From Planctomycetota bacterium (lineage in GTDB: Bacteria > Planctomycetota > Phycisphaerae > Sedimentisphaerales > Anaerobacaceae), in the NCBI GenBank assembly GCA_014384025.1, contig JACNGQ010000198.1, positions 1 to 64,000 of the forward strand: a stretch of 64,000 bases of DNA. The letters are read 5' to 3'. How positions within the stretch are numbered: the first letter of the stretch is position 1; every line of letters starts with the position of its first letter. The notes beneath the pieces are model-generated. The model was given only the letters and a program-made list of their open reading frames with translations. It was not told where the DNA came from and made no database searches. This document shows positions 1-64,000 of this stretch, in pieces. The translations under genes and the position numbers were made by a program.

Positions 1-85
1 CCTTTCGATTTAATATTTTCTATTGAATATTGATGAGTGAAGCTGGGTCCCCGCTCAAGGCATGCGAGGATGACAATATTATTGG

Positions 86-212
86 GATTGGAAAAAGAAA
101 ATTAAAAGTCAAAGTGTAAAAAGTAAAATTATGGAGGCCCTTCGGGCGGCTACTTGAATAGATCCCTCCACTGCGGTCGGGATGACGTTTTAGTATTTCG
201 TATTGCGTATTA
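86..212. repeat. 127-bp dispersed repeat, copy 1
   Basis: This stretch reappears at 1668-1794 with the same length and only two visible base differences. It contains the short inverted repeat GGCCCTTCGGGC and the segment CCTCCACTGCGGTCGGGATGAC. It has no open frame of note. The near identity of the two copies implies recent duplication or continuing homogenisation. Confidence 0.9.
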
Positions 213-240
213 GGGCAACCACGCGGAGAAAGCCCCTACA
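213..240. repeat. palindromic GGGC...GCCCCTAC element
   Basis: GGGCAACCACGCGGAGAAAGCCCCTAC is an imperfect inverted repeat. Related elements occur at 273-296, 1802-1827 and 1861-1885, all ending in CCCCTAC. They look like a family of small dispersed palindromes. Confidence 0.7.
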
Positions 241-332
241 TTGAACAGCACAACGATATTTATACGTATTTAGGGCGGTTCACGAACCTCCCCTACGATG
301 AACAATACAATGGGGGAAATTTCGTAAAGCTT

Positions 333-352
333 TATTGGTGCGATTCATCGCA
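333..352. repeat. GTGCGATTCATCGCA element, copy 1
   Basis: TATTGGTGCGATTCATCGCA matches 9406-9426, where the palindrome GGTGCGA-TTCA-TCGCACC is complete. Confidence 0.65.
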
Positions 353-374
353 ATCTACCTGTTAAAGTGTCTAA

Positions 375-408
375 AGTGAGCTAAAGTTGGAAGTGAGCTA
401 AAGTTGGA
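375..408. repeat. 17-bp tandem duplication
   Basis: AGTGAGCTAAAGTTGGA occurs twice head to tail (375-391, 392-408). A partial TAAAGTG unit lies just upstream. Confidence 0.9.
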
Positions 409-435
409 TGCAAGAGAAAGACCATCGACTTTACT

Positions 436-466
436 CACTAAAGTTCACTCAGTGGCTGCCACCCGT
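436..466. repeat. CACTAAAGYTCACTCAGTGG element, copy 1
   Basis: CACTAAAGTTCACTCAGTGG followed by CTGCCACCCGT. It matches 3809-3838, where the unit forms a clear hairpin. Confidence 0.65.
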
Positions 467-539
467 AGGCCATAATTAACGAGGCTGCAGGTGTTGCAAT
501 CGCCATCAATCTGTGTGCAATATTCTGGTTTAGCTGTAG

Positions 540-665
540 TCACTCCTTTGTAGTCGCGCTCCATTTATTGTTAGCATTCTTTCTAACAAGCAACTCGCAA
601 TCTTTGTTGTCATAAAACAATATTATATCTGTTCCACGATCACCAACTACAAGGCTGGACTCCTT
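540..665 (-). pseudogene. possible 3' relic of an unknown gene
   Basis: The minus strand is open for 41 codons between an in-frame TAA and a TGA. It reads roughly KESSLVVGDRGTDIILFYDNKDCELL... and has a protein-like composition, but there is no start codon or ribosome binding site. The family is not recognised. It lies next to a stretch (665-775) homologous to the 8240-8345 spacer, so decay of a duplicated locus is plausible. A chance open stretch of this length is also possible. Confidence 0.25.
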
Positions 666-909
666 TTAGGATTTCTCATCAAAATCCTCCGACCCTACCT
701 CAGATACCCTTCGGCTTGAGTTTGGTCATTGCAGGTAGAACGATAAAGCACCTCTCAGACACAGTAAAGAAATAAGAAAAGATTGCTTTACAAGGCCAAA
801 TATGGTATAAATGATAAACTACATAAAGATTAGAAATCTTTAGGCCCCATACGAAGACAACTAACCTTTACGGCTTTTCAGCTTGTTGATTTATCTAACA
901 GGAATAACG

Positions 910-1074
910 ATGGAAAAAAAGCTAAAGACATCGGCTGACGGCAGGAAATGCAAGTTTCCACACTGCAAGCATCTCTTGAGCATCTATAACCATGAATCTT
1001 ACTGTCATGTACATCGCGAACAGATGGCTCAGATGCGAACGCTTATTACGATTCCATATCACCATCATGCATAA
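910..1074 (+). CDS. 54-aa Cys/His mini-protein, probably zinc-binding
   Basis: The ORF track starts at 883, but the ATG at 910 has AGGAA just upstream and gives MEKKLKTSADGRK.... The core reads CKFPHCKHLLSIYNHESYCHVH, with three Cys and several His spaced like a small zinc knuckle. Similar C..C...LS.YN...C..H cores occur in small bacterial proteins of unknown role (recalled, not searched). The C-terminus ends in HHH. It stands alone among repeats with no partner. Function unknown. Confidence 0.55.
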   Translation: MEKKLKTSADGRKCKFPHCKHLLSIYNHESYCHVHREQMAQMRTLITIPYHHHA

Positions 1075-1290
1075 ATCGATGCTATGGAGTACCTTTTCAC
1101 TGCCGGAGAGGGACTTTTCTTTTTTGTGGCTCGGCTTATTTTGCGTTAACACCTGAAGGTAACGTATGGGATAAAACCACTGAATACTTGTAGTACTCAA
1201 ACGAATAAAAAGCTACATGATATTCTAAATCAGTTTGACCTCAATCCTGAAGAAATCCGGGGTTAGCAGCTCCTAAAAGGCCACTATTTC

Positions 1291-1310
1291 ATAATGTATT
1301 TACACATTAT
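1291..1310 (-). terminator. hairpin at the 3' end of the 44-aa ORF
   Basis: ATAATGT-ATTTAC-ACATTAT forms a 7-bp stem overlapping the stop codon of the basic mini-protein. No strong T run follows on the minus strand, so this is a weak terminator candidate. Confidence 0.35.
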
Positions 1311-1441
1311 GTATGGACTTGAATCATTTCCCTGGCTGCGGCTTTGCGTGCACGCTCTCTTGACTTACGATGGGCATTGGCCTTACGCGTTTTAATTTGT
1401 TTCTCTCGTCTTTTATCGAGTCTATCTCTACGTTTTCCCAT
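1307..1441 (-). CDS. 44-aa highly basic protein, function unknown
   Basis: This ORF is too short for the supplied track. The minus-strand ATG at 1441 has GAAAGGAA upstream and encodes MGKRRDRLDKRREKQIKTRK..., ending in EMIQVHT. About 40% of residues are Lys/Arg, which suggests RNA or ribosome binding. The composition resembles tiny basic ribosome-associated proteins, but I cannot assign a family. A hairpin (ATAATGT...ACATTAT, 1291-1310) sits at the 3' end and may terminate it. Confidence 0.55.
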   Translation of the reverse strand: MGKRRDRLDKRREKQIKTRKANAHRKSRERARKAAAREMIQVHT

Positions 1442-1667
1442 GAAAAATTCCTTTCAGTACTTTTACTAAATCTGTCACGCTGTGCCAGGTTTCATGGCAA
1501 ATAAAACATTTTCAGTATTATGACAGCAACAATACTCCAAGTATAATACCAAATCGTTCAGGCCGTCAATATTAACTTTTCAAATAACCGTAACGAGTTT
1601 TTATTTTTTGCACACCCGGAGGAAAACCCTTTCGATTGACTAATTTCTATTTAATATTGACTATTGT

Positions 1668-1794
1668 GATTGGAAAAAGAAAATCAAAAGTCAACGTGTA
1701 AAAAGTAAAATTATGGAGGCCCTTCGGGCGGCTACTTGAATAGATCCCTCCACTGCGGTCGGGATGACGTTTTAGTATTTCGTATTGCGTATTA
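1668..1794. repeat. 127-bp dispersed repeat, copy 2
   Basis: Second copy of the 86-212 repeat. It is preceded by an AT-rich leader (CCCTTTCGATTGACTA...) that recurs at 2158-2196 and, more diverged, at 1-35. A weaker relative of its CCTCCACT..CGGTCGG..ATGAC segment lies at 2014-2045. Confidence 0.9.
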
Positions 1795-1801
1795 CGAATT
1801 A

Positions 1802-1885
1802 GGGCAATCGCGCGGGGTTGCCCCTACGATGAATAATGCATTGGGGATATATGCGTTTTAGGGCGGTTCGCGAACCGCCCCTACA
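1802..1885. repeat. pair of palindromic elements, one a perfect 20-bp palindrome
   Basis: 1802-1827 reads GGGCAATC...GTTGCCCCTAC. 1861-1880 is the perfect palindrome GGGCGGTTCGCGAACCGCCC, followed by CTAC. The same order of two elements occurs in degraded form at 213-296, so the pair was probably copied together with the 127-bp repeat just upstream of each. Confidence 0.8.
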
Positions 1886-2358
1886 AGGGAATGACAACTA
1901 TTGAAGATTGCCGCAGCCGCCTACGGCTCCTTTGCAATGACAAGCTATTTTAAATAGAATCGTAGGCTTCCCTTTTTTTTAAAAGTGTACCTACATCATT
2001 TCGTTTGCCAGATTCCTCCACTCGGCTACGCCTCGGTCGGAATGACACGGGGAGAGATAATGCTTTGTAGCATTGGCACAGCCAATCGGCCCATGAACAT
2101 CCTCCATGGCCCAACGAAGAAAGCTCGAATGTCACCCATTATATGGAAAAGGCAGGCCCTTTCGATTGACTATTTTCTATTTAATATTGACTATTGGGGT
2201 TGAGATTCTTCAGCCTTCGCTTGAAGAATGATAATTATTTTGTCGGCACTGGATTTATGGAGAATATCATCGATTGACGCCGTTTAACACATCAGGTACA
2301 ATTATGGAGAATTACACCTTCAATCTCAATTATTCCTTCAAAAAAAAAGGTAATTATT

Positions 2359-3786
2359 ATGAATATAAATGATCACCAGAAAGACATCTCCTGGTGGCAA
2401 CCTGTATTGTTTGCAGCGATGGCCGGAGGAATGGCCTGGGGGATCCGTGGGCAATACGGACACGAAACCGGGGCGATGATTGCCGGTCTGCTTGTCAGCC
2501 TTACATTAGTATTCTTACTGTGTCCGAATGCGTCATTGTTAAATGTTGCACGTGCCGTGGCATTAGGCACTGTAGCAATGGGTTTCGGTGGATCAATGAC
2601 CTATGGTCAAACGGTCGGCTTAACACATGATGCACAATTAGTCGGTAACTGGGCAGCATTACGGTGGGGTATGATCGGTCTTTCAATTAAAGGGGCTGCC
2701 TGGATTGGTTTTGCAGGCGTTTTTTTGGGAATGGGATTGTCTGGGATTCGCTATCGATGCCGTGAAATGCTACTGATTATGCTTTCCCTGGTTGGCTTGT
2801 ATTTTTTGGGAGTTTACTTAATCAATTCACCATATAATCCTTCTGCGAAATTACTACCTGCGCTCTATTTCTCCGATCACTGGCATTGGGAACCGGAAAC
2901 ATATGGAAGACCACGATTTGAGTGTTGGGGCGGACTTCACCTTGCGCTTATCTCGTTAATCGCATATGTCGGTTTGTATCGTAAAGACCGTCTTGCACCT
3001 CGACTTGCTTTTTGGGGAATATTAGGAGGTGCAATTGGTTTTCCACTCGGTCAATCTCTCCAGGCATATCATGCATGGAATCTTGAATCTTTTCGCGAAG
3101 GTATGTGGGCCCAGCTCGATCCATACATGAATTGGTGGAATATGATGGAAACAACATTCGGCGCTGTTATGGGAGGTATGCTGGGATTAGGGCTATGGCT
3201 TAATAGAAAAAGAATCCTGCTGCGAGATGAACCAGACACAATCAGCATGCCCTTTGCTGTTGAATGGATTTTGATTGCGGCACATTTATCATTACTTTTT
3301 GCTGTTGAATTCAGGTCGATCAGAGCCGTTGATGCGCTTTACGATCTTGGCCTTATTATGGGAATTATACCCATGGTGGCTATCGTTGGAGGACGCTGGT
3401 GGCCTTTCATGATGGTATTTCCAGTTACATTATTTCCAATTGCAGGCAAAACCATCATACAGCTTGTTTACAAAGAACCATCGATCAATCCAATAATGGG
3501 CTGGATTATTTATGGAATTATCCCATTGATTATCGTAACAGCTATGGCTTTCTGGTTTGCACGACAGGCAACCACAAAACATACAGGATATCATTTCACA
3601 CGAATTGGATTATTATTAAGTACATGGATGTATTTCTTGTTGAATTACGCATTCTTCCATTTTCCCTGGCCATGGGCCGAATGGACAGGCCGAACACCAA
3701 ACGGAATTATCTTTACAGTTTGTGCTGTTGGACTTACTTTAGCGGCTCTAATCGGAGGACGTCGAAAGACTATACTGAATCAATAA
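2359..3786 (+). CDS. polytopic membrane protein of unknown function
   Basis: 475 aa with roughly a dozen hydrophobic helices. The first has the glycine-rich stretch GGMAWGIRGQYGHETGA, and small-residue motifs (GFGGSMTYGQ, GAVMGGMLGLGLW) recur in later helices, as in transporters or membrane enzymes. A loop around residue 180 (GRPRFECWGGLHL) carries aromatic and charged residues between helices. The start is supported by AAGG eleven bases upstream of ATG. It stands alone and is followed by a hairpin and a T-rich tract. I do not recognise a characterised family; proteins of this look occur in Planctomycetes and Verrucomicrobia by recollection. Substrate unknown. Confidence 0.8.
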   Translation: MNINDHQKDISWWQPVLFAAMAGGMAWGIRGQYGHETGAMIAGLLVSLTLVFLLCPNASLLNVARAVALGTVAMGFGGSMTYGQTVGLTHDAQLVGNWAALRWGMIGLSIKGAAWIGFAGVFLGMGLSGIRYRCREMLLIMLSLVGLYFLGVYLINSPYNPSAKLLPALYFSDHWHWEPETYGRPRFECWGGLHLALISLIAYVGLYRKDRLAPRLAFWGILGGAIGFPLGQSLQAYHAWNLESFREGMWAQLDPYMNWWNMMETTFGAVMGGMLGLGLWLNRKRILLRDEPDTISMPFAVEWILIAAHLSLLFAVEFRSIRAVDALYDLGLIMGIIPMVAIVGGRWWPFMMVFPVTLFPIAGKTIIQLVYKEPSINPIMGWIIYGIIPLIIVTAMAFWFARQATTKHTGYHFTRIGLLLSTWMYFLLNYAFFHFPWPWAEWTGRTPNGIIFTVCAVGLTLAALIGGRRKTILNQ

Positions 3787-3800
3787 GTTATATTCTTCAT

Positions 3801-3828
3801 CCACTGAGCACTAAAGCTCACTCAGTGG
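3801..3828 (+). terminator. hairpin with CACTAAAG repeat unit
   Basis: CCACTGAG...CTCAGTGG forms an 8-bp stem enclosing GAGC-ACTAAA-GCTC, directly after the membrane-protein stop. 3809-3838 is a second copy of the 436-466 repeat. No T run follows at once, but GGGCTTTTTTATTTG at 3896-3910 may complete termination. Confidence 0.5.
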
Positions 3829-3987
3829 TGCCATCCGTCGATCTCAAGCCCATGCGGATTATTTCGCTTTTTTATCTTGCTCCAATGTGTGAGGGCTTTT
3901 TTATTTGTTTTATTACAATGGAATATCTTATACTAATGCTAAGAAAACAAGAGCGTTTCCGTAAAGTGCATATAGCAAATAAACGTC

Positions 3988-4815
3988 ATGGGTAAACGAA
4001 CCGGCTTTACATTAATAGAACTTCTGGTTGTCATAGCCATTATCGCGCTATTGCTATCGATTTTGATGCCTGCTCTTCAGCGGGTCCGGAGCCAGGCGCG
4101 GGGTGTGGCATGCAAATCCAATCTACATCAGTGGGGCCTGGTATTTGCTTTGTACACACAGGACAACGACGGCTATTTCTACAGCGGCCATTTACGTGGC
4201 TCATCGTCGGGCATGGGCGGGGGCGAATGGTGGCGAGAATGTATGTGGCCGTTGTCAAGGGAAAAGAAGATGTGGCTGTGCCCGACAGCGACAAAGTACC
4301 GTTCTATCTCTCCGGACGGCTCGGGCCGGCGTCCGGCGGCGACTCCTTTCGATGCATGGCGGGCCGATGAATCTACGGGCGGGGATGAGGGCAGCTACGC
4401 TCCAAACGGCTGGATGTGCAATATCCCAGCAGGATTAGCAAACCTTTGGGGGCGAGGGCCTGCCGAGTACTACTGGCGAACCCATCAGGTTCGGGGAACC
4501 TTCAACATTCCTGTTTTTACCGAGAGCTGGTGGGTGGATGGATGGCCTCGACATACTGATGAACCCTTTGAATTGGGTGATCGCACGCCCCTGCTGGGGC
4601 CCAATGTGCAAGAAATGCAACGACTGTGCGTCAACCGGCACGGCGGGGCGCAGCACTGTCTCTTTGCCGACTGGTCCGCGCGCAAGGTTTCCATCAAGCA
4701 GTTATGGACGCTGAAGTGGCACCGTCAGTTCGAGACGAATGGGCCCTGGACAATGGCCGGAGGTGTACAGCCAAACGACTGGCCGATGTGGTTGAGAAAA
4801 TACAGGGAATACTGA
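3988..4815 (+). CDS. prepilin-like (type II secretion pseudopilin-type) protein
   Basis: 275 aa. The N-terminus [20 protein letters not shown] carries the prepilin peptidase site (cleavage after G, Phe methylation expected) and a hydrophobic helix. The following [19 protein letters not shown] is typical of the planctomycete version. The C-terminal half has [19 protein letters not shown], matching the H...DG-like pseudopilin signature, and ends with [34 protein letters not shown], shared almost word for word with three proteins at 61-63.5 kb. Probably exported and surface or periplasmic. GC is higher than in neighbours. The gene is single here, followed by a non-coding stretch. Confidence 0.85.
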
Positions 4816-5082
4816 TAACGGATTAATGTTTTAGCGTTTCGCCTCCGGGGGGATTACCGCGTTTTTTCCTCTATAAACGGCAGAGGGATTCTTTATTTGA
4901 TAAGCTTATACCACCATACCATGGTGTAGATATTATCCTTTTAGTAAATCAGAAGCAGGGATTTCGAAGCCTAAATTCAGGATTATCCTACTTTCTTTTT
5001 TTTGTGTAAAAGTGTTTATATACATGTTCTTTGAGGAAGGCTGAATACATATAAGTTTACAGTCTTATACAACTTTGATTAA

Positions 5083-5126
5083 GCTCCTGCTCTCAACTAA
5101 AGTAACTATATAGCAGGGGCTTTTTT
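5083..5126 (+). terminator. intrinsic terminator
   Basis: GCTCCTGCT...AGCAGGGGC (9 bp, one G-T pair) is followed at once by TTTTTT. It lies about 270 bases after the pseudopilin stop. The sequence from the T run onward (TTTTTTATTTGAA...) is repeated at 8142 onward. Confidence 0.75.
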
Positions 5127-5150
5127 ATTTGAATGAAAAAATCGTATCTT

Positions 5151-5194
5151 GAGCGGGCTGAGTTACCACACATATTCCTCCTCTCAGCCTGCTC
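5151..5194. repeat. terminator-associated stem-loop, copy 1
   Basis: GAGCGGGCTGAG pairs with CTCAGCCTGCTC over 12 bp with one G-T pair. The loop is TTACCACACATATTCCTCCT. The left arm and loop start are identical in copy 2 (8176-8219), where the right arm has changed but still pairs. Confidence 0.75.
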
Positions 5195-5199
5195 TTTCC

Positions 5200-5235
5200 T
5201 TTTTATTTCTCTTTTGTTACGAGGTCTTTGCAACA
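5200..5235 (-). pseudogene. fragment of the sigma-associated two-TM gene
   Basis: TTATTTCTCTTTTGTTACGAGGTCTTTGCAACAT is nearly identical to 8427-8460, which encodes MLQRPHNKREIN in the 8374-8739 gene. Flanking similarity fades quickly. I read this as a remnant of a former second copy of that locus. Confidence 0.6.
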
Positions 5236-5334
5236 TCGATCCATTCAAAAAAGTGTGGCACTAACAAAGTAATTCCCAATGTATTTATCGTCAGATTTTA
5301 TGGAAGATCGAACAAATTGGTCAGGCCGAAGCGT

Positions 5335-6708
5335 TTAAGGGATCGTCATTCTATTTGCAAGAGAAACGGCAAGATTAATGATGACACAACCGCCAAACTG
5401 GCCTTCACTGTCGTTACCTACAATACGTATCCCGAGGACCTTAAAATCAATCTCAATGTTACTAAGATCATATCCCAGGACCATTAAACCCGGAGCGTTT
5501 CCACCGCGATAGTGTGTGACAGAGATTTTTTGCAATCGCTGGTCGCCGTCGGTGAGGTAAACGCTGGGCGGGATGCCCGATTTCAGTATAAAGAGACCGA
5601 TTTCAGGGCCGGGCCGATCGAGAAGCGGTAATTGGAAGCGATATTCTATCCAGTGGTCCTGTTCGAGAATCAGCATTGCGTTTTGTGGCTTATCTCTGGG
5701 ATCAGAAATGAACTGAATGCCTTGCTCGCCCGGCAAGTTTACAAAACACCGCCAATCATCCTGGTCCGGATTGTGGCTTGCGGCGATTTCTCTAAGGAAG
5801 AAGTTACCCATGAATATCATGTTATTGTCGAGAGTGGGCTGCCCCGGGCCATCCCAGGTTACAGCGACTGGCCCGGTACGGCCCGGTCGATTCCCGGAGG
5901 AGGTGATGATCGCAGTTGTGCCGGTCAGGGCCAGAATGATTCCTATGGCGATAAGGAACGCCTTGGACAGCACAGTAGCCAATACCGCCCCAGTTACCGC
6001 GACCTTGGCTGATGCGGCCTTGACGGCGGGCATAGCAGAGGCGGACTTGGTCGATGTGGACGTCATCGCCGCAAACACCGTGAGCGCACCGAGGAAATGG
6101 GAGCGTTTTAGGCCTTTTCGGGCGAGTTGGCTTCTCAGGGCCGTCCTGGCGCGATAGAATAACATTTTTGTCCGCATTTGAGAACCGCCCAGAACTGTGG
6201 CAATCTGGGCGTAAGACTGATCCTCCAGGCAACGTAATGTCAGTACAGTTCTGTATTCCAGACTCAATGCGTCCATGGCAGCCAGGATGAACTCGACCAT
6301 TTCCTTGTGCCATAATGTTGCAGCCGGTCCGCTGTAGGTCTTTCCTGACATCGTTTCCAGAATCTCTGAATTGACCATGGTGCGCTGATCCATACGCCTG
6401 GCACCTTGTGCACGGAAGTGATGCTGGACCTTTCCGAGTGCTGTTCTGTAAAGCCATGACCAAAAGCCGTTCTCATTAGTCAGATGAAGACGCGGCAGGG
6501 CCCTGACCAATTCCAGGAGTGTTTCCTGGGTCAGATCTTCTGATAGATCATGATCCAGGGTCATGCGATTAATAAAGGTATATACCTTCGGCTTGGCCTG
6601 CTGAGCGAGCAAAGAACGACTTTCCTTACACCCTCTTTGGGCCTTACGTAAGCAATCTAAGTTAATCTGATCCACACTCGAACGCATACGACTTTCAGGG
6701 GCTCTCAC
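5335..6708 (-). CDS. ECF-type sigma factor fused to a transmembrane and extracytoplasmic domain
   Basis: 457 aa. Residues ~35-100 form sigma region 2 (DLSEDLTQETLLELVRALPR, FWSWLYRTALGKV); ~135-190 form region 4 with the recognition helix (LRCLEDQSYAQIATVLGG..RTKMLFYRARTALR). After a small-residue linker, a hydrophobic helix (~238-270) is followed by a ~185-residue tail rich in beta strands (WIEYRFQLPLL..IGLFILKSGIPPSVYL), perhaps a jelly-roll. The layout suggests a membrane-held sigma factor whose outer domain senses a signal. Start GTG at 6708 (AGAG upstream) or ATG at 6687. It is divergent from the metallo-beta-lactamase-fold gene. Neither the release mechanism nor the ligand can be seen. 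Confidence 0.8.
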   Translation of the reverse strand: MRAPESRMRSSVDQINLDCLRKAQRGCKESRSLLAQQAKPKVYTFINRMTLDHDLSEDLTQETLLELVRALPRLHLTNENGFWSWLYRTALGKVQHHFRAQGARRMDQRTMVNSEILETMSGKTYSGPAATLWHKEMVEFILAAMDALSLEYRTVLTLRCLEDQSYAQIATVLGGSQMRTKMLFYRARTALRSQLARKGLKRSHFLGALTVFAAMTSTSTKSASAMPAVKAASAKVAVTGAVLATVLSKAFLIAIGIILALTGTTAIITSSGNRPGRTGPVAVTWDGPGQPTLDNNMIFMGNFFLREIAASHNPDQDDWRCFVNLPGEQGIQFISDPRDKPQNAMLILEQDHWIEYRFQLPLLDRPGPEIGLFILKSGIPPSVYLTDGDQRLQKISVTHYRGGNAPGLMVLGYDLSNIEIDFKVLGIRIVGNDSEGQFGGCVIINLAVSLANRMTIP

Positions 6709-6923
6709 AAATCTCTGTTGGCTTCGGCCTTCCCTGGCCTTCGGGCCGAGACGAAGGTTTTGAAAGAATATCTTTTATAAATCCATTGTAAATCATGGAT
6801 TAAGACTTTTCTATTCGCTTTTCAAAAAAAAAATAAAAAAAACAAACCCTCCGGCCAGAAATCGGGATGTATGTATTTAGTGAATAAGAAAACACAATAG
6901 AAACTTTAACAAAAGGAGACGAC

Positions 6924-8018
6924 ATGAAAAATCTATGTTATTCATTGTTGCTTTGTGGGATTGCCTTATTATGGGTACCTGCTGCCTACGGTCAAGACAT
7001 CACCATTCGACGTGTAACAGATCGCGTTATTACATTGAGTATGTCAAATCTCAGTATGCATACCAATGTAACTGTTATCGAGACACAGAAAGGGCTGGTG
7101 TGTATCGAGACGGAATTCGTACCGTCGGTCATGAAAACGATCAAAGAAGCCGCTGAAAAAGAGTTGGGGCGCAACGATTGGGCCTATGTGATCAATACTC
7201 ATAGCCATCTTCATCACGCGAAAGGAAATGCCGCATTCCCCGAGACCCCGATCATCGGACCCAACAAGACGATGATGGATTGGTTCAAAAGCACACTGTC
7301 AAGCAAGGAAGGACGCAGGGCATACTGCGATTACTCCGGGGTAACCTATGGTATCAAGGCATTGCGACAGAACCTGGCTCAGGCAAGGTTGACTGCGGTA
7401 CAGAAAGAAGAACTGCGCCGGAGACTTCGCTTCTGCTATGCGATTCAAAAGGAAATCATGGACGGCTTTGAGGTTCGAAATCCCACCATCGCCTATCGCG
7501 AAGGCCAGGAACTGGATTTGGGTGACACGCATCTGCAATTGTTCTACTGGGGTGACGGTATAAACCACAGTTCCATTTTTGTATATGTTCTGGAAGACAA
7601 AATGTTGGTGGGGATGGGCATGGGCCAGCAGGGATGGATAGAGAGCCCCGCTGAGGAAGTGAATTTAGAGGGGTTTCGCCATGCCATTTCCATGTTTGAG
7701 AAACTCAGTGACAAGAAATTCCCCATCGACTTTATGATCGAAGTTCATAGTCCTGAGATTCATAGGTCGAGACAGCGCTTTCAATATTCACACACATATT
7801 ATCAAAAACTGCTGGACAACCTGACCCAGGCACAGGAAGATGGGCTCTCCCTGCAACAAGCCAAGGCCAAGTTCCCTTATAGCAAGGAACCTGCCGCTAT
7901 GCGAAGATATTTCTATCGACCTGAGAATGTCAGCGAAAGACATCTAAAAACCATAGATAGAATCTGGGAATTATTGCAGAATAGAGGATCGTCTCACTCA
8001 GTAGCACACAATCATTGA
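6924..8018 (+). CDS. exported metallo-beta-lactamase-fold protein with altered metal motif
   Basis: 364 aa with signal peptide (~1-24, ending AAYGQ). The fold is indicated by VINTHSHLHHAKGN (H93-S-H95-L-H97-H98), then GDTHLQLFYWGDGINHSSIFVYVLEDKMLVGMG and a late EVHSP. In the canonical HxHxDH motif the Asp is a zinc ligand; here it is His97, so site 2 chemistry may differ. The C-terminal ~90 residues are helical. ATG is preceded by AAAGGAG. It lies divergent from the membrane-tethered sigma factor and upstream of the structured 3' region at 8028-8154. Substrate unknown; a periplasmic hydrolase is likely. Confidence 0.8.
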   Translation: MKNLCYSLLLCGIALLWVPAAYGQDITIRRVTDRVITLSMSNLSMHTNVTVIETQKGLVCIETEFVPSVMKTIKEAAEKELGRNDWAYVINTHSHLHHAKGNAAFPETPIIGPNKTMMDWFKSTLSSKEGRRAYCDYSGVTYGIKALRQNLAQARLTAVQKEELRRRLRFCYAIQKEIMDGFEVRNPTIAYREGQELDLGDTHLQLFYWGDGINHSSIFVYVLEDKMLVGMGMGQQGWIESPAEEVNLEGFRHAISMFEKLSDKKFPIDFMIEVHSPEIHRSRQRFQYSHTYYQKLLDNLTQAQEDGLSLQQAKAKFPYSKEPAAMRRYFYRPENVSERHLKTIDRIWELLQNRGSSHSVAHNH

Positions 8019-8027
8019 TTGGGTCCG

Positions 8028-8148
8028 GCCCCTGCCGTGCTCATCTGGTTCTTGAATAACAGGAGACGAGATCATGACAACGAATGACAAAAGAATTATT
8101 TTGGCAATAGTCTCTCTGTTTCTGACGAGTGCGGCAGGGGGCTTTTTT
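8028..8148 (+). terminator. long-range terminator hairpin enclosing a mini-ORF
   Basis: GCCCCTGCCGTGC (from 8028) pairs with GTGCGGCAGGGGGC (to 8142), followed by TTTTTT. The stem is strong, but the loop is about 85 bases and contains the ribosome binding site and body of the 26-codon ORF. Translation of that ORF would run through the 3' arm. Confidence 0.55.
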
Positions 8149-8154
8149 ATTTGA
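8074..8154 (+). CDS. 26-aa hydrophobic mini-protein or leader peptide
   Basis: Not in the supplied track. ATG at 8074 is preceded by AGGAGACGAGATC (AGGAG, good spacing) and encodes MTTNDKRIILAIVSLFLTSAAGGFFI: a short polar N-terminus and one hydrophobic helix. The stop codon lies just after the T run of the terminator, so coding and terminator overlap. It could be a one-helix membrane peptide, a leader whose translation disrupts the hairpin, or a remnant of a signal peptide. Family unknown. Confidence 0.4.
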   Translation: MTTNDKRIILAIVSLFLTSAAGGFFI

Positions 8155-8373
8155 ATTAAATAGAAATCGCATTTAGAGCGGGCTGAGTTACCACACCTCT
8201 GTTCCTCCACTCCGCCCGCCCTTTCCTTTCATTTTGCGTTGAAATCTCCTGGCCTTACATCAGATACACCTCGGTCTTAGTTTGGCCATTGAAGAACGAT
8301 GAAACGCCTCATCAGAGCAAACCTCTGAAATAATGAAACTCTATATCTAACGAACTCAATAAGCAGGGCATTG
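8155..8373. other. 3' spacer of the sigma-associated locus
   Basis: After the stem-loop, 8240-8345 (CCTTACATCAGATACACCTCGGTCTTAGTTTGGCC...) is homologous to 665-775 (CCTACCTCAGATACCCTTCGGCTTGAGTTTGGTC...). No coding signal was seen on either strand. Confidence 0.6.
8176..8219. repeat. terminator-associated stem-loop, copy 2
   Basis: GAGCGGGCTGAGTTACCACAC is identical to 5151-5171. GCGGGCTGAG pairs with CTCCGCCCGC at 9 of 10 positions. The upstream TTTTTTATTTGAA is also shared with copy 1. Confidence 0.7.
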
Positions 8374-8739
8374 TTATTTATCTTTGATTGTCTCAATCAA
8401 TTCAGCGATACGAAGCTGTAGTTTGTTTATTTCTCGTTTGTTATGAGGTCTTTGCAGCATTACCCAAGCGAAAACGCTTATGAAGCCAAGCCAATGGCTG
8501 CAACAGACTACTATGGCAGCATGCATGATCTGGTATCTGGTCTGGCCGGTAATGAAAAACTCTTTAACACAACAAACGATGAGGATTGAAAGAATTATAT
8601 ATTGAGCATAAACACATTTTATAACCCAACGCATTTTTTTGCTGTAAGCATCCTTAAACCATGAACGCATTGTGTCTTCTTTTGATTCATCGTACTGCGG
8701 CGGATTGTCCATTATCTTTTTTATCTGTTCTTTATCCAT
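8374..8739 (-). CDS. two-TM protein downstream of ECF sigma factor, putative anti-sigma partner
   Basis: 121 aa. An acidic N-terminal helix (MDKEQIKKIMDNPPQYDESKEDTMRSWFKDAYSKK) is followed by two hydrophobic helices (~38-62, ~70-95) and a charged helical tail (RPHNKREINKLQLRIAELIE). This resembles the small planctomycete membrane proteins found after ECF sigma genes (DUF6768-like by recollection). The start has GAGGTG upstream and lies 15 bases after the sigma stop, so the two are surely co-transcribed. A role in holding the sigma factor at the membrane is inferred from context. A fragment of this gene survives at 5200-5235. Confidence 0.7.
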   Translation of the reverse strand: MDKEQIKKIMDNPPQYDESKEDTMRSWFKDAYSKKMRWVIKCVYAQYIILSILIVCCVKEFFITGQTRYQIMHAAIVVCCSHWLGFISVFAWVMLQRPHNKREINKLQLRIAELIETIKDK

Positions 8740-8754
8740 TTTTCACCTCGAAAA

Positions 8755-9288
8755 TTAATTATCAAAATATTTTTTCCATAGCTGTTTCAATTCTTCTCTT
8801 GCAGTAAACAGGCGAGATTTTACGGTGCCTGTTGGAATATTCAGGGCAATACTTATTTCAGGAATACTTAGCTGCTCAAAATAATACAGACTCAGGATCA
8901 CTCTACTATCACTTTTTAATCTTTGAACCAGTTCTTTTACCTGTGAATCATTATCTTTTCGATTAGAATCAACTTCAATTGACTCAAGGTTTATATGCTG
9001 ATTTTTCTTTTTGTTTTTCAACCAGTCAATCGTTCTGTTTGTGGCGATTCTATAAGCCCAGGCCTTAAAATTTGCAGGGTCATGTAATTTTGTTAATCCT
9101 TTTATTATTTCAAGCCAACATTGCTGAGTGATATCCCATGAAGCATGGACGTCAGTAGTCAATCTAAAGACATACTGCCATAACTTTTTCTGCCATAGAG
9201 AAACCAGCTTATCCAACGCGGCCTCATTGCCATCCTGAGCAGCCATAACCAAAAAATGGTTTTGAATGTTTGAAAGATTATCTTTCAT
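8755..9288 (-). CDS. RNA polymerase ECF sigma factor
   Basis: 177 aa, usual ECF length. Region 2 is visible at ~20-90 (WQYVFRLTTDVHASWDITQQCWLEIIKGL, FKAWAYRIATNRTIDWL) and region 4 at ~115-170 (ILSLYYFEQLSIPEISIALNIPTGTVKSRLFTAREEL). The start has AAGG nearby. A perfect 9-bp inverted repeat lies ~60 bases upstream of the start. The neighbouring two-TM protein is the likely regulator. Signal and regulon unknown. Confidence 0.9.
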   Translation of the reverse strand: MKDNLSNIQNHFLVMAAQDGNEAALDKLVSLWQKKLWQYVFRLTTDVHASWDITQQCWLEIIKGLTKLHDPANFKAWAYRIATNRTIDWLKNKKKNQHINLESIEVDSNRKDNDSQVKELVQRLKSDSRVILSLYYFEQLSIPEISIALNIPTGTVKSRLFTAREELKQLWKKYFDN

Positions 9289-9347
9289 TTACCTTCTTAG
9301 GCTTGTGAGCAGCTTAATTGGTTCATTTAATTTAACATTTTATTGCA

Positions 9348-9372
9348 TTTTCCCAATAATAGTTTGGGAAAA
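9348..9372. promoter_or_regulatory. 9-bp inverted repeat upstream of the ECF sigma gene
   Basis: TTTTCCCAA-TAATAGT-TTGGGAAAA is a perfect inverted repeat in the leader of the 8755-9288 gene. It could be an operator, an autoregulatory site or a transcript hairpin; the sequence alone does not decide. Confidence 0.4.
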
Positions 9373-9405
9373 GTAACAAGAGGGATGATTGTAATTCTAT
9401 TCATT

Positions 9406-9426
9406 ATTGGTGCGATTCATCGCACC
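9406..9426. repeat. GTGCGATTCATCGCAC palindromic element, copy 2
   Basis: GGTGCGA-TTCA-TCGCACC forms a 7-bp stem with a 4-base loop. ATTGGTGCGATTCATCGCA is shared with 333-352. Confidence 0.7.
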
Positions 9427-9430
9427 CGAA

Positions 9431-9496
9431 CTATGTGGATCTGACTATTTTTATGACATCGTCGAATTCGTTTAAGATAGCATGGTCTTTTTGGGC
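9431..9496 (-). pseudogene. relic of a second PutP-type symporter C-terminus
   Basis: The minus strand reads AQKDHAILNEFDDVIKIVRST then stop. The intact symporter at 10170 ends QKDQTILNEFDYVLTKIKNT. DNA identity is also high (GTCGAATTCGTTTAAGAT is common to both). No upstream coding sequence remains, so this is a truncated duplicate left downstream of the response regulator. Confidence 0.75.
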
Positions 9497-9528
9497 TGAC
9501 GCCTTGTCACTTCGACTTTTCGCTCGGT

Positions 9529-9550
9529 CTAATAACGGTGCGGTTATTAG
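9529..9550 (-). terminator. hairpin after the response regulator
   Basis: CTAATAAC-GGTGCG-GTTATTAG is an 8-bp perfect stem 8 bases beyond the response-regulator stop. There is no T run on the minus strand; it probably protects or ends the transcript. Confidence 0.45.
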
Positions 9551-9558
9551 AATAAATT

Positions 9559-9957
9559 CTAAGTCTTAACTGCCAGAAGATTAGCGACTTCTGCAAGGAG
9601 AACGTCGGGTTCTATCGGTTTTTCCAGATAAGCATCGACCGGACACCATTGCGGGTCACCAACTGTAGCTTTAAAATCCATACCTATTTCGGTCTTAATA
9701 CCTGTCAGAATCAGGATTGGCATATCTTTGAACTGCGGGTCATTCTTAAGTTCCCGGGACATTTGTAAACCATCAACCCAAGTTGACATCATAATGTCCA
9801 GTATGGCCAAATCAGGTTTTTCAGCCTTAATTTTTTCCATACCATCCGCTTTATTGACGGCCGTAATAACAGTGTAGTGCTGGCTTTCCAAAACAGCCTG
9901 CAATGAATCTCTGAAGTCCGGGTCGTCTTCAGCAATTAAAATCTTTGCTTTTGTCAT
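9559..9957 (-). CDS. stand-alone response-regulator receiver protein
   Basis: 132 aa, receiver domain only. The acidic pair EDD (~10-12), phospho-acceptor Asp54 (LAILDIMM), the Thr of ILILTG (~84) and the Lys of YLEKP (~111) are all present. There is no output domain, so it acts by protein contact, CheY/Spo0F style, or in a phosphorelay whose kinase is not in this window. The start is well supported by GAGGTG. It follows the symporter by about 210 bases on the same strand. Confidence 0.9.
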   Translation of the reverse strand: MTKAKILIAEDDPDFRDSLQAVLESQHYTVITAVNKADGMEKIKAEKPDLAILDIMMSTWVDGLQMSRELKNDPQFKDMPILILTGIKTEIGMDFKATVGDPQWCPVDAYLEKPIEPDVLLAEVANLLAVKT

Positions 9958-10169
9958 AATTCACCTCACAAGGTATCGTTTTTTGGGCCACACGAAACCA
10001 CTTTTCGAATAATCACACAAAGACTAATGTATTCCCTTTTTATAAGCTCACGGAGAACTCTCAATATTTTTTATAGCATTAATAATGAAAATTGCCGCGT
10101 CATTCAGATTATATCGGCATTCCACGAAATGACACAAAAGTTTTTTATAGTAAAGATTGCCACGTCGGG

Positions 10170-11642
10170 CTATGTGTTTTTGATTTTTGTCAGGACGTAG
10201 TCGAATTCGTTTAAGATGGTTTGGTCTTTTTGACTCAGAAAGAGGTTGATCAGGGAAATTGTAAGGCAATTTGCGATGAATCCGGGGACGATTTCGTACA
10301 TTTTGTCGCTTAAGCCGACCTGTTTCCATAGAACAAGTACCACTGTTCCGGTTACCATTCCAGCTAAAGCCGATTGCCATGTTGTCTTTTTGCTGTACAG
10401 TGCGAAAAGGACCAAGGGACCAAAGGCAGCACCGAAGCCGCCCCATGCGTAGGAGACTATTTCCAGAATCGTGTTGTTGCGGTCCAGTGCCATAACTAAC
10501 GCAATAATCGAAATGATAACTACACAGCCTCGTCCAACTAAAATAATTTCCCTTTCGGAGGCTTCCTTCCTTATCGCCTTAGAGTAAAAGTCTTCCGATA
10601 ACGCCGACGACGAGACAAGTAACTGCGAATCTATGGTTGACATAATGGCCGAGAAAATCGCCGCCAAGAGTATCCCGCCAAACCATGGATTGAAGAGGTC
10701 GCTTATCATAAAAATAAAGACTTTTTCCTGGTCTCCGCCGGTGAGGTCATCGTACATTGCAATACCAATCAAGCCGATGATTACTGCTCCGCATAACGAT
10801 AGAAAAACCCAGATGATGGCGATGGCCATAGATTTTCCGAGTTTATCAACCGATTTGATGGACATGAATCGTACCAATATATGCGGCTGGCCGAAGTAAC
10901 CCAAGCCCCAGGCCATGCTGGATATAATCATACAGATGCAAACAGCCAATGTACCGCCTTGCGGCATCAGGCTTGTCGATATGTCCTTTAACTCCATAGC
11001 TTCTCTTATTGCTGTAACTCCACCTGCGGTATTATAAGTCAACGCCGGAACTATAATTATCGCAAAGACCATTAACGCGCCCTGCAGAAGGTCCGTCCAG
11101 CATACCGCTAAAAAACCGCCCATGAAGGTGTAAGCTATTATGACAAGGCCGCCGATGATTACGGCGAGGTGGTACTGGACATTAAAGGTCGATTCGAACA
11201 GCTTTCCTGTTGCTACGAGTCCGGAAGAGGCGTATATGGCGAAAAAGATAAGTATTATTATAGCTGAAACGATTCTAAGCAGGCCGGTCGGGTCTCTGAA
11301 ACGCGCTTCGAAAAAGCAGGGCAGTGTTATCGCATTGGTTATTTCCGTATATACCCGGAGCCGGGCTGAGACCAGCTTCCAGTTCAGGACTGTCCCTATG
11401 AAAAGCCCTGTAGCAATCCAGGTCTTTCCCATTCCGCCAAGGTAAATTGCCCCGGGCAGGCCCATCAGGAGCCAGCCGCTCATGTCGGAGGCCTGTGCCG
11501 ATAGGGCGGTGACCCATGAGCCCATGCCGCGTCCGCCCAGAAGATAGTCTTCTATATTAGACGACTTTCGATAAAAGAAAAAACCGATACCAAGTAAGGC
11601 TATGAAATAAGCTATAAATGTAATTAATGTTGCTGCCGGCAT
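10170..11642 (-). CDS. sodium:solute symporter (PutP-like)
   Basis: 490 aa with about 13 hydrophobic helices. SSS-family marks are the early EDYLLGGRGMGSWVTALSAQASDMSGWLLMGLPG, the GGFLAVCWTDLLQG segment and AAIFSAIMSTIDSQLLVSSSALSEDF, which resembles the PutP Na+ site region. Overall similarity in memory is to sodium/proline symporters, but the context next to a beta-helix protein and an isomerase-fold protein makes a sugar or sugar-acid substrate just as possible. It is 73 bases after the beta-helix gene. No clear Shine-Dalgarno. The final residues are duplicated in the relic at 9431-9496. Confidence 0.85.
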   Translation of the reverse strand: MPAATLITFIAYFIALLGIGFFFYRKSSNIEDYLLGGRGMGSWVTALSAQASDMSGWLLMGLPGAIYLGGMGKTWIATGLFIGTVLNWKLVSARLRVYTEITNAITLPCFFEARFRDPTGLLRIVSAIIILIFFAIYASSGLVATGKLFESTFNVQYHLAVIIGGLVIIAYTFMGGFLAVCWTDLLQGALMVFAIIIVPALTYNTAGGVTAIREAMELKDISTSLMPQGGTLAVCICMIISSMAWGLGYFGQPHILVRFMSIKSVDKLGKSMAIAIIWVFLSLCGAVIIGLIGIAMYDDLTGGDQEKVFIFMISDLFNPWFGGILLAAIFSAIMSTIDSQLLVSSSALSEDFYSKAIRKEASEREIILVGRGCVVIISIIALVMALDRNNTILEIVSYAWGGFGAAFGPLVLFALYSKKTTWQSALAGMVTGTVVLVLWKQVGLSDKMYEIVPGFIANCLTISLINLFLSQKDQTILNEFDYVLTKIKNT

Positions 11643-11715
11643 TTTTTGTGAAAAAAATAGAGACTTTTTTATAGACTATTTCGGCAGGGTGGAACTTGCC
11701 CCATTATTAATTTCA

Positions 11716-14421
11716 TTAGCTCTGGTTTGTCAGTTTGAAATTATCGAGATAGAAGACGGTTCTTTTTGTTGCGTTGCTGGTGAAGCCGACCCACGTCAGC
11801 TTCTCGAATTTTCCATTTCCGTTCTTTAGCCCTTTGAACTGATGTCTCTTTTGCCCTTCTATAGCTACGCTCAAGTCCCACTTGCCTGCGTTTATCTCGC
11901 CGAGCGGGGCGGTAATCTTTAAATGTATCCATTGCCCGACAGGCAGTTCCAGCAGGGTCTTGTCAGCGACTTTGAGCTTTTTTCCATCGAGCTGGAAATT
12001 AGGGCCGACTCCATAGGGTGACAATCGCCAGTCGCGCCACTCATAGTTTATCAGTACGCCTTCTTCAATTCGTATGTCAAACTCACTGCTTGTTGTACCT
12101 GCACTATGATTGGGTGCGTAAACATAATGAGGATTATAAGCGTGCTGAAGTCCCTGGGCATCGACGATTTTCAAGCTGTGCTTTCCGCCGGCCGCTGTTT
12201 CATCTGTTACAATAATGGAGTCACCCTTCTTCTCGACGTGAACTTCTGCGCTCGCGGGTTGAGAACCGACCGGCACGGCCTCGAAATTGTCATTAATCGA
12301 AACCGGCGGCGGATCAGGCGCGACTTCCAATGGGGGATATGTTACGTTTTTCGCCTTATCAATCCAGGCGGGGGGGCCATAGACTCCGGCCTTGCTGTAA
12401 TCGAACGGTTTGAATCCAATTTTTAAGGCAGGGGAGTTCGGCTTCAAGCTGAAATCATAATTTTCCGCATCGACGAACAGCGGGTCGGCGATAATAGAAT
12501 CCGTATCTTGACCTCTGTCCTGCCACTGCTCCATTGTCAGACCGGCAGGCTTGATCTCTTTGCCTGATGTGTTCCAGTAGCAGTTGTCCCGCATTTTCAC
12601 TTTAACCTCTGTCCATCGGCCGGACATCAGGGGACCAGTATTCCAATAGACGATATTATTTTCAAATGTGAAAGAAAGATGCTCCTCCACCCGTGTGGCC
12701 TGGAGCTGATGAAGTTTGCTGAAAGCCAGGATATTGTTTCGGACGATATTTTCCTTGCCGTAGTGCTGATGGAAGCCACCTGTCCTTGTATTATAGACAA
12801 GATTGTTTTCCATAACGATGCCGGTGGTGCCTTCGTCTGTATAAAGTCCCCAGCCGCCGTAAGAGTACGAATATATATCGTGAAAAACATTATTGCTTAC
12901 GACTGTGCCTTCCGAAGGCCCGAGCGTATAAATACCGCCCATATCGCTGAGCACACCCCAGCCGATATGGTGCACGTGATTGTAACTGAGGTTATTTCGT
13001 TTGGAAAGGCTGTCACTATATCCCCATCGCCAGCCGACCGAAAGACCGGTATAGAAAAAGTCTCCGATGTCGTTATGCGTAACGGCATTGTCGCCGCTTT
13101 GCCCAATCCAGACACCGACGGCGGAAGTATATATCCGGCCGCCTGAGCGAATGATATTGTTATCGACGGTAATATGGCTCGTTCGAGATGGCTGGTCGGG
13201 GCTAATCGCGCCTTCGCCGATTCGTACGCCTCCAGCGCCTAAGTCATAGAGGTAGGAGCGCTCGAGCCTGCTATTACTACAGCCCTTCCGAAACCAAACG
13301 CCGTAGGTCGCGACGTGGCTTACTTCGCAATCCTCTACCGATATATTATGCGCACCATCGGCCATGATGGCCGCCTCGGTAACATAGGCGGCCTGATAAG
13401 GTGCGTATCCTCCGGCCGGCAACAGCGATTGGTTGTGCTGGAAAGCAAGACCTTTCAATTTGATATTTTCAACGAATTCCTCGGCCTCTGGTTTTCCTTC
13501 GAAGATAACGAGCTTCTCAATCACCGGTGCTACTACATGCGATTGAGTCATATCTTCATCGGGCAGTGGTTTATAGTACAATGTGCCGTTTCGCGACAAG
13601 AACCATTCGCCGGGTGCATCCAGGGCGGCTTTGAAATTCTCTAAATGAAAACGAGTGTTCTTCGGCCAGCCGGAATAACTCTTTAGTTTTTCACCCACAG
13701 TAATAATCTTCTTGGCTGCCGTATCTATCTCCTTTAAGAAACGACGGCTTATACACCACTTATGATAGGCAACCAACGTAACATCGTGAAGCTCGTTGCT
13801 GTCAATATTTCGCAAAGGCCCAAGGGCATCACCCTGCACAGTTGTGGTACGTCGGTATTTGTCTTTACTGCCCTCTACCAAAACTTCAGAGGTATCGCCC
13901 ATATAGTGGTAGAATTTATCTGGAGTACGGGCACGCACGGCTCGACGGCCGTTTACGAACAACTGCTCGAAATACCATTCGCCATTTGCAACTTCCGGTA
14001 TATGAGCTTGCCAGATACCGTTTTGTCCTCGCTTGAAACCTTTAATTACCCGCCCTCCGGAGAATACCGGGATGGCATCCGCAGCCGCTTCGTAGATGAT
14101 TGGGTATTCTTTTGTTCCGCTGTCCCGGGGCGTCAATATGAAAGGTTCGCTCAGGGTGTAAGATCCATCGGTAACGATGATCCGAACAGGTTCTGTTATA
14201 GACCCTCTCGATTTCAATTGCCTAATCTTGTCCCGAGCACCAGCTAAAGAAGCCACCGGCCCGTTCGTGCGATTTCTGTTCGGTTTTTCACGGCGCCCCG
14301 ACCACTTGTCATTACCCTGGGTGGAAACGTATATCGTAAGAGCCCGGGCGCATTGGGTTAAAAATAATGAAACTAAAACGCAGCATAACAAAGACCTTAA
14401 CCTTAAACCATGCGTTCTCAT
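11716..14421 (-). CDS. secreted right-handed beta-helix protein with C-terminal lectin-like domain
   Basis: 901 aa. A signal peptide (~1-28, [10 protein letters not shown]) precedes [13 protein letters not shown], the standard opening of planctomycete/Bacteroidetes beta-helix proteins. Residues ~330-640 hold parallel beta-helix coils ([41 protein letters not shown] and following N-rich turns). Residues ~715-901 look like a separate jelly-roll ([13 protein letters not shown] ... [10 protein letters not shown]). Such proteins are often polysaccharide lyases or glycosidases, but no catalytic residues can be assigned. The start is supported by AGGAG. It lies between the isomerase-fold gene (46 bases) and the symporter. 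Confidence 0.8.
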
Positions 14422-14467
14422 GTTTTTTATCTCCTCTTAATCGCCACTTCACAAGTAGAGAATATCA

Positions 14468-16048
14468 TCAAGCGGTGAGATTCTCCCATTCAATTCCAAC
14501 TTTTTTGAGAGCGTAACCCAGCTCACGCATGTAGTCACCGTAGCACGTCATCCAGTGGAATCCGGGCATCCGCTCGGCTAATTTTTGACTGTCACAGGAA
14601 AAGCGGATATCAATCTGTGCCCGGCAGATATCCATAAACGGCGAGTCGATAATTTCACCGGTCAGACCAACCCATCGCTTGATGAGAAAATCGGGTGCAA
14701 TATTGGTTACTACCTGGCCATTATGCATTTCAACCTTTGGCGCTGCACCATAGTCCGACTCGAAGTGCGTCATTATCCTTGCGGGTTCGAGTTTTTTTCC
14801 GTCCATCCTTCGCGGGGCTGTGCAATGTGCAAGTGTAATTAGCCCATCATGCGGATAAGTCGGGTCGTTGAGAAATACAGGTTTGCCCGAAATGCCCGCC
14901 ATCAGGACACCTGAGGGTATCACGACAAAATCCGACTCGCAGTATATTTGATATCCTGCATCATTCATTAAGCTCAGGGTCAGGCATGCCGATGTCTCTG
15001 CGAGCGGCATAATCGTACCCATACATCCGTTAATTGTGAGAGCATGGCAATCAGCTTTTTTCATTATTCCTCTAAATACCTGCTCAAGCAGGAATGCGTT
15101 GTCAACGAACTTGCGATCGGTCTCAAGTGTCGTACCTGATGATTTGAGATACCTCCCGGCTCGATTTTTAGCACGCTGTACGGCATTATTATCCGCCCTT
15201 GCTTCTTTAATCAGTTTGCCAAGCTCGTCATAAGAAAAGGTTTGAATGTCGAACTTCCACTTTTCATTAATATCCTTAAACATCTGTTTACGGAACTCGG
15301 TCGATTGTGCCCATGCTCCGGGGCCACCGATGGCTATGATTCGAGTTCCCTGTGTGTTACGCAGGCCGCACAGAGCACGCAGTCTCCACATAATCTCATC
15401 CTGGCTGTCAATAACAACGTCGCCGTCGTCAATCCCTTTAACGGCAAGCGTATCGGTATGCTGGCGAAGGTAGCGAGGGCTGATTATTTCGTACCACAAA
15501 TAGACGGGCCCCGATTTGTGACGGCAGAAAAAGATGATGTCCTTGCCAGTCTTTGCCAGCTCATCGAATGTGTCCATTCCGCCGCCTGCGGCATATATCA
15601 TAATGACATCGGTTTTGTCCAAATCGTTCAGAGATGCCACTTCACTTTTACCTCGTATTCGGCTAACGGGCAGGAACTCGACCGGATAATCGGCTTTTGT
15701 TCGAAGCTCACTAAGCTCGCTTTGGATTTTTTTTACTTCGTTCCCGGCATCCTGTTCGGTTTGGATACCGCCCCAACTTCGCCAACTGGTTTGGTGTCGC
15801 GGCTTTGGAGTGCTATAGACAAGTATCGGCTTGACCTTCAACGCACGGCGTTTCGGAGCAGTATCATCCTTCTCGGCGGCCGATACTGCCGACCAGCTAA
15901 GGCCCGTAATAGCTGCACTTGCTAAAGCAACTGAGCCCACACCCTGTAGAAAATCTCTTCGAGTGACGCCATTCGCCGAATCCTGTCCACTGCAGGGACA
16001 GCATGTATGCCGGGGTAACTCTCTTTCATTATTGGATTGCACAGTCAT
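14468..16048 (-). CDS. Tat-exported sugar isomerase-fold (L-fucose/L-arabinose isomerase-like) protein
   Basis: 526 aa from the ATG at 16048, chosen over 16105 because AAAGGAGG sits just upstream. The N-terminus carries a Tat motif (TRRDFLQGVGSVALASAAITG) after a Cys-rich stretch (HTCCPCSGQD). The body resembles the fucose/arabinose isomerase superfamily: a Rossmann-like N-terminal half (DVIMIYAAGGG) and a C-terminal half with ADCHALTINGCMGTIMPLAETSACLTLSLMNDAG, ESDF and AHCTAPRRM. Export of such a fold is unusual; it may be a secreted sugar-binding or isomerising protein. It heads the run with the beta-helix protein and symporter, suggesting a carbohydrate role. Confidence 0.65.
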   Translation of the reverse strand: MTVQSNNERELPRHTCCPCSGQDSANGVTRRDFLQGVGSVALASAAITGLSWSAVSAAEKDDTAPKRRALKVKPILVYSTPKPRHQTSWRSWGGIQTEQDAGNEVKKIQSELSELRTKADYPVEFLPVSRIRGKSEVASLNDLDKTDVIMIYAAGGGMDTFDELAKTGKDIIFFCRHKSGPVYLWYEIISPRYLRQHTDTLAVKGIDDGDVVIDSQDEIMWRLRALCGLRNTQGTRIIAIGGPGAWAQSTEFRKQMFKDINEKWKFDIQTFSYDELGKLIKEARADNNAVQRAKNRAGRYLKSSGTTLETDRKFVDNAFLLEQVFRGIMKKADCHALTINGCMGTIMPLAETSACLTLSLMNDAGYQIYCESDFVVIPSGVLMAGISGKPVFLNDPTYPHDGLITLAHCTAPRRMDGKKLEPARIMTHFESDYGAAPKVEMHNGQVVTNIAPDFLIKRWVGLTGEIIDSPFMDICRAQIDIRFSCDSQKLAERMPGFHWMTCYGDYMRELGYALKKVGIEWENLTA

Positions 16049-16301
16049 TCTGTATCCTCCTTTCGATGGATATTGGTTTTTGTTTACTCCGAAAGTATAA
16101 ACCAAATTCAGAGGATAAAAAAGAAAAATTTAGATACGTACCTGAAATTCCAGGGGTAGTACACTCACCATCAAAATCTTTTTTATTGCCAAAGACAGTC
16201 AGATTTTGTAAAACCCCGCAGTATCTTTAGGTTTCAATATATTTTTGTAAACTTATCATTCTTTTGACAGTGAAGGAGTTGTTCAGTCCTGAAGGTCTCT
16301 T

Positions 16302-17018
16302 ATGTTTGAGAATGAAGCAGAATTAAGAAAGACGGCAGAAAGAATCGTGGCGGACATGATTTCCGTCAATCTGGCCCAAAAGAAAGTCTATACGGACAAT
16401 CGCACAGGCAAAGAGTACTTCAATCTGATTACTCCGAATGCCTTTGAAAAACAAATTATCGTGATTGTCGTTCTCGGCTATCCCGAACAGGCAGGTGTAT
16501 GGTCATACACATTACTGAGCCAATCACGAAACGCCGAATCCAGTATGGAGCCATATTTTAAAGAATTTGGACAAAACGACTTTGGCTTAATCGCCGTCAA
16601 TCCTAATTGTCTGTCTCCGGACATTGAAGGAGACTCATTCATTTATCAGCTTGAGCAGGTCGTGGAAGATATCGCCCCTGAGAAGAAAATCGGCTTCATC
16701 GGCTTTTCGATGGGAGGCAAAGTCCTGGTCGATTTTTTAGAGCAGCGCCCCGAACTCCTCGACCGTACAGCCGGCCTGGTTTTGATTGACCCAACGTTGT
16801 CCAACAGGCTGGAGGCTGGAAATATTAGATCCTTACTCGATACACGTAGTTTACTCATCGCATCAAAGGGGGAAACCTACAGCCCGGGCGATATCGCCTC
16901 GGCCCTGCTGCAAATACCCAAAATTTCTTTCCCCGGCATCCACGGCGAAATGCCAAATAAAGCCCTGCCTCAAATCATCGACTTTTACCGTCAATTCCTT
17001 TTATCATCGAAATCTTGA
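16302..17018 (+). CDS. alpha/beta hydrolase (dienelactone hydrolase-like)
   Basis: 238 aa. The nucleophile elbow is GFSMGG (Ser136), with likely acid Asp163 (LVLIDPTL) and His215 (FPGIHGEMP). No signal peptide, so cytoplasmic. The start has GAAGG upstream. It precedes dapL by 80 bases on the same strand but has no clear functional tie. Substrate unknown; small-ester or lactone hydrolysis is the usual activity of the fold. Confidence 0.75.
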   Translation: MFENEAELRKTAERIVADMISVNLAQKKVYTDNRTGKEYFNLITPNAFEKQIIVIVVLGYPEQAGVWSYTLLSQSRNAESSMEPYFKEFGQNDFGLIAVNPNCLSPDIEGDSFIYQLEQVVEDIAPEKKIGFIGFSMGGKVLVDFLEQRPELLDRTAGLVLIDPTLSNRLEAGNIRSLLDTRSLLIASKGETYSPGDIASALLQIPKISFPGIHGEMPNKALPQIIDFYRQFLLSSKS

Positions 17019-17098
17019 CGGACAGCCATTTAATCACTAAAATTGGTTACTCCTGTATCAAGTAACGACAAACGAGAATCAAGTATCAAGGAACGAGT

Positions 17099-18331
17099 AT
17101 GACTAAGATTAATGAGAATTTTTTGAAACTTCAGGCCGGTTATCTTTTTCCGGAAATCGGCCGAAGAAAAAGAGCCTTTCAAGAGGCTAATCCGGATGCT
17201 GATATCATCAGTATGGGTATCGGCGATGTTACCCAGCCACTTGTTCCGGCCATCATAGAAGCTATGAAAAAAGCCGTTGAAGAAATGGGCAATAGCAAGA
17301 CCTTTAAAGGCTATGATGACGGCGGGATAGGCTATGAATTTCTAAGAAAAGCAATAAAGGAAAATGACTTCAACTCCCGCGGCGTCGATATCGACATCGA
17401 CGAAATCGTCATCAGCGATGGCGCAAAGTGCGATACCGGGAATATGCAGGAAATATTCAGCCTTGACAACGTAATAGCCGTATCAGACCCTGTGTATCCC
17501 GTATATGTGGATACCAACGTTATGTCGGGCAGAACAGGCGGCCCGGCGGGGCAGGGCAGGTACGAGGGAATTGTCTATATGCCCTGCACAGAGCAAAATA
17601 ATTTTGTACCTGATTTACCTAAGGAAAAGGTCGATTTGATTTACCTGTGCTTTCCGAATAATCCTACCGGCGGGGTGGCAACAAAAGAGCAGTTGAAAAA
17701 ATGGGTTGATTTTGCACGCGAACATAAAGCGATAATTCTTTTTGACGCCGCATACGAAGCCTTTATTTCCGAGACGGAGATACCACACTCCATATACGAG
17801 ATTGAAGGAGCAAAAGAAGTAGCCATCGAGTTTCGCAGCTTCTCAAAGACCGCAGGCTTTACCGGTCTGCGATGCGCATTCACCGTTATCCCCAGGCAGT
17901 TAAAGGCGTACACTAATGACGGCAGGGCGATTGAAGTCGCCCCGATATGGAAAAGACGCCACTGCACAAAGTTCAACGGCGTATCATACGTCACCCAAGC
18001 CGGAGCGGCCGCTGTTTACAGCCCCGAAGGCAAAGAGCAAAACCAGAAAATTATCGATATCTATATGGCCAACGCAAAGCTTATCTGCGAGAGCCTCAGA
18101 AAACTCGGGTTTACTGTTTACGGCGGCCTCAACGCGCCATACATCTGGCTAAAGACCCCCAACGGCGTCGGTTCCTGGGAATTCTTCGATACATTACTTA
18201 ACAAGGCACACGTTGTAGGCACTCCCGGGGCCGGCTTCGGCTCGGCAGGAGAAGGATTCTTCCGCCTCACAGCTTTCGGAACTCCAGACAATGTAAAAGA
18301 AGCCCTGCGGCGTTTCGCCAGCATCGTATAA
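17099..18331 (+). CDS. dapL: LL-diaminopimelate aminotransferase
   Basis: 410 aa, the family length. The start [44 protein letters not shown] is characteristic, as are [18 protein letters not shown] and the PLP lysine in [12 protein letters not shown]. It converts tetrahydrodipicolinate directly to LL-diaminopimelate for lysine and peptidoglycan synthesis, a route known in Planctomycetes, Chlamydiae and plants. AAGGAAC precedes the ATG. The leader contains short iterated ATCAAG/AACGAG units. Confidence 0.95.
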
Positions 18332-18361
18332 TATGTATTTTGTGTATTGGATTTGTGCAAA

Positions 18362-19480
18362 ATGATTACAGCATATATCGGCCTGGGCAGCAATTTAGGC
18401 AATAGAGAAGACAACTTTAAAAGTGCCCTCAGAATGCTCACCGAAGTTGCAGATATCGAAGTCGTTCGTGTAAGTGAGCTAATCGAAACCAATCCGCTTA
18501 AACAGGCCGAGCAGCCAATGTACTTAAACGCGGTTGCCGAATTCCGAACAACCCTAAGCCCTGATGATTTGCTCAAAACATTAAACAATATAGAAACGGT
18601 TCTTGGCAGGATGCGCCAAGAAAAATGGGCATCGAGGACAATCGATCTGGACATTTTACTATATGGCTCCGAGGTCATAGACAGCCCCCATTTGACCGTA
18701 CCGCATCCGCAAATGCACCTGCGTTCATTTGTTCTCGAAGGTCTTGCCACACTCAATGGCGATTTTGAGCATCCGGTAATAAAAGAATCGTTAAATAGAT
18801 TAGCTAACAGATTAAACGGCTGCGACTTTATCACCAATCCCGAGTTGCCACAGCTTGTCAGTATAGCCGGCATTATCGGCGTTGGCAAAACCACTCTGGC
18901 CAAAAAACTATCCACCCGGCTCGGCTGTCAAATGCTGCCGGAACCTTATGATACCAATCCATTCATGCCCGATGTTTACGCCGGTAAACAAGAGCTTGCG
19001 TTGGATTCACAGTTATATTTTCTGACCGCAAGAGTTGAGCAGTTAAATAATAGCGTTTTAGAGAAGGGGCAAACATATATAAGCGACTATGTCTTTGACA
19101 AAGAGCCAATTTACAGCAGACAAACACTAACCCCGGAACAATTAACCTTGTACGATAAGATTTATCAATCCTGCAACACCAAGGTTGTTCTTCCGGTGCT
19201 TGTTATATATCTGCTCGATTCGCCTCAGAATTGCCTCGAACGTATTCATAAGAGAAACCTCCCTTATGAGCAGAAAATCGAACTGCAATACCTGGAAAAT
19301 CTTGATGCTGAATACAACCAGCTTTTTAATGACTGGACAACCTGCCCCGTTATCCGCATAAAGACCTCAGAGCTTGACTACACCAACGACGACATTATTG
19401 ACCATTTGGCGGAGCAAATAAGATATTATATTGCTGAGGATTCTGTTATTACAAGCGTGGCAAAGCAAACTAAAAAATAA
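18362..19480 (+). CDS. folK: FolK-deoxynucleoside kinase fusion
   Basis: 372 aa from ATG 18362; the tracked start at 18347 is a TTG that adds five residues. Residues ~1-155 are 6-hydroxymethyl-7,8-dihydropterin pyrophosphokinase (YIGLGSNLGNREDNF; WASRTIDLDILLYG), a folate-synthesis enzyme. Residues ~165-355 are a deoxynucleoside kinase: P-loop GIIGVGKTTLAKKL, YISDYVFDKEPIYSR, and a LID-like RIHKRNLPYE. One polypeptide thus joins folate synthesis and deoxynucleoside salvage. It is followed after two bases by panC, so translation is probably coupled. Confidence 0.9.
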   Translation: MITAYIGLGSNLGNREDNFKSALRMLTEVADIEVVRVSELIETNPLKQAEQPMYLNAVAEFRTTLSPDDLLKTLNNIETVLGRMRQEKWASRTIDLDILLYGSEVIDSPHLTVPHPQMHLRSFVLEGLATLNGDFEHPVIKESLNRLANRLNGCDFITNPELPQLVSIAGIIGVGKTTLAKKLSTRLGCQMLPEPYDTNPFMPDVYAGKQELALDSQLYFLTARVEQLNNSVLEKGQTYISDYVFDKEPIYSRQTLTPEQLTLYDKIYQSCNTKVVLPVLVIYLLDSPQNCLERIHKRNLPYEQKIELQYLENLDAEYNQLFNDWTTCPVIRIKTSELDYTNDDIIDHLAEQIRYYIAEDSVITSVAKQTKK

Positions 19481-19482
19481 CA

Positions 19483-20334
19483 ATGGAAGCAGCAGAAACA
19501 ATACAATCGATTAGAAGTCTGATAAAAGCCGCACGTGACAGCGGCAAAAATATCGGCCTTGTCCCGACAATGGGCGCGCTCCATGTCGGCCATATTTCAT
19601 TAATAGAAGCAGCCCGAAAGAAATGCGACTACGTCGTAGTCAGCATCTTCGTCAATCCCACCCAGTTTGTTCCCGGCGAAGATTTTGAAAAATACCCCCG
19701 GCCTTTAGAAGACGACCTGGATATTTGTCAAAAGGCGGGAGTCGATGCTGTTTTCGCTCCGGCGCAAGGGGAAATGTATCCGGTTGAAAATGTTACCTGG
19801 GTAAACGTTGAAAAACTAACCGAATCGCTTTGCGGCCAATTCCGCCCCGGCCACTTTCAGGGAGTAACCACCGTCTGCAGTAAGTTATTTAATATCGTTG
19901 CTCCTGATATTGCGTTCTTCGGACAAAAAGATGCCCAGCAGGCAATAGTTATCAGGCGTATGGCTGCCGATTTAAATATGTCTTTGTCAATTGTCGTGTG
20001 CCCGACAATTCGCGAATCCAACGGCCTGGCAGTTAGCAGCAGAAATATGTACCTGAGCGAAGAGCAGAAAAAAGACGCCGCGAATATTTACAAATCCCTC
20101 CAGAAGTGTCATCGAATGATTGACACCGGCGTAAAGGACGCCTCGGAAATTATCGACGAGATGCGCAACATATTACTGAAAGTCCCCTCGATAGAGATAG
20201 AATACATAAGTATTGTTGATGCCGATACTCTACAAAGTATCGACCATATTACAGGGAAAGTCCTCATTGCCGTTGCAGTTAGAATAGGCCGCGCAAGACT
20301 AATTGACAACATTCTGTTGGACTCAACCAAATAA
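19483..20334 (+). CDS. panC: pantoate--beta-alanine ligase (pantothenate synthetase)
   Basis: 283 aa, the family length. It contains the HIGH-type motif MGALHVGH, VSIFVNPTQF, FGQKDAQQ and RESNGLAVSSRN. It condenses pantoate and beta-alanine with ATP to form pantothenate. It starts two bases after the folK fusion stop and is followed by panD, which supplies its beta-alanine. Confidence 0.97.
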   Translation: MEAAETIQSIRSLIKAARDSGKNIGLVPTMGALHVGHISLIEAARKKCDYVVVSIFVNPTQFVPGEDFEKYPRPLEDDLDICQKAGVDAVFAPAQGEMYPVENVTWVNVEKLTESLCGQFRPGHFQGVTTVCSKLFNIVAPDIAFFGQKDAQQAIVIRRMAADLNMSLSIVVCPTIRESNGLAVSSRNMYLSEEQKKDAANIYKSLQKCHRMIDTGVKDASEIIDEMRNILLKVPSIEIEYISIVDADTLQSIDHITGKVLIAVAVRIGRARLIDNILLDSTK

Positions 20335-20391
20335 GATTGTATAATGACCGTTTAATTATTTTTAAGTGGAAGAGTAAACGAAATATAAATT

Positions 20392-20748
20392 ATGTTTGTA
20401 AAGTTATTAAAAAGCAAGCTGCACCGTGCAACTGTTACTGATACGAAGCTGCACTACCCCGGCAGTATCGCAATAGATCCTGTCCTTATGGAAGCAGCCG
20501 GAATTCTGCCTTATGAATCTGTTTTGGTTGCCAACCTAAACAACGGCAGCCGGCTGGAAACCTATGTCGTACCCGCAGAACCAAACTCCAGGCAGGTTGT
20601 AATAATGGGAGCAGCAGCGCAGTTGATTAAGCCAAAAGACATCGTAATCATTATGAGTTTCGGCTTTTTTACTCCTGACGAAGCCAAAGAATTTAAACCA
20701 AAAGTAGTGGTTCTTGGTGAGAATAATAAAATCAAGGATAATGGATAA
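20392..20748 (+). CDS. panD: aspartate 1-decarboxylase
   Basis: 118 aa. The self-cleavage site Gly24-Ser25 in HYPGSIAID generates the pyruvoyl cofactor; YVVPAEPNSRQVVIMGAAAQL is the conserved core. It makes beta-alanine for the adjacent panC. The Shine-Dalgarno is weak (GGAAGAG about 20 bases up). Confidence 0.95.
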   Translation: MFVKLLKSKLHRATVTDTKLHYPGSIAIDPVLMEAAGILPYESVLVANLNNGSRLETYVVPAEPNSRQVVIMGAAAQLIKPKDIVIIMSFGFFTPDEAKEFKPKVVVLGENNKIKDNG

Positions 20749-20805
20749 TATCCGCCCTTCATCGCTCGGAAGGGATGCAAGCAACGAGCAACGAGAAAAA
20801 AATAA

Positions 20806-21765
20806 ATGCGTCCAGAGCTTTTCGAGATACCTTTAATACATCTGACTGTAAAAAGCTATGGCCTTATGATGGTTATTGGTTTTCTTGCGGCCGTTTACAT
20901 CATTCGGCGCCTCAGCCGCGATATTACTCCCGACCCACAGCTCATTACCAACGCCGCCCTTTACTCGTTAATCGGCGGAGTGTTCGGAGCACGTGTATTT
21001 TACGTGCTTCACCATCTGAGTGATTTCACACAGGAACCCGTGTCTGTCTTTAAGATATGGAACGGCGGCCTTGAGCTGTTAGGCGGTGTGATTTTAGCCG
21101 TTACTATCATCATCTTCTATCTCATCTATCACAAGCTCCCCATTCGCCGCTATCTTGATATCCTTGCAATCGGTCTGATGCTGGCACTTGTCTTTGGCAG
21201 AATAGGCTGTTTTTTGAACGGCTGCTGCTTTGGTAAACCAACTGATCTGCGCTGTGCAGCTCGTTTTCCGTATAACTCGTTTGCTTACCTAAGCCAGATA
21301 AACCCGAATTTAGAAAGGAATCGACCTGAGGCTCAATTGATATTGCCTCAGGATGAATACATAAGCTTTATTGATAAAGACGGACATTGGCACCCCAAGC
21401 AATACGAATACCTGACAGATCAGCAAAAAATCGAAGTTACAACAGGTAAATATCGATGCCTTCCCGTCCACCCGACACAATTATATTCATCCGCCGCAGG
21501 CGCTGTCTTGTGCCTTATTCTTTTTCTTTTTTGGCGAAGGTCAAAAAAAACCGACAAAATTCTTGCAAAACCCGGCTGTACATTCAGCTTGATGTTCATT
21601 CTTTATGGTATTACACGGTTTTTTATGGAATTATTGCGTGATGACAATCCGTTTGAATTTGACGGCCTGACAATTTCGCAGAATATCAGCATCGCCATGA
21701 TTATACTCGGGGCTGTATTGTTAGTCGTATTCCAGAAATATAAATCCAAAGCCTCGAAATCCTGA
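20806..21765 (+). CDS. lgt: prolipoprotein diacylglyceryl transferase
   Basis: 319 aa with about seven membrane helices. MMVIGFLAAVYIIRRL, GGVFGARVFYVLHH, NGGLELLGGV, GRIGCFLNGCCFGKPT and PVHPTQLYSS are the family motifs. An insertion of about 70 residues after the GCCFGKPT loop (LSQINPNLERNRPEAQLILPQDEY...) makes it longer than the E. coli enzyme. It attaches diacylglycerol to the lipobox Cys of lipoproteins such as those at 30.9, 34.3 and 44.9 kb. Confidence 0.95.
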   Translation: MRPELFEIPLIHLTVKSYGLMMVIGFLAAVYIIRRLSRDITPDPQLITNAALYSLIGGVFGARVFYVLHHLSDFTQEPVSVFKIWNGGLELLGGVILAVTIIIFYLIYHKLPIRRYLDILAIGLMLALVFGRIGCFLNGCCFGKPTDLRCAARFPYNSFAYLSQINPNLERNRPEAQLILPQDEYISFIDKDGHWHPKQYEYLTDQQKIEVTTGKYRCLPVHPTQLYSSAAGAVLCLILFLFWRRSKKTDKILAKPGCTFSLMFILYGITRFFMELLRDDNPFEFDGLTISQNISIAMIILGAVLLVVFQKYKSKASKS

Positions 21766-21897
21766 CTCTATAAGTCTTTTTTCGGGGGACGTTTTTATCT
21801 TGAACATTTCGCATAATTCGCCATACTATATGGTAAATAATACCAAACAATAACAGAGCCGCGACTGTGAAGGAGCGGTAATACAAAGAGCAATAAC

Positions 21898-22755
21898 ATG
21901 GGCCTTTACGACAGAGATTACACTCAGGAAAATTTCCAGTCGGGACAACACCATGCACCGCATATGAGGATACAATTTCCGCGCATCACATCGGCTGTCA
22001 AGTGGCTCCTGATAATCAATATAGCGGCATTTATTTCCGGATATCTAATACCACGATTCGGTGTTTTTCAGCTTGAATGGTTCTCCGTGTGGCCGGAAAC
22101 TTTTGGAACAACGATGCAGGTTTGGAGATTTATTACATACCAGTTCCTGCATGGCGGCCTGGGACACATTTTCATGAATATGTTTATCTTGTACTTTTTC
22201 GGAACAATGATTGAAAATTTCTGGGGAAGCAGGAAATTTCTAACGTTCTATCTCGTATGCGGGACAACAGGAGGAATATTTTACCCGATTTTGGCCCATA
22301 TAGGCTGGCTCCCTACTGGTCCGTTAATTGGTGCTTCGGGCTCTATTTTAGGAATGCTTGCCGCAGCCGCTATTTTGTTCCCGAGAATGGTTGTTTATGT
22401 ATTTGGGGTGTTTCCTCTCAAGATGTACGTCCTGGCAATAATTCTGTTGGCCTGGAGCTTATTATCAATACTGAGGCCTGATGTCAACGCTAATGCAGGC
22501 GGTGAAGCTGCGCACCTGGGAGGAATGTGTGCAGGAGCTATCTATGTGCTTTCAGAGAGATGGCGGCAAAGACTAAAAATGAAAGTCCACAAAAATATCT
22601 GGGAAAGCAGGATGACAGACCACCGCATCCTGGATATGGAGGTTGACCGCATTCTGAAAAAAGTTCACGATAAGGGAATGCACAGCCTTACATATAAAGA
22701 AAAGAAAGTTCTCAAACAAGCCACAAAAGCCGAGCAAATGCGAAATAAATTCTAA
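21898..22755 (+). CDS. rhomboid-family intramembrane serine protease
   Basis: 285 aa with six or so helices. Catalytic Ser148 in GASGSILGM and His206 in GEAAHLGGM form the dyad, and HGGLGHIFMNMFILYFFG is the conserved helix 2. A cytosolic N-terminus (MGLYDRDYTQENF) and a charged C-terminal tail flank the membrane core. It cleaves membrane proteins within the bilayer; the substrate is unknown. It follows lgt by about 130 bases. Confidence 0.92.
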   Translation: MGLYDRDYTQENFQSGQHHAPHMRIQFPRITSAVKWLLIINIAAFISGYLIPRFGVFQLEWFSVWPETFGTTMQVWRFITYQFLHGGLGHIFMNMFILYFFGTMIENFWGSRKFLTFYLVCGTTGGIFYPILAHIGWLPTGPLIGASGSILGMLAAAAILFPRMVVYVFGVFPLKMYVLAIILLAWSLLSILRPDVNANAGGEAAHLGGMCAGAIYVLSERWRQRLKMKVHKNIWESRMTDHRILDMEVDRILKKVHDKGMHSLTYKEKKVLKQATKAEQMRNKF

Positions 22756-22878
22756 AGAACCAAATAATATTCATGTAATTGTCATTTCTTAAAAGTCGGT
22801 TCCATACCAAATAAGATCTTTGCTGAAATTTTGATTTATTGGTAAATTAGCCTCTGCAGGACATTTCAGACTATATAT

Positions 22879-22908
22879 TTCCTCTATTTCCCCCCTCAAA
22901 TAGAGGAA
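22879..22908. promoter_or_regulatory. perfect 11-bp hairpin
   Basis: TTCCTCTATTT-CCCCCCTC-AAATAGAGGAA. No T run follows on the plus strand. It may be a transcript-stabilising hairpin or a binding site. Confidence 0.5.
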
Positions 22909-23002
22909 TTCACTAATCACCTCTACTTTTATTAAGACCGAAAAATATATTAACAAATGACTTTTGTCCTTCACATTGTGTGCACTTTCGTGTTCACTTG
23001 TA

Positions 23003-23037
23003 GGGTAGGCAGATAGATAATATTTGCCTACCCTTTA
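23003..23037 (+). terminator. intrinsic terminator
   Basis: GGGTAGGCA...TGCCTACCC is a 9-bp stem followed by TTTATTT. It is the likely end of the rhomboid transcript or of a short RNA starting in the spacer. Confidence 0.7.
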
Positions 23038-23042
23038 TTTCT

Positions 23043-23118
23043 CACACAGGTATCCGCGTAAATGATTGTCTTATACCGGTATTTCTGTGTAGTTAAGCCA
23101 TTTACACAGAATATCGGT
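23043..23118. promoter_or_regulatory. three-arm alternative hairpin
   Basis: Arm 1 (CACACAGGTATCC), arm 2 (TACCGGTATTTCTGTGTA, 23074-23091) and arm 3 (TACACAGAATATCGGT, 23103-23118): arm 2 can pair with arm 3 (about 15 bp with mismatches) or, more weakly, with arm 1. Confidence 0.4.
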
Positions 23119-23119
23119 C

Positions 23120-23415
23120 CTACGAAAAGATTTTATATGTCATATAAAGCATAGGGATTGTGTTAAGTAAGCAGTGCGGAATCATTCCCAGTATATGTTC
23201 TTCCATTGTATGATATAGGCCCCCGGCAGCAGGGCGAGAATTCTCTCCAGATTTCTCCATGGTGAGAAGAAGTGATAGGCTGAGAACAAAACAACATTTA
23301 ACAGAGGCTCCCAACCCTTTAAACGGGATATTCCTGGCACGAGATAATCACCGAAAGTATAAGTATTAATTTCAAAGTTTTTACAGAGCCGTGTAAAGTA
23401 AGTACAACGTGCCAA
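23120..23415 (-). pseudogene. frameshifted, truncated CPBP-family intramembrane protease
   Basis: One minus frame gives GDYLVPGISRLKGWEPLLNVVLFSAYHFFSPWRNLERILALLPGAYIIQWKNIYW, and the adjacent frame continues GMIPHCLLNTIPMLYMTYKIFS. Together they match the C-terminal half of CPBP (CAAX-protease-like) proteins (..LLP...LNAVLFSLYHFW.P..., ..HCLLNT). The frames join at TACTGGGAATG, where one G is missing. The usual EExxxR motif is degraded (NTYTFGDYL) and the N-terminal half is absent. The frameshift alone could be a sequencing error, but the lost motif and truncation argue for a dead gene. Confidence 0.7.
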
Positions 23416-23427
23416 TCGCCCGGATTA

Positions 23428-23667
23428 TTATTTACTTAAATTTTGTTTGAATTGAATATTAACGACGCCATAGCCGAGATCGCCATCCTCTTTTTTCGTT
23501 CTATATACCGGATATGTTTTATCGAACACCTTAACAATTCCATAGCCCATATCACCGTATAAAGGGCTTGTTCTACGTACAGGATACTTTTGGCCGTGTA
23601 CCACAATAACACCATAGCCGAGGTCACCTTCTTCTTTCTTTACTCTAAAAACGGCATGAAGCGCCAT
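23428..23667 (-). CDS. 79-aa protein of three GDLGYG repeats, function unknown
   Basis: The start at 23667 is chosen because GGGAAG precedes this ATG. Nearly the whole protein is three ~25-residue units: VFRVKKEEGDLGYGVIVVHG.., RRTSPLYGDMGYGIVKVFDK.. and YRTKKEDGDLGYGVVNIQF.., with YPV between units. Each looks like two short strands around a G[DM][LM]GYG turn, so a small beta-rich fold is likely. No signal peptide. It lies just upstream of the CPBP relic on the same strand. Family not recognised. Confidence 0.65.
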   Translation of the reverse strand: MALHAVFRVKKEEGDLGYGVIVVHGQKYPVRRTSPLYGDMGYGIVKVFDKTYPVYRTKKEDGDLGYGVVNIQFKQNLSK

Positions 23668-23984
23668 ATTTTCTTCCCTGTCTCGCACTTACAAAAAACA
23701 TATCCCATCGTCTCACTGTTCCTAACATTGCTTATAAAGGCTTCGAAGGCATAAGTCAAAAGGAAAAGTATGAACATTTCTATTTTTTTATTACAAGCCG
23801 GCCAGTTAACAAATTAAGACTTGCTTTTTCATAACAGATTTAACATATTTATCTAAATACAAACATTTGCTTAACAGAGCAGGGATAAATAACAAATCCT
23901 GGTGAAATAATAAGTGAAAGGGCTGACGCTATGAAAGCTGTGTTGTGGTGAAAATAAATTGTTACGAAAAGAAAGTATTAAGAA
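23668..23984. other. non-coding spacer
   Basis: AT-rich leader upstream of the repeat protein and downstream of the pseudopilin. No hairpin with a T run, no repeat and no protein-like frame was seen. Confidence 0.5.
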
Positions 23985-24740
23985 TTATTCAGCGCCGCAC
24001 CAAAACCGGGCGGTATTGTCTTCCTTATCGAGCCAGTCTGCCCGGCCGTCGAAGAAAAGATTGTTACAGCCCTTGCCGCGGTGTCGATTAGCCGCGATCC
24101 GTCGGGTCAGATTACTACCCTTGGTGGTTTCTTCCGAGGCTGGTAAATGTGTTCTTGACCAAACATCCAAATAGTTGAACCGGGACAAAATATCAAGCTG
24201 ATCTCTGTTTCGCACAACAGGGCGCCATTCTCCTGCTGAGTTATCCGCCATATAAATCCGCTGCGCCGGGTGCTTAACGCTGCCGAGCTTGGTTGGTTCA
24301 TCCTTTTGGTTCCCCTGGTCGCTGCCTGAGAAGGGATTATCCATGTCCCATGCATTCACTACATAATCCACTGTCTGTTCGCTGTTGAGCTGACCATATT
24401 GGCCTATTCCGTTACGTGGAAAGGAAGGGCACTGATAAACATCAACCTCACGATAATCAGCGATTTTTCTATATTCCTGGCCTAAATACGGAATGAATTC
24501 CAGTATCCATTTCACTTCATGGTCCAATGCACGGGGAATATAATCTTCGTTATCCAATGCGTAGGAGTGCATGGCAAGGCCCAGTTGTCTGAGACTGTTC
24601 AGGCAATAAACCGTCCGTGCCTGTTTCCTCACTCGCTGAAGTGCAGGCATCAATATCCCCATTAGCAGAGCAATAATTGCAATTACTACTAAAAGCTCTA
24701 TCAGGGTAAAGGCTTGCCTCCTGTGCATATTTGTGTTCAT
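23985..24740 (-). CDS. prepilin-like protein, variant family
   Basis: 251 aa from ATG 24740, chosen for GGGAAGGTGGT upstream. The N-terminus [37 protein letters not shown] has the prepilin helix but Ala in place of the usual Gly before Phe. The middle contains [26 protein letters not shown], and the C-terminus [25 protein letters not shown] has the H...FFDG signature. It lacks the LWTLKWH tail of the other four window members. Probably exported; role unknown. Confidence 0.82.
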
Positions 24741-24855
24741 ACCACCTTCCCTTAAAAAGTGTCGTATAAATTCCACCATTTTAATTATACAAACTCTTAG
24801 CTTAAAATCAATGAAAAAACATGCTATAAGGGACAGAAGAAGACAAAGTATGATT

Positions 24856-25074
24856 TTATCTTTCCTTTTTTCTTTTTTTTAACAGGTTCCTCAACCTGCC
24901 ACGGTATTTCCTCGGTGTCCAAGACAAGAGTTTTCGTTGAAACAGCAGTCTCAATCCTAAAATTTCCAATCCGATAAGTGCCAGCCACGATCCGGGAGAA
25001 AATGGTGTTAGAGCCGCCACTACGCCGAGGATAATTAACACTATGCCGAGAGTGATTCGAAGGATTCTTCGCAT
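24856..25074 (-). CDS. small PGPGW-type membrane protein
   Basis: 72 aa. Two hydrophobic stretches ([19 protein letters not shown] and [16 protein letters not shown]) are joined by the SPGSW turn of the PGPGW family. The C-terminus is very basic ([18 protein letters not shown]). Function unknown in any member that I know. It lies downstream of the ferredoxin/ASKHA gene on the same strand. Confidence 0.7.
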
Positions 25075-25121
25075 GTGACCTCTTAAAAGCCCATATCAAT
25101 CAGTCCACGTCTGTCAGCGTT

Positions 25122-26708
25122 CTAAAAGAGAATTGAATCAGCGAAAACATCCTGGAATTCCGGCTCATGAGCGATTTCAATGTATTCAATCTTTTTGGCT
25201 AATTCACGTGCCTTGTCTCTGTATTGCTGGCTGACAAGGGCCATCCTCGCGCCAGAAGAGGCAGCGTTGCCAACAAAAACAATCCGTTCAAGCGGAACAT
25301 CAGGCAGCAGACCTATTCGCAATGCACTTTCCTTCCGGATATAATTGCCAAACGCGCCGGCCAAAAGAATGCGTTCTATATCGGCATCTTCAAGGCCGAT
25401 TTTTTTTTGCAGAAGTTTGATGCCTGCTCTTATGGCGGCCTTTGCTAATTGTGTTTCGCGGATGTCCTTTTGTCTCAGGAATATCTTATCGGCAGCGCCG
25501 CTATCCGATAAAATAAAAGCCGGCTCACCTTGCTGCTCACATATACGAGATAAAATAGCAGGTGAGACCTTATCCTTGAGGTTTGCCGGTTCGACAAAAC
25601 GTCCTGTTAAATCGATAATGCCGAGTTCCAGCATTACCGCCACTGCATCAATAAGGCCTGAGCCGCATATCGAGCGGGCAGGGCAGTTTCCTATCACTTC
25701 TAAATCTATATCACCTTCATTTACAACAACAGCTTCTATAGCGCCTTCAGTCGCTCTGCTTCCGCATGTTATACGTGCCCCCTCAAGGGCCGGCCCGGCC
25801 GCACAACTGGCAGCATAAAGTTTGTCCTTTGTGCCGAGAACAAGCTCTCCGTTTGTGCCGATATCAACGGCAAGTGTCATTTTTTCTGCCGAATCAATAT
25901 CGACCGCAAGTGCCACAGCCGTAGTATCCGAACCGACAAAGCCGGCTATATTCTCAACAGTATGGATTTTGCCGGCTGGATTCATTGCTATATGCAGCTT
26001 CCAGGCAGGTAAATCGTGCGCATCGAGCGAGAATGCCTTATAAGGTGCCTGTCCGAGCTGACTTATGGGTAATTCGAGGAAGATGTGATTCATAGTCGTA
26101 TTGCCGACCACACACATTTCATATATGAAATGTGCATTAACGCCCGTTTTGTGGCAGAGTTTTATCACGAGGTCATTAATACAGCCTGTTATGTCTCTAT
26201 TTAATTCAGATAACTTATCTTCGTTGTGGGCGTAAGCAATCCTGCTGATGACATCATCACCGTATTTGCTTTGTGGATTGAGAGCTGCTTCTGTAGCGAG
26301 ACATTCTCCGTCAATCATTTTAATTAGCTTGGCAACAACGGAGGTTGTGCCGATATCAACGGCAATTCCGAATATCTTATCCAGTGAAGAAATTTCCAGA
26401 TACTTCTCATATATATCCGCAACCCCATCAATATCTGTTTCGATACCATGGGCTAAATATTTATGCTCGAAGAATCTGGAATCGCGGGGAATTGTTACTG
26501 TAAGGTCGCTTTTAATACGGTACTGACAGGCGAGAACAGCTTGTCCCGATGGCTCAAGTTTTATCAGGCACTTTTTACAAGTACCTATACCACCGCAGAA
26601 AGTATTCAGAATTATACCCGCTTTGCCCGCAGCTTCCATAAGGGTTTCACCTGAATGAATGGAAATTTGCCTGCCGTCGGGTTTGAAAGATATTGTGAAG
26701 TGCTTCAT
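25122..26708 (-). CDS. reductive activator of corrinoid proteins (2Fe-2S + ASKHA, DUF4445)
   Basis: 528 aa. An N-terminal plant-type ferredoxin domain has ligands Cys38, Cys44, Cys47 and Cys61 (FCGGIGTCKKC ... LACQ). The rest is an ASKHA ATPase fold: GIAVDIGTTSVVAKL, LAVDIGTNGELVLG, ALEGARITCGSRATEGAIEAV and LLAGAFGNYI. Proteins of this type re-reduce Co(II) corrinoids of methyltransferases using ATP. No corrinoid protein is adjacent, but a URO-D-superfamily protein lies at 55.4 kb. Start ATG at 26708. Confidence 0.88.
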   Translation of the reverse strand: MKHFTISFKPDGRQISIHSGETLMEAAGKAGIILNTFCGGIGTCKKCLIKLEPSGQAVLACQYRIKSDLTVTIPRDSRFFEHKYLAHGIETDIDGVADIYEKYLEISSLDKIFGIAVDIGTTSVVAKLIKMIDGECLATEAALNPQSKYGDDVISRIAYAHNEDKLSELNRDITGCINDLVIKLCHKTGVNAHFIYEMCVVGNTTMNHIFLELPISQLGQAPYKAFSLDAHDLPAWKLHIAMNPAGKIHTVENIAGFVGSDTTAVALAVDIDSAEKMTLAVDIGTNGELVLGTKDKLYAASCAAGPALEGARITCGSRATEGAIEAVVVNEGDIDLEVIGNCPARSICGSGLIDAVAVMLELGIIDLTGRFVEPANLKDKVSPAILSRICEQQGEPAFILSDSGAADKIFLRQKDIRETQLAKAAIRAGIKLLQKKIGLEDADIERILLAGAFGNYIRKESALRIGLLPDVPLERIVFVGNAASSGARMALVSQQYRDKARELAKKIEYIEIAHEPEFQDVFADSILF

Positions 26709-26809
26709 CCTCGCATCTCGTACCCGTCTGCCGAAAGGGGATGTTTAATCCTCATATCTGACACCTGCTTGCGAGATACTTGCGACGAGATACATTTTAT
26801 TGCTATTGC

Positions 26810-26890
26810 TTAGCTGATTTTATGCCTGATTTTCCACTTGGCACGTCTCTTTTTACTGCCAATTTTACGCCTTCGTCTTGGTTTTGCCAT
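26810..26890 (-). CDS. 26-aa very basic protein, possible ribosome-associated peptide
   Basis: Below the track's size limit. The minus-strand ATG at 26890 has GGAG (GGAGAAATAA) upstream and encodes MAKPRRRRKIGSKKRRAKWKIRHKIS, with over half the residues Lys or Arg. It resembles the tiny MAKP-type basic proteins reported with bacterial ribosomes (bL37 or AURKAIP1/COX24-like) by composition only. Not related by sequence to the 44-aa basic ORF at 1.4 kb. Confidence 0.6.
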   Translation of the reverse strand: MAKPRRRRKIGSKKRRAKWKIRHKIS

Positions 26891-27084
26891 TTATTTCTCC
26901 ACAAACATATAAAATTTGTTTATTACAAAAACTTTTAACCTATTGCAATATATGATATTATAAATAAGCATGGAAGTAAAAAAATAAAAAATAAAAAAAC
27001 GCAATCAACAATTTTGATATTCAACCAACAAAAAAAGGGTCGAGCCCCGGCGGGTTTTTCGGCAAATTTAAGCGGAGAAAAAAA

Positions 27085-27375
27085 ATGATACAATGCAAAG
27101 ATTGTGAATTATACCAGAGTAATCCTGACAGTAAAGGGACATTCATGTGCAATCCATTTACCAATATCAAAGAGCCGGAATGTATAGCGAAATGGCAGCT
27201 TATACGCCTTGATATGCTGTTAGCCAGCTATCAGGGTATGCTAAAGTGGTATGGAAAAATGGCGCCGCTTCAGGATAAAATCATCCAATTCATGCAGCGG
27301 GAGATTAACGAGCTTGACGAATCTGATAACTGGAAACTCGACGATGAAGAGCCGGAGGAGGAAGAGGGCATATAA
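27085..27375 (+). CDS. 96-aa small Cys-rich N-terminal protein, function unknown
   Basis: It opens with a possible zinc site: MIQCKDCELYQ..., then GTFMCNPF and PECIAKW (four Cys). A hydrophobic-amphipathic helix (LIRLDMLLASYQGMLKWYGKMAPLQDKIIQFMQREI) and an acidic tail (DDEEPEEEEGI) follow. CGGAG precedes the ATG. It stands upstream of the sigma operon with a 200-base gap. I recall similar planctomycete proteins but no function. Confidence 0.75.
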   Translation: MIQCKDCELYQSNPDSKGTFMCNPFTNIKEPECIAKWQLIRLDMLLASYQGMLKWYGKMAPLQDKIIQFMQREINELDESDNWKLDDEEPEEEEGI

Positions 27376-27572
27376 TAAGTCCTACAGAAGCCAGGAAATT
27401 GATGCATTTGTCCTTATTATCAGCATCACCGGTACAGGTGTTTTATTCATTAAAATTGATTAAATATGCCCATTATAAGACCGGAAATTAGTGTCCGGAT
27501 GTCGATTTTTGTGGAATATTGCAATAAATTGGCCGCCCAGGCCGTCTTTAATTATATAAAAAACGCTTAAAT

Positions 27573-28103
27573 ATGGTAAACAGCGATGATTTAGCCCAGT
27601 TAATAATCGGCTGCAAAAGCAGTGATTCTAAGTGTTTTTCGCAGATAGTCGATATGTATGCAAGCCGATTATACGGTTATTTTTACCGTTTAACGGGCAA
27701 TAAAGACCTCAGCGACGAGCTGTTAAGCGAGCTATTTGTCAAGTTAGTTGAGAAAATTGCTTCTTATAAAGGCGGCTCCTTTGAAGGATGGCTGTTTAGA
27801 ATAGCGTCTAATATTTTCCACGATTATTTAAGGAGCAAGCAGAGACGAAAAAAGTTGCTCGATGTCCACAAAGAACAAATTGAATCAGAAATAACAGAGC
27901 AAAACAAATCGGGCAATGAGCAAATTGACCTGTTAGAAATACAGCTCAAAAGGATGGATGCCGATACGAGAGAATTGATAATGTTGCGTTTTTATTCACA
28001 ATTAAGCTTTAAGGAAATAGCGAAGATGCGGTCTGAGCCGATTGGAACGACCTTGGCAAAGCTGCATCGGGGGCTGAAAAAACTTCGAGAGTTAATGCAG
28101 TAA
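27573..28103 (+). CDS. RNA polymerase ECF sigma factor
   Basis: 176 aa. Region 2 (~25-90: RLYGYFYRLTGNKDLSDELLSELFVKLVEKI, FEGWLFRIASNIFHDYLRSKQRRKK) and region 4 (~120-172: RMDADTRELIMLRFYSQLSFKEIAKMRSEPIGTTLAKLHRGLKKLRE) are clear. The next gene starts 27 bases later. It forms a three-gene unit with a putative membrane anti-sigma factor and an exported coiled-coil protein. Confidence 0.92.
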   Translation: MVNSDDLAQLIIGCKSSDSKCFSQIVDMYASRLYGYFYRLTGNKDLSDELLSELFVKLVEKIASYKGGSFEGWLFRIASNIFHDYLRSKQRRKKLLDVHKEQIESEITEQNKSGNEQIDLLEIQLKRMDADTRELIMLRFYSQLSFKEIAKMRSEPIGTTLAKLHRGLKKLRELMQ

Positions 28104-28130
28104 TGATGTTATAAATGGAGTAACAATACT

Positions 28131-28652
28131 ATGAACAGTCAAAACGATGAAAATTTGAAAGAACTGTTCGAGAGATTCCTAAGTGCCGAGCAGGCCGAAA
28201 GCGGTGTTGAGGATATCCAAAAAGCTGAGCAAATCCTCCGCCAGCACCCTGCGCCCGAGCCTGATAGTATGCTAATAGCCAATATAAAAGCCGAAATCGC
28301 TATGCGTCTGCCGGCCAAAAGAACAAGTACTTTTACAAAGATAGCTTACAGGGTGGCTTATGCTGCTGCGGCAATTATGATTATAACGGCGGTAAGCCTG
28401 AGAACATTCGATATGGATGCTCCTGAGCCTGGCCGGGTACAATATGCCTCGATCATGCCCACAGCAATTTGGGAAAGCGACGATATTGTCACCGATGATG
28501 TGGACCTGGCAATTTTCACTATTGAAATTGAGCAAATTGAAGACGAACTGCGGTCCTTGCAGTCTGGCGAATACATCAGTGACAGCGACAGCAGTTTATC
28601 TGAATTGGAGATGGAGCTTGTAGCAATTAATAATGATTTCTGGAAGGAGTAA
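28131..28652 (+). CDS. putative membrane anti-sigma factor
   Basis: 173 aa. The cytosolic N-terminus (~1-62) is acidic and helical, one transmembrane helix lies at ~66-85 (RVAYAAAAIMIITAVSL), and the outer domain (~86-173) ends in acidic helices (DDVDLAIFTIEIEQIEDELRSLQ). No zinc (ZAS) motif. The anti-sigma role is inferred from position directly after an ECF sigma gene and from topology. The third gene of the unit starts five bases after this stop. Confidence 0.65.
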   Translation: MNSQNDENLKELFERFLSAEQAESGVEDIQKAEQILRQHPAPEPDSMLIANIKAEIAMRLPAKRTSTFTKIAYRVAYAAAAIMIITAVSLRTFDMDAPEPGRVQYASIMPTAIWESDDIVTDDVDLAIFTIEIEQIEDELRSLQSGEYISDSDSSLSELEMELVAINNDFWKE

Positions 28653-28656
28653 AGAA

Positions 28657-29520
28657 ATGGAGTTACGTCGTGGAATTATTTTAATTCTGGTAATGGCGGC
28701 AATGACAACAGTAACCGTTCTGCCTTGCTATTCTCAAGAGAAGAAGGCCGAAGAAGATATCTGGACAGAGGATGAACCAAGAGGCCCCGGCGGGGGACCT
28801 GGACGGGGAGGGCCTGTCGGTGGACCGGGACGAGGAGGACGAGGCCCAGGAAGATACAGAACGTCAGAAGAGGAAATTGACCATTTTTTGAATGATTTGA
28901 AAGAAAGCGACCCGGCAAAAGCAAAAGAGTTGCAAAACCTACGCGAAAAAGAACCTGAGAAGTTCAGAGATGAGCTTAGAAAATCCGCCCGTGAGCAGTG
29001 GACTAAACGCATAGAATCCTGGAGAAGCAGGTGGCGTACAGAGTTTCTCGAATGGCTTCAAAAAGCTGTTCCTAAGGTAGCACGGGATTTGGCCAAGTTA
29101 AAAGACACAGATCCGGACCTTTATGCGAAGAAGTATGAGATCATCAGGGAAAAATATAGGCGTATTTTCGAAGAAGGAAAAAGAAATCCCGATTTGGAAG
29201 AAGTTCTTATGGCAGAACTGGAACTGGATGAAAAACAGGAAGTTCTGATCAATAAAATCAAGGCCACAAAAAGTGAAAAAGAAAAGAAGAAATTAATGTC
29301 TCAGCTGGAAGAAGTAGTCGGCAACAAGTATGACCTGATTATAAGAAAGAAGTTTATTGCTTACGAATTCCTGCTAAAAAGGGTCGAGGAGCTTCAAAAA
29401 GAACTCAGCAAAAATAGAGAGGAGATTGCTAAGTGGAAAGACGAAAAAATTAGGTCTCAGAATGTGAAGGAGCGAGTAGATGAGCTGACCGAACCATCTC
29501 GAAAATTCAGGTGGCGATAA
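28657..29520 (+). CDS. exported glycine-rich/coiled-coil protein, third gene of sigma operon
   Basis: 287 aa from ATG 28657, preferred over 28633 for its AAGGAG. A signal peptide (~1-27, TVLPCYSQ) is followed by acidic residues, then a Gly/Pro/Arg block (RGPGGGPGRGGPVGGPGRGGRGPGR, ~40-65). The remaining ~220 residues are charged helices (ELQNLREKEPEKFRDELRKSAREQW ... ELQKELSKNREEIAKWKDEK). It resembles long-helix periplasmic sensors such as CpxP/Spy only in general style. A role in the signal path of the sigma factor, for instance envelope-stress sensing, is inferred from the operon. Confidence 0.6.
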   Translation: MELRRGIILILVMAAMTTVTVLPCYSQEKKAEEDIWTEDEPRGPGGGPGRGGPVGGPGRGGRGPGRYRTSEEEIDHFLNDLKESDPAKAKELQNLREKEPEKFRDELRKSAREQWTKRIESWRSRWRTEFLEWLQKAVPKVARDLAKLKDTDPDLYAKKYEIIREKYRRIFEEGKRNPDLEEVLMAELELDEKQEVLINKIKATKSEKEKKKLMSQLEEVVGNKYDLIIRKKFIAYEFLLKRVEELQKELSKNREEIAKWKDEKIRSQNVKERVDELTEPSRKFRWR

Positions 29521-29579
29521 GTAAGCTTAAGTCCTTAACGTTATATTTTGATTCTCTGTATTCTGGCTTACATCTTTTT

Positions 29580-30599
29580 CTATCCGCTATACCCGAACAA
29601 ATACACCAGGTATCCAACATATCCACAGAGCAGCAGTGTTCCGCTTATTCGTCCGATTATGTGCTTGCCGAGAAAGACAGCTAAGGCAAAGGCGGCGCTG
29701 ACGATAATCATAATCCAGTAATCGGTCCCTCCAGCGAACCGTTGCTCAATATCAAACGGCAGGACTATGCCTGCTCCGCCAACAACAAGGAGTGTATTGA
29801 AGATATTGGAGCCAACGAGATTGCCGACAGAAATATCATGATGGCCTCTGACCGCCGCCGCCACACAGGTTACAAGCTCTGGGAGAGAAGTTCCGAATGC
29901 GATGATAGTCAGACCTATAACGCTCTCGCTCAGTCCGATTTCCGTGCCGATAAACACGGCCCCCTCCACAGCCATCTCAGCTCCAACAGCCAGCCCAATT
30001 AATCCAATCATAATAAAGAGTACATTTTTTGTTCCATCTCCGCTTGCCCGGGTGATTATCTCCGAATCGCCGGCATTTTCTGCTGCTAATCTGTTCAGTT
30101 CGGCTTGTTTATTCCTGTTTTGCACGCTTTCTTTCCGCGCCAGAAGTATCGTTATCAGAATCAACACCGCAAAGACTGCTAACAGCGCAAATGCTTCCAG
30201 CCGGGCAAGATGCGAATCGCACAGAAATGGCCACAATAACAGCCCCATAAGAATCATTACTGGTATCTCACGGCAAAGCGTTTGTCTTTTGACCATGAGG
30301 GGCCGAATAAGGGCCACCAGACCGCCCACAAGAGCCAGGTTCACAATGTTTGAGCCGAAAACATTACCGATGGCAATATTTCCCCCTTCGCCGGTCTTAT
30401 CCAGTACTCCGGCGATGCTCACTGCTAATTCAGGCGCTGACGTCCCCATAGCAACAACCGTCAGGCCGATAACAAGTGAGCTGACACCTAAAAGCCGTGC
30501 CAGGCCAACAGCACCTGCCACTAACAGCTCGGCGCACGTCCATAATATCGCCAGCCCGCCGACTAAAAGTATAACAGCTAATATTATATTCATCTGCAT
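29580..30599 (-). CDS. calcium/sodium antiporter (CaCA family, YrbG-like)
   Basis: 339 aa, ten helices. Two alpha repeats are visible: GLTVVAMGTSAPELAVSIAGV...GNVFGSNIVNLALVGG and GLTIIAFGTSLPELVTCVAAA...GNLVGSNIFNTLLVVGG, with the ion-binding acidic residues of the PEL and GSN motifs. A charged cytosolic loop with about 30 polar residues (KESVQNRNKQAELNRLAAEN) separates the halves. It exchanges Na+ and Ca2+ across the inner membrane. Convergent with the sigma operon. Confidence 0.93.
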   Translation of the reverse strand: MQMNIILAVILLVGGLAILWTCAELLVAGAVGLARLLGVSSLVIGLTVVAMGTSAPELAVSIAGVLDKTGEGGNIAIGNVFGSNIVNLALVGGLVALIRPLMVKRQTLCREIPVMILMGLLLWPFLCDSHLARLEAFALLAVFAVLILITILLARKESVQNRNKQAELNRLAAENAGDSEIITRASGDGTKNVLFIMIGLIGLAVGAEMAVEGAVFIGTEIGLSESVIGLTIIAFGTSLPELVTCVAAAVRGHHDISVGNLVGSNIFNTLLVVGGAGIVLPFDIEQRFAGGTDYWIMIIVSAAFALAVFLGKHIIGRISGTLLLCGYVGYLVYLFGYSG

Positions 30600-30833
30600 G
30601 CCAAATCCTAAATTTTGCTCTCGGTTTTGCCCGGCTGATAGTTTTGTAAAACAATAATTTAAGATGCTTCCTATTGCAAGTTATTTAGTTTTTGTCATAT
30701 GAGAGTATTTGCTTATGAAAAAGCGTTTTTTTAGCAATTAGCTATAAGCCGACCTTTTTTATGAAGAATACGAAAAAAAAGCCTCCATCTGATAAAGTTG
30801 CTCTTTCAATATGACGAAAATATCATTGCGGAG

Positions 30834-30852
30834 CCCATTGAATGTCAATGGG
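30834..30852. promoter_or_regulatory. 8-bp inverted repeat in leader of lipoprotein gene
   Basis: CCCATTGA-ATG-TCAATGGG is a perfect inverted repeat ending 36 bases before the ATG of the coiled-coil lipoprotein. The tight 3-base loop suggests either an RNA hairpin or a dyad operator. Confidence 0.45.
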
Positions 30853-30888
30853 GGATATATCATTTCATAACTTGTGAGGAGGCTTAAA

Positions 30889-33498
30889 ATGTCAAAAAGA
30901 CAAAAAAGGCTGGTTGCTCGGCAATTGGTAAACGCATATTTGATTCTAATGTTGCTCATCTCAGGATGTGCTGACAGCAAATATGGCCAGATACTGAAGC
31001 CCGCAAAAGAGCGTTTCGAAATTACGAGTGCTCATTCGGAATTTTCCGATCTGGCCAACAGTTCAGACCTGCCTGTCATGTACATAAGTGAAGGTAAAAT
31101 CGGAGTTTCCAAAGTCGAAGCAGCCCTGGAAACTGCCGATACCGGTGATTTACAGGCTCGTGCTGAATTCAGTAAACAGTCAGCTGATTATAGTGCCCGC
31201 CGAACGGAATTAGAGGCACAAATCAACAAAAACCTTGCCGAAGCAGATGCTCTTCGCAAACAGTACAGCAAAGAATACAGCAAGGCTATGGCACAAATCA
31301 CGGCAAGAGTAGCTGAACTCGATGCTCTCGAAGGACTTAAAGACGCAAACGTAGCATCTTTAATCAAAGAAGGAGACAGTAAACGTTACGATCTTATCGC
31401 TGATACACGTGAAAAGTTCGAAAGCGAAAAGGCTCGGATTGAACAATTAAAGGTGATTCACGACGCGATTGAAGCCGAAAGCAATGCCAAGATTCTTGAA
31501 ATGACAGAGGCCGCGAAAGCGACACGTGAACGTGCCAATGCCACTGTAGAAGATCTTGAAGCGGAGTCTGTCTCGGTTCAACTGGAAACTCAGGCTCGCG
31601 TGGATGAACTCGAGGAGCAAATTAGATCTGTTACTGTTCAAACGAAATCGGAGGCCAACAGACTCAATGCTACCAGAGAAGCAATCCTTAAGGATGCAGA
31701 GGCTCGGGTAAAAGAGCTTCGTACAAAAGCTGCTACTATTCAGGATAATCTTGCGAACGAAGAGTATCAGTTAAAGCTAACGGAAGCCGAATCTGCAAAA
31801 GCCGAATCGCAGGCGAAAACCTTAGAGAAATCCGCCAATGCACCTACACGCCTTGAGAAGACTCTGGCTGAAATTGACCGTCTCCGTGCGGAGATTAGCT
31901 ATCATCAGGAAAGCTCTATAGCCAATTACGAATCGCTGCTTGCTGAAGCTGAGTCCAAAATTGACGATGATCTTAACGAAGTCAATAAGCTACGAATCAG
32001 CTCAGACAGGGCGGAGCAAGTCGCCCGTTCTGAATTTGTTAAGGCCGAAGCCTCTGCTCGTGCCGAGGCCGTACGTCAGACAGCGATCCATGCCGAAGCT
32101 TTAGCCGAAGCACAAAAACTTCAGATTATCGCCGAAGCGGAAGCCGAAGCGGCAAAAATCAAACAGGAAGTTCTGGATGAGATAGCTTCTAAAAAAGCAG
32201 ACAATAAAGTCGAAATGGATAATAACACCACTTTTGTATCAGAACAGACAGAAGAACTTCACGCGGTACCGGAAGTCCCGCAGGTACAGCCTGTCGCTCC
32301 AAGGATAGAGCCAAATCACATCACAGCATATCGTACAAGCTTTGCCGAGGTCATGAGAACAAGGGCACAGGCGGATGCGTATGAATTGGTCGCCGAAGCA
32401 TCATTCGCGGAAACAGAAACAAATCTTCTGGCCATAAAAAGACAGGAAGATGCTATTGCAGCAGAACAATTGGGTATAGCGGATGCTCTTGAAGCACAGG
32501 CCCGCACGCGTTTCAGTGAAATTGAGATCAAGCTCGAAAAAGAAATGGATGTCGTAGAGTCAAAATACCGACAGCAAGTTGTACAGGCCGAATCCTTCCG
32601 GAAGGACACGGAAGCAGAGGTTATTGATTTACAAAGTCAGGCGAACGCCCTGGAGCAAATAACCAACGCCCGTGCAGATCAGCTTTTTGCAGAAGCTCAG
32701 GCGGTTACTAACAGCGGCGAAAATGATGTTAAAGAATTAAAAGTTCAGCTTTGGGCGGCACAACAACGCGGCGAAGCTCAATATTCGAAACTTGTAACCG
32801 AAGCGCAAAGTATTTCTGATTCGCAGGAAGCTCTTGCAATCCAGATTGATGCACAGGTAAATTCTGCTCAAAGATATCTTCAAGCACAACTGGCAAAAAT
32901 TGATAATTCCATCCAGTCAGGCGAAAGAATCGCACAAGCCGATTATCAGCAGGCAATGACGAAGGTAAACGTTATGAGGCAAAATACAGAAGCGAAAATC
33001 AGCCGCATTAACGCACAATTTACCATGGAACATGCGATATTGAGGGCACAGATAGAACGTGACAAAGAGCTGGCATTAAGCCAGAGCCTCCGTGGCGAAG
33101 CTGTCTGTGACCGTATGGTTGCGAATGCCAATACAGCCAAAACGTGTGAATATGCCGACATTGACGCCAAACATGCCACCGCGCAGGCCGATATGAATAT
33201 TATTCTGTCTGCCAACTCTGCAAAGCGTGATACTGCACAGGTCTATCTTGATGCGGTAAAGGCAAGGTTCAACGCGAGAATACAGCAGGTTAAGTCAGAA
33301 CGTATAGTTTCAAGCGCCGGCGAGCATAATGCTATGGCCTTAAAGCGAACCGATTTAGCTGCCGCAATGGCACAAGCAATGGCTGCCCGCGAAGAATCCA
33401 AACGTAAGCTGACGGATCTGCAGAAAAGACAGGCAGAGCTTCAGACTGCTTCCATGATAAACTGGTCGAGCAAACTTGCAATGATCAGATCCAGGTAG
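30889..33498 (+). CDS. very long coiled-coil lipoprotein, function unknown
   Basis: 869 aa from ATG 30889, preferred over the GTG at 30874 because GAGGAGG lies between them at the right distance. A lipobox LLISGC follows the hydrophobic stretch, so it is lipid-anchored. The rest is almost unbroken charged helix rich in Ala, Glu, Gln and Lys, with quasi-repeats such as AEALAEAQKLQIIAEAEAEAAKIKQEV, and one break near ~455-470 (VPEVPQVQPVAPRIEPN). About 100 nm of coiled coil is possible, enough to span the periplasm or brace a membrane. The family is not recognised; the composition resembles stalk or tether proteins. It ends with a perfect terminator. Confidence 0.7.
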   Translation: MSKRQKRLVARQLVNAYLILMLLISGCADSKYGQILKPAKERFEITSAHSEFSDLANSSDLPVMYISEGKIGVSKVEAALETADTGDLQARAEFSKQSADYSARRTELEAQINKNLAEADALRKQYSKEYSKAMAQITARVAELDALEGLKDANVASLIKEGDSKRYDLIADTREKFESEKARIEQLKVIHDAIEAESNAKILEMTEAAKATRERANATVEDLEAESVSVQLETQARVDELEEQIRSVTVQTKSEANRLNATREAILKDAEARVKELRTKAATIQDNLANEEYQLKLTEAESAKAESQAKTLEKSANAPTRLEKTLAEIDRLRAEISYHQESSIANYESLLAEAESKIDDDLNEVNKLRISSDRAEQVARSEFVKAEASARAEAVRQTAIHAEALAEAQKLQIIAEAEAEAAKIKQEVLDEIASKKADNKVEMDNNTTFVSEQTEELHAVPEVPQVQPVAPRIEPNHITAYRTSFAEVMRTRAQADAYELVAEASFAETETNLLAIKRQEDAIAAEQLGIADALEAQARTRFSEIEIKLEKEMDVVESKYRQQVVQAESFRKDTEAEVIDLQSQANALEQITNARADQLFAEAQAVTNSGENDVKELKVQLWAAQQRGEAQYSKLVTEAQSISDSQEALAIQIDAQVNSAQRYLQAQLAKIDNSIQSGERIAQADYQQAMTKVNVMRQNTEAKISRINAQFTMEHAILRAQIERDKELALSQSLRGEAVCDRMVANANTAKTCEYADIDAKHATAQADMNIILSANSAKRDTAQVYLDAVKARFNARIQQVKSERIVSSAGEHNAMALKRTDLAAAMAQAMAAREESKRKLTDLQKRQAELQTASMINWSSKLAMIRSR

Positions 33499-33597
33499 CT
33501 CATTGACATATCTGTCCTTGAAACGGCTCCTGTGACCCGTAAAGTACATGGGTTCCTGATGAGGCCGGCTAACTTCGGGATGGATAATAAAACCGAT

Positions 33598-33633
33598 GCA
33601 GGACGGTTGAACATGAACCGTCCTGCTTTTTTT
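33598..33633 (+). terminator. strong intrinsic terminator
   Basis: GCAGGACGGTT-GAACATG-AACCGTCCTGC, an 11-bp perfect stem, is followed by TTTTTTT. It ends the lipoprotein transcript. Confidence 0.9.
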
Positions 33634-33692
33634 GTACCTTTATGATGATGAATAAATCGCTTTAGGAGTGGTAGCTGGTTACATATAACTTT

Positions 33693-34307
33693 TCAATTCA
33701 GCTCGGTCAGATAGATATTGCGAAACCGGTATTGTCCGCCCCCGGGTACCTCGGCCTGAAGAGAGATAAAGCCCTTTGAGGGATCACCGAGACCATCCGC
33801 TTTCCAGGCGGGACTGCCGTTCATCTCCAGCGAGACTTTCGTGTCCTGCACAGTGAGCTTGAATTGATTCCATTGCCCTGCCTTTATTAATCCCGCGCTT
33901 CGGGCTTCCTCCAAGGCGCCGACGTTGCCTTCCATGCCTTGTCGCAGGTTGACCTGGTAGCGGTCTGGCCAGGGTCGGTTCTCCGGTACTAAAGTGTAGC
34001 GGAAATAGACTCCGCTATCCCACTTGTCGTCTCGTAGAGCCTTACATTCGAACTCTAAAATGAAATTACCGTATTGCTGCTGGGTTTGTACCAATCCATT
34101 CCCGCCCTTTAGCAGAATATCTCCGTTATCGACGATTGCTTCGCAATTAATGACCGTCCAACCGTCCATGGTTTTTCCGTCAAATAACGCCACGCGTTTA
34201 CTTTCGGCTGATTCAGAGGATTGATCGCTCTCGAAATCTAAGCATGATGTTAAGGCCGCTGCCGCAAATAAAAGCACTATCATATAAATTTTGTTTGTTG
34301 TCTTCAT
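33693..34307 (-). CDS. DUF1080-family lipoprotein
   Basis: 204 aa from ATG 34307, preferred over 34394 because GGAGAACTT precedes it and it yields a lipoprotein signal (AAALTSC). One DUF1080 jelly-roll: VALFDGKTMDGWTV..., WDSGVYFRYTLVPENRPWPDRYQVNLRQG, AGQWNQFKLTVQDTKVSLEMNG, GFISLQAEVPGGGQYRFRNIYLTEL. The family includes 3-keto-glycoside hydrolases and sugar-binding modules. It sits 50 bases after fabF but is unlikely to belong to lipid synthesis. Confidence 0.85.
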   Translation of the reverse strand: MKTTNKIYMIVLLFAAAALTSCLDFESDQSSESAESKRVALFDGKTMDGWTVINCEAIVDNGDILLKGGNGLVQTQQQYGNFILEFECKALRDDKWDSGVYFRYTLVPENRPWPDRYQVNLRQGMEGNVGALEEARSAGLIKAGQWNQFKLTVQDTKVSLEMNGSPAWKADGLGDPSKGFISLQAEVPGGGQYRFRNIYLTELN

Positions 34308-34353
34308 AAGTTCTCCAGTAGAGTGACCTTGTTCAAGTATGAGTTGACATGCT

Positions 34354-35598
34354 CTATATCTTGCCGACAACCAGGCAGGAATTGTGGCCGCCAAAGCCGA
34401 AGGAGTTGCTCATCGCAAGATTGACCTCTGTTTGACGAGCTTCCAGAGGCACAAAATCCATCCTGGGATCACATTGCTCATCGATATTTCGAAGATTAAT
34501 GGTGGGGGGGATAGTTGATTCATTAATTGCTTTTACACATATAATCAACTCAACGGCTCCACTGGCACCGAGTAAATGCCCGAGGCAGCTCTTGGTCGAA
34601 CTTACAGGGATTTTATATGCCTGCTCACCAAAAACAAATCTGATAGCCGAACTTTCAGCGATGTCATTCAGCGAGGTTGACGTCCCGTGCGCATTGATAT
34701 AACTTACTTTATCTGTATCGACACCTGCGTCTATCAATGCTAATTCCATTGCTTTTGCAGCACCGTCACCGTCAGGCCGCGGTGCGGTAATATGATAACC
34801 ATCATCGTTGGCACTATAGCCGAGAAGCTCGGCATATATATTTGCACCTCGCTTTTTGGCGTGGCTTTCTTCTTCCAGAACCAAAACTCCGGCCCCCTCG
34901 GAAAGAACAAAACCGTCTCTGTCCCTGTCAAATGGTTTTGATGCACCCTGAGGGTCATCATTCTGTAAGCTCAGCGAACGAGCGGCGCAAAATGAAGCCA
35001 ATCCTACAGGCGTTAGAGCCGCTTCAGCTCCGCCTGTTATCATAATATCGCTTCGTCCGGCCACTATGTTGGAAAAAGCTTCTCCGATGGCATTGTTGCC
35101 GGAAGCACAGGCGCTCGATACACAAAAATTAGGTCCGCGAAGGCCGTAAGTAATGGCGATAGTGCCACTGGCGGCATTAGCCATAAGCCGGGGGACACAG
35201 AAAGGAGAAACCTTCTTTGGGCCTTTTTCTAAAAGCCTTATGTGCTGATCTTCAATTTCTTTAAGACCGCCTATACCAGTACCTACAATAACTCCGGTAC
35301 GAAAAACGTCTTCTTTGGAGAAATCAAGGCCGCTGTCTTCAACTGCCTGTTTAGCCGCAGCCATTGCAAACTGAGTAAAGCGGTCCATTCGCTTGCTCTC
35401 GCGCTGATCAACGTATTTCGTAACATCGAAATCTCTTATTTCGCCCCCGAACTTGACCGGATATGCACTGGTATCGAACGATTCGATGATAGAAATACCG
35501 CTTTGACCCTCGCACAATGCAGCGAAAAGCCCATCAGCAGACTCGGCTAAGGCGGTTACACAACCTAAGCCTGTGATAACAACACGCCGTTTACTCAT
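34354..35598 (-). CDS. fabF: beta-ketoacyl-ACP synthase II
   Basis: 414 aa. The catalytic triad is Cys164 (VSSACASGNNA), His in NAHGTSTSLND and His in SCLGHLLGASG. It elongates acyl-ACP with malonyl-ACP. It starts 15 bases after acpP and closes the fatty-acid operon. Confidence 0.97.
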   Translation of the reverse strand: MSKRRVVITGLGCVTALAESADGLFAALCEGQSGISIIESFDTSAYPVKFGGEIRDFDVTKYVDQRESKRMDRFTQFAMAAAKQAVEDSGLDFSKEDVFRTGVIVGTGIGGLKEIEDQHIRLLEKGPKKVSPFCVPRLMANAASGTIAITYGLRGPNFCVSSACASGNNAIGEAFSNIVAGRSDIMITGGAEAALTPVGLASFCAARSLSLQNDDPQGASKPFDRDRDGFVLSEGAGVLVLEEESHAKKRGANIYAELLGYSANDDGYHITAPRPDGDGAAKAMELALIDAGVDTDKVSYINAHGTSTSLNDIAESSAIRFVFGEQAYKIPVSSTKSCLGHLLGASGAVELIICVKAINESTIPPTINLRNIDEQCDPRMDFVPLEARQTEVNLAMSNSFGFGGHNSCLVVGKI

Positions 35599-35612
35599 GT
35601 TAAACTGGTTCG

Positions 35613-35885
35613 CTACTCTTGGCTTTTTGATTGTGCAACATTGACGATATAGTCGATTGCAGCGCCGACCGTCTGGATTTTCTCAGCTTCCTCGTCTGGA
35701 ATGCTCATGTCAAACTCGTCCTCAAATTCCATTACGAGCTCAACCGTATCCAGTGAGTCGGCATTCAAGTCATTGATAAATGAGGTCTCACGCACTATTT
35801 CCGCTTTATCTGCGCCCATCTGCTCACTTATTATATCGATCACTTTATTTTCTATTGCCTTAACATCTACTTCATCGGGACTCAC
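35613..35885 (-). CDS. acpP: acyl carrier protein
   Basis: 90 aa. The phosphopantetheine site is Ser44 in [20 protein letters not shown]. The start is GTG, supported by GGGAGG seven bases upstream. It is slightly longer than usual at both ends. It lies between fabG and fabF, the normal place for this gene. Confidence 0.97.
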
Positions 35886-36041
35886 TTGTTTTCCTCCCTA
35901 ATTAAATAGGAATTTATTCCATAAACATCCAATTGTACTACATTAATAATAGCTGCAACCAACAGCTAATTGTATTTATTATATGTTGGCGGGTATAGTA
36001 CATATAAAAATACCCGTCTACAAATCTTTTTTTATTTTTTT

Positions 36042-36779
36042 TTACATTGCCATACCGCCATCTACACATAGTACCTGACCGGTGATATAGCCGGATTCGT
36101 CGCTGGCAAGGAATGCGACCGCTTTGGCGACATCTTCGACCTGGCCGAATCGTCGGACTGGAATAATCTGTTTAGCGGCGGTTTTAACCGCATCCGGGAG
36201 AACTTCCGTCATTTCGGTCATAATAAATCCAGGAGCGATGCAATTTGCTGTAATATTCTTTTTGCCGACTTCCCGAGCAACCGATTTTGTCATTCCGATA
36301 AGGCCCGCCTTGCTTGCCGCATAATTGCTTGAGCCGGCCTGTCCCATTACACCGGCTACGGAGCTTAAATTTATGATCCTCCCAAATTTATTACGAACCA
36401 TTGATCTGACTGCAAAGGTGGTGGCGATAAAAGCCGCTCGCAGATTGACGTTAATGACCCTGTCAAAATCCTCTTCCTTCATTTGCATCATCAGCTTATC
36501 ACGTGTTATGCCGGCGTTGTTGACCAAAATTCCTATCCCGCCGTATTCGTTGGCAAGAGACTCAAGAACTTCGGTAAATTCATCCGTCTTGGTTATATCC
36601 ACGCATTTTGTAATGACTGTAAAACCAGCTTCTTTTACAACACCTTCAAGCTCAATTAGCTGTTCGTTATTTATATCCAGCCCGGCAACAATTCGGCCTT
36701 GCTTAAGCAATTCGAGAACAATCGCCCGGCCGATTCCTCTGGCGGCACCTGTTACAACAGCCAGTCTTTTTTCCGACAT
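36042..36779 (-). CDS. fabG: 3-oxoacyl-ACP reductase
   Basis: 245 aa from ATG 36779, which fits the family length; the tracked start adds ten residues and lacks a binding site. NAD(P) motif VVTGAARGIGRA, NNAG, catalytic Ser-Tyr-Lys in NLSSVAGVMGQAGSSNYAASKAG, and C-terminal GYITGQVLCVDGGMAM. It reduces 3-ketoacyl-ACP. It follows fabD with a ~60-base gap. Confidence 0.96.
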   Translation of the reverse strand: MSEKRLAVVTGAARGIGRAIVLELLKQGRIVAGLDINNEQLIELEGVVKEAGFTVITKCVDITKTDEFTEVLESLANEYGGIGILVNNAGITRDKLMMQMKEEDFDRVINVNLRAAFIATTFAVRSMVRNKFGRIINLSSVAGVMGQAGSSNYAASKAGLIGMTKSVAREVGKKNITANCIAPGFIMTEMTEVLPDAVKTAAKQIIPVRRFGQVEDVAKAVAFLASDESGYITGQVLCVDGGMAM

Positions 36780-36841
36780 CCTTAAAATCTCCAAATTAAA
36801 ATCATTCAAATATTTATTCCAGCGCCTCGTGCGGAGGATTG

Positions 36842-37783
36842 TTATAACAATTCCTTTATTGCCTGTAAATCGCTGATATTCACAACCTTTATTTTCCTGT
36901 TGATTCTTCTCATCAGCCCTGTCAGAACCCTGCCCGGCCCAATTTCATAAAACTTTTCGATACCATCATCTATAAGTCGTTTCATACATTTTTGCCAGAG
37001 AATAGGACAAGTCAACTGATTTATAAGGCCATCTGAGATTTTTTGGCTCGTCTGATAATACTCAGCATGAATATTGGCAATAGTCTTGATATCAGATGGT
37101 TCTGAAATCTCACAATTAGACAATGCTTCTCCAAGTCTTTGGGCCGCACTGGACATCATTTCTGTATGAAAAGCACCTGCGACCTCTAAACGGACAGCTT
37201 TTATAGCGCCATACTTTTGGGCTAATTGTTCGGCCCGTTCACAGGCTTTTACGCTGCCGCTTACCACAATCTGTCCGGGGCAGTTGAAATTAACGGGCAC
37301 AATCAAATCGCCTTCAGAGGCCTCATCGCAAAGCTGACGAACTTTTTCTTCGTCAAGGCCAATTATCCCCACCATTGCTCCTTCTGTGGCGTCAGCGGCC
37401 GCCTGCATCGCCTGGCCACGCTTGTGAACAAGCACGAGCCCATCCTCAAAGCTTATCAAGCCCGCTGCGTAAAGGGCTGTATATTCACCAAGACTGAGCC
37501 CTGCCGTAACATCCGCACTGATACTGCTTGTGGCGGGATTAGTCCTGAGAACCTCCAATATGGCCGCAGACGTTACAAAAATAGCAGGCTGTGAAATCGT
37601 CGTACTGTTCAGCTGTTCGGCAGGACCCTCAAAGCAAAGTCCACTAAGGTCAAATCCAACGATGTCATTTGCCTTTTCGTAAATCTCCGCTGCCACAGGG
37701 AATGATTGTGCTATTTCGGCGCCCATCCCAACAACCTGAGCACCTTGCCCTGGAAATAAAAAAGCTGTTTTCAATTGTCTCAC
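36842..37783 (-). CDS. fabD: malonyl-CoA:ACP transacylase
   Basis: 313 aa. FLFPGQGAQ, nucleophile Ser97 in GLSLGEYTAL and AFHTEMM (catalytic His) identify it. The start is GTG (37783) with AGGGAA upstream. It loads malonyl units on ACP. Confidence 0.96.
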   Translation of the reverse strand: MRQLKTAFLFPGQGAQVVGMGAEIAQSFPVAAEIYEKANDIVGFDLSGLCFEGPAEQLNSTTISQPAIFVTSAAILEVLRTNPATSSISADVTAGLSLGEYTALYAAGLISFEDGLVLVHKRGQAMQAAADATEGAMVGIIGLDEEKVRQLCDEASEGDLIVPVNFNCPGQIVVSGSVKACERAEQLAQKYGAIKAVRLEVAGAFHTEMMSSAAQRLGEALSNCEISEPSDIKTIANIHAEYYQTSQKISDGLINQLTCPILWQKCMKRLIDDGIEKFYEIGPGRVLTGLMRRINRKIKVVNISDLQAIKELL

Positions 37784-37865
37784 GTGACAAATTCCCTCTA
37801 TAGAGATTCATTTCGAGTTCCAATTTTACGGCCTTAAAGATTTACCTGACCGTTTATATCGGCAA

Positions 37866-38987
37866 TTAAGATTTTGTTGAATGCTGCATTGTTGCGATCA
37901 TATATTCTTCAACTAACGTCTCTATAAGCTCTTGAACGGAAATGATTTTATCTACTCTATAGGCATTTGCTCCCGCGAAAGAAAATCCTTCTTCAAGATT
38001 TCCTTTTTTGGCGTTGGTTAGTGCAAGAGCAATGCAATATGGCACATTTTTAAAATCACAACTTCTCAGGCACTTCCAGAGACATTTGAATTTTTCTTTA
38101 GCGCCTGACGAGACCCGATCAAGAAAATTATTCCGTATGGCTCGTCCGGGCATTCCCACGGGGCTGTCAATTATGATAATATCCTCTTTTTTGCAGTTCT
38201 GATACGCTTCTTTGAATTCCATCGAGGCATCACACTCATAAGTTGCAACAAACCTGGTCCCCATCTGGACTCCCTGGGCTCCTAACTCCATGAATCTATA
38301 AATATCAGCACCTGTATATATTCCGCCGGCGGCGATGACCGGAATGTTTTTGTTAAATTGCTCTTCATAAGACTTTACGACAGTGATCACTTCCGGCAGT
38401 AGTTTTTCCAGCGCAAAGTCAGGATTATCTATCTGTTCTCTACTGAAGCCGAGATGGCCCCCTGCTAATGGACCCTCTACAACCACGGCATCGGGCACAT
38501 GGTTGTATCGTTTCTTCCAAGCCCTAAATACTATCTTAGCCGCTCTGGCGGAAGAAACTATAGGGGCAAACTTCGTTTTGAGTTCACCCAGCCTATCGAG
38601 CGGTAGTGTCTCAGGAAGCCCTAGTGGAAGTCCTGCTCCGAGAAAGAGCACATTAACGCCTTCATCCACACCACATTGCACAAGGTCGTCAAAATTTGAA
38701 AGGGCCACCATTACATTTACGCCGATAATCCCGCCAGCCTTGGTCTTGGCCTTTGCCTTTCTTATTACGTTCTGCAAGGCCCTTGTGTTTGCTTCTCTGG
38801 GATTTGTGTGATAATCGGATTCAAACTGACCGATTCCAGGTGTGGCAATAACTCCAATACCGCCAGCGTTTGCTACGGCTGAGGTTAAATTTGATAAGGA
38901 AATGCCGACGCCCATGCCTCCCTGGACAATTGGTATTTCAACTTCCATGTCACCTATACACAGCGTAGGCATCTTGTTAAAATTCAT
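37866..38987 (-). CDS. FMN-dependent nitronate monooxygenase/FabK-like oxidoreductase
   Basis: 373 aa. The TIM-barrel family signatures are IPIVQGGMGVGISLSNLTSAVANAGGIGVIAT, VFLGAGLPLG-like strands, VVVEGPLAGGHLG, IPVIAAGGIYTGADIYRFMELGAQGVQMGTRFVAT and the C-terminal ANAYRVDKIISVQELI. Lying between fabH and fabD, it may be the enoyl-ACP reductase (FabK role), since no FabI/FabL is seen in the cluster. The sequence is equally compatible with nitronate monooxygenase. The C-terminal Cys-rich stretch (KFKCLWKCLRSCDFKNVPYCIA) is notable. Confidence 0.8.
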   Translation of the reverse strand: MNFNKMPTLCIGDMEVEIPIVQGGMGVGISLSNLTSAVANAGGIGVIATPGIGQFESDYHTNPREANTRALQNVIRKAKAKTKAGGIIGVNVMVALSNFDDLVQCGVDEGVNVLFLGAGLPLGLPETLPLDRLGELKTKFAPIVSSARAAKIVFRAWKKRYNHVPDAVVVEGPLAGGHLGFSREQIDNPDFALEKLLPEVITVVKSYEEQFNKNIPVIAAGGIYTGADIYRFMELGAQGVQMGTRFVATYECDASMEFKEAYQNCKKEDIIIIDSPVGMPGRAIRNNFLDRVSSGAKEKFKCLWKCLRSCDFKNVPYCIALALTNAKKGNLEEGFSFAGANAYRVDKIISVQELIETLVEEYMIATMQHSTKS

Positions 38988-39101
38988 ATATTGTAAAATA
39001 CCTCATTAACATATGTTATTATCTTAGCTTTCTGTGTATTACAAAGAGCTGAAAACCCGGAATTGCTCACAGTATAAGACAAAATGTTCAATTCGAGAAG
39101 C

Positions 39102-40112
39102 TTAAAACTCAATTATATTTGCTCCCCAAGTCAAGCCTGCACCGAAAGCTACTAAAATGATAATATCACCTCGTTTGATTTTTCCATTCCTTACACACTC
39201 ATCAAAGGCTATGGGTACGGAGGCCGCTGAAGTATTGCCATAGTCGCCGATATTCACAAAAACCTTTTCACTGGGCATATTTAACCGTTTAGAGGCAGAC
39301 TCAATAATCCTTGCATTCATCTGGTGAGATATCATCATCGAGATATCATCTATAGTCAGGTTACAGTGCTCCAGACAGTTGGTAACAGTTTCAACAATTC
39401 GCCGAATAGCCTGCTGATAGACTTGCCTGCCGTTTATTTGCATATAGGTTTTCTTTGGGTCGTCCAGTGGTTTATTTGCCGGGTGCCGAGAACCATACGC
39501 CTGGCAATTCAATGCTTCCCAGCAGTCTCCATCCGAATGCATAGTGCTGTAAATGACACCTGATCCTTTGTTGTCCCCTCGCTCAAGCACTATTGCCCCG
39601 GCACCGTCACCAAAAAGAATACAGCTTTTCCGGTCGGCCCAGTCGGTAATTTTGCTTAAAGTCTCTGCACCAATTAAAAGAGCATTTTTATGTCGGCCGC
39701 TTTCTATAAACTGCTGCACTACAGACAGGCCGAATATAAAACCGCTGCACGCGGCCTCTAAATCGAATACCCATGCATGCTTCGCTCCCAAAGATCTCTG
39801 CACGAAGGAGGCTGTCGATGGAAAAACCATCTCAGGGGTAATAGTAGCCACAATAATAAGCTCGACATCCGCCGCGTTAAGATTTGCCTGAGCTAAAGCA
39901 ATTTTGGCTGCTTCTGTAGCTAAAAACGCAGTGCTTTCATCTTCGGCTGCAATATGGCGAACTTTAATACCGGTACGAGTCGTAATCCATTCGTCTGAAG
40001 TATCTACTATCTTCGCAAGTTCTTCATTCGTCAGTGTTTTTTCCGGCGCAAAAGAACCGTAACCGGTGATAACTGCACGGTAGGGAGGCTTCTCGCTAAT
40101 CGGCTTACTCAT
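39102..40112 (-). CDS. fabH: beta-ketoacyl-ACP synthase III
   Basis: 336 aa. Catalytic Cys122 (FDLEAACSGFIFGL), His in ISHQMNARI (replacing the common HQAN spacing) and Asn in IGDYGNTSAASVPIA. It condenses acetyl-CoA with malonyl-ACP to start chains. It overlaps the plsX stop by eight bases, so the two are coupled. Confidence 0.96.
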   Translation of the reverse strand: MSKPISEKPPYRAVITGYGSFAPEKTLTNEELAKIVDTSDEWITTRTGIKVRHIAAEDESTAFLATEAAKIALAQANLNAADVELIIVATITPEMVFPSTASFVQRSLGAKHAWVFDLEAACSGFIFGLSVVQQFIESGRHKNALLIGAETLSKITDWADRKSCILFGDGAGAIVLERGDNKGSGVIYSTMHSDGDCWEALNCQAYGSRHPANKPLDDPKKTYMQINGRQVYQQAIRRIVETVTNCLEHCNLTIDDISMMISHQMNARIIESASKRLNMPSEKVFVNIGDYGNTSAASVPIAFDECVRNGKIKRGDIIILVAFGAGLTWGANIIEF

Positions 40113-41118
40113 CAGGAGTCCTTACGCAAGTTTCCGAAAGGCTTTCAACTATCTTGTCGTTTATTTTTTCTGTGTATAATTTTTTGGAAGCTAAAATAGC
40201 ATTTTTTATGGTTCTGCTTTTACTTGAGCCGTGGCAGATAAGCGCTGTGCCGTTTACTCCCAACAATGGCGCTCCGCCATACGTGTTATAGTCATATTTC
40301 GTATAGATTCTTTTCATCACAGGCTTAAACTTCATGACAAGTCGAAGTTTCTCCTCCATAAGCTCTTGCTTTATGGCCTTAAACAGGCCGTCAACAAGAC
40401 CTTCTGTAAGTTTTAGAATCACATTCCCAACAAAACCTTCACAGATTACAACGTCACTGGTACCCTCAAAAATATCTCTTCCTTCGATATTGCCTACGAA
40501 ATTCATATTTGGATCGGCTTTCATCATCTCCCGGGCCTTTTTAACGATTTCATTGCCCTTTGCATCTTCCGAACCTATACTCATAATACCAATTCGCGGA
40601 TTTTCAATCCCAAGCATACGTTTTGTGTACACGCTTGACATCAAGGCATATTGATAAAGATTCATCGGTTTACAGGCAATGTTAGCGCCAACATCACATA
40701 TTACTACCGGGCCTTCCGGTGTGGGAAATACAACCGCTATCCCGGGACGATTTACACCCGGCAGGTTCCTCATCCTCATTTGAAAGGCCGCAACACAGGC
40801 CCCGGTATTGCCGGCCGATATGACTGCGTCTGCCTGCCCGAGTTTTCCTAATTTGGCCAGGACGGCGATTGAGCTTTTGGGCTTCTTTCGCAGAGTCTCT
40901 ATCGGCACATCGGCCATACCGATAATGTCCGGAGCATGGACAACAGTAACCACACCTTTGGGGCATTTACGAGACTTTAACTGCGCTTCGATTATGTCCT
41001 CGGGCCCGACAAGAATCAGCTCATCGTCCTTATCAAGCTCCTCACCCGACTCAAGCACACCAGCGATAATCTCATCCGGAGCGTTGTCGCCTCCCACTGC
41101 ATCAATCGCTATCCGCAT
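40105..41118 (-). CDS. plsX: phosphate acyltransferase
   Basis: 337 aa. MRIAIDAVGGDNAPDEIIAGVLE, SAGNTGACVA, RPGIAVVFPTPEGPVVICDVGAN, YGGAPLLGVNGTALICHGSS are diagnostic. It makes acyl-phosphate from acyl-ACP for membrane lipid synthesis. It begins two bases after rpmF, the common rpmF-plsX pairing. Confidence 0.97.
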   Translation of the reverse strand: MRIAIDAVGGDNAPDEIIAGVLESGEELDKDDELILVGPEDIIEAQLKSRKCPKGVVTVVHAPDIIGMADVPIETLRKKPKSSIAVLAKLGKLGQADAVISAGNTGACVAAFQMRMRNLPGVNRPGIAVVFPTPEGPVVICDVGANIACKPMNLYQYALMSSVYTKRMLGIENPRIGIMSIGSEDAKGNEIVKKAREMMKADPNMNFVGNIEGRDIFEGTSDVVICEGFVGNVILKLTEGLVDGLFKAIKQELMEEKLRLVMKFKPVMKRIYTKYDYNTYGGAPLLGVNGTALICHGSSKSRTIKNAILASKKLYTEKINDKIVESLSETCVRTPDE

Positions 41119-41120
41119 CC

Positions 41121-41306
41121 TTAGCTTTCTTCTTTCCCGAGCTTCAAAGTTATTTTCGGATTAACATAACCGCAATTCTCACACGCCGCATGAGGCAGCT
41201 TGGCTTGATCACATTTCTTGCAGACAGAATAGTTCACGGCCTTCAAACGATGATGGCTGCGACGGGTACGTGTTCTGCACTTACTCATTTTCTTCACTGG
41301 TAACAT
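41121..41306 (-). CDS. rpmF: 50S ribosomal protein bL32
   Basis: 61 aa. RTRRSHHRLKAVNYSVC and a four-Cys zinc ribbon (CKKC ... CENC). ATG 41306 has GGAG upstream. It is the first gene of the fatty-acid operon. Confidence 0.95.
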   Translation of the reverse strand: MLPVKKMSKCRTRTRRSHHRLKAVNYSVCKKCDQAKLPHAACENCGYVNPKITLKLGKEES

Positions 41307-41625
41307 ACTTAATTACTCCAAAAATCTTCAAAAATTTCAACACAAATAATAAAGAAACAGCTTAAATAGTTAAACATCGCAGATTTGTCAAGTGAAAATT
41401 AACTATTGCCAATATTTAGCCCCCGGATATTTCATGTGATTTATCGATTTTTCACTTGAAAAAAGGTGAAAATATGTTACGTTAGAGCGTTCGTATCTTA
41501 TGAGCTTTTTGGAGGAGAAACCCGAAATAGCACTCAATAATCTTTATTTTCGTAAAGAGTTATTATGCGATATATTCTTGCATATTTTCCGACATGACTA
41601 ACAACACTTTTGAAAGGGAAACAAG
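41307..41625. promoter_or_regulatory. divergent promoter region with inverted repeat
   Basis: The spacer separates rpmF (minus) and the PD40 gene (plus). TCAAGTGAAAAT (41388-41399) and ATTTTTCACTTGA (41447-41459) form a 12-bp inverted repeat with a ~47-base centre; GGTGAAAATATG follows. It may mark paired operator half-sites or a transcript hairpin. No coding frame seen. Confidence 0.4.
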
Positions 41626-43032
41626 ATGAAAAAGACAATTTCACTCGTATTGATGTTGGCATTGGGTTTGACTGCGGAAGTTACGAACGCAGATTATATT
41701 TTCGGCGAACCCATGAATCTTGGACCGACTGTAAACACTTCCTCTGACGAGGGTGGGTGGAGTGGTATGGGCATTTTGGCCGACGGCCTGTCGATCTTCT
41801 TTGACTCCAGCCGGCCTGGTGGGCGTGGTTCTGCCGACCTATGGATTACGACGCGGGAATCAACAGATGATGACTGGAGAAAGCCGGTGAATCTTGGTCC
41901 AGTGATAAACAGTTCGAATCGAGAAGAAGGCCCAAGCATTTCATCAGACGGACTGTCGCTCTACTTCAGCTCCAATCGCCCGGGTGGATCGGGAGGTCGA
42001 GACATATGGGTTGCAACGCGGGCAACAACAAACAACGATTGGAAAACCCCGGTGAATCTCGGTCCAATAGTCAACGCTTCAGATGGAGATTGGATGGCAA
42101 GCATTTCAGCCGATAGCCTGTCGCTATACTTTAGCTCCGACCGGCCAGGTGGTTTAGGTAATCGTGACCTATGGATAACAACAAGGGCAACGACAAACGA
42201 CGATTGGAGTGAACCAGTCAATCTTGGGCCGACCGTAAACAGTTCGTCTAACGAGCGTAGGCTGTGTATTTCATCGGATGGCTTGACGTTATTCTTCCAG
42301 TCAGACCGACCCGGCGGATATGGGAATGTGGATATATGGACCACTACCCGGGCAACGATAAATGAAGACTGGAGTGCGCCAGTCAATCTCGGTCCGGCTG
42401 TCAACAGCTCGACTTCAGACATTAGCCCGAGCATCACAGCCGACGGCCGCACACTTTACTTTAGCGCCTTCATCAAACCTGGCGGATTTGGTGATTGGGA
42501 TATGTGGCAGGTGTCAATCGAACCAGTTGTTGACCTCAATGGGGATGGCATGGTTAATGGAGTAGACTTGAGTATCATAGCTGACCACTGGGGAACGGAT
42601 GATTCATTATGTGACATTGGTCCGATGCCCTGGGGTGACGGCATTGTAGATGTTCAGGATTTAATTGTAATTGCTGAGTATTTATCGCCGGCTGGATCGG
42701 AAGAAATTCATGTCAATGAGGAAAATGACGGTGGGCAGATAGAGCTTGAACAGGGCCAGATTCTTGTCGTTACGCTTGAATCAAATCCTACTACCGGGTA
42801 TCGCTGGGAACAGGTTGAAAACCAGGAGCCTTATTTGGAGCAAATGGGCGAGGTGGAGTTCAAGTCATCTGAGACAGGTGATCCTCCGCTTGCAGGCGCC
42901 GGCGGCTGGGAAATCTTTCGCTTCAAGGCAATAAGTACCGGTAAGATGACTCTACAGCTTGTCTATCGCAGACCATGGGAAGAAGGTGTAGAGCCTGTAA
43001 ACATCTTTTCCCTTAATGTGCTGATACACTAA
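41626..43032 (+). CDS. secreted PD40 beta-propeller with dockerin and chagasin domains
   Basis: 468 aa. Signal peptide ~1-22. Five ~55-58-residue blades each start [P]VNLGP.VNSS and contain SSDGLSLYFSS.RPGG.G..D[IL]W..TR (PD40 type). Residues ~302-355 are a dockerin-like pair of Ca2+ loops (DLNGDGMVNGVDLSIIADHWG; GDGIVDVQDLIVIAEYL). Residues ~360-468 match the chagasin/I42 inhibitor fold by its three loops: NPTTGYRW, PPLAGAGGWEIFRF and YRRPWE. It could bind a glycan or surface partner, dock to a scaffold and block cysteine proteases. The combination is uncommon in my recollection. Confidence 0.85.
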   Translation: MKKTISLVLMLALGLTAEVTNADYIFGEPMNLGPTVNTSSDEGGWSGMGILADGLSIFFDSSRPGGRGSADLWITTRESTDDDWRKPVNLGPVINSSNREEGPSISSDGLSLYFSSNRPGGSGGRDIWVATRATTNNDWKTPVNLGPIVNASDGDWMASISADSLSLYFSSDRPGGLGNRDLWITTRATTNDDWSEPVNLGPTVNSSSNERRLCISSDGLTLFFQSDRPGGYGNVDIWTTTRATINEDWSAPVNLGPAVNSSTSDISPSITADGRTLYFSAFIKPGGFGDWDMWQVSIEPVVDLNGDGMVNGVDLSIIADHWGTDDSLCDIGPMPWGDGIVDVQDLIVIAEYLSPAGSEEIHVNEENDGGQIELEQGQILVVTLESNPTTGYRWEQVENQEPYLEQMGEVEFKSSETGDPPLAGAGGWEIFRFKAISTGKMTLQLVYRRPWEEGVEPVNIFSLNVLIH

Positions 43033-43091
43033 TAGGAATTATTAAGAAGTTAAAACTCATTGATTGGAAACGGCATTAGTTTTGTATAACT

Positions 43092-44696
43092 CTACTGCAA
43101 TTTTCTTTTGATGGCATTGAGCTGGTCTTTGGAAATCTCAACTCCCAGCTCCTCGGCTATTTTAATATGTTTCCAGGCCAAATCGTACTTCTTCAAATTA
43201 TAAAACCCGAATGCAAGTCCGTAATGTGCATCACCAATCTCAGGGTCAATCTCGACCGCCGTTAAATACGCAGCTACTCCCTGCTCGTGATTTTCACTAT
43301 TGGAATAAGCCGCACCGAGATTATAATGAATCATGGCCTCGCCGGGCTGTATCAGAACTGCTTTTGTATATTGCTCAATAGCCAGACTGTATTTCTTCTG
43401 TCCGAAATAAGCATTTCCAAGATTTACAAGAGCTGCCAACATATCAGGCTGAACAGCCAGGGCCCTCTTGTATCCCCAGATTTCCTCATCAACGGATTTC
43501 AGCTTGTTATAACAAACTCCCATACCGTAATATGCCTCGGCCATCTTCGGATTAATCTTTATGGCTTTGCTGTATTCGGATATCGCCTGATTATAATTGC
43601 CCGTCTGCTGGAAAACATTCCCTAACTGGCTGTAACATTCAGCATCTTTCGGCTTCAAAGCAATCGCCTGTCTCAATTGCATTATCGCCTGCTGGAACCT
43701 TTCCTGTTTGCAGTAAACTATTGCAAGATTTTTATATGCATCCGTGAAATCGGGGTCCAGCCTGAGCGACTGGTTATACTCGTTAACAGCATAGTTAAAC
43801 CAATCTCGTTGAACGTATGCGTTTCCCATGTTATTGTGTGTCTTGGCGTCGTTAGGATTGATTCTCAGTGCCTCCCGGTATTGGTCGATTGCATCGTTCA
43901 CCTGCCCCTTTGCAAGATAGATATTACCTAAGTTCGCCCGGGATTCTGACAAAGTTGGATTTGTCTCGACTGCTCTTTCGAGCGCCAGCAGGGCCGAATC
44001 CATATTGCCGATTGCGCTGTAGCTGTTCCCAAGATTATTAAAGAAACAACCCAGCGTCTGAATCTTATTCAGATTTTTCATATAGATGCCGTTGCTGCCT
44101 CGCGGCACCTTGAACTTATTTATATAATGTTCATCGGGAGCACTGCCGCCTTTGCTTGTCGTTTCAATATTAAATCGCATTTGATTGTCGTCGTACCTGA
44201 CGAAAAAGTGTCCCGGCACAACCACACCGTAAAGAGGAAGTCCAAGCCGCTCGCCTAACGATAAATAAAGAATGGACAAACTCAGGCAATACCCGGCTTT
44301 TTTATCCAGAACAGTATGTAAAAACAAATCATGGGGGTCACTTGCCTCTGAAATCGATTTGAATCCCAGCTCACTGAACAAATACTCATTTATCACAGGA
44401 ATTGCTCGATAGTCCGCCTTCAGCCTTCGGCGTCTGAGTCTGTCACGAATCTCCAGAGCAATATCATCAAGCGTTTCAAGGTATCTTCTGCCATATACCA
44501 TATCGCTCCAGTTCTCAGAAACAATTAAAGCGGCGGTCGCTAAATCTACCTCATTTTCTCTTAGCCGAAGGACTTGTTCGATCGACCTTGCATATAAACC
44601 CGGCTTTCTATCATTAGCCAGAGGTTCGCCACGGCGTGCAAAGACCATCGGCGAAAAAATTAAAATACAAATTATTACTGAATAAACCTTCTTCAT
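43092..44696 (-). CDS. exported transglutaminase-like (SirB1) and TPR protein
   Basis: 534 aa from ATG 44696 (AGGGAAA upstream). Signal peptide ~1-21. Residues ~60-200 form a SirB1-type transglutaminase core: KAGYCLSLSILYLSLGERLGLPLYGVVVPGHFFVRY with Cys and His in place. The C-terminal ~300 residues are eight or nine TPR units (AESRANLGNIYLAKGQVNDAIDQYREALRINPNDAKTHNNMGNAY...). The TPR array suggests protein scaffolding; whether the N-terminal domain is an active protease or only binds is unknown. Confidence 0.85.
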   Translation of the reverse strand: MKKVYSVIICILIFSPMVFARRGEPLANDRKPGLYARSIEQVLRLRENEVDLATAALIVSENWSDMVYGRRYLETLDDIALEIRDRLRRRRLKADYRAIPVINEYLFSELGFKSISEASDPHDLFLHTVLDKKAGYCLSLSILYLSLGERLGLPLYGVVVPGHFFVRYDDNQMRFNIETTSKGGSAPDEHYINKFKVPRGSNGIYMKNLNKIQTLGCFFNNLGNSYSAIGNMDSALLALERAVETNPTLSESRANLGNIYLAKGQVNDAIDQYREALRINPNDAKTHNNMGNAYVQRDWFNYAVNEYNQSLRLDPDFTDAYKNLAIVYCKQERFQQAIMQLRQAIALKPKDAECYSQLGNVFQQTGNYNQAISEYSKAIKINPKMAEAYYGMGVCYNKLKSVDEEIWGYKRALAVQPDMLAALVNLGNAYFGQKKYSLAIEQYTKAVLIQPGEAMIHYNLGAAYSNSENHEQGVAAYLTAVEIDPEIGDAHYGLAFGFYNLKKYDLAWKHIKIAEELGVEISKDQLNAIKRKLQ

Positions 44697-44932
44697 CTGT
44701 TGTTTCCCTGGCTGTAGCAATGTTTAATGTTGTGCAAACCCACCTTACTTCCGAACGTATCCCTAATGTTAAGTATTTACCTCAAAACATCTTATCGTCA
44801 TATAAAACCGTGTTGTTTCATGTTTTCCATAATTATTATACTGAAAAACTGGTTACTTTGTGCAAATATCTGTTGTATAATCCGTTTTTCAGTAATTTTA
44901 CCCAACACATATTTTCATAAAGGAGAAATATT

Positions 44933-45760
44933 ATGGATAACAAACATCCTATCATCAAAAATAACTTATTTCATCGTATATATGTTATAAGACCCATCTC
45001 GTTGCCAAGCCTGTTATGTACGATATTTCTGCTTCTTGCCGTTACTTTAGGGGCATCTTGCCGCAAAACCCCATCAAGCTCAGCCCCACCCAACGAACCA
45101 GATGCCTCTCAGCAGCAGACTCAGACTGATACCGTTACCTCGACAGAAGCCGAAGTCTCTCAGGAAATGCCAAAGACCGAACCGAATGCCTCGGGAGAGA
45201 TAATAACAGCGGAAATGAGTCTTTTCGATGGAAAGTCACTCGGGCAGTGGGAAATTACCGATTTCGGCGGTCAGGGCAAAGTTTATGTCAAAGACGGCGC
45301 AATTTATATGGAAATGGGCAACGATATGACCGGCATTAACTGGAAAGGCCCGCTGATTCGAATGAACTACGAAATAACGCTCGAAGCTATGCGCATCAGC
45401 GGAAGCGACTTTTTTTGTGGGCTTACATTTCCCGTAGCCGAAAATCCCTGCTCATTAATCCTTGGCGGCTGGGGAGGGGGTCTCTGCGGCCTGTCTAATA
45501 TCGATTACTATGACGCCGCCAATAACGAGACCACAACTTTTACTTCCTTTGAGGACAACAAATGGTATCGCGTCCGCTTGCGCGTCACCCCCGGCAGAAT
45601 TGAAGCCTGGCTCGACGATGAAGAGATTGTAAACATCGAAACAACCGGCCGAAAAATCGATATCCGGGCCGAAGTGGACCTCTCTCAACCACTCGGTATT
45701 GCAACCTGGCAAACAGGCGGAGCTGCTCGAAACATCCGCATACGACCACTCGAAGACTGA
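44933..45760 (+). CDS. DUF1080-like lipoprotein
   Basis: 275 aa. A long N-terminus with hydrophobic stretch and lipobox LGASC (~40) is followed by a Ser/Pro/Gln linker (~45-95) and one jelly-roll: EMSLFDGKSLGQWEITDFGGQGKVYVKDGAIYMEMG, FCGLTFPVAENPCSLILGGWGGGLCGLSNID, WYRVRLRVTPGRIEAWLDDEEI, GIATWQTGGAARNIRIRPL. The family includes sugar-active proteins. AAAGGAG precedes the ATG. Confidence 0.8.
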   Translation: MDNKHPIIKNNLFHRIYVIRPISLPSLLCTIFLLLAVTLGASCRKTPSSSAPPNEPDASQQQTQTDTVTSTEAEVSQEMPKTEPNASGEIITAEMSLFDGKSLGQWEITDFGGQGKVYVKDGAIYMEMGNDMTGINWKGPLIRMNYEITLEAMRISGSDFFCGLTFPVAENPCSLILGGWGGGLCGLSNIDYYDAANNETTTFTSFEDNKWYRVRLRVTPGRIEAWLDDEEIVNIETTGRKIDIRAEVDLSQPLGIATWQTGGAARNIRIRPLED

Positions 45761-45938
45761 CCAGGCTAATCCCTTCCGGCTTACAAATGCACTTGCTTTT
45801 CGGGTTTCCATTCTGCAATGTGTCAAAATAAATAACAAAAAAAGTACAAAATCGTAACAAAAGGGTAATACTTGGTTGTCATAATTGTTCCTGTTAAATT
45901 AACCGTTTTTTATTAAATTATTTGAAAGGAGCACAATT

Positions 45939-47375
45939 ATGAACAGGTTGAAGAACATCACAATCATCTTTTTATTGGCAGTCCTGATATCTTCGGATTT
46001 GGCATTTTCAGTACAACCAAATACTTCTATCGTGGGTAGCTGGATGAGTAAACCAGGCCAATTCAATATTGTATTTAGAGTCTCAAAAAATGAAGATGGA
46101 TCATTCGATGCCTACACGGATTTTCCTGGCGAGGAAGCATGGGATATACCGGTAGATTTGATTTTACCCGGCAGTATGGATGTTAGATTTGATATATACA
46201 ATATAAGGTGCGCTTACGAAGGGAAAATCTCTCTGAACGGGCGGTCCATCGATGGTAAATTTAAAGGGCCTGATGGCGGTGGTATGCCGCTCGTACTCGA
46301 AAAAGTTGACAATCCTCCTGTTCGAACTTCAAAACGTCCGCAAGAGCCTAAAAAACCGTATCCTTATAAAGAAGAACTCGTTTCTTTCGAAAATAGACTC
46401 GATAAAGTTACACTTGCAGGTACGTTAACACTGCCTGAATCGCCTGGCCCATATCCGGCGGTGTTGCTCCTGTCAGGTTCCGGTGGCAGTGACCGTGACC
46501 AGCTAATTTGGGGGCATCGTTCATTTCTTGTATTGGCGGATTACCTGACCCGGCAGGGAATTGCCGTTCTTCGATATGATGACCGTGGTGTAGGGCGATC
46601 AACGGGCAATTACGACGCCTCAACTTTTGAGGACTTTAAAAGAGATGCTCTCGCCGGTGTTGAATATCTCAAAACATTACCTCAAATCAATACTGAAAAG
46701 ATTGGCCTTGCCGGTCATAGTGAAGGAGCTGCAATAGCTCCCCTGGTGGCGGCTGAATCAACTGATGTGGCTTTTATGGTTCTTATGGCTGCGCCGGGAT
46801 TGAGCGATGATTTCGAAGGATTACTAAAGCAGTTTACAGATGGCTATCGGTCCAAAGGGGCAAGCCGGAAAGCCATTACTTTTAAGGCATCTGTCTTAAG
46901 AAATATTTTCTACACTATCAGACAGGAAGACGATTTAGAGGTTGCACGTTCGAAAATTAAAAATCTCCTTCAGAAGGCAAAACCGGAATTAGCAAAATTC
47001 AGTGCCAATGAAAGGCAGAAGATAGAGCTTGAATCCATGGACACATACAAATTCGATTGGATGCTCTCGCCCGGCTTTAGTTCAATTTTGCGTTATAATC
47101 CGGAAAAAACTTTAATGAAGGTTAAATGCCCTGTGCTGGCCCTGCATGGTGATAGAGACATGCAGATACCAAAGGAGAACCTCAAAGGCATTGAGGCTAC
47201 CCTTAAAACCGGAGGGAATCATCAATATCTTGTTAAAGAGTTTTCTGGGCTGAATCATCTGTTCCAAACTGCAAAGACCGGTTCGCCGTCTGAGTATGCC
47301 AAAATTGAAGAAACTATATCGCCCATTGTATTAAATATGATGTCCGATTGGATACTAAAACAGGCCTCCAATTAA
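45939..47375 (+). CDS. exported alpha/beta hydrolase (S9-like esterase/peptidase fold)
   Basis: 478 aa. Signal peptide ~1-23. Residues ~30-125 are a small beta domain (GSWMSKPGQFNIVFRVSKNEDGSF). The hydrolase domain has VLLLSGSGGSDRDQ, LRYDDRGVGRSTG, nucleophile Ser261 in GHSEGAA, acid Asp in LALHGDRDMQIP and His in GLNHLFQ. Similar to secreted YuxL/dienelactone-type hydrolases. GAAAGGAG precedes the ATG. Substrate unknown. Confidence 0.82.
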   Translation: MNRLKNITIIFLLAVLISSDLAFSVQPNTSIVGSWMSKPGQFNIVFRVSKNEDGSFDAYTDFPGEEAWDIPVDLILPGSMDVRFDIYNIRCAYEGKISLNGRSIDGKFKGPDGGGMPLVLEKVDNPPVRTSKRPQEPKKPYPYKEELVSFENRLDKVTLAGTLTLPESPGPYPAVLLLSGSGGSDRDQLIWGHRSFLVLADYLTRQGIAVLRYDDRGVGRSTGNYDASTFEDFKRDALAGVEYLKTLPQINTEKIGLAGHSEGAAIAPLVAAESTDVAFMVLMAAPGLSDDFEGLLKQFTDGYRSKGASRKAITFKASVLRNIFYTIRQEDDLEVARSKIKNLLQKAKPELAKFSANERQKIELESMDTYKFDWMLSPGFSSILRYNPEKTLMKVKCPVLALHGDRDMQIPKENLKGIEATLKTGGNHQYLVKEFSGLNHLFQTAKTGSPSEYAKIEETISPIVLNMMSDWILKQASN

Positions 47376-47413
47376 TATAAATTAATGACTATAAAGAAAT
47401 GATACTTGCTGAA

Positions 47414-48841
47414 CTATTCAACCGCTGCGCCATTTTGAATCGGCACGCTGGGCCCGCGGCGCTTGAATAAATCTATATTCATCCACTTTTTGCTCTTAAA
47501 TCTCCAGCGGGTGGCCAATCCCACCGCAATAATGCTGACTGTAGCGGCCGACCACGGCCCCAATGCACCAAGCGATGGAAAAAACCTCGCGATAATCCAG
47601 CCGCCAAGCCCTAATATCAATACCGCCCCAACCGCCGAGATCATTGCCAGCCAAACAGTATCACCCGCGCCTCGCAGTGAGCCGCTGTAAATAGTACGTG
47701 CTGCATGAAAGGCCTGGTATATGGCGGCACAAATAAGAATTTCTACGCCAGCCTCAATCACTTTATTGTCGGACGACCAAAAAGCCATCAGGGAATTCCT
47801 GAATACGAAAAAGCAAATCCCCACAAGCCCCATATAAATCATCGCAACCTTCAAACATACTCTGGTTTGTTTGATCGCTATGTCTTTTCTGCCCTGGCCT
47901 ATTGCTTTGCCAACCGCCGCCGTCAGTGCGGTACCCATCCCGACAACGGGCATAATCGAAAGAGAAGTATATGAAAGCACAGCGCTTGTCGCGGCCAGCG
48001 CTTCGGTACCGAATTTTCCGACCAGACCGAACAATATCACGCCCCAGAATGCGACATTAACCATCAGCCCGAAGCCGGCCGGAAGCCCAACCTTCAGCAA
48101 ATCGTACATTTTCCCAAAATCTATATATAAAGTTCTTCTGGACTTATAGGTTGCGTTTATATTGCCGCCTAAAAATACGATAATATTTATAAAAGCCCCG
48201 ATACCGATGCCGATAAATGTACCCCAGCCCGCACCCGCAATACCCATCCTGGGAAAACCGAACTTGCCAAAAATCAAAACGTAATTGGCCGCCACATTGA
48301 CTAACTGTCCGCATAACGAAGCAAACATCGTAATAATAGGCCGATGAATACCCATAAAGAACTGAGCGCTTGACCAGTTAATCACGGCCATAATATGAGC
48401 ATAAAGCATAATGCGAAGATATATCACTTCCATTCCGACCACCGCTGGCGGATGTCCCATCATTTTGAATATCCACGGCGCAGTCGGCCACATAATCGCC
48501 ACAACAGCCATAAAAAAAATCAGCCCCATATATACGGCTTGCCAGAAATAATTCGAGCAGTCTTTTTTGTTGCCTCTGCCGAGACTTTGACTTACGAACG
48601 TATTAAGGCTTGTTATCGCACCTATGGCAAAACCACCCGGAAGAAAGCTTACGAAACCGGCCGGTAAAATCGCCGCCAGAGCATCCGTGCCGAGACGCGA
48701 AACCATAAACCGGTCAACGAACTGCATAAGAGTAAATGATATGGTCGCTATTACCATCGGCCCCGATAGCTTCAGCATATATCTTAGCGTTGTTGGGTCT
48801 TCACTGTCACTGGATGAAAGTAGAGTTGTTTCGTCCGTCAT
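47414..48841 (-). CDS. MATE-family multidrug/cation efflux transporter
   Basis: 475 aa from ATG 48841 (the tracked 48862 start is a TTG within the preceding gene). Twelve helices; MATE marks are LKLSGPMVIATISFTLMQFVDRFMVSRLGTDALAA, GFAIGAITSLNTFVSQSLGRG and GMGTALTAAVGKAIGQGR. It exports cationic compounds using Na+ or H+. It lies directly after the DUF167 gene. Confidence 0.92.
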   Translation of the reverse strand: MTDETTLLSSSDSEDPTTLRYMLKLSGPMVIATISFTLMQFVDRFMVSRLGTDALAAILPAGFVSFLPGGFAIGAITSLNTFVSQSLGRGNKKDCSNYFWQAVYMGLIFFMAVVAIMWPTAPWIFKMMGHPPAVVGMEVIYLRIMLYAHIMAVINWSSAQFFMGIHRPIITMFASLCGQLVNVAANYVLIFGKFGFPRMGIAGAGWGTFIGIGIGAFINIIVFLGGNINATYKSRRTLYIDFGKMYDLLKVGLPAGFGLMVNVAFWGVILFGLVGKFGTEALAATSAVLSYTSLSIMPVVGMGTALTAAVGKAIGQGRKDIAIKQTRVCLKVAMIYMGLVGICFFVFRNSLMAFWSSDNKVIEAGVEILICAAIYQAFHAARTIYSGSLRGAGDTVWLAMISAVGAVLILGLGGWIIARFFPSLGALGPWSAATVSIIAVGLATRWRFKSKKWMNIDLFKRRGPSVPIQNGAAVE

Positions 48842-48855
48842 TTTAAGGCTTAGCT

Positions 48856-49170
48856 TTAACAAGAATCCTGTTTATTCAATCCCAATTTTTCCATCAGAGT
48901 ATCGGCAGAAATGTCCAAAACCTGCACTTGTTTGACCGGGCTTGTTTGACCGGAGATTATACTGACCGCATTCTTTTTCACATCAAGTTGTTTGGCCAGG
49001 AACTTTAAAAGGCATTTATTGGCTTTTCCTTTTTCCGGCGCTGCGGAAACCTTGACCTTTACCATTCCGTCAAGCAGCCCGCAAAACCGAGTCGGCCCGC
49101 TGCTGCCGGGCACAATCTTGGCTGTAAAGACAACACCACCATCAACTTCTTGAATCGCAGGATTAGCCAT
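48856..49170 (-). CDS. DUF167 (YggU-like) protein
   Basis: 104 aa. VVFTAKIVPGSS, MVKVKVSAAPEKGKANKCLLKFLAKQLDVKKNAVSIISGQTSPVKQVQV is the family core. Cytoplasmic. Function unknown in the family. It lies between the 100-aa hypothetical gene and MATE, all on the minus strand. Confidence 0.9.
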   Translation of the reverse strand: MANPAIQEVDGGVVFTAKIVPGSSGPTRFCGLLDGMVKVKVSAAPEKGKANKCLLKFLAKQLDVKKNAVSIISGQTSPVKQVQVLDISADTLMEKLGLNKQDSC

Positions 49171-49213
49171 TTCAATAATCAGACCTGAGTTTTACACGGA
49201 GTTAATTTCCGAA

Positions 49214-49516
49214 TCACTCAATGTTTTCCCGAAGGTTTGCGCCAATCGCCTGTTGCACATACTTTTCAACCTGTTCGGCAAGCTCATTCAGTGATGCAAG
49301 TTGAAAATCTTCGTAATGACCCCCGAGAAGTTCACCGTCCAGCGCCCTCTTGTAGATTCTGACACGTATAACAGGAGGATCAGCGCTCGATTTGCTGAAA
49401 TCACTGTCTTTATGCTCGGTAAGCTCGACGCGCCATTCCTCGCTAATGAAAACAAGGCACTTGCCGGTAAAAACCGCCGTCGGAAAATAATCACACAATA
49501 GCTTAAGTGTTTCCAT
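49214..49516 (-). CDS. 100-aa hypothetical protein
   Basis: Two hydrophobic strands (KLLCDYFPTAVFTGKCLVFI), a charged strand-rich middle (VIRVRIYKRALDGELLGGHYEDFQL) and a helical C-terminus (LNELAEQVEKYVQQAI). No signal peptide or known motif recognised. No Shine-Dalgarno visible. Gene-like position upstream of DUF167 is the main support. Confidence 0.55.
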   Translation of the reverse strand: METLKLLCDYFPTAVFTGKCLVFISEEWRVELTEHKDSDFSKSSADPPVIRVRIYKRALDGELLGGHYEDFQLASLNELAEQVEKYVQQAIGANLRENIE

Positions 49517-49752
49517 ATGAAATTTATTGATCTCTTCTAAAAAATATAATCCTGATTATACGCATATTTAATTAACGTATATTACCAAAGATAATACCAA
49601 ATGCACTATTTTATTTATTGAATACTTTAAACTTCAAACATCATGAGCAGGGCGATACTGACAATATTCTATTCATACAGATTCAATTGTAAGAATCAAG
49701 TCCTTTTATCCACTTTGGTACGTCTCAGTGTACACCAGCCTGACAAAAACAT

Positions 49753-50991
49753 CTATTCAAGTTTAAGGCAGACGACAGATCCCTCTGCACTGCGAGCGTA
49801 GAGCAGATTCCCAAGCAAAATGGGCTTAGACCAGCAAAGACCATCAAGAATCTTCTGTCGGTGGGTTTCCTCGAAAGCCATTTCACCCAGCTCACCCCAG
49901 ATTAACTCACCTTTCTCACTGAGCATAATCATCTTGTTACCAACTCGGAGCAAGTTCCCGAAATCGTATTTATCATTAAACCACTTACGTTTACCCGTTT
50001 CGGCATTAACACAGCTTAGACCGCTTCCTTTGTTTGTCAGGAAGTAAATGTAGTTTTTATAGATCACGTGGGTATTGAAGGCAAACCACTCGTTTGGGTA
50101 TTTGGCGTCCTCCGACAGCCAATCCTGCGTGAATGTATCGCCGTCAAGTGACAGGCGGCTCATGCCGTGTGCACTGTGATTGAGGTAGATGTGGCCTTTG
50201 TAAATGTAAGGCGTGATCGCATTGCAGTTAGATTTTTCCTTCCATGTCTTTGTATAAGTCGCCAGGGATTGACCTGTCGCCGGATCGAGCACCAGGAAAT
50301 CCTCATTTGTGAATAAAGCCACGGCAGGGCGATTGAACATGTCCGAAGGTAATGGTTTTGCTGTGGAGTAGCCGACAACGTTATTATCGCTCTTCCAGAC
50401 AATTTCACCCGTGTCCTTATTCAGGGCCAGTCCCCTGTCACCAACGTTATAAATGACGACATCACCGATGATGGTGGGTGAAGCCGCAAAACCCCACCAG
50501 GGTTTATTCGGTTTATAATGCACCGCCGAGGCCTCCCAAATCTTCTTTCCCGTCCTGGCATTGAGACAGAAGATATGCCCAAGCTTACTGAGTGTATATA
50601 CCTTGCCCTCGTGAATAGTCGGCGTTGAGCTGGGACCGCCCGGATGCAGGCGAGGTTCGAGAAGGCAGGAATAATCGAAGGTCCATTTTTCATCGCCGCT
50701 CTTTGCATCAAGGCAGTAAACGAAGTCCTTCGCTTTGGTTTTATCTTCATCTTTAGGTGTTCCATTGTTACCCATCGTATAGACAAGACCGTTGGCAATA
50801 GTAAGCGAACCCATGCCCGTCTTGACTGTTGTCTCCCATACTACGGTCCCGGAATTCGCGTTAAATTCCTTTGCGAGAGGTTTGAGGTCAAAGTTGGGAC
50901 CCAGGTAATGAGGCCAATCAGCCGCCAAGCTTGAGCCGGCAAATAATCCGGAAATAATAATTACAAAACAACACCATTTTAGAATCTTCAT
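49753..50991 (-). CDS. exported PQQ-type beta-propeller repeat protein
   Basis: 412 aa from ATG 50991, chosen over 51045/50997 for GGGA seven bases up and a clean signal peptide (KILKWCCFVIIISGLFAGSSLAADWPHYLGP). Blades contain the W-containing strands VVWETTVKTG, YCLDAKSGDEKWTFDYS, FCLNARTGKKIWEASA, LALNKDTGEIVWKSD and CVNAETGKRKWFNDK. No dehydrogenase catalytic residues were recognised, so it may be a binding or assembly propeller. It begins within 25 bases of the DUF1080-TIM gene stop. Confidence 0.85.
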   Translation of the reverse strand: MKILKWCCFVIIISGLFAGSSLAADWPHYLGPNFDLKPLAKEFNANSGTVVWETTVKTGMGSLTIANGLVYTMGNNGTPKDEDKTKAKDFVYCLDAKSGDEKWTFDYSCLLEPRLHPGGPSSTPTIHEGKVYTLSKLGHIFCLNARTGKKIWEASAVHYKPNKPWWGFAASPTIIGDVVIYNVGDRGLALNKDTGEIVWKSDNNVVGYSTAKPLPSDMFNRPAVALFTNEDFLVLDPATGQSLATYTKTWKEKSNCNAITPYIYKGHIYLNHSAHGMSRLSLDGDTFTQDWLSEDAKYPNEWFAFNTHVIYKNYIYFLTNKGSGLSCVNAETGKRKWFNDKYDFGNLLRVGNKMIMLSEKGELIWGELGEMAFEETHRQKILDGLCWSKPILLGNLLYARSAEGSVVCLKLE

Positions 50992-51014
50992 TTTCATTCC
51001 CTTTTCTATGTGAG

Positions 51015-52541
51015 CTATCTTCTCGGTTTGTTTAGTTTGCGCCATGCATCCATCGTACGCCTAAGGTTGTCATAAGCATCACCGCCAATACCGTAACCCT
51101 GAAATCCTATCGGCCCGGTGTAGCCGGACCTCTTTAGCGTCCTCAGGAACCGACCGATATCAAATGTACCTCGGTCCAGTGTCTGAATCAGTTGTTTCCA
51201 GTCCTTTCCTCCACTGTCCGCACCATTGATACTGACCACAAACAAATGGGGCATAGCCGAGGTTATGAGCGATCTCATATTCTTTTCATCTTCCGTCCTC
51301 AGCCAGTGGCACAGGTTGAATGTTATTCCCGCGTTCTTACGGTCAACTTTTTTTGCCACTCGTATCGCGTCCTCTACCTTCTCAAGCCAGAAGCCCGCAT
51401 GTGGGTACAGTGCGATGCGCAATCCGGCCTCAGTCGCCATATCGGAAATTTCACGGATAACTTCTACAGCACGGCCATCACCTTCCGGCTGGGACGGTTT
51501 GAACTTCTTGCTCTGTACGAAAAGCCACAATATCGAATTGCTTCCCTTAAGTACCTCGATAGCCTCCTTCAATTCAGGGCCGTAACTCGGCTGGTCGGCG
51601 TCGATATTCGCACCGAGATAAACCGCAAACATCCTCAAACCGTTTTTGTCAAGCTCTTCGAGCATTTCCCCCAATTCTTTGTCTGCCCTGCCTCCTATTC
51701 CCGCATATCCTAACTCCTTTACCATTTCCACCTGCTCTTTTGCGGTTTTGTGTTTATCGTCTTTCGTCGCAGTATCCATCGCAAAGAACGGATTCGGACC
51801 CGCCGGTTCTATCCGGATATTACGATACGCCACAGGCCCATGGTCACCCTGCAGCATTAACGGCCCTGAAGGTTTTGCGTCGTTAAACGCACTGGCCCGT
51901 GTCGGCCCGCTTACCTCAATGTCCGCATGAACAACAGTCCCGTTATGAACAACCTTTTCGAATCTGGCATTAGCTACTTTTTCTCCCCTCCTGTTAAAAC
52001 GCGGCGCGCGGAAAATGATATCAAACGTCTGCCACTGACCTGGTTCCCGAGAAACATTTACTCGCGGAGAATGACCTTCATAACCTTTAGGCTCTCTATT
52101 ATCATCCCACCTCTCGTAAATCCCCCCGCACTCAATTCCCGGATACTGCGGCTTCTTCTGCCAGCTATCGAAGACTTGTATTTCATACCTACCCATAAAA
52201 TATACACCGGAATTGGAGTCCTTAGAGACCATAAACTCGATATGGGCCTTGACATCACCAAATTCCTCCTTGCTGAAAAGATTTGACGTCCTACCGGTTA
52301 CCCCGTTTACAATTACTCCATTACCCGGCTTACTTCCCAGAAGTTTGTTATTGTCCGGTTTCGTAAACACATCGCCGACAATCTGCCATTGCCCCGTATT
52401 GTCACGCCATTGAGAAAAATCACCACCTGTGAGTACAACACTTGCACCACTCTCTTTTGCTCCAACATTCACACACAGTGATAAACACAGGCTTGATACG
52501 ATTAATAAAAATACTTTAATTTTACTGCTTCGGACTTTCAT
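51015..52541 (-). CDS. exported DUF1080-sugar phosphate isomerase-like (TIM barrel) fusion
   Basis: 508 aa. Signal peptide ~1-28. Residues ~35-250 are DUF1080 (DFSQWRDNTGQWQIVGDVF, SNSGVYFMGRYEIQVFDSWQKKPQYPGIECGGIYERW, MLQGDHGPVAYRNIRIEP). Residues ~260-505 are an AP-endonuclease-2 type TIM barrel (VEMVKELGYAGIGG, LRMFAVYLGANIDADQ, LRIALYPHAGFWLEKVEDAIRVA, GITFNLCHWLRTEDE, YTGPIGFQGYGIGGDAYDNLRRT). The coupling of 3-keto-sugar hydrolase-like and isomerase-like domains suggests one-polypeptide processing of an oxidised sugar. GGAGGAATT precedes the ATG. Confidence 0.85.
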   Translation of the reverse strand: MKVRSSKIKVFLLIVSSLCLSLCVNVGAKESGASVVLTGGDFSQWRDNTGQWQIVGDVFTKPDNNKLLGSKPGNGVIVNGVTGRTSNLFSKEEFGDVKAHIEFMVSKDSNSGVYFMGRYEIQVFDSWQKKPQYPGIECGGIYERWDDNREPKGYEGHSPRVNVSREPGQWQTFDIIFRAPRFNRRGEKVANARFEKVVHNGTVVHADIEVSGPTRASAFNDAKPSGPLMLQGDHGPVAYRNIRIEPAGPNPFFAMDTATKDDKHKTAKEQVEMVKELGYAGIGGRADKELGEMLEELDKNGLRMFAVYLGANIDADQPSYGPELKEAIEVLKGSNSILWLFVQSKKFKPSQPEGDGRAVEVIREISDMATEAGLRIALYPHAGFWLEKVEDAIRVAKKVDRKNAGITFNLCHWLRTEDEKNMRSLITSAMPHLFVVSINGADSGGKDWKQLIQTLDRGTFDIGRFLRTLKRSGYTGPIGFQGYGIGGDAYDNLRRTMDAWRKLNKPRR

Positions 52542-52562
52542 AATTCCTCCACTTCGAATAAT

Positions 52563-52593
52563 AAATAGTCAATAGACAATAGAAAATAGTCAA
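52563..52593. repeat. ATAGTCAATA-type low-complexity repeat
   Basis: AAATAGTCAATAGACAATAGAAAATAGTCAA lies between the DUF1080-TIM and Gfo/Idh genes. Its reverse complement matches the AT-rich leaders at 1627-1667 and 2158-2196; a relative lies at 53935-53970. Confidence 0.65.
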
Positions 52594-52595
52594 TT

Positions 52596-53888
52596 CTACA
52601 ACCGCCATGGGCTTCGCATCGCCCTTGATAGCATTCGATTGGCCTGTTCATCGTTGATAAAGCGTTCCTTGTCAGGGTCCCATTTTAGTTTTCGCCCCAA
52701 CAGCATTGAAATATTGCCGATGTGTGCGATTGTAAAGCAACGATGGCCTATCTCCGGCGGAAAATAACAGTCCTTACGAGATTTAACACAATCAAGGAAG
52801 TTCCGCTGCTCACCTGCCTTACACGTATAAAGATGAATCTCATTCGGCTCAATCACAGAATCCAGAATGGATTCAGGTTCGGCCTGCAGTTTCGCCCTCC
52901 AGCCGCGATTACCTATCCACCCCTCCGACCCTTCGAACCGCAGACTTGGAGTACCCGAAGTCACTATCAGCCTGACTCCGCTGGCATATTTATATTCGAT
53001 TTTAAATTCTTTTGCGCTGTTATAAAGTCCGTCCCGCCAGAATTCACCTTTTCCTTCAACCTCCACCGGCCCGGTATGTTCAGTATCGTTTCCCCACTGA
53101 GCACCGTCCAGAAGATGCGCTCCCCAGTCCGTTAACATCCCTCCCGAATAATCATGTATCCATCGAAAGTTCCAGTGAATGCGGTCTTTGTTATATGGTG
53201 CGTATGGTGCCGGGCCAAGCCACATATCATAATCAAAACCATCCGGCACGGGCATAGGTGTAGGGTCTCCGGGCGTATCCGGCCCGCTCGGCAGCTCTAC
53301 CCGGATAGTGTGCACCTTGCCGATTCTGCCATTACGAACCAGTTCGCACATTCTAAGATAAACGTCAACTGACCTGTCTTCCGTTGACCACTGAAAAACT
53401 CGGTTATAACGCTTCATCGTCTCACAAAGTATCCTGCCTTCCTCAACGGTCAGTGTCGGTTTCTCGCATTCGACATCCTTGCCCGCCTTGGCCGCCATTA
53501 TTGAAATTGGTACGTGCCAGTGATCGGGTGTCGAAATCATCACCGCGTCGATATCATCTCGCTCAATAATTTCTCGAAAATCCTTGTAAGTCGCACAATC
53601 TTTATTGCCGTATTTCTTGTTCACCATATCGCGGGCTATGTTCATGTGACTGGTTTCAACATCGCAAACCGCGACAGCCTGGGCATCTGCGTTTCCCAGA
53701 AAGTTCGTTAGATTAACCGCTCTGCCGTGATCGCCCACCCCGATAAAACCAATTGTAATCCGCTCACTGGCCGCAACAGTCCCCGTCTTACCAAGCGCCG
53801 AAGACCGAACCAAATAAGGAAAACCAACCGCCCCCGCAGATACACCAGCTACCTTTCTTAAAAACTGCCGCCTATTAATATTTTTCAT
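52596..53888 (-). CDS. Tat-exported Gfo/Idh/MocA oxidoreductase, copy 1
   Basis: 430 aa. Twin-arginine signal NRRQFLRKVAGVSAGAVGFPYLV. The NAD-binding domain starts ITIGFIGVGDHG; AVAVCDVETSHM, ISTPDHWHVPISIMAAKAGKDVECEKPTLTVEEGR follow. Here the usual EKP Lys is present (ECEKP). C-terminal domain: WLGPAPYAPYNKDRIHWNFRWIHDYSGGMLTDWGAHLLDGAQWG. Family members in planctomycetes are thought to oxidise sugars outside the cytoplasm. AGAGGAG precedes the ATG. Confidence 0.9.
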   Translation of the reverse strand: MKNINRRQFLRKVAGVSAGAVGFPYLVRSSALGKTGTVAASERITIGFIGVGDHGRAVNLTNFLGNADAQAVAVCDVETSHMNIARDMVNKKYGNKDCATYKDFREIIERDDIDAVMISTPDHWHVPISIMAAKAGKDVECEKPTLTVEEGRILCETMKRYNRVFQWSTEDRSVDVYLRMCELVRNGRIGKVHTIRVELPSGPDTPGDPTPMPVPDGFDYDMWLGPAPYAPYNKDRIHWNFRWIHDYSGGMLTDWGAHLLDGAQWGNDTEHTGPVEVEGKGEFWRDGLYNSAKEFKIEYKYASGVRLIVTSGTPSLRFEGSEGWIGNRGWRAKLQAEPESILDSVIEPNEIHLYTCKAGEQRNFLDCVKSRKDCYFPPEIGHRCFTIAHIGNISMLLGRKLKWDPDKERFINDEQANRMLSRAMRSPWRL

Positions 53889-53934
53889 AATAAAAACACT
53901 CCTCTATCGTAACTAATAAGCAACGATTGTTTTC

Positions 53935-53970
53935 CAATAGTCAATAGTAAATAATAAATAGTAAATATCA
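53935..53970. repeat. ATAGTCAATAGTAAATA-type repeat overlapping a stop codon
   Basis: CAATAGTCAATAGTAAATAATAAATAGTAAATATCAA abuts copy 2 of the oxidoreductase genes; its final TCA supplies the minus-strand stop TGA. Confidence 0.6.
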
Positions 53971-55329
53971 AATGTGCCACGGGCTTCGCATCGACCTTGT
54001 CATCATCCTTTCGGCCTGTTCGTCGTTGACAAATTGCTCCCTGTCAGGGTCCCATTTCAAGTCCCGCCCCAACCGCATTGCTATATTACCGAGATGTGAA
54101 ATCGTTATGGAACGGTGAGCCGTTTCAATCGGAGCGACAGTCTCCTTTCGCGAAATCACACAATCGATAAAATTCCGCGAATGATCATCGCTTTTATACA
54201 GATGTATTTCGTTCGGCCCGATGACGGATTCGAGCAGTGACTTCGGTTGAGCATCGTGACGTCCACGGTCCGCCCATATCCGGCCTTCCGTGCCCTCGAA
54301 CGTTACTCCGCCGCGCTCCTTGTTCGAGATAATTAATTTTACGCCGTTCTTATATATACACTCGAAATAGAATTCCTTTGCCGTATTATAAAAACCGTCT
54401 TTGGCAAACACGCCTTTGGCATTTACTATTTCCACCGGCCCTGTATCTTCCGTCCCCATACCCCATTGTGCGATATCAGGGTGGTGCCCTCCCCAGTCCG
54501 TAACCTGCCCACCGGAGTAATCCAGCAGCCACCTAAAATTAACATGGCAGCGGGCGGGGCAGTAGGGGGCATAAGGAGCCGGGCCGAGCCACATGTCATA
54601 GTTAAAACCTTCCGGCACAGGCTTGGGCTTTGTACGATTACCTTGTTTTGAAATATCAGGTGTCCCGCCCGGCAGGCCGCACTTTACAGTATGCAGTTTC
54701 CCAATCCTTCCGTTTCGAACTAATTCGCAAGCACGCCTGAAATTATGGTCCGAACGCTGCTGGCTTCCGGTTTGGAAAACTCGGCCGCATCGTTTAACCG
54801 CATCGCTCATCGCACGTCCCTCCGGAATGGTCAGTGATAAAGGCTTTTCGCCATAGATGTCCTTGCCGGCCATTGCCGCTTCGATAACAACAATGGAATG
54901 CCAGTGGTCAGGAAGCGCAACCAAAACCACGTCGATATCATCACGTTCTATCACCCTGCGAAAATCTTCATACGAAGTGCATCCTCTGTAAGTGCCCGAT
55001 TCCGCCCTAAGGCCATAGTGTTCTACGACTATCCTCTTTGCAGGCTCACGGCCGCCGACACGGTTGTCCCAGTATCCGTTGCTCTCACGATTTACGTCAC
55101 AAACAGCAACAATCTGTACCCGTTCGTCCCTCAAAAAACTATTCAAATCATTGATACCCTGGTTCCCCGTGCCGATACAACCCATGGTAATCCTGTTGCT
55201 TGGCGCAGCATTGCCTGCTTTACCCAGCGATGATGAAGGGACAATATAAGGAAATGCTATTGCCGCCCCGGCAAAACCTGTTGACTTTTTCAAAAAACCG
55301 CGACGTGAGATATAATGTCCCGGATTCAT
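53968..55329 (-). CDS. Tat-exported Gfo/Idh/MocA oxidoreductase, copy 2
   Basis: 453 aa from ATG 55329, chosen over 55347 for GGAGG upstream. Tat motif SRRGFLKKSTGFAGAAIAFPYIVPSSSLGK. NAD domain ITMGCIGTGNQG, then AVCDVN, LVALPDHWHSIVVIEAAMAGKDIYGEKPLSLTIPEGR and GRVFQTGSQQRSDHNFRRACELVRNGRIGKLHTV. C-terminal NFRWLLDYSGGQVTDWGGHHPDIAQWG. It is paralogous to copy 1 along its whole length, so the pair arose by tandem duplication and has diverged in the middle. Confidence 0.92.
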   Translation of the reverse strand: MNPGHYISRRGFLKKSTGFAGAAIAFPYIVPSSSLGKAGNAAPSNRITMGCIGTGNQGINDLNSFLRDERVQIVAVCDVNRESNGYWDNRVGGREPAKRIVVEHYGLRAESGTYRGCTSYEDFRRVIERDDIDVVLVALPDHWHSIVVIEAAMAGKDIYGEKPLSLTIPEGRAMSDAVKRCGRVFQTGSQQRSDHNFRRACELVRNGRIGKLHTVKCGLPGGTPDISKQGNRTKPKPVPEGFNYDMWLGPAPYAPYCPARCHVNFRWLLDYSGGQVTDWGGHHPDIAQWGMGTEDTGPVEIVNAKGVFAKDGFYNTAKEFYFECIYKNGVKLIISNKERGGVTFEGTEGRIWADRGRHDAQPKSLLESVIGPNEIHLYKSDDHSRNFIDCVISRKETVAPIETAHRSITISHLGNIAMRLGRDLKWDPDREQFVNDEQAERMMTRSMRSPWHI

Positions 55330-55360
55330 ACTACAACCTCCAATCATTATTCAAATGTAT

Positions 55361-56809
55361 TTAGAATGACAGAAGACACTGCCAGATATACGTGTATCCG
55401 AGGGCGTCGATGTCCTCCCAGATTTGCTGGACCATTGCCTTGTCACCCGTGATTTCGGGCAAATCCCTGACTCGCTGCTCCCATGGAAAACATACTCCGG
55501 GTTTCACCGCTGGCGTCGCCCGGCCGGCCATACCCTTAACTTTCTCTCGTGATTCCACCGACGCGGGCAAATCGCAAGGCGGCGTATCGGTCGGCGCCTC
55601 AAAGCTGCCCGATGCATAAACACCATGCTCACGGCACACCTGATTCATCACCTTCATATTTTCTATATTGGTGTCATCCTGCATAATGGCTCCGGCGTCC
55701 ATTATATAACCGCCATCCTTGGCAACTTCTTTGATGACACGCATGCAGAACTCCCGCACTTCCTCAGGCGTACCCCAGCTCAACAGCATGTTCGGGATGC
55801 CGCCGCTGATAGCAAACTTATCATGCAGGCTGCGATGCACTTCGAAGATATCGTCTTGGTCGCAGTGGAAAACGATGCTTCTATCAGGCAGTTCGCGGAA
55901 AGTCTCGAAGTGATGTTTCCACCTGCCCTCGGCGTAAAACAGCGTCTGATGGCCGTTTTTCCAGAACTCCTCGATACATGGTTTGAGCGTTGGCCAGTAG
56001 TGGGACTCGAATTGTTTCGGGTTGAAGAAAGGCACGCAACCGCGATGCATCCAATAACCAATAGGCACCTGATTGCTCGGATCGGCAGTAGTCAGCCCCA
56101 CGTTGATTAAGTGCGGCATAAGCGCCTCGCAGGCCTTGAGCACTTTCTTGGGCTGCGTATGCATGTCATCCACCAGCCCCAGGTAGCCCCGCATTTTGTC
56201 TGCTATGATGTCGAACGGCGCTTTGAAGATACCTGCGATAGCCGACCCAGTACCGCATTCGGAACGAAGTCTCGCGATTTGCGGGCCAAAGGCGTAGAAA
56301 TATTGAAGCATGGCCATACCGCTCTTAACTAATGCCAGGTTGTTTCGCTTTGTCGAAGCCTCGCCAATCCTGCTGACTTCTGTGGAAACACGCGGCAGCC
56401 AGGTCTCGTAGAGAAAGCCGGTCGGATCGTCAATTAACGCATCGTATTCATCTGCCTTCATGAACGCCTCTCCTTCCGGCGGCTCGATATAGTTAAACCC
56501 GACCGTGTGAGGGATACCTATGCCGGGGATACCGTAGTAACGCAAACCTGCGGCCTGCGCCAGACCCGTCCATACATAAACCATATTTGGGACAACCGCG
56601 TCCCAGTCGAAATCCTTCGCGCACTTCACTGCGGCCTCGAAGGCCTTGTTGTAATCATGCGCAACATCTTGGCAAGTAAAACCTGCATATTTAGCCGTAA
56701 ACTCGGCAACAAACGGGCGAATTGGTATCATGTCCGGCTTTTCGTTTCGCATCGCCGTAATGTATCGATTCATTCGCTCGGAGTATAATTGTTCCATATC
56801 TTTAGCCAT
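55361..56809 (-). CDS. uroporphyrinogen decarboxylase-superfamily protein (methyltransferase-like)
   Basis: 482 aa. URO-D fold: ERMNRYITAMRNEKPDMIPIRPFVAEFTAKYAG, TGLAQAAGLRYYGIPGIGI, YWMHRGCVPFFNPKQFESHYWPTLK, HQTLFYAEGRWKHHFETFRELPDRSIVFHCDQDDIFEVHRSL, YIMDAGAIMQDDTNIENMKVM. It lacks any neighbouring haem genes, so a demethylase or corrinoid methyltransferase role is more likely than haem synthesis. GGAGCAGAAT precedes the ATG. Confidence 0.82.
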   Translation of the reverse strand: MAKDMEQLYSERMNRYITAMRNEKPDMIPIRPFVAEFTAKYAGFTCQDVAHDYNKAFEAAVKCAKDFDWDAVVPNMVYVWTGLAQAAGLRYYGIPGIGIPHTVGFNYIEPPEGEAFMKADEYDALIDDPTGFLYETWLPRVSTEVSRIGEASTKRNNLALVKSGMAMLQYFYAFGPQIARLRSECGTGSAIAGIFKAPFDIIADKMRGYLGLVDDMHTQPKKVLKACEALMPHLINVGLTTADPSNQVPIGYWMHRGCVPFFNPKQFESHYWPTLKPCIEEFWKNGHQTLFYAEGRWKHHFETFRELPDRSIVFHCDQDDIFEVHRSLHDKFAISGGIPNMLLSWGTPEEVREFCMRVIKEVAKDGGYIMDAGAIMQDDTNIENMKVMNQVCREHGVYASGSFEAPTDTPPCDLPASVESREKVKGMAGRATPAVKPGVCFPWEQRVRDLPEITGDKAMVQQIWEDIDALGYTYIWQCLLSF

Positions 56810-56927
56810 ATCATTCTGCTCCTTTTTTGGAATTGGCTCAGCTTCTCTCGAAATTCAAAAAAACGTTTTAATCTACACTTAACATACCTGAATCATGCCA
56901 AAACGTCAAGCAGGCCTCCCCAGAATA

Positions 56928-59354
56928 TCACTCATCAAGCACCACTATTTGAAACTGTTCGTCAGTTTTTTCCAATCGGCACTTGATTGTCCCTGTGCTT
57001 TCAAGGCCGTCTGCTTTCATAGTGATTTGTTCGGAAGTCGGAAGAAGCGCTGACAGCTCGCCGTCGGATATTTTTGCCTTCAACAAATAACCTCCCTCAA
57101 TCCGTTCCAGACTTGCTTCATCAGGCACCTTGTCCGTGTGACGATGGGGACGATAAAGTGTCACGAATTCCACCTGTCTTTTTTTATTTTCTGTCTTCGC
57201 CGTTAAATGCCATTCACGCAGCTTAATTCTCGGGCGGGGATTGGGATCGTATTGGTCCGTCTGACTGAATGTCAAAGCAGATGGCGTAAGAAAATCAATG
57301 TCACAAACTACATCATCATTTCGAACACGGACATTATGCTGACCATCGACATCAATCTTATTGATAGCGTGCAGCCAGTATTCATAAGTCGCCGGCTCTC
57401 TCGCCTCCAGACGGTCATAGACGACCACTAATTCCGGCTTGACAAAAATAATACTCCGTGTAAAACGCTCCAGCGGTGGCTCATAAGCCTTTCCCGCCTC
57501 TCCGACAACTATATCAATTGAAGGCGTGGTCTTGAATGAAACGATTTTACCCTGGGCTTTGGACGTACGCCTGCCTTGGCCCTTCCCGTTGACAGTGATA
57601 TTGTTGACCGAGCGTGTGCTCCACATCCAGTTCTTGTGATGATCGCTGCCGTAACTGTCCCTGTAACCCGAGCGAATAAGCAGACGCTTACCATAACCCC
57701 ACAAAAGAAAGGAATTATTTGCCTCATAACCGTGAGATTGCGTACCGAAAGGACTGGATTTGAAAACCACCTGAACACTATTGCCCGCATCTGTCAGACT
57801 GGTATTCAGGTAGGCCTGTCCCGTACCTTTGAATAATCGTGATTTCTCAAGCTCATCAAACGGTATCGCCTGTACCTCAGGAAGTTCGCCGCGAATAAAA
57901 CCAATATAGCCGTCTGCGTTCGCAGGACCTCCGAGCTGCTCGACATACCACCGCCAATGTCCGTTTTGTGCCTGCGCCGAAAATGTGCTCATTATCGGCA
58001 TATAACTTTCTGCCCTCTTATTGGCAGTCAGGTCACCGAAGCCGCCGCCCCTCTTGCCCGGCGGTATAAGGTAAATAGGATAATATCCGACCTTCGAAAA
58101 GTAAGGTTTATCATAAGCGTTGATACCCATAGCCTCACGCATCACATCCGCCCACCAGGTAAAACGGTTCTGATAGCTCGACCAGTAGGAAGTACCCTCG
58201 TGCCAGCCGCCGTCGTCATCGCTCCATACAGGATACACGTTGAAGAAAACATTCGTGGCAAACCACACCCAGTCATCGGCCCCCTCGACCTCGCCAAGAA
58301 AAGCGATGCCAACCTCACCCAGGAAATGCCACGCCCGGTTTGCATGGCTGCCGTATGGCTGCCACAGATGCCGCGGACAAAGATGCTCATACATCTCATC
58401 CCCGCGAACCTTCATCACCGCTCGGCATATTTTCTTCTCCTGCTCGCTCAGCAGGTCATTAACAAAAGTATATGTTCGCGAAAAGTAATAATTATAAGGC
58501 ATTCCTGCCTCGTCATTGTATCGATAGCCCGTACTGCCCTTCGGGTCCCATTTGGCGCATTCCATCAGGATACGCCTGGCCTCAGTGCCGTACTTTTCCT
58601 GCCCGCCAATCAATCGCGTAAATGCCAGCGTTGCAGCGCTGTTAAGCGCACTGATTGTATATGTCCGGTTTCCCCACCAAATTTCCCGCCATGCGTCGCT
58701 GTTTCGCACTATATCTTTCGGATACTTCGGGGGTTCTTCAGTAGAAGGCGGCTTTGCCATAATCCTTTCACAGTCCCTGACAAGCTCATCATACTCCTTT
58801 TTCATCTTGCCTTTTGCCAGTTTCCGCAAACGCCCGACATTCTCAGGACGCATAAAAAGTCGCGGATGACTTTTAGGTATTCGCCCAATCAAATCCTTTC
58901 GTGCTGGCAGCGGCATCTTTGCCGCATCATCGGCGATAGTGAACATCCGCGGTTGGCTCCAGTTCGTATATCGGCCATTTTTGTCCTTACCCCGATATTT
59001 CCAGGTGTATGATCCGGATGGAAAAGTCTCCGACGGACAATAAACGTTGAATTCTATATCTTTCCATTGAAAACTAATATTTGCATTCCGCTCGGTACCT
59101 GAGCATGAAACCTCCCACGTCAATCCCTGTTGCGGCCGCCAGCTAAAACTCGGAGGATTCACACCAGACACTGAACCGGCGGCGGGGCGGTAACCCCATT
59201 CGCCCGGCTCGGCGGGGCGTTCATCTAATTTAAGCTCCTGTCCTCTCACAGTACTTGACACAACCAGTAACAACACAAAGCAAAGACTCATCAGAAACCC
59301 GTTTGTTATAGCTTTACCGGAATAGCACCTATGGTTTTTTCTTTTCGATTTCAT
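56928..59354 (-). CDS. exported heparinase II/III-family polysaccharide lyase (DUF4962)
   Basis: 808 aa from ATG 59354 (GAGGAG upstream); the tracked start adds 17 residues. Signal segment ~15-40. Residues ~45-400 are DUF4962 with an (alpha/alpha) toroid: SHPRLFMRPENVGRLRKLAKG, NRTYTISALNSAATLAFTRLIGGQ, HLWQPYGSHANRAWHFLGEVGIAFLGEVEGADDW, DGGWHEGTSYWSSYQNRFTWWADVMREA. A beta-sandwich C-terminal half follows (GTQSHGYEANNSFLLWGYGKRLLIRSGYRDSYGSDHHKNW). It probably cleaves acidic polysaccharides by beta-elimination. Substrate not inferable. Confidence 0.85.
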   Translation of the reverse strand: MKSKRKNHRCYSGKAITNGFLMSLCFVLLLVVSSTVRGQELKLDERPAEPGEWGYRPAAGSVSGVNPPSFSWRPQQGLTWEVSCSGTERNANISFQWKDIEFNVYCPSETFPSGSYTWKYRGKDKNGRYTNWSQPRMFTIADDAAKMPLPARKDLIGRIPKSHPRLFMRPENVGRLRKLAKGKMKKEYDELVRDCERIMAKPPSTEEPPKYPKDIVRNSDAWREIWWGNRTYTISALNSAATLAFTRLIGGQEKYGTEARRILMECAKWDPKGSTGYRYNDEAGMPYNYYFSRTYTFVNDLLSEQEKKICRAVMKVRGDEMYEHLCPRHLWQPYGSHANRAWHFLGEVGIAFLGEVEGADDWVWFATNVFFNVYPVWSDDDGGWHEGTSYWSSYQNRFTWWADVMREAMGINAYDKPYFSKVGYYPIYLIPPGKRGGGFGDLTANKRAESYMPIMSTFSAQAQNGHWRWYVEQLGGPANADGYIGFIRGELPEVQAIPFDELEKSRLFKGTGQAYLNTSLTDAGNSVQVVFKSSPFGTQSHGYEANNSFLLWGYGKRLLIRSGYRDSYGSDHHKNWMWSTRSVNNITVNGKGQGRRTSKAQGKIVSFKTTPSIDIVVGEAGKAYEPPLERFTRSIIFVKPELVVVYDRLEAREPATYEYWLHAINKIDVDGQHNVRVRNDDVVCDIDFLTPSALTFSQTDQYDPNPRPRIKLREWHLTAKTENKKRQVEFVTLYRPHRHTDKVPDEASLERIEGGYLLKAKISDGELSALLPTSEQITMKADGLESTGTIKCRLEKTDEQFQIVVLDE

Positions 59355-59469
59355 ACCGCAGCATCTCCTCATAAAGTAAAAGTTGTATATCAAGAAGCTG
59401 TTCAAAATTTACCTGACAGCCGTCCTTAAGCCCATCAGGTTCGACGCCTCTCTCCTGTTATTGTTACTC

Positions 59470-60402
59470 CTATGAAAGCGTGCCGATTAATTCATTGATT
59501 GCTGCAATATTATTGCGGGTGCAATATTTCTTTATTCCTTCGACAATTTTCTCAGCGCATCCCGGCTCAATAAAACTTGCCGTTCCCACAGCCACCGATG
59601 ATGCCCCCGCGATAATAAATTCGATAGCATCCGAAGCCGTCCTGATACCCCCCATACCAAGAATCGGTATCCCGCTTCCTTTAGTAACTTCATTATAGAC
59701 TTTATTGATAAGATATACCGCTATTGGCTTTATCGCCGGGCCCGATAGTCCGCCGGTCCGATTTGCAAGAACAGGCTTGCGGCTTTCGATATCAATCACC
59801 ATCGCCGTAAACGTATTGATGAGGCTAAGCGCATCGGCTCCCCCCTCAACCGCCGCATGTGCAATCACGCTTATGTCCGTAACGGCAGGTGACAGCTTCA
59901 CCATCAGAACCTTCTCACCGGCAGCTTCTTTCACCGCTGAAGTAATTTCTTTCACCTGCCCGGGCTCTGTTCCGAAACTTATCCCGCCTTTCTTGACATT
60001 GGGACAACTGATATTCAATTCGAATCCCGCTATCGCTTTTTCACCGCTCAGCCGCTGCACAACAGCTACATATTCATCGATGGTCTGACCGGCCACATTT
60101 ACAAAAACAGCAGGACTCATTTTTTCGAGAACAGGCAGCTTCTCCTCGATAAATCTATCTAATCCGATATTTGCCAGTCCAATCGCATTGAGCATGCCCG
60201 AATCTGTCTCGACAATCCTCGGTGTTGCGTTGCCTTTTCTTGGCTTGTCTGTAATGCTTTTTGTAGTAAATCCCCCGAGACAGTTAACATCCATAAAATC
60301 AGCCAGCTCATCGGCATACCCGCACGTCCCCGAAGCCGTCCACACCGGATTCGCCAACCGAATCCCCGCAAAATCAACCGTCATATCAACGCTCTGATTC
60401 AT
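59470..60402 (-). CDS. pyrD: dihydroorotate dehydrogenase B, catalytic subunit
   Basis: 310 aa. Class 1B marks: NPVWTASGTCGYADEL, ELNISCPNVKKGGISFG (active-site Cys), MVKLSPAVTDISVIA, NTFTAMVIDIESRKPVLANRTGGLSGPAIKPIAV, ILGMGGIRTASDAIEFIIAGASSVAVGTASF. Oxidises dihydroorotate in pyrimidine synthesis; needs the PyrK electron-transfer subunit, not present here. It overlaps the NUDIX gene by 17 bases. Confidence 0.96.
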   Translation of the reverse strand: MNQSVDMTVDFAGIRLANPVWTASGTCGYADELADFMDVNCLGGFTTKSITDKPRKGNATPRIVETDSGMLNAIGLANIGLDRFIEEKLPVLEKMSPAVFVNVAGQTIDEYVAVVQRLSGEKAIAGFELNISCPNVKKGGISFGTEPGQVKEITSAVKEAAGEKVLMVKLSPAVTDISVIAHAAVEGGADALSLINTFTAMVIDIESRKPVLANRTGGLSGPAIKPIAVYLINKVYNEVTKGSGIPILGMGGIRTASDAIEFIIAGASSVAVGTASFIEPGCAEKIVEGIKKYCTRNNIAAINELIGTLS

Positions 60403-60847
60403 TTTTTAGTTTTCCAACAGCAAACCTTATCACCTCGTCATGGTCGAACGCCAGATCTTCCGGCAGTTCTTCAATATCGAACCACTTTGCCTCGGCCGCA
60501 TCATCCCCGGCCTTTACCTTCGTTTGTTCCTCTTTCGCAATACCCATAAATACAATTGTAATCTGCCTGCCTCTCGGGTCACGTCCTACAGTACCGAAGG
60601 CACGCATCTGCTCCAGGTGCACTCCTGTTAATCCCGTCTCTTCTTCCAATTCTCTTACGATAGCATCCTCTAATTCCTCGTCCATATTAACGAATCCGCC
60701 CGGCACCGCCCACTTGCCTTTGAACGGTTCTCTCCCGCGTTTGATAAGCAGAACCCTAATTTTGCCGCCGGAATGGGTAAAGACAGTCGCATCGACAGTA
60801 ACCATCGGCCTGGGCCACTCATAAATATATTTACCTTTTGTGTTCAT
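60386..60847 (-). CDS. NUDIX hydrolase
   Basis: 153 aa. The Nudix box GGFVNMDEELEDAIVRELEEETGL is complete. The N-terminus PRPMVTVDATVFTHSGGKIRVLLIKRGREPFKGKWAVPGG resembles ADP-ribose or nucleotide-sugar pyrophosphatases. Translationally coupled to pyrD. Substrate unknown. Confidence 0.9.
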   Translation of the reverse strand: MNTKGKYIYEWPRPMVTVDATVFTHSGGKIRVLLIKRGREPFKGKWAVPGGFVNMDEELEDAIVRELEEETGLTGVHLEQMRAFGTVGRDPRGRQITIVFMGIAKEEQTKVKAGDDAAEAKWFDIEELPEDLAFDHDEVIRFAVGKLKNESER

Positions 60848-60979
60848 AAGATGCGAACGTTGTCCGGGGTACCATGTAATTTGGAATTATCTTATGATTT
60901 GAAAGGGGATATGTCTATCGAAAAAACAGGTGAAGGAATTTTATAATGCAGAGCCCCGACCGTATGGGAGAGGCCTTTT

Positions 60980-61849
60980 TCAATAATCCCGAAAGTTTCT
61001 CATCCACTCCGGCCAATCGGAAGGTTGAACACCGCCTGCTATAGTCCATGTTCCGTTTATATCAAAGCTCCTATGCCACTTAAATGTCCACAACTGCTTA
61101 AGTCCAATCTTTCGGACTGAGAAATCAAGAAAGACTCCGTTTGAATACTCGCCGTGCCGGTTCATACAGAAACGTTTCATTTGTAAAGCGCTCACTAAAT
61201 ACGTTGATATATCACCATCATATTCAGGCGGCGTATCGAAATCATACGGTTTACTTTCAACAAACGCACAGTCCAAAAACATTGGTATATTAGCCGCACC
61301 ATCGACATAAGCATTTCGCCAATTATCTTTTGTAGCTTCCCGCCCATGGATAAACTCCACCTCCGGCGAAGGATTACAAAGCCAGTTATTCATACCATAG
61401 CTGCCGGCCAGGTCGCCGGTCTGCTCAACAGGCCCCCACGCCGCAAATGGATCGTATGCACCTTCTTCTCGTAGTTTTACAGCCGTCGGGCAAAAACGCA
61501 TCTTTTCTTCATTACTGTAATACGGTCGCAGTGGCCCCAACCAGGCATAATTCTCCCATCCGCCCCGGTTAAAATCACCACTCCAGAAATAACCATCATG
61601 TTCACCGGTATACATCTCGAAAGCAACGGCCCACTGATGAAGATTGGATTGACAGGCAACCGCCTTGGCCTGTTTCTTGACCCGCTGCAGGGCTGGCATC
61701 AATATCGCTAACAATAAAGCAATAATGGCAATAACCACCAGCAGCTCAATTAAAGTGAAGCCTTTTTTTCTGCAAATTAGCTTTCGCTTTTTATATTGAT
61801 AAATGTGTAACCGGTAAGCAATCAAGAGTCTTTGAATTTTCTCATCCAC
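60980..61849 (-). CDS. pseudopilin-type protein 1 of tandem cluster
   Basis: 289 aa. The prepilin motif is preceded by an unusually long basic leader of about 30 residues ([26 protein letters not shown]). The ATG lies inside the 3' end of the preceding gene with GGAGTGG upstream, so translational coupling is likely. C-terminal half: CDFA..., [66 protein letters not shown], the shared tail. Confidence 0.85.
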   Translation of the reverse strand: MDEKIQRLLIAYRLHIYQYKKRKLICRKKGFTLIELLVVIAIIALLLAILMPALQRVKKQAKAVACQSNLHQWAVAFEMYTGEHDGYFWSGDFNRGGWENYAWLGPLRPYYSNEEKMRFCPTAVKLREEGAYDPFAAWGPVEQTGDLAGSYGMNNWLCNPSPEVEFIHGREATKDNWRNAYVDGAANIPMFLDCAFVESKPYDFDTPPEYDGDISTYLVSALQMKRFCMNRHGEYSNGVFLDFSVRKIGLKQLWTFKWHRSFDINGTWTIAGGVQPSDWPEWMRNFRDY

Positions 61850-62685
61850 TCCGGCCAGACCGCCGGTGAAGCATTTGTATTATAGTTTGGATGCCATTTC
61901 AACCGCCACAATTCCTTGAGTCCGACCTTCCTGGCGGAACCGTCCAGAAAAACAGCATTTACAAATCCATCATGCCGATTGATGCAGAAACGACGTATCG
62001 AATCTTTACATCCGCAGGGAAACTCCGTTTTCTGGCAGTCATATTCCGGCGGACTGTCGATATCTTTCACCCATCCGCACCACCACCAGCTATCCAGATA
62101 TACGGGTATATTACCTGCCCCGTTGACATTGGCGGTTTTCCAGAAGCAGTTTTGATGGCTCTCTTCGAAACGACCTACTCCGACGATAAAGTTACCTTCA
62201 TCCTGCGGCATAGACAGCCAGCTATTTATACCATAACTTCCATAATAGGCCGGCGTCTGACTGCCCCCGATCTTAAACGTAAGCTTTCCCCACGCCAGGA
62301 ATGTTCCGCCTGTTGTCACACTGCCTCCGGCTATCGGCCGAAATCCCATATTATTTGTGCTGTCCTGGGCGACAGGGCTGGCGATCTTCGTCGCCATAGG
62401 GCAACAGTATATATCTCCGGGGCTGCCGCTGTAACCTTGAAACAGATACATCCAAGGCTCTGGAGTTGCAAGACTATGAAATTTCTGTCTGGGGCAAAGA
62501 CCTTCGTTGCTGGTCGTGTACATCATAAAGACAGTCCCCCATTGCTTGAGATTGGATTGACAAATGACTGCCTTCGCCTGTCTGCGAACTCGCTGCACTG
62601 CAGGCAGCAATATCGCCACCAACAAAACGACAACGGAAATCACCACCAAAAGCTCTATCAAAGTGAAACCTTTTTGCCTGCGCAT
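61822..62685 (-). CDS. pseudopilin-type protein 2 of tandem cluster
   Basis: 287 aa. [35 protein letters not shown] gives the prepilin helix, slightly diverged (ISVVVLLV). The C-terminus is RRFCINRHDGFVNAVFLDGSARKVGLKELWRLKWHPNYNTNASPAVWPEWMRKFKDS: the same tail but with the PWTxAGxVQ segment deleted. The end overlaps the start of member 1. Confidence 0.87.
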   Translation of the reverse strand: MRRQKGFTLIELLVVISVVVLLVAILLPAVQRVRRQAKAVICQSNLKQWGTVFMMYTTSNEGLCPRQKFHSLATPEPWMYLFQGYSGSPGDIYCCPMATKIASPVAQDSTNNMGFRPIAGGSVTTGGTFLAWGKLTFKIGGSQTPAYYGSYGINSWLSMPQDEGNFIVGVGRFEESHQNCFWKTANVNGAGNIPVYLDSWWWCGWVKDIDSPPEYDCQKTEFPCGCKDSIRRFCINRHDGFVNAVFLDGSARKVGLKELWRLKWHPNYNTNASPAVWPEWMRKFKDS

Positions 62686-62749
62686 TATCCTGCGCCTTTC
62701 ATATTAAGAAATGTTTCAATAACACATTATCAACATCCCGTGATCAATG

Positions 62750-63538
62750 TCAATAATCTTTATAGTTTCTCATCCACTCCGGCCAGTCTTGCGACTGAAC
62801 GAAGCCGGCTTTTGTCCAGGGTCCCTTTGTGTCGAACTTGCGATGCCATTTCAAGGTCCACAACTCTTTTAATCCGACCCTTTTGACCGACCAGTCCAGA
62901 AAAAGCCCGTTCAGAAAACCACTGTGTCGATTCATGCAGAAACGCCTGATTTCATCGACACTCCCTCCTGCCCCCCACACATTTGCACAGTCACCATCGT
63001 ATTCAGGTGGCCTGTCCGTATCTAAAGGGGTAGCACCTGTTATAGCACAATCCCCGAAAAACATTACCTCACTTGCACCTCTTATATTAATGTTCTTCCA
63101 GAGCTGTTCGAGCACCCGTCCGCCCACAACATCTGAAGAGTTCAGCACCCATTGGTTGATACCATAACTGCTCGCAAAAGGATGGCCGCTCGCATCAGTA
63201 ACCGCCTGGTCCCATGTCTGCTCCCAAGCACCCAATGGCGGCCGGGCGCCGTTAGAGTACAGCTTCGTCGCGGACGGGCAAAGAGTTATCTCCTTTTCCC
63301 TGTGGTAGTCCTCTACGAAGTCACGCCATGTCAGAACTGAAGACGGAAAATATCCCCCGGTGTCCTCCGTGTACATCGCCCAGATAAGAGACCATTGATG
63401 CAGGTTAGATTGACATGCAACCGTCCTGGCCTGCCTCCTCACTCGCTGAAGGGCAGGCATCAATATCGCCATCAGTAGCGCAATAATAGCAATAACCACT
63501 AACAGCTCTATTAGTGTAAAGCCGGTTCTTTTCTGCAT
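62750..63538 (-). CDS. pseudopilin-type protein 3 of tandem cluster
   Basis: 262 aa from ATG 63538; the tracked 63562 start is a [40 protein letters not shown] is the prepilin helix. C-terminus: [66 protein letters not shown], the shared tail. A 65-base gap separates it from member 2. First gene of the trio. Confidence 0.87.
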
Positions 63539-63806
63539 CACTGTTATCCTACTCTTTTTCAAGAGAATATTGGCATTGTCGGCTTATCTTAAATAATTAT
63601 ATCATAATCCGTTACGTTAATACAAGAGGAGGCATAAACATATACCGATGAACATTTTGCTAATTATCAGCGTATGCTTAAAAAATTGAATTTTTGTCAA
63701 AAACTTGATAATATATCAAAAAATGATGCTCGGTGACGTAACTGGGTAAGGAATATACAAGAGTATAGGAAAACCGCGTAAATTTTTGTCTTTTGGAGGA
63801 TTTAAT

Positions 63807-64000
63807 ATGTCCACAAGCAGCAGAAGAATCTCACCATTGATTATTGTCTATGTAACAGTTGTTTTGCTTATAAACAGCGCTGTTGTCCACGGGGCTGACT
63901 GGCCGATTTATAGAGGCCCTCAGCATAATGGCATTACCGGCGAAACCAATTGGATCGCTGATTTTCCGGCCACTGGCCCCAAACAGCTATGGAAAAAGTC
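63807..64000 (+). CDS. PQQ-type beta-propeller protein, N-terminal part (cut by window end)
   Basis: Not in the track because it runs off the window. TGGAGGA precedes ATG 63807. A signal peptide (STSSRRISPLIIVYVTVVLLINSAVVHGA) is followed by DWPIYRGPQHNGITGETNWIADFPATGPKQLWKK, the standard opening of exported PQQ-like propellers. Related in opening style to the 49.8-kb gene (ADWPHYLGPN). Length and C-terminus cannot be seen. Confidence 0.85.
   Translation, partial: MSTSSRRISPLIIVYVTVVLLINSAVVHGADWPIYRGPQHNGITGETNWIADFPATGPKQLWKK

Follow-up and report, generated by a model that had tools for sequence, protein, structure and literature searches.

A predicted composite small-RNA locus in a planctomycete and its probable kinship with a family of anti-Shine-Dalgarno hairpin RNAs

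Here, we analyze an intergenic region of a 64,000-nucleotide stretch of a Planctomycetota genome (contig JACNGQ010000198.1; hereafter the window), and propose that it is a composite small-RNA locus. It comprises a predicted small-RNA gene, sRNA1, followed by a hairpin, H2, that would belong, in worn form and without a promoter, to a lineage-wide family of anti-Shine-Dalgarno (anti-SD) hairpin RNAs that probably block translation (Table 1). We regard this reading as probable. As read from their sequences, members of the H2 family have GC-rich stems of varying sequence, pyrimidine-rich loops with the anti-SD motif CCUCC, and U-rich tails. The argument draws on computed conservation, structure, promoter spacing and loop content, and on the presence of two copies in the window versus one in a sister species.

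Table 1. Coordinates of predicted features in the window
Feature	Position	Strand	Details
sRNA1 upstream block	4935..4989	+	Two dyads, GGGATTTCGAAGCC and AGGATTATCCT (AGGATTATCCT at 4979-4989); aligned with G001:C160, C286, C323, G005:C88
sRNA1 promoter-like stretch	4991..5022	+	-10-like TATATA at 5017-5022; relatives TTGTTT..TATTAT; kept in five loci
sRNA1, predicted ~100-nt RNA	5025..5126	+	Covariance model R1, 147.9 bits; fold z -2.4
sRNA1 first hairpin, AAGGCUG..CAGUCUU	5037..5066	+	One-sided G-U/A-U variation keeps most pairs
sRNA1 intrinsic terminator	5081..5126	+	AAGCUCCUGCU/AGCAGGGGCUU plus U-run
H2 hairpin	5151..5194	+	Loop UUACCACACAUAUUCCUCC with anti-SD CCUCC, then UUUCCUUUUUAUUU; model R2, 25.8 bits
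DUF6768 remnant	5202..5236	-	35 nt, 12 codons MLQRPRNKREIK; 91% to 8426-8460 (C-terminal coding part of 8374-8739)
Second copy	8138..8229	+	Terminator tail and H2 (8176-8221), without sRNA1 body; 84% to copy 1, 89% to G001; R2, 25.8 bits
DR, dispersed intergenic repeat	8230..8307	+	Follows H2 in copy 2, C286, G001 and partly G005:C88
DUF6768 gene	8374-8739	-	Pfam E 1.4e-11
ECF sigma gene	8755-9288	-	Pfam; beside DUF6768 gene

A predicted small-RNA gene upstream of the hairpin

A preliminary description of this DNA had singled out a terminator plus stem-loop starting at 5083. Both elements are real, and the first is part of something larger that had been missed: conservation begins at ~4935, well 5' of 5083, and by its sequence 5083-5126 is not a lone terminator and closes a conserved RNA-like unit of ~100 nt with a promoter-like upstream block (4935-5127). 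We read this unit, sRNA1, as a small non-coding RNA gene predicted from sequence, whose promoter was called by consensus inspection only and whose start site is likewise predicted. The segment 5081-5126 has the GC-rich stem and following U-run of an intrinsic terminator (fold z -4.0 against dinucleotide shuffles, -15.8 kcal/mol), and its stem is of the same type as C-rich-loop terminators found elsewhere; CCUCC is absent from its loop. In the sRNA1 alignment, a single-stranded stretch, CUUAUACAACUUUGUUAAAG, lies between the first hairpin and this terminator.

BLAST against its own genome finds the 5083-5126 half again on contigs C286 and C323 and weakly on C106, and among genomes of the same genus sRNA1 occurs in G001 (84%) and G005. 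With the R1 model, loci at E<=1 number eight in this genome and five in G005; of the eight, three are the alignment members themselves and five are additional, three of these additional ones at E<4e-4. Outside the genus its matches are weak. Covariation neither proves nor disproves the sRNA1 fold, because pairs in the five sequences vary on one side only, with two-sided compensatory change absent among them. The upstream block, with its dyads a probable regulator site, also precedes another RNA body in G005:C152 and G001:C375, a short RNA with the terminator loop AUAUCUCGCUUUUUCCUCUCCCUCCGC, and would therefore drive different bodies. In G005:C88 (L045 ~7010-7060), a 10-nt unit, CTCACACCTA, is repeated several times in tandem within the sRNA1 terminator loop.

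A lineage-wide family of hairpins with CCUCC loops

Against dinucleotide shuffles, H2 at 5151-5194 folds with z -6.2 (-22.4 kcal/mol) and its second copy with z -4.2. The window's H2 loop contains UUCCUCC, and the U-run that follows, UUUCCUUUUU, is weaker than that of the sRNA1 terminator. An exact stem pattern recovers H2 relatives in five of six genomes of the genus, at eleven loci, with three such loci in the 6.7 Mb of this genome and none for a reversed control. At eight of the eleven, the hairpin is preceded at 38-41 nt by a CTTATTGCCAATCGTATAAT-like sequence, which itself has GAAC upstream. The resulting promoter shape, TGAACC-N16-CGTA (in the form GAACC-N16-CGTATAAT), is ECF-like and, we presume, comparable to the sigW promoter; it is from this motif shape that we infer ECF control of the family promoters. 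Elsewhere in the window, TGAAC-N-CGTAT has one match, at 63649, without a C-rich hairpin.

The family extends well past the genus. R2, a covariance model of promoter plus hairpin, matches 34/89 genomes and 22/45 genera of the GTDB family at E<=0.1, with GAAC..CGTA kept and the spacer differing. A promoter-free hairpin pattern, GGGCTGRGG..CCTCAGCCC, reaches 57/89 genomes and 28/45 genera, and its reversed form none. From this second search we kept 37 hairpins on 30 loci, picked irrespective of loop or promoter: CCTCC is present in 35 of their loops, which average 83% pyrimidine, a T-rich tail follows 34, and GAAC-N15..18-CGTA lies <=70 nt upstream of 14, versus 0.2 expected. In a larger set of 106 hairpins, which also takes in loci picked for their CCTCC and fortuitous matches from other phyla, the promoter is found at 28, in 18 cases at 43 or 44 nt from the hairpin. 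Tandem groups of two or three hairpins recur across genera (in this genome, C30:21537 and C30:21868), and named records with the hairpin come mostly from Sedimentisphaerales or other Phycisphaerae. Rfam gives no match at gathering score in the window or in nine loci with intact members, and nothing credible at E<=10 on 4850-5400.

C-rich-loop hairpins cluster, two and three together, at L332 9538-9926 (G000:C30) and L337 9301-10001 (G034:C1), in both cases near a terminase-like ATPase gene, identified by sequence reading with no Pfam match; at L332, an HTH plus IrrE/M78 gene lies in between.

The promoter and leader of intact relatives are absent at both window copies of H2, at C286 and at G001:C160, and the window copies are probably peripheral, degenerate members of the family. 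Production of H2 from the window, where its promoter is gone, would need read-through from sRNA1.

Selection on stem and loop

Among the 34 aligned R2 matches, two-sided change occurs at 9/10 stem pairs (52 cells, with 0/500 shuffles as high) in an alignment, A7, that had been fitted to the model; slid partners fail the same test. A search that used no model found a 25-nt loop, with <=2 changes allowed, at 65 distinct places; at 62, the loop is closed by a stem of >=7 bp without interruption. This loop sits on ~38 differing arm pairs, some differing in length only, and its arms are of two unrelated kinds, ACAGGGCUGAGG/CCUCAGCCCUGU and AAGCCCCUGCGG/CCGCAGGGGCUU. It is present in 16/43 sampled genomes of this GTDB family and in 0/354 others of the class. 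Further copies and compensatory changes in relatives had been set beforehand as the check on the preliminary description, and the finding of both favors a selected structure. Interchangeable stems around a fixed loop offer an unusually clear natural experiment on selection in a terminator-type sRNA.

These data bear directly on the alternative that the locus consists of ordinary tandem rho-independent terminators that insulate convergent genes and were copied once with a flanking gene, their C-rich loop being incidental. Such an arrangement would suit the U-rich stretch after both hairpins, the opposite-strand genes beyond them, and the promoterless state of the window's H2 copies, yet it needs no fixed loop, whereas the 25-nt loop is kept across its many arm pairs. 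The CCTCC in 35/37 loops, the ECF-like promoter at a fixed distance, and the promoter block retained by sRNA1 also speak against it, and we consider it unlikely.

A proposed mode of action

The model we infer for the composite locus and its family covers transcription, ECF control, SD pairing, read-through and the order of events. We propose that sRNA1 (~5025-5126) would be transcribed from its own promoter and stop at its intrinsic terminator. An intact member of the H2 family would run from an ECF-type promoter through a short leader into a terminator hairpin, yielding an RNA of ~60 nt whose long pyrimidine-rich loop would expose CCUCC, pair with the Shine-Dalgarno GGAGG of mRNAs and block translation. 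The window's H2 would be made by read-through from sRNA1 only, and the copy at 8138-8229 would be the leftover of a partial H2-DR-DUF6768 duplication. By analogy with NmsR, Sis and CcsR-type RNAs, SD blocking of many mRNAs is the likeliest function.

This organism uses SD words: GGAG and AGGA precede 29% and 35%, respectively, of 317 long ORFs in the sampled part of the genome; CCTCC precedes 0%. A search for the 16S 3' end gave no 16S match in the assembly. Over all terminators in 0.74 Mb, anti-SD loops number 6 versus 1.6 expected, an enrichment that we set aside because the choice of loci biases it.

The loop might instead act as a decoy that titrates an RNA-binding protein and takes no part in SD pairing. 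The loops, uniformly pyrimidine-rich and with more to them than a bare CCUCC, would suit such a decoy. Against it, CCUCC varies least of all the elements, SD sites are used in this genome, and no candidate protein was identified; we find this idea distinctly improbable.

A more elaborate form of the anti-SD reading, which we put forward tentatively, is a lineage-wide ECF-sigma regulon of anti-SD hairpin RNAs in Sedimentisphaerales, in which a pseudoknot between a purine-rich leader and the C-rich loop would gate access to the loop. In the genus, the leader-loop pairings GAGGGUG:CACCCUC, AGGACGG:CCGUCCU and GAAAGG:CCUUUC are possible, and leader-loop pairing shows a modest excess over swapped partners, being equalled by 58/5000 swaps overall and by 4/120 within the genus subset.

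A partial and decayed duplication in the window

The preliminary description had reported that the terminator tail and stem-loop recur at 8142-8219, and that 5200-5235 matches coding sequence at 8422-8460. Both matches are borne out: against the whole genome, 5116-5202 aligns with 8138-8229 at 84% identity over 92 columns (E 2.4e-20), and 5202-5236 with 8426-8460 at 91% over 35 nt (E 1.7e-6). The label 'sigma-associated' for the gene fragment was also apt, its source being the DUF6768 gene that adjoins an ECF sigma gene by Pfam. That the right arm differs between copies and still pairs holds for copy 1, where 12/12 stem pairs form, one of them G-U, and only in part for copy 2, whose stem has two mismatches. 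Copy 2 lacks the left arm of the first terminator, with 8138 marking its junction with a truncated gene start (8074-8154), and its H2 is 89% identical to that of G001, versus 82% for copy 1.

Between the two partial copies, ~3 kb (5203-8137) is taken up by other genes, namely an ECF-like gene, one with a metallo-beta-lactamase fold and the truncated gene start; copy 2 runs on into DR and the DUF6768-ECF genes. In the sister species, G001:C160 has sRNA1, H2 and DR as a single uninterrupted copy, directly after which come sequence resembling window 9394-9495 and the transporter gene of window ~10170-11665. By sequence, this arrangement fits a duplication of the H2-DR-DUF6768 stretch whose first copy then decayed to H2 plus 35 nt of DUF6768, in line with the earlier suggestion of a decayed locus copy that left a selected RNA structure. 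A second, paralogous DUF6768-ECF pair ~1.9 kb downstream of the sRNA1 copy on C323 (L010 11146-12044, G000) supports an old association between sRNA1 and such gene pairs. Searching this genome with the DR consensus gives 18 matches at E<=1, 13 of which reach E<1e-3, with another copy in the window at 681-759; DR often lies truncated and several times directly behind an H2 hairpin, and it was set aside as an RNA gene on account of its dispersed, often truncated copies.

Two further candidates near copy 2 were rejected. Long-range pairing of 8029-8045 with 8124-8140 as a terminator arm would enclose a 78-nt loop that is the truncated gene start, and was deemed incidental; the ORF at 8074-8154 (26 codons), considered as a leader peptide, is instead the beginning of a secreted-protein gene, cut short here, whose homologue lies at C286:5635-5725 (minus strand). 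Prepilin-type N-terminal coding sequences recur across the window at 3988, 24600, 61600, 62600 and 63400.

Since only one copy exists in the sister species, what the window contains is a duplication that was partial and has decayed, rather than a mobile cassette. A mobile or REP/MITE-like repeat cassette inserting near terminators, which had also been suggested, would account for the dispersal of related hairpins and DR and for like tails in unrelated places, but is very improbable given the few H2 copies (three exact-pattern loci in 6.7 Mb, where REP/BIME elements have many), promoters of their own whose distance hardly varies, recurrent tandem pairs and triplets across genera, the resemblance of related hairpins to conserved, often promoter-bearing small-RNA genes, shared boundaries that vary by copy, and the failure of a non-exhaustive repeat search and copy alignments to reveal shared ends, terminal repeats, target duplication or a transposase.

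Relation to known anti-SD RNAs

The interest of these results lies mainly in the family reached via the window, and less in the window's own copy. Planctomycetota have ECF genes in very large numbers, and little is known of their post-transcriptional control; here, the promoter motif and the loop motif together offer a way to trace the ECF sigma factor and the mRNAs concerned. Our searches of the open-access literature returned no description of anti-SD small RNAs from this phylum.

Cuckoo RNA, or CcsR, is known for C-rich anti-SD loops, to which the CCUCC in the hairpin loops described here (35/37) is similar. These alphaproteobacterial sRNAs are clustered and multi-copy, with an RpoHI/RpoHII promoter and a link to DUF1127 at the CIN1 locus (PMC10253847). 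The H2 family shares with them the clusters of sRNAs and an alternative-sigma-type promoter. Unlike them, it belongs to the Sedimentisphaerales lineage, has its own terminator for each unit and often its own promoter, and carries an ECF-like GAAC-N15..18-CGTA in place of the RpoH-type promoter; scans of proteins encoded near the window locus and the C30 cluster found no DUF1127. The Neisseria sibling sRNAs NmsRA/NmsRB have three stem-loops and a UC-rich single-stranded loop complementary to the SD of their targets (PMC5362039). The pyrimidine-rich, SD-complementary loop is alike in the two cases, whereas here it tops a single terminator hairpin behind an ECF-like promoter. Caulobacter SisA-D are sibling sRNAs with a common motif bearing an anti-SD signature (PMC12559287); the likeness to the RNAs described here lies in the shared anti-SD motif of siblings, and the lineage is another. 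Anti-SD sRNAs as a general kind are known; what looks new is this family, together with its type of promoter and the lineage in which it occurs.

Follow-up and report, generated by a model that had tools for sequence, protein, structure and literature searches.

The gene at positions 5335..6708 on the minus strand of the window (the whole stretch of 64,000 nucleotides analysed here) encodes an ECF sigma factor in which sigma regions 2 and 4, a single membrane anchor and a folded beta-sandwich tail are joined in one chain. On balance, and with some reserve, we take the product to be a one-chain transmembrane signalling sigma factor, which would sense through a CBM-like domain outside the cell, be released by proteolysis and switch on the divergently transcribed gene for a secreted protein.

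Domain organisation of the sigma protein

An earlier note on this DNA had placed the open reading frame correctly and left its strand unstated. According to the ORF list, the product has 457 aa when translated from a GTG codon, or 450 aa from an ATG at 6687. This ATG is in-frame codon 8 (6687-6685), corresponds in position to the start ATG of the orthologue in genome G005 and, on this sequence comparison, is probably the true start rather than the GTG.

All features of the protein are on the minus strand. Pfam places sigma region 2 (PF04542, Sigma70_r2, E 1.7e-11) at residues 35-102 (6403..6606) and region 4 (PF08281, Sigma70_r4_2, E 2.3e-9) at residues 141-191 (6136..6288), as the earlier note had read them, and regions 1.1 and 3 are absent, the composition by which ECF (group 4) sigma-70 factors are recognised. 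The protein also scores 67.4 bits with NCBIfam TIGR02937 (cut-off 42.9), and a Foldseek search with its model matched SigW, AlgU and RpoE.

Just past region 4, the AF2 model includes a short, conserved hydrophobic helix, H1, at residues 204-217 (6058..6099). It is followed by the membrane anchor, H2, at about residues 238-270 (core 242-266; 5899..5997), which the earlier note had also pointed out and which is the single segment above the Kyte-Doolittle transmembrane threshold (best 19-mer, residues 242-260, 2.41). The homologous anchor of the 94% identical orthologue is at 248-266, and a strong anchor segment was detected by hydropathy in 18 of 18 aligned homologues. In the full-length AF2 model the sigma domains are confident and the block means of the tail are mostly 69-92. 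Because confidence is low at residues 218-282, the anchor is assigned by hydropathy rather than from the model. The order of sigma domains, anchor and tail was found again in about 20 homologues (about 30-94% identity) and therefore is not due to chance.

Most ECF sigma factors are held by a separate anti-sigma protein. The ORF list of the window has no separate anti-sigma gene directly adjoining the sigma gene, and no anti-sigma domain of the zinc finger or FecR type was recognisable in the linker or tail. Pfam gave no zinc finger match, residues 195-285 contain no cysteine, and there was no FecR match up to E 0.1.

Fold and location of the tail

The tail, residues 287-457 (5338..5850), was delimited from the AF2 model, Foldseek and profile matches, and is predicted to be extracytoplasmic. 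When modelled alone (with 42 homologues), it has 13 strands, a mean pLDDT of 87.9 and a pTM of 0.86. The strand-rich tail of the earlier note is thus predicted to be folded rather than disordered, and it is conserved in the homologues (about 20) that share the domain order. A jelly-roll beta-sandwich is indicated both by how the strands of the model are arranged and by the top 50 Foldseek ranks, which are dominated by the galactose-binding-like/CBM fold at modest scores. The nearest folds are the galactose-binding-like beta-sandwiches CBM6, CBM29, CBM32, CBM86, discoidin and APC10. The best E value against CBM structures is 1.6e-3, with TM scores of 0.46-0.58 (0.4-0.6 overall), and sequence identity to the CBM, discoidin and APC10 modules is about 7-16%. 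Pfam gave no match anywhere in the tail, CBM families included. The term CBM-like, as applied to this model, is a statement on the fold and not on the ligand. Matches of the tail profile to the PDB sequences of designed SAKe propellers covered only a 20-residue DPxxDxW stretch and were taken as chance.

The tail profile matched 42 of the 89 genomes of the bacterial family, and across the phylum it matched 3 of 392 genomes, namely this genome, one genome of the same order and one weak match. Most matches are either sigma-fused copies or copies forming the opening domain, behind the signal peptide, of secreted proteins of about 750 aa, which bear a Laminin_G_3 domain and dockerin-like repeats; one of the latter is encoded in this genome (L063, contig C72). 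Secreted, signal-peptide-bearing LamG/dockerin-like proteins that open with the tail domain were found in this genome and about 30 relatives, and one sigma protein of genome G059 has a tail with a clear, close relationship to the secreted copies. Since the domain is shared with signal-peptide-bearing proteins, it is taken as a genuine outside domain. This sharing provides the strongest argument that the tail is extracytoplasmic, and supports the location that the earlier note had proposed.

In a different topology, H1 and H2 would both span the membrane, and the tail would be cytoplasmic and regulate the sigma part, as the extensions of ECF41, ECF42 and ECF57 supposedly do. H1 is hydrophobic and is followed by an AxA-like motif, and in several homologues a further stretch of borderline hydrophobicity (1.3-1.7) lies between H1 and the anchor. 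However, the tail is closely related to a domain of secreted proteins, and the ECF41/42/57 extensions have other folds (SnoaL, TPR and WD40), none of which gave a Pfam match in the sigma protein. The 19-mer maximum of H1 is 0.89, and it ranges from 0.6 to 1.3 in the homologues (at most 1.28). Because H1 is thus below the transmembrane threshold in 18 of 18 aligned homologues, the two-span arrangement is considered quite improbable, and a single span with the tail outside is preferred.

Relatives and evolution of the sigma protein

Orthologues were identified in genomes G071 (Phycisphaerae, locus L001, 94% identity) and G005 (Phycisphaerales bin164, loci L002/L062, 74%), and a contig-edge piece of a further one in G084. 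These relationships place the source of the window among Phycisphaerae-like planctomycetes. Related tethered sigma proteins (E 1e-25 or better) are encoded in 68 of the 89 family genomes. Their open frames fall into size classes of about 280 aa (anchor only), 400-460 aa (the same and other tails) and 600-700 aa (other tails). Three sigma proteins with long matches are encoded in this genome (G000), on contigs C173 (the protein studied here), C239 (36% identity, same tail) and C67 (different tail). The tails are modular: in addition to the one described above, they include a serine beta-lactamase fold (L034, G075 C31; PF00144, E 6e-23) and carboxypeptidase-regulatory repeats (L010). By eye, the L034 tail is without the usual catalytic motifs, and it is possibly a fused penicillin or peptidoglycan sensor.

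In comparison of the window with L062, dN/dS is 0.09 in the sigma part, 0.13 in H1 and the linker, 0.85 in the anchor and 0.56 in the tail. Faster evolution of the tail than of the sigma part suits a diversifying sensor, and also a loosely constrained domain. In comparison with L001, dS is 0.40 in the sigma part and 0.01 in the tail, and at about 5380-5860 the window is 98-100% identical to L001 DNA (95% to 5980), with the sigma part near 88%. These values suggest either a recent exchange between species of the tail-coding segment alone or a chimera of metagenome assembly.

The divergent gene and the structure of the locus

Divergent from the sigma gene is a gene at 6924..8018 (plus strand) encoding a metallo-beta-lactamase (MBL)-fold protein with a signal peptide (PF00753, E 6.2e-7), which the earlier note had put forward as a candidate target. 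As a conserved partner it was rejected, since both orthologues with a readable upstream region have a divergent SBBP beta-propeller gene instead. In L001 this gene encodes 422 aa and is followed by a second SBBP gene. In G005 it is cut by an assembly gap, and its first codons, MNRSIFLIV, match the L001 propeller by eye. The part of the proposal that stands concerns the promoter block, which is conserved and nearly unique to the locus; the MBL body is replaced by an SBBP propeller in the orthologues. Over its promoter and signal-peptide region the MBL gene shares 83% identity with the second L001 propeller gene, a pattern suggestive of replacement of the secreted body while promoter and signal peptide were retained. 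Beside the MBL gene, at 8074..8154 (plus strand), is a remnant identified by blastn and by reading the sequence as the truncated start of an SBBP-propeller gene, limited to the signal peptide; positions 8055-8142 align with L147 (G000 C286) 5722-5635, and 8055-8133 with L001 7142-7066.

In G071, a block of about 3.9 kb containing the sigma and propeller genes (L001 3128-7032) lies inside an SBBP gene whose counterpart in G000 C286 is uninterrupted (L147 5611-5613), from which it is concluded that the locus has probably moved. About 40 bp are alike at both ends of this block, which may be mobile. In the window, a direct repeat of about 90 bp (5113-5202 and 8134-8229; 83% identical), with a core present just twice in the genome, flanks the sigma-MBL block. 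A 19-bp sequence, GCGGGCTGAGTTACCACAC, that flanks this block was considered as a dispersed element and rejected, as it occurs only twice in the genome. Further along, window positions 8374-9288 comprise a separate unit of a second ECF sigma gene (8755-9288, 177 aa) followed by the gene for a small DUF6768 protein, which probably has membrane helices and is perhaps the anti-sigma factor of the second ECF. About 2 kb downstream of the G005 sigma orthologue is a gene for an M50-like site-2 protease (L062 12723-13640; HEFGHA motif by eye), possibly there by chance.

Candidate promoters and neighbouring propeller genes

The intergenic region between the sigma gene and the divergent gene is conserved among the orthologous loci. 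A motif search and comparison of the orthologues revealed a candidate ECF promoter directed towards the divergent gene, AAACCC-N12-TCGGGATG, at 6844..6869 (plus strand). The motif precedes the MBL gene (its one occurrence in this genome) and both L001 propeller genes, and is also present in G005, where the -35/-10-like elements are retained and the spacer is different. Allowing spacers of 11-13, there were five matches in six whole genomes (about 35 Mb), four at the sigma locus (one in G000, two in G071, one in G005) and one elsewhere (G084, spacer 13), though these counts, like those for the second pattern below, refer to a pattern defined after inspecting the loci, and the promoter regions of the orthologues are related by descent. 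The two congeners in which a genome search found no close orthologue had no match to AAACCC-N11-13-TCGGGATG.

Paralogous sigma genes adjoin SBBP or PD40 propeller genes in L061/L118, L064, L103, L109, L114 and L053. In 332 kb of sequence, a second pattern, TGAAAC-N13-17-GGA[AT], occurs 20 times. Eleven of these copies, all with spacers of 15 or 16, fall within the 5.9 kb of DNA that lies upstream of sigma genes, against 0.35 expected for this likewise post hoc pattern. They are distributed over 7 of 21 loci, each of these seven having one copy 12-18 nt ahead of the start codon. Motifs of this type also lie ahead of neighbouring propeller genes, on both sides of the divergent pairs in L103 and L109, and ahead of unlinked PD40 clusters of this genome (L141 and L142). 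In L141 (G000 C349), positions 7678-13475 hold six tandem genes for secreted PD40-like propellers, the first preceded by TGAAAC-N15-GGGAT. As judged by these sequences, the L141 propellers are likely to belong, as distant members, to the regulon of the C239 sigma factor.

In a sample of five genomes, a sigma-tail gene is found no more than 5 kb from 5 of 12 PD40 clusters, where simple arithmetic predicts about 0.06. This proximity, and the many loci at which sigma-tail genes adjoin secreted SBBP or PD40 propellers, would also be expected if the tail were a dock rather than a ligand sensor, binding a co-regulated secreted propeller or another envelope protein that acts as receptor or inhibitor, in the manner of TonB receptors in cell-surface signalling. 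Galactose-binding-like folds bind proteins too, as in APC10 and discoidin. However, about half of the 21 loci are without a nearby propeller (some are cut by contig ends), and the neighbour in this genome is an MBL-fold protein, so a fixed pairing of tail and propeller is not conserved. A docking role is therefore regarded as somewhat unlikely, and the tail is preferably interpreted as a sensor.

Tentatively, the protein can be placed in a large planctomycete family of one-chain sigma factors, which may have exchangeable outside sensors (CBM-like, degenerate serine beta-lactamase fold, carboxypeptidase-regulatory-like repeats and other, unassigned domains) and no recognisable anti-sigma domain. 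Many members may be autoregulated, and may drive nearby genes for secreted beta-propellers or enzymes via an AAAC-N14-16-GGGAT-like promoter.

Proposed mechanism

In the proposed mechanism, sigma regions 2 and 4 would be in the cytoplasm, one helix would pass through the inner membrane, and the CBM-like beta-sandwich would be exposed outside as the sensor. When no signal is present, the sigma part would be held at the membrane and perhaps also masked by the conserved helix H1, which, given its position beside region 4 in a protein with no recognisable anti-sigma domain, is a candidate silencing element. Once a ligand is bound, probably a glycan or a surface or secreted protein, the chain would become accessible to cleavage, first by a site-1 and afterwards by a site-2 protease. 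In association with RNA polymerase, the released sigma part would then initiate transcription from the divergent AAACCC-N12-TCGGGATG promoter, leading to a secreted protein that has an MBL fold here and would be an SBBP beta-propeller in the orthologues.

The sigma part might instead be active while still bound to the membrane, with the ligand altering its conformation or oligomerisation and RNA polymerase recruited to the membrane, no cleavage being involved. No cut site or protease was identified for the sigma protein, and H1 and the linker (residues 201-237) are more conserved than the anchor (dN/dS 0.13-0.20 against 0.5-0.85), as expected for a contact with region 4. In Tuwongella immobilis, ECF sigma factors were found in detergent-soluble fractions, in a paper that makes no link to transmembrane anchors (PMC8567305). 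Against this, a tether would hinder the promoter search, and IutY, the closest experimentally tested one-chain system, requires cleavage (PMC5411451). Activity at the membrane is thus judged unlikely, and proteolytic release, for which cleavage of IutY by Prc and RseP is an experimental precedent, remains the preferred reading by analogy.

Comparison with known systems

The protein combines sensor, anchor and transcription factor in one chain, and the family has many copies with differing outside domains and with tails common to secreted proteins. The rarity implied by the earlier note was not borne out, as membrane sigma factors made of a single chain have been described before (IutY, ECF52, ECF48/53) and tethered paralogues are abundant in the bacterial family. 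The design therefore has precedents, while no description of this family or of its likely target genes appears to exist in the accessible literature. For members of the planctomycete family, a function and a promoter are proposed here for the first time, along with a link to uncharacterised secreted beta-propeller genes.

ECF57 and other planctomycete ECF factors have WD40 C-terminal extensions, for which protein interaction has been proposed (PMC8999054; PMC8567305). They resemble the protein studied here in having a large C-terminal extension on an ECF sigma factor and differ in its WD40 nature. The actinobacterial ECF48 and ECF53 have membrane-fused C-terminal extensions in which a zinc-finger domain is combined with one or two transmembrane helices, and their activation is predicted to be proteolytic (PMC8999054); the fusion of the extension to a membrane segment is shared, the zinc finger and the actinobacterial hosts are not. 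SCO4117 (ECF52) of Streptomyces coelicolor carries a sigma domain, a zinc finger, a transmembrane segment and an outside carbohydrate-binding module in one chain, and its proteolytic release has been proposed (PMC5826349). The joining of sigma domain and transmembrane segment to an outside domain is the same, and in the planctomycete protein this domain has a predicted CBM-like fold with modest scores. ECF52 has been reported from Actinobacteria only and includes a proline-rich spacer as well as an anti-sigma domain of the zinc-finger type, whereas the planctomycete protein is without the zinc finger and has a tail of another family.

IutY (ECF243) of Pseudomonas putida consists of a cytosolic ECF sigma domain, a single transmembrane segment and a periplasmic domain, and is released by Prc and RseP (PMC5411451). 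It is alike in having sigma domain, single span and outside domain in one chain. However, its periplasmic part is an anti-sigma domain of the FecR type that works with a TonB receptor, whereas the planctomycete tail is a beta-sandwich of CBM-like fold that gave no match to FecR, and no TonB receptor gene was seen beside the sigma gene. Because the defining FecR and zinc-finger features are absent, the protein was assigned to neither the IutY nor the ECF52 group. The family offers a natural test set for two questions: how a membrane anchor silences a sigma factor that has no recognisable anti-sigma domain, and how outside domains are paired with promoters.
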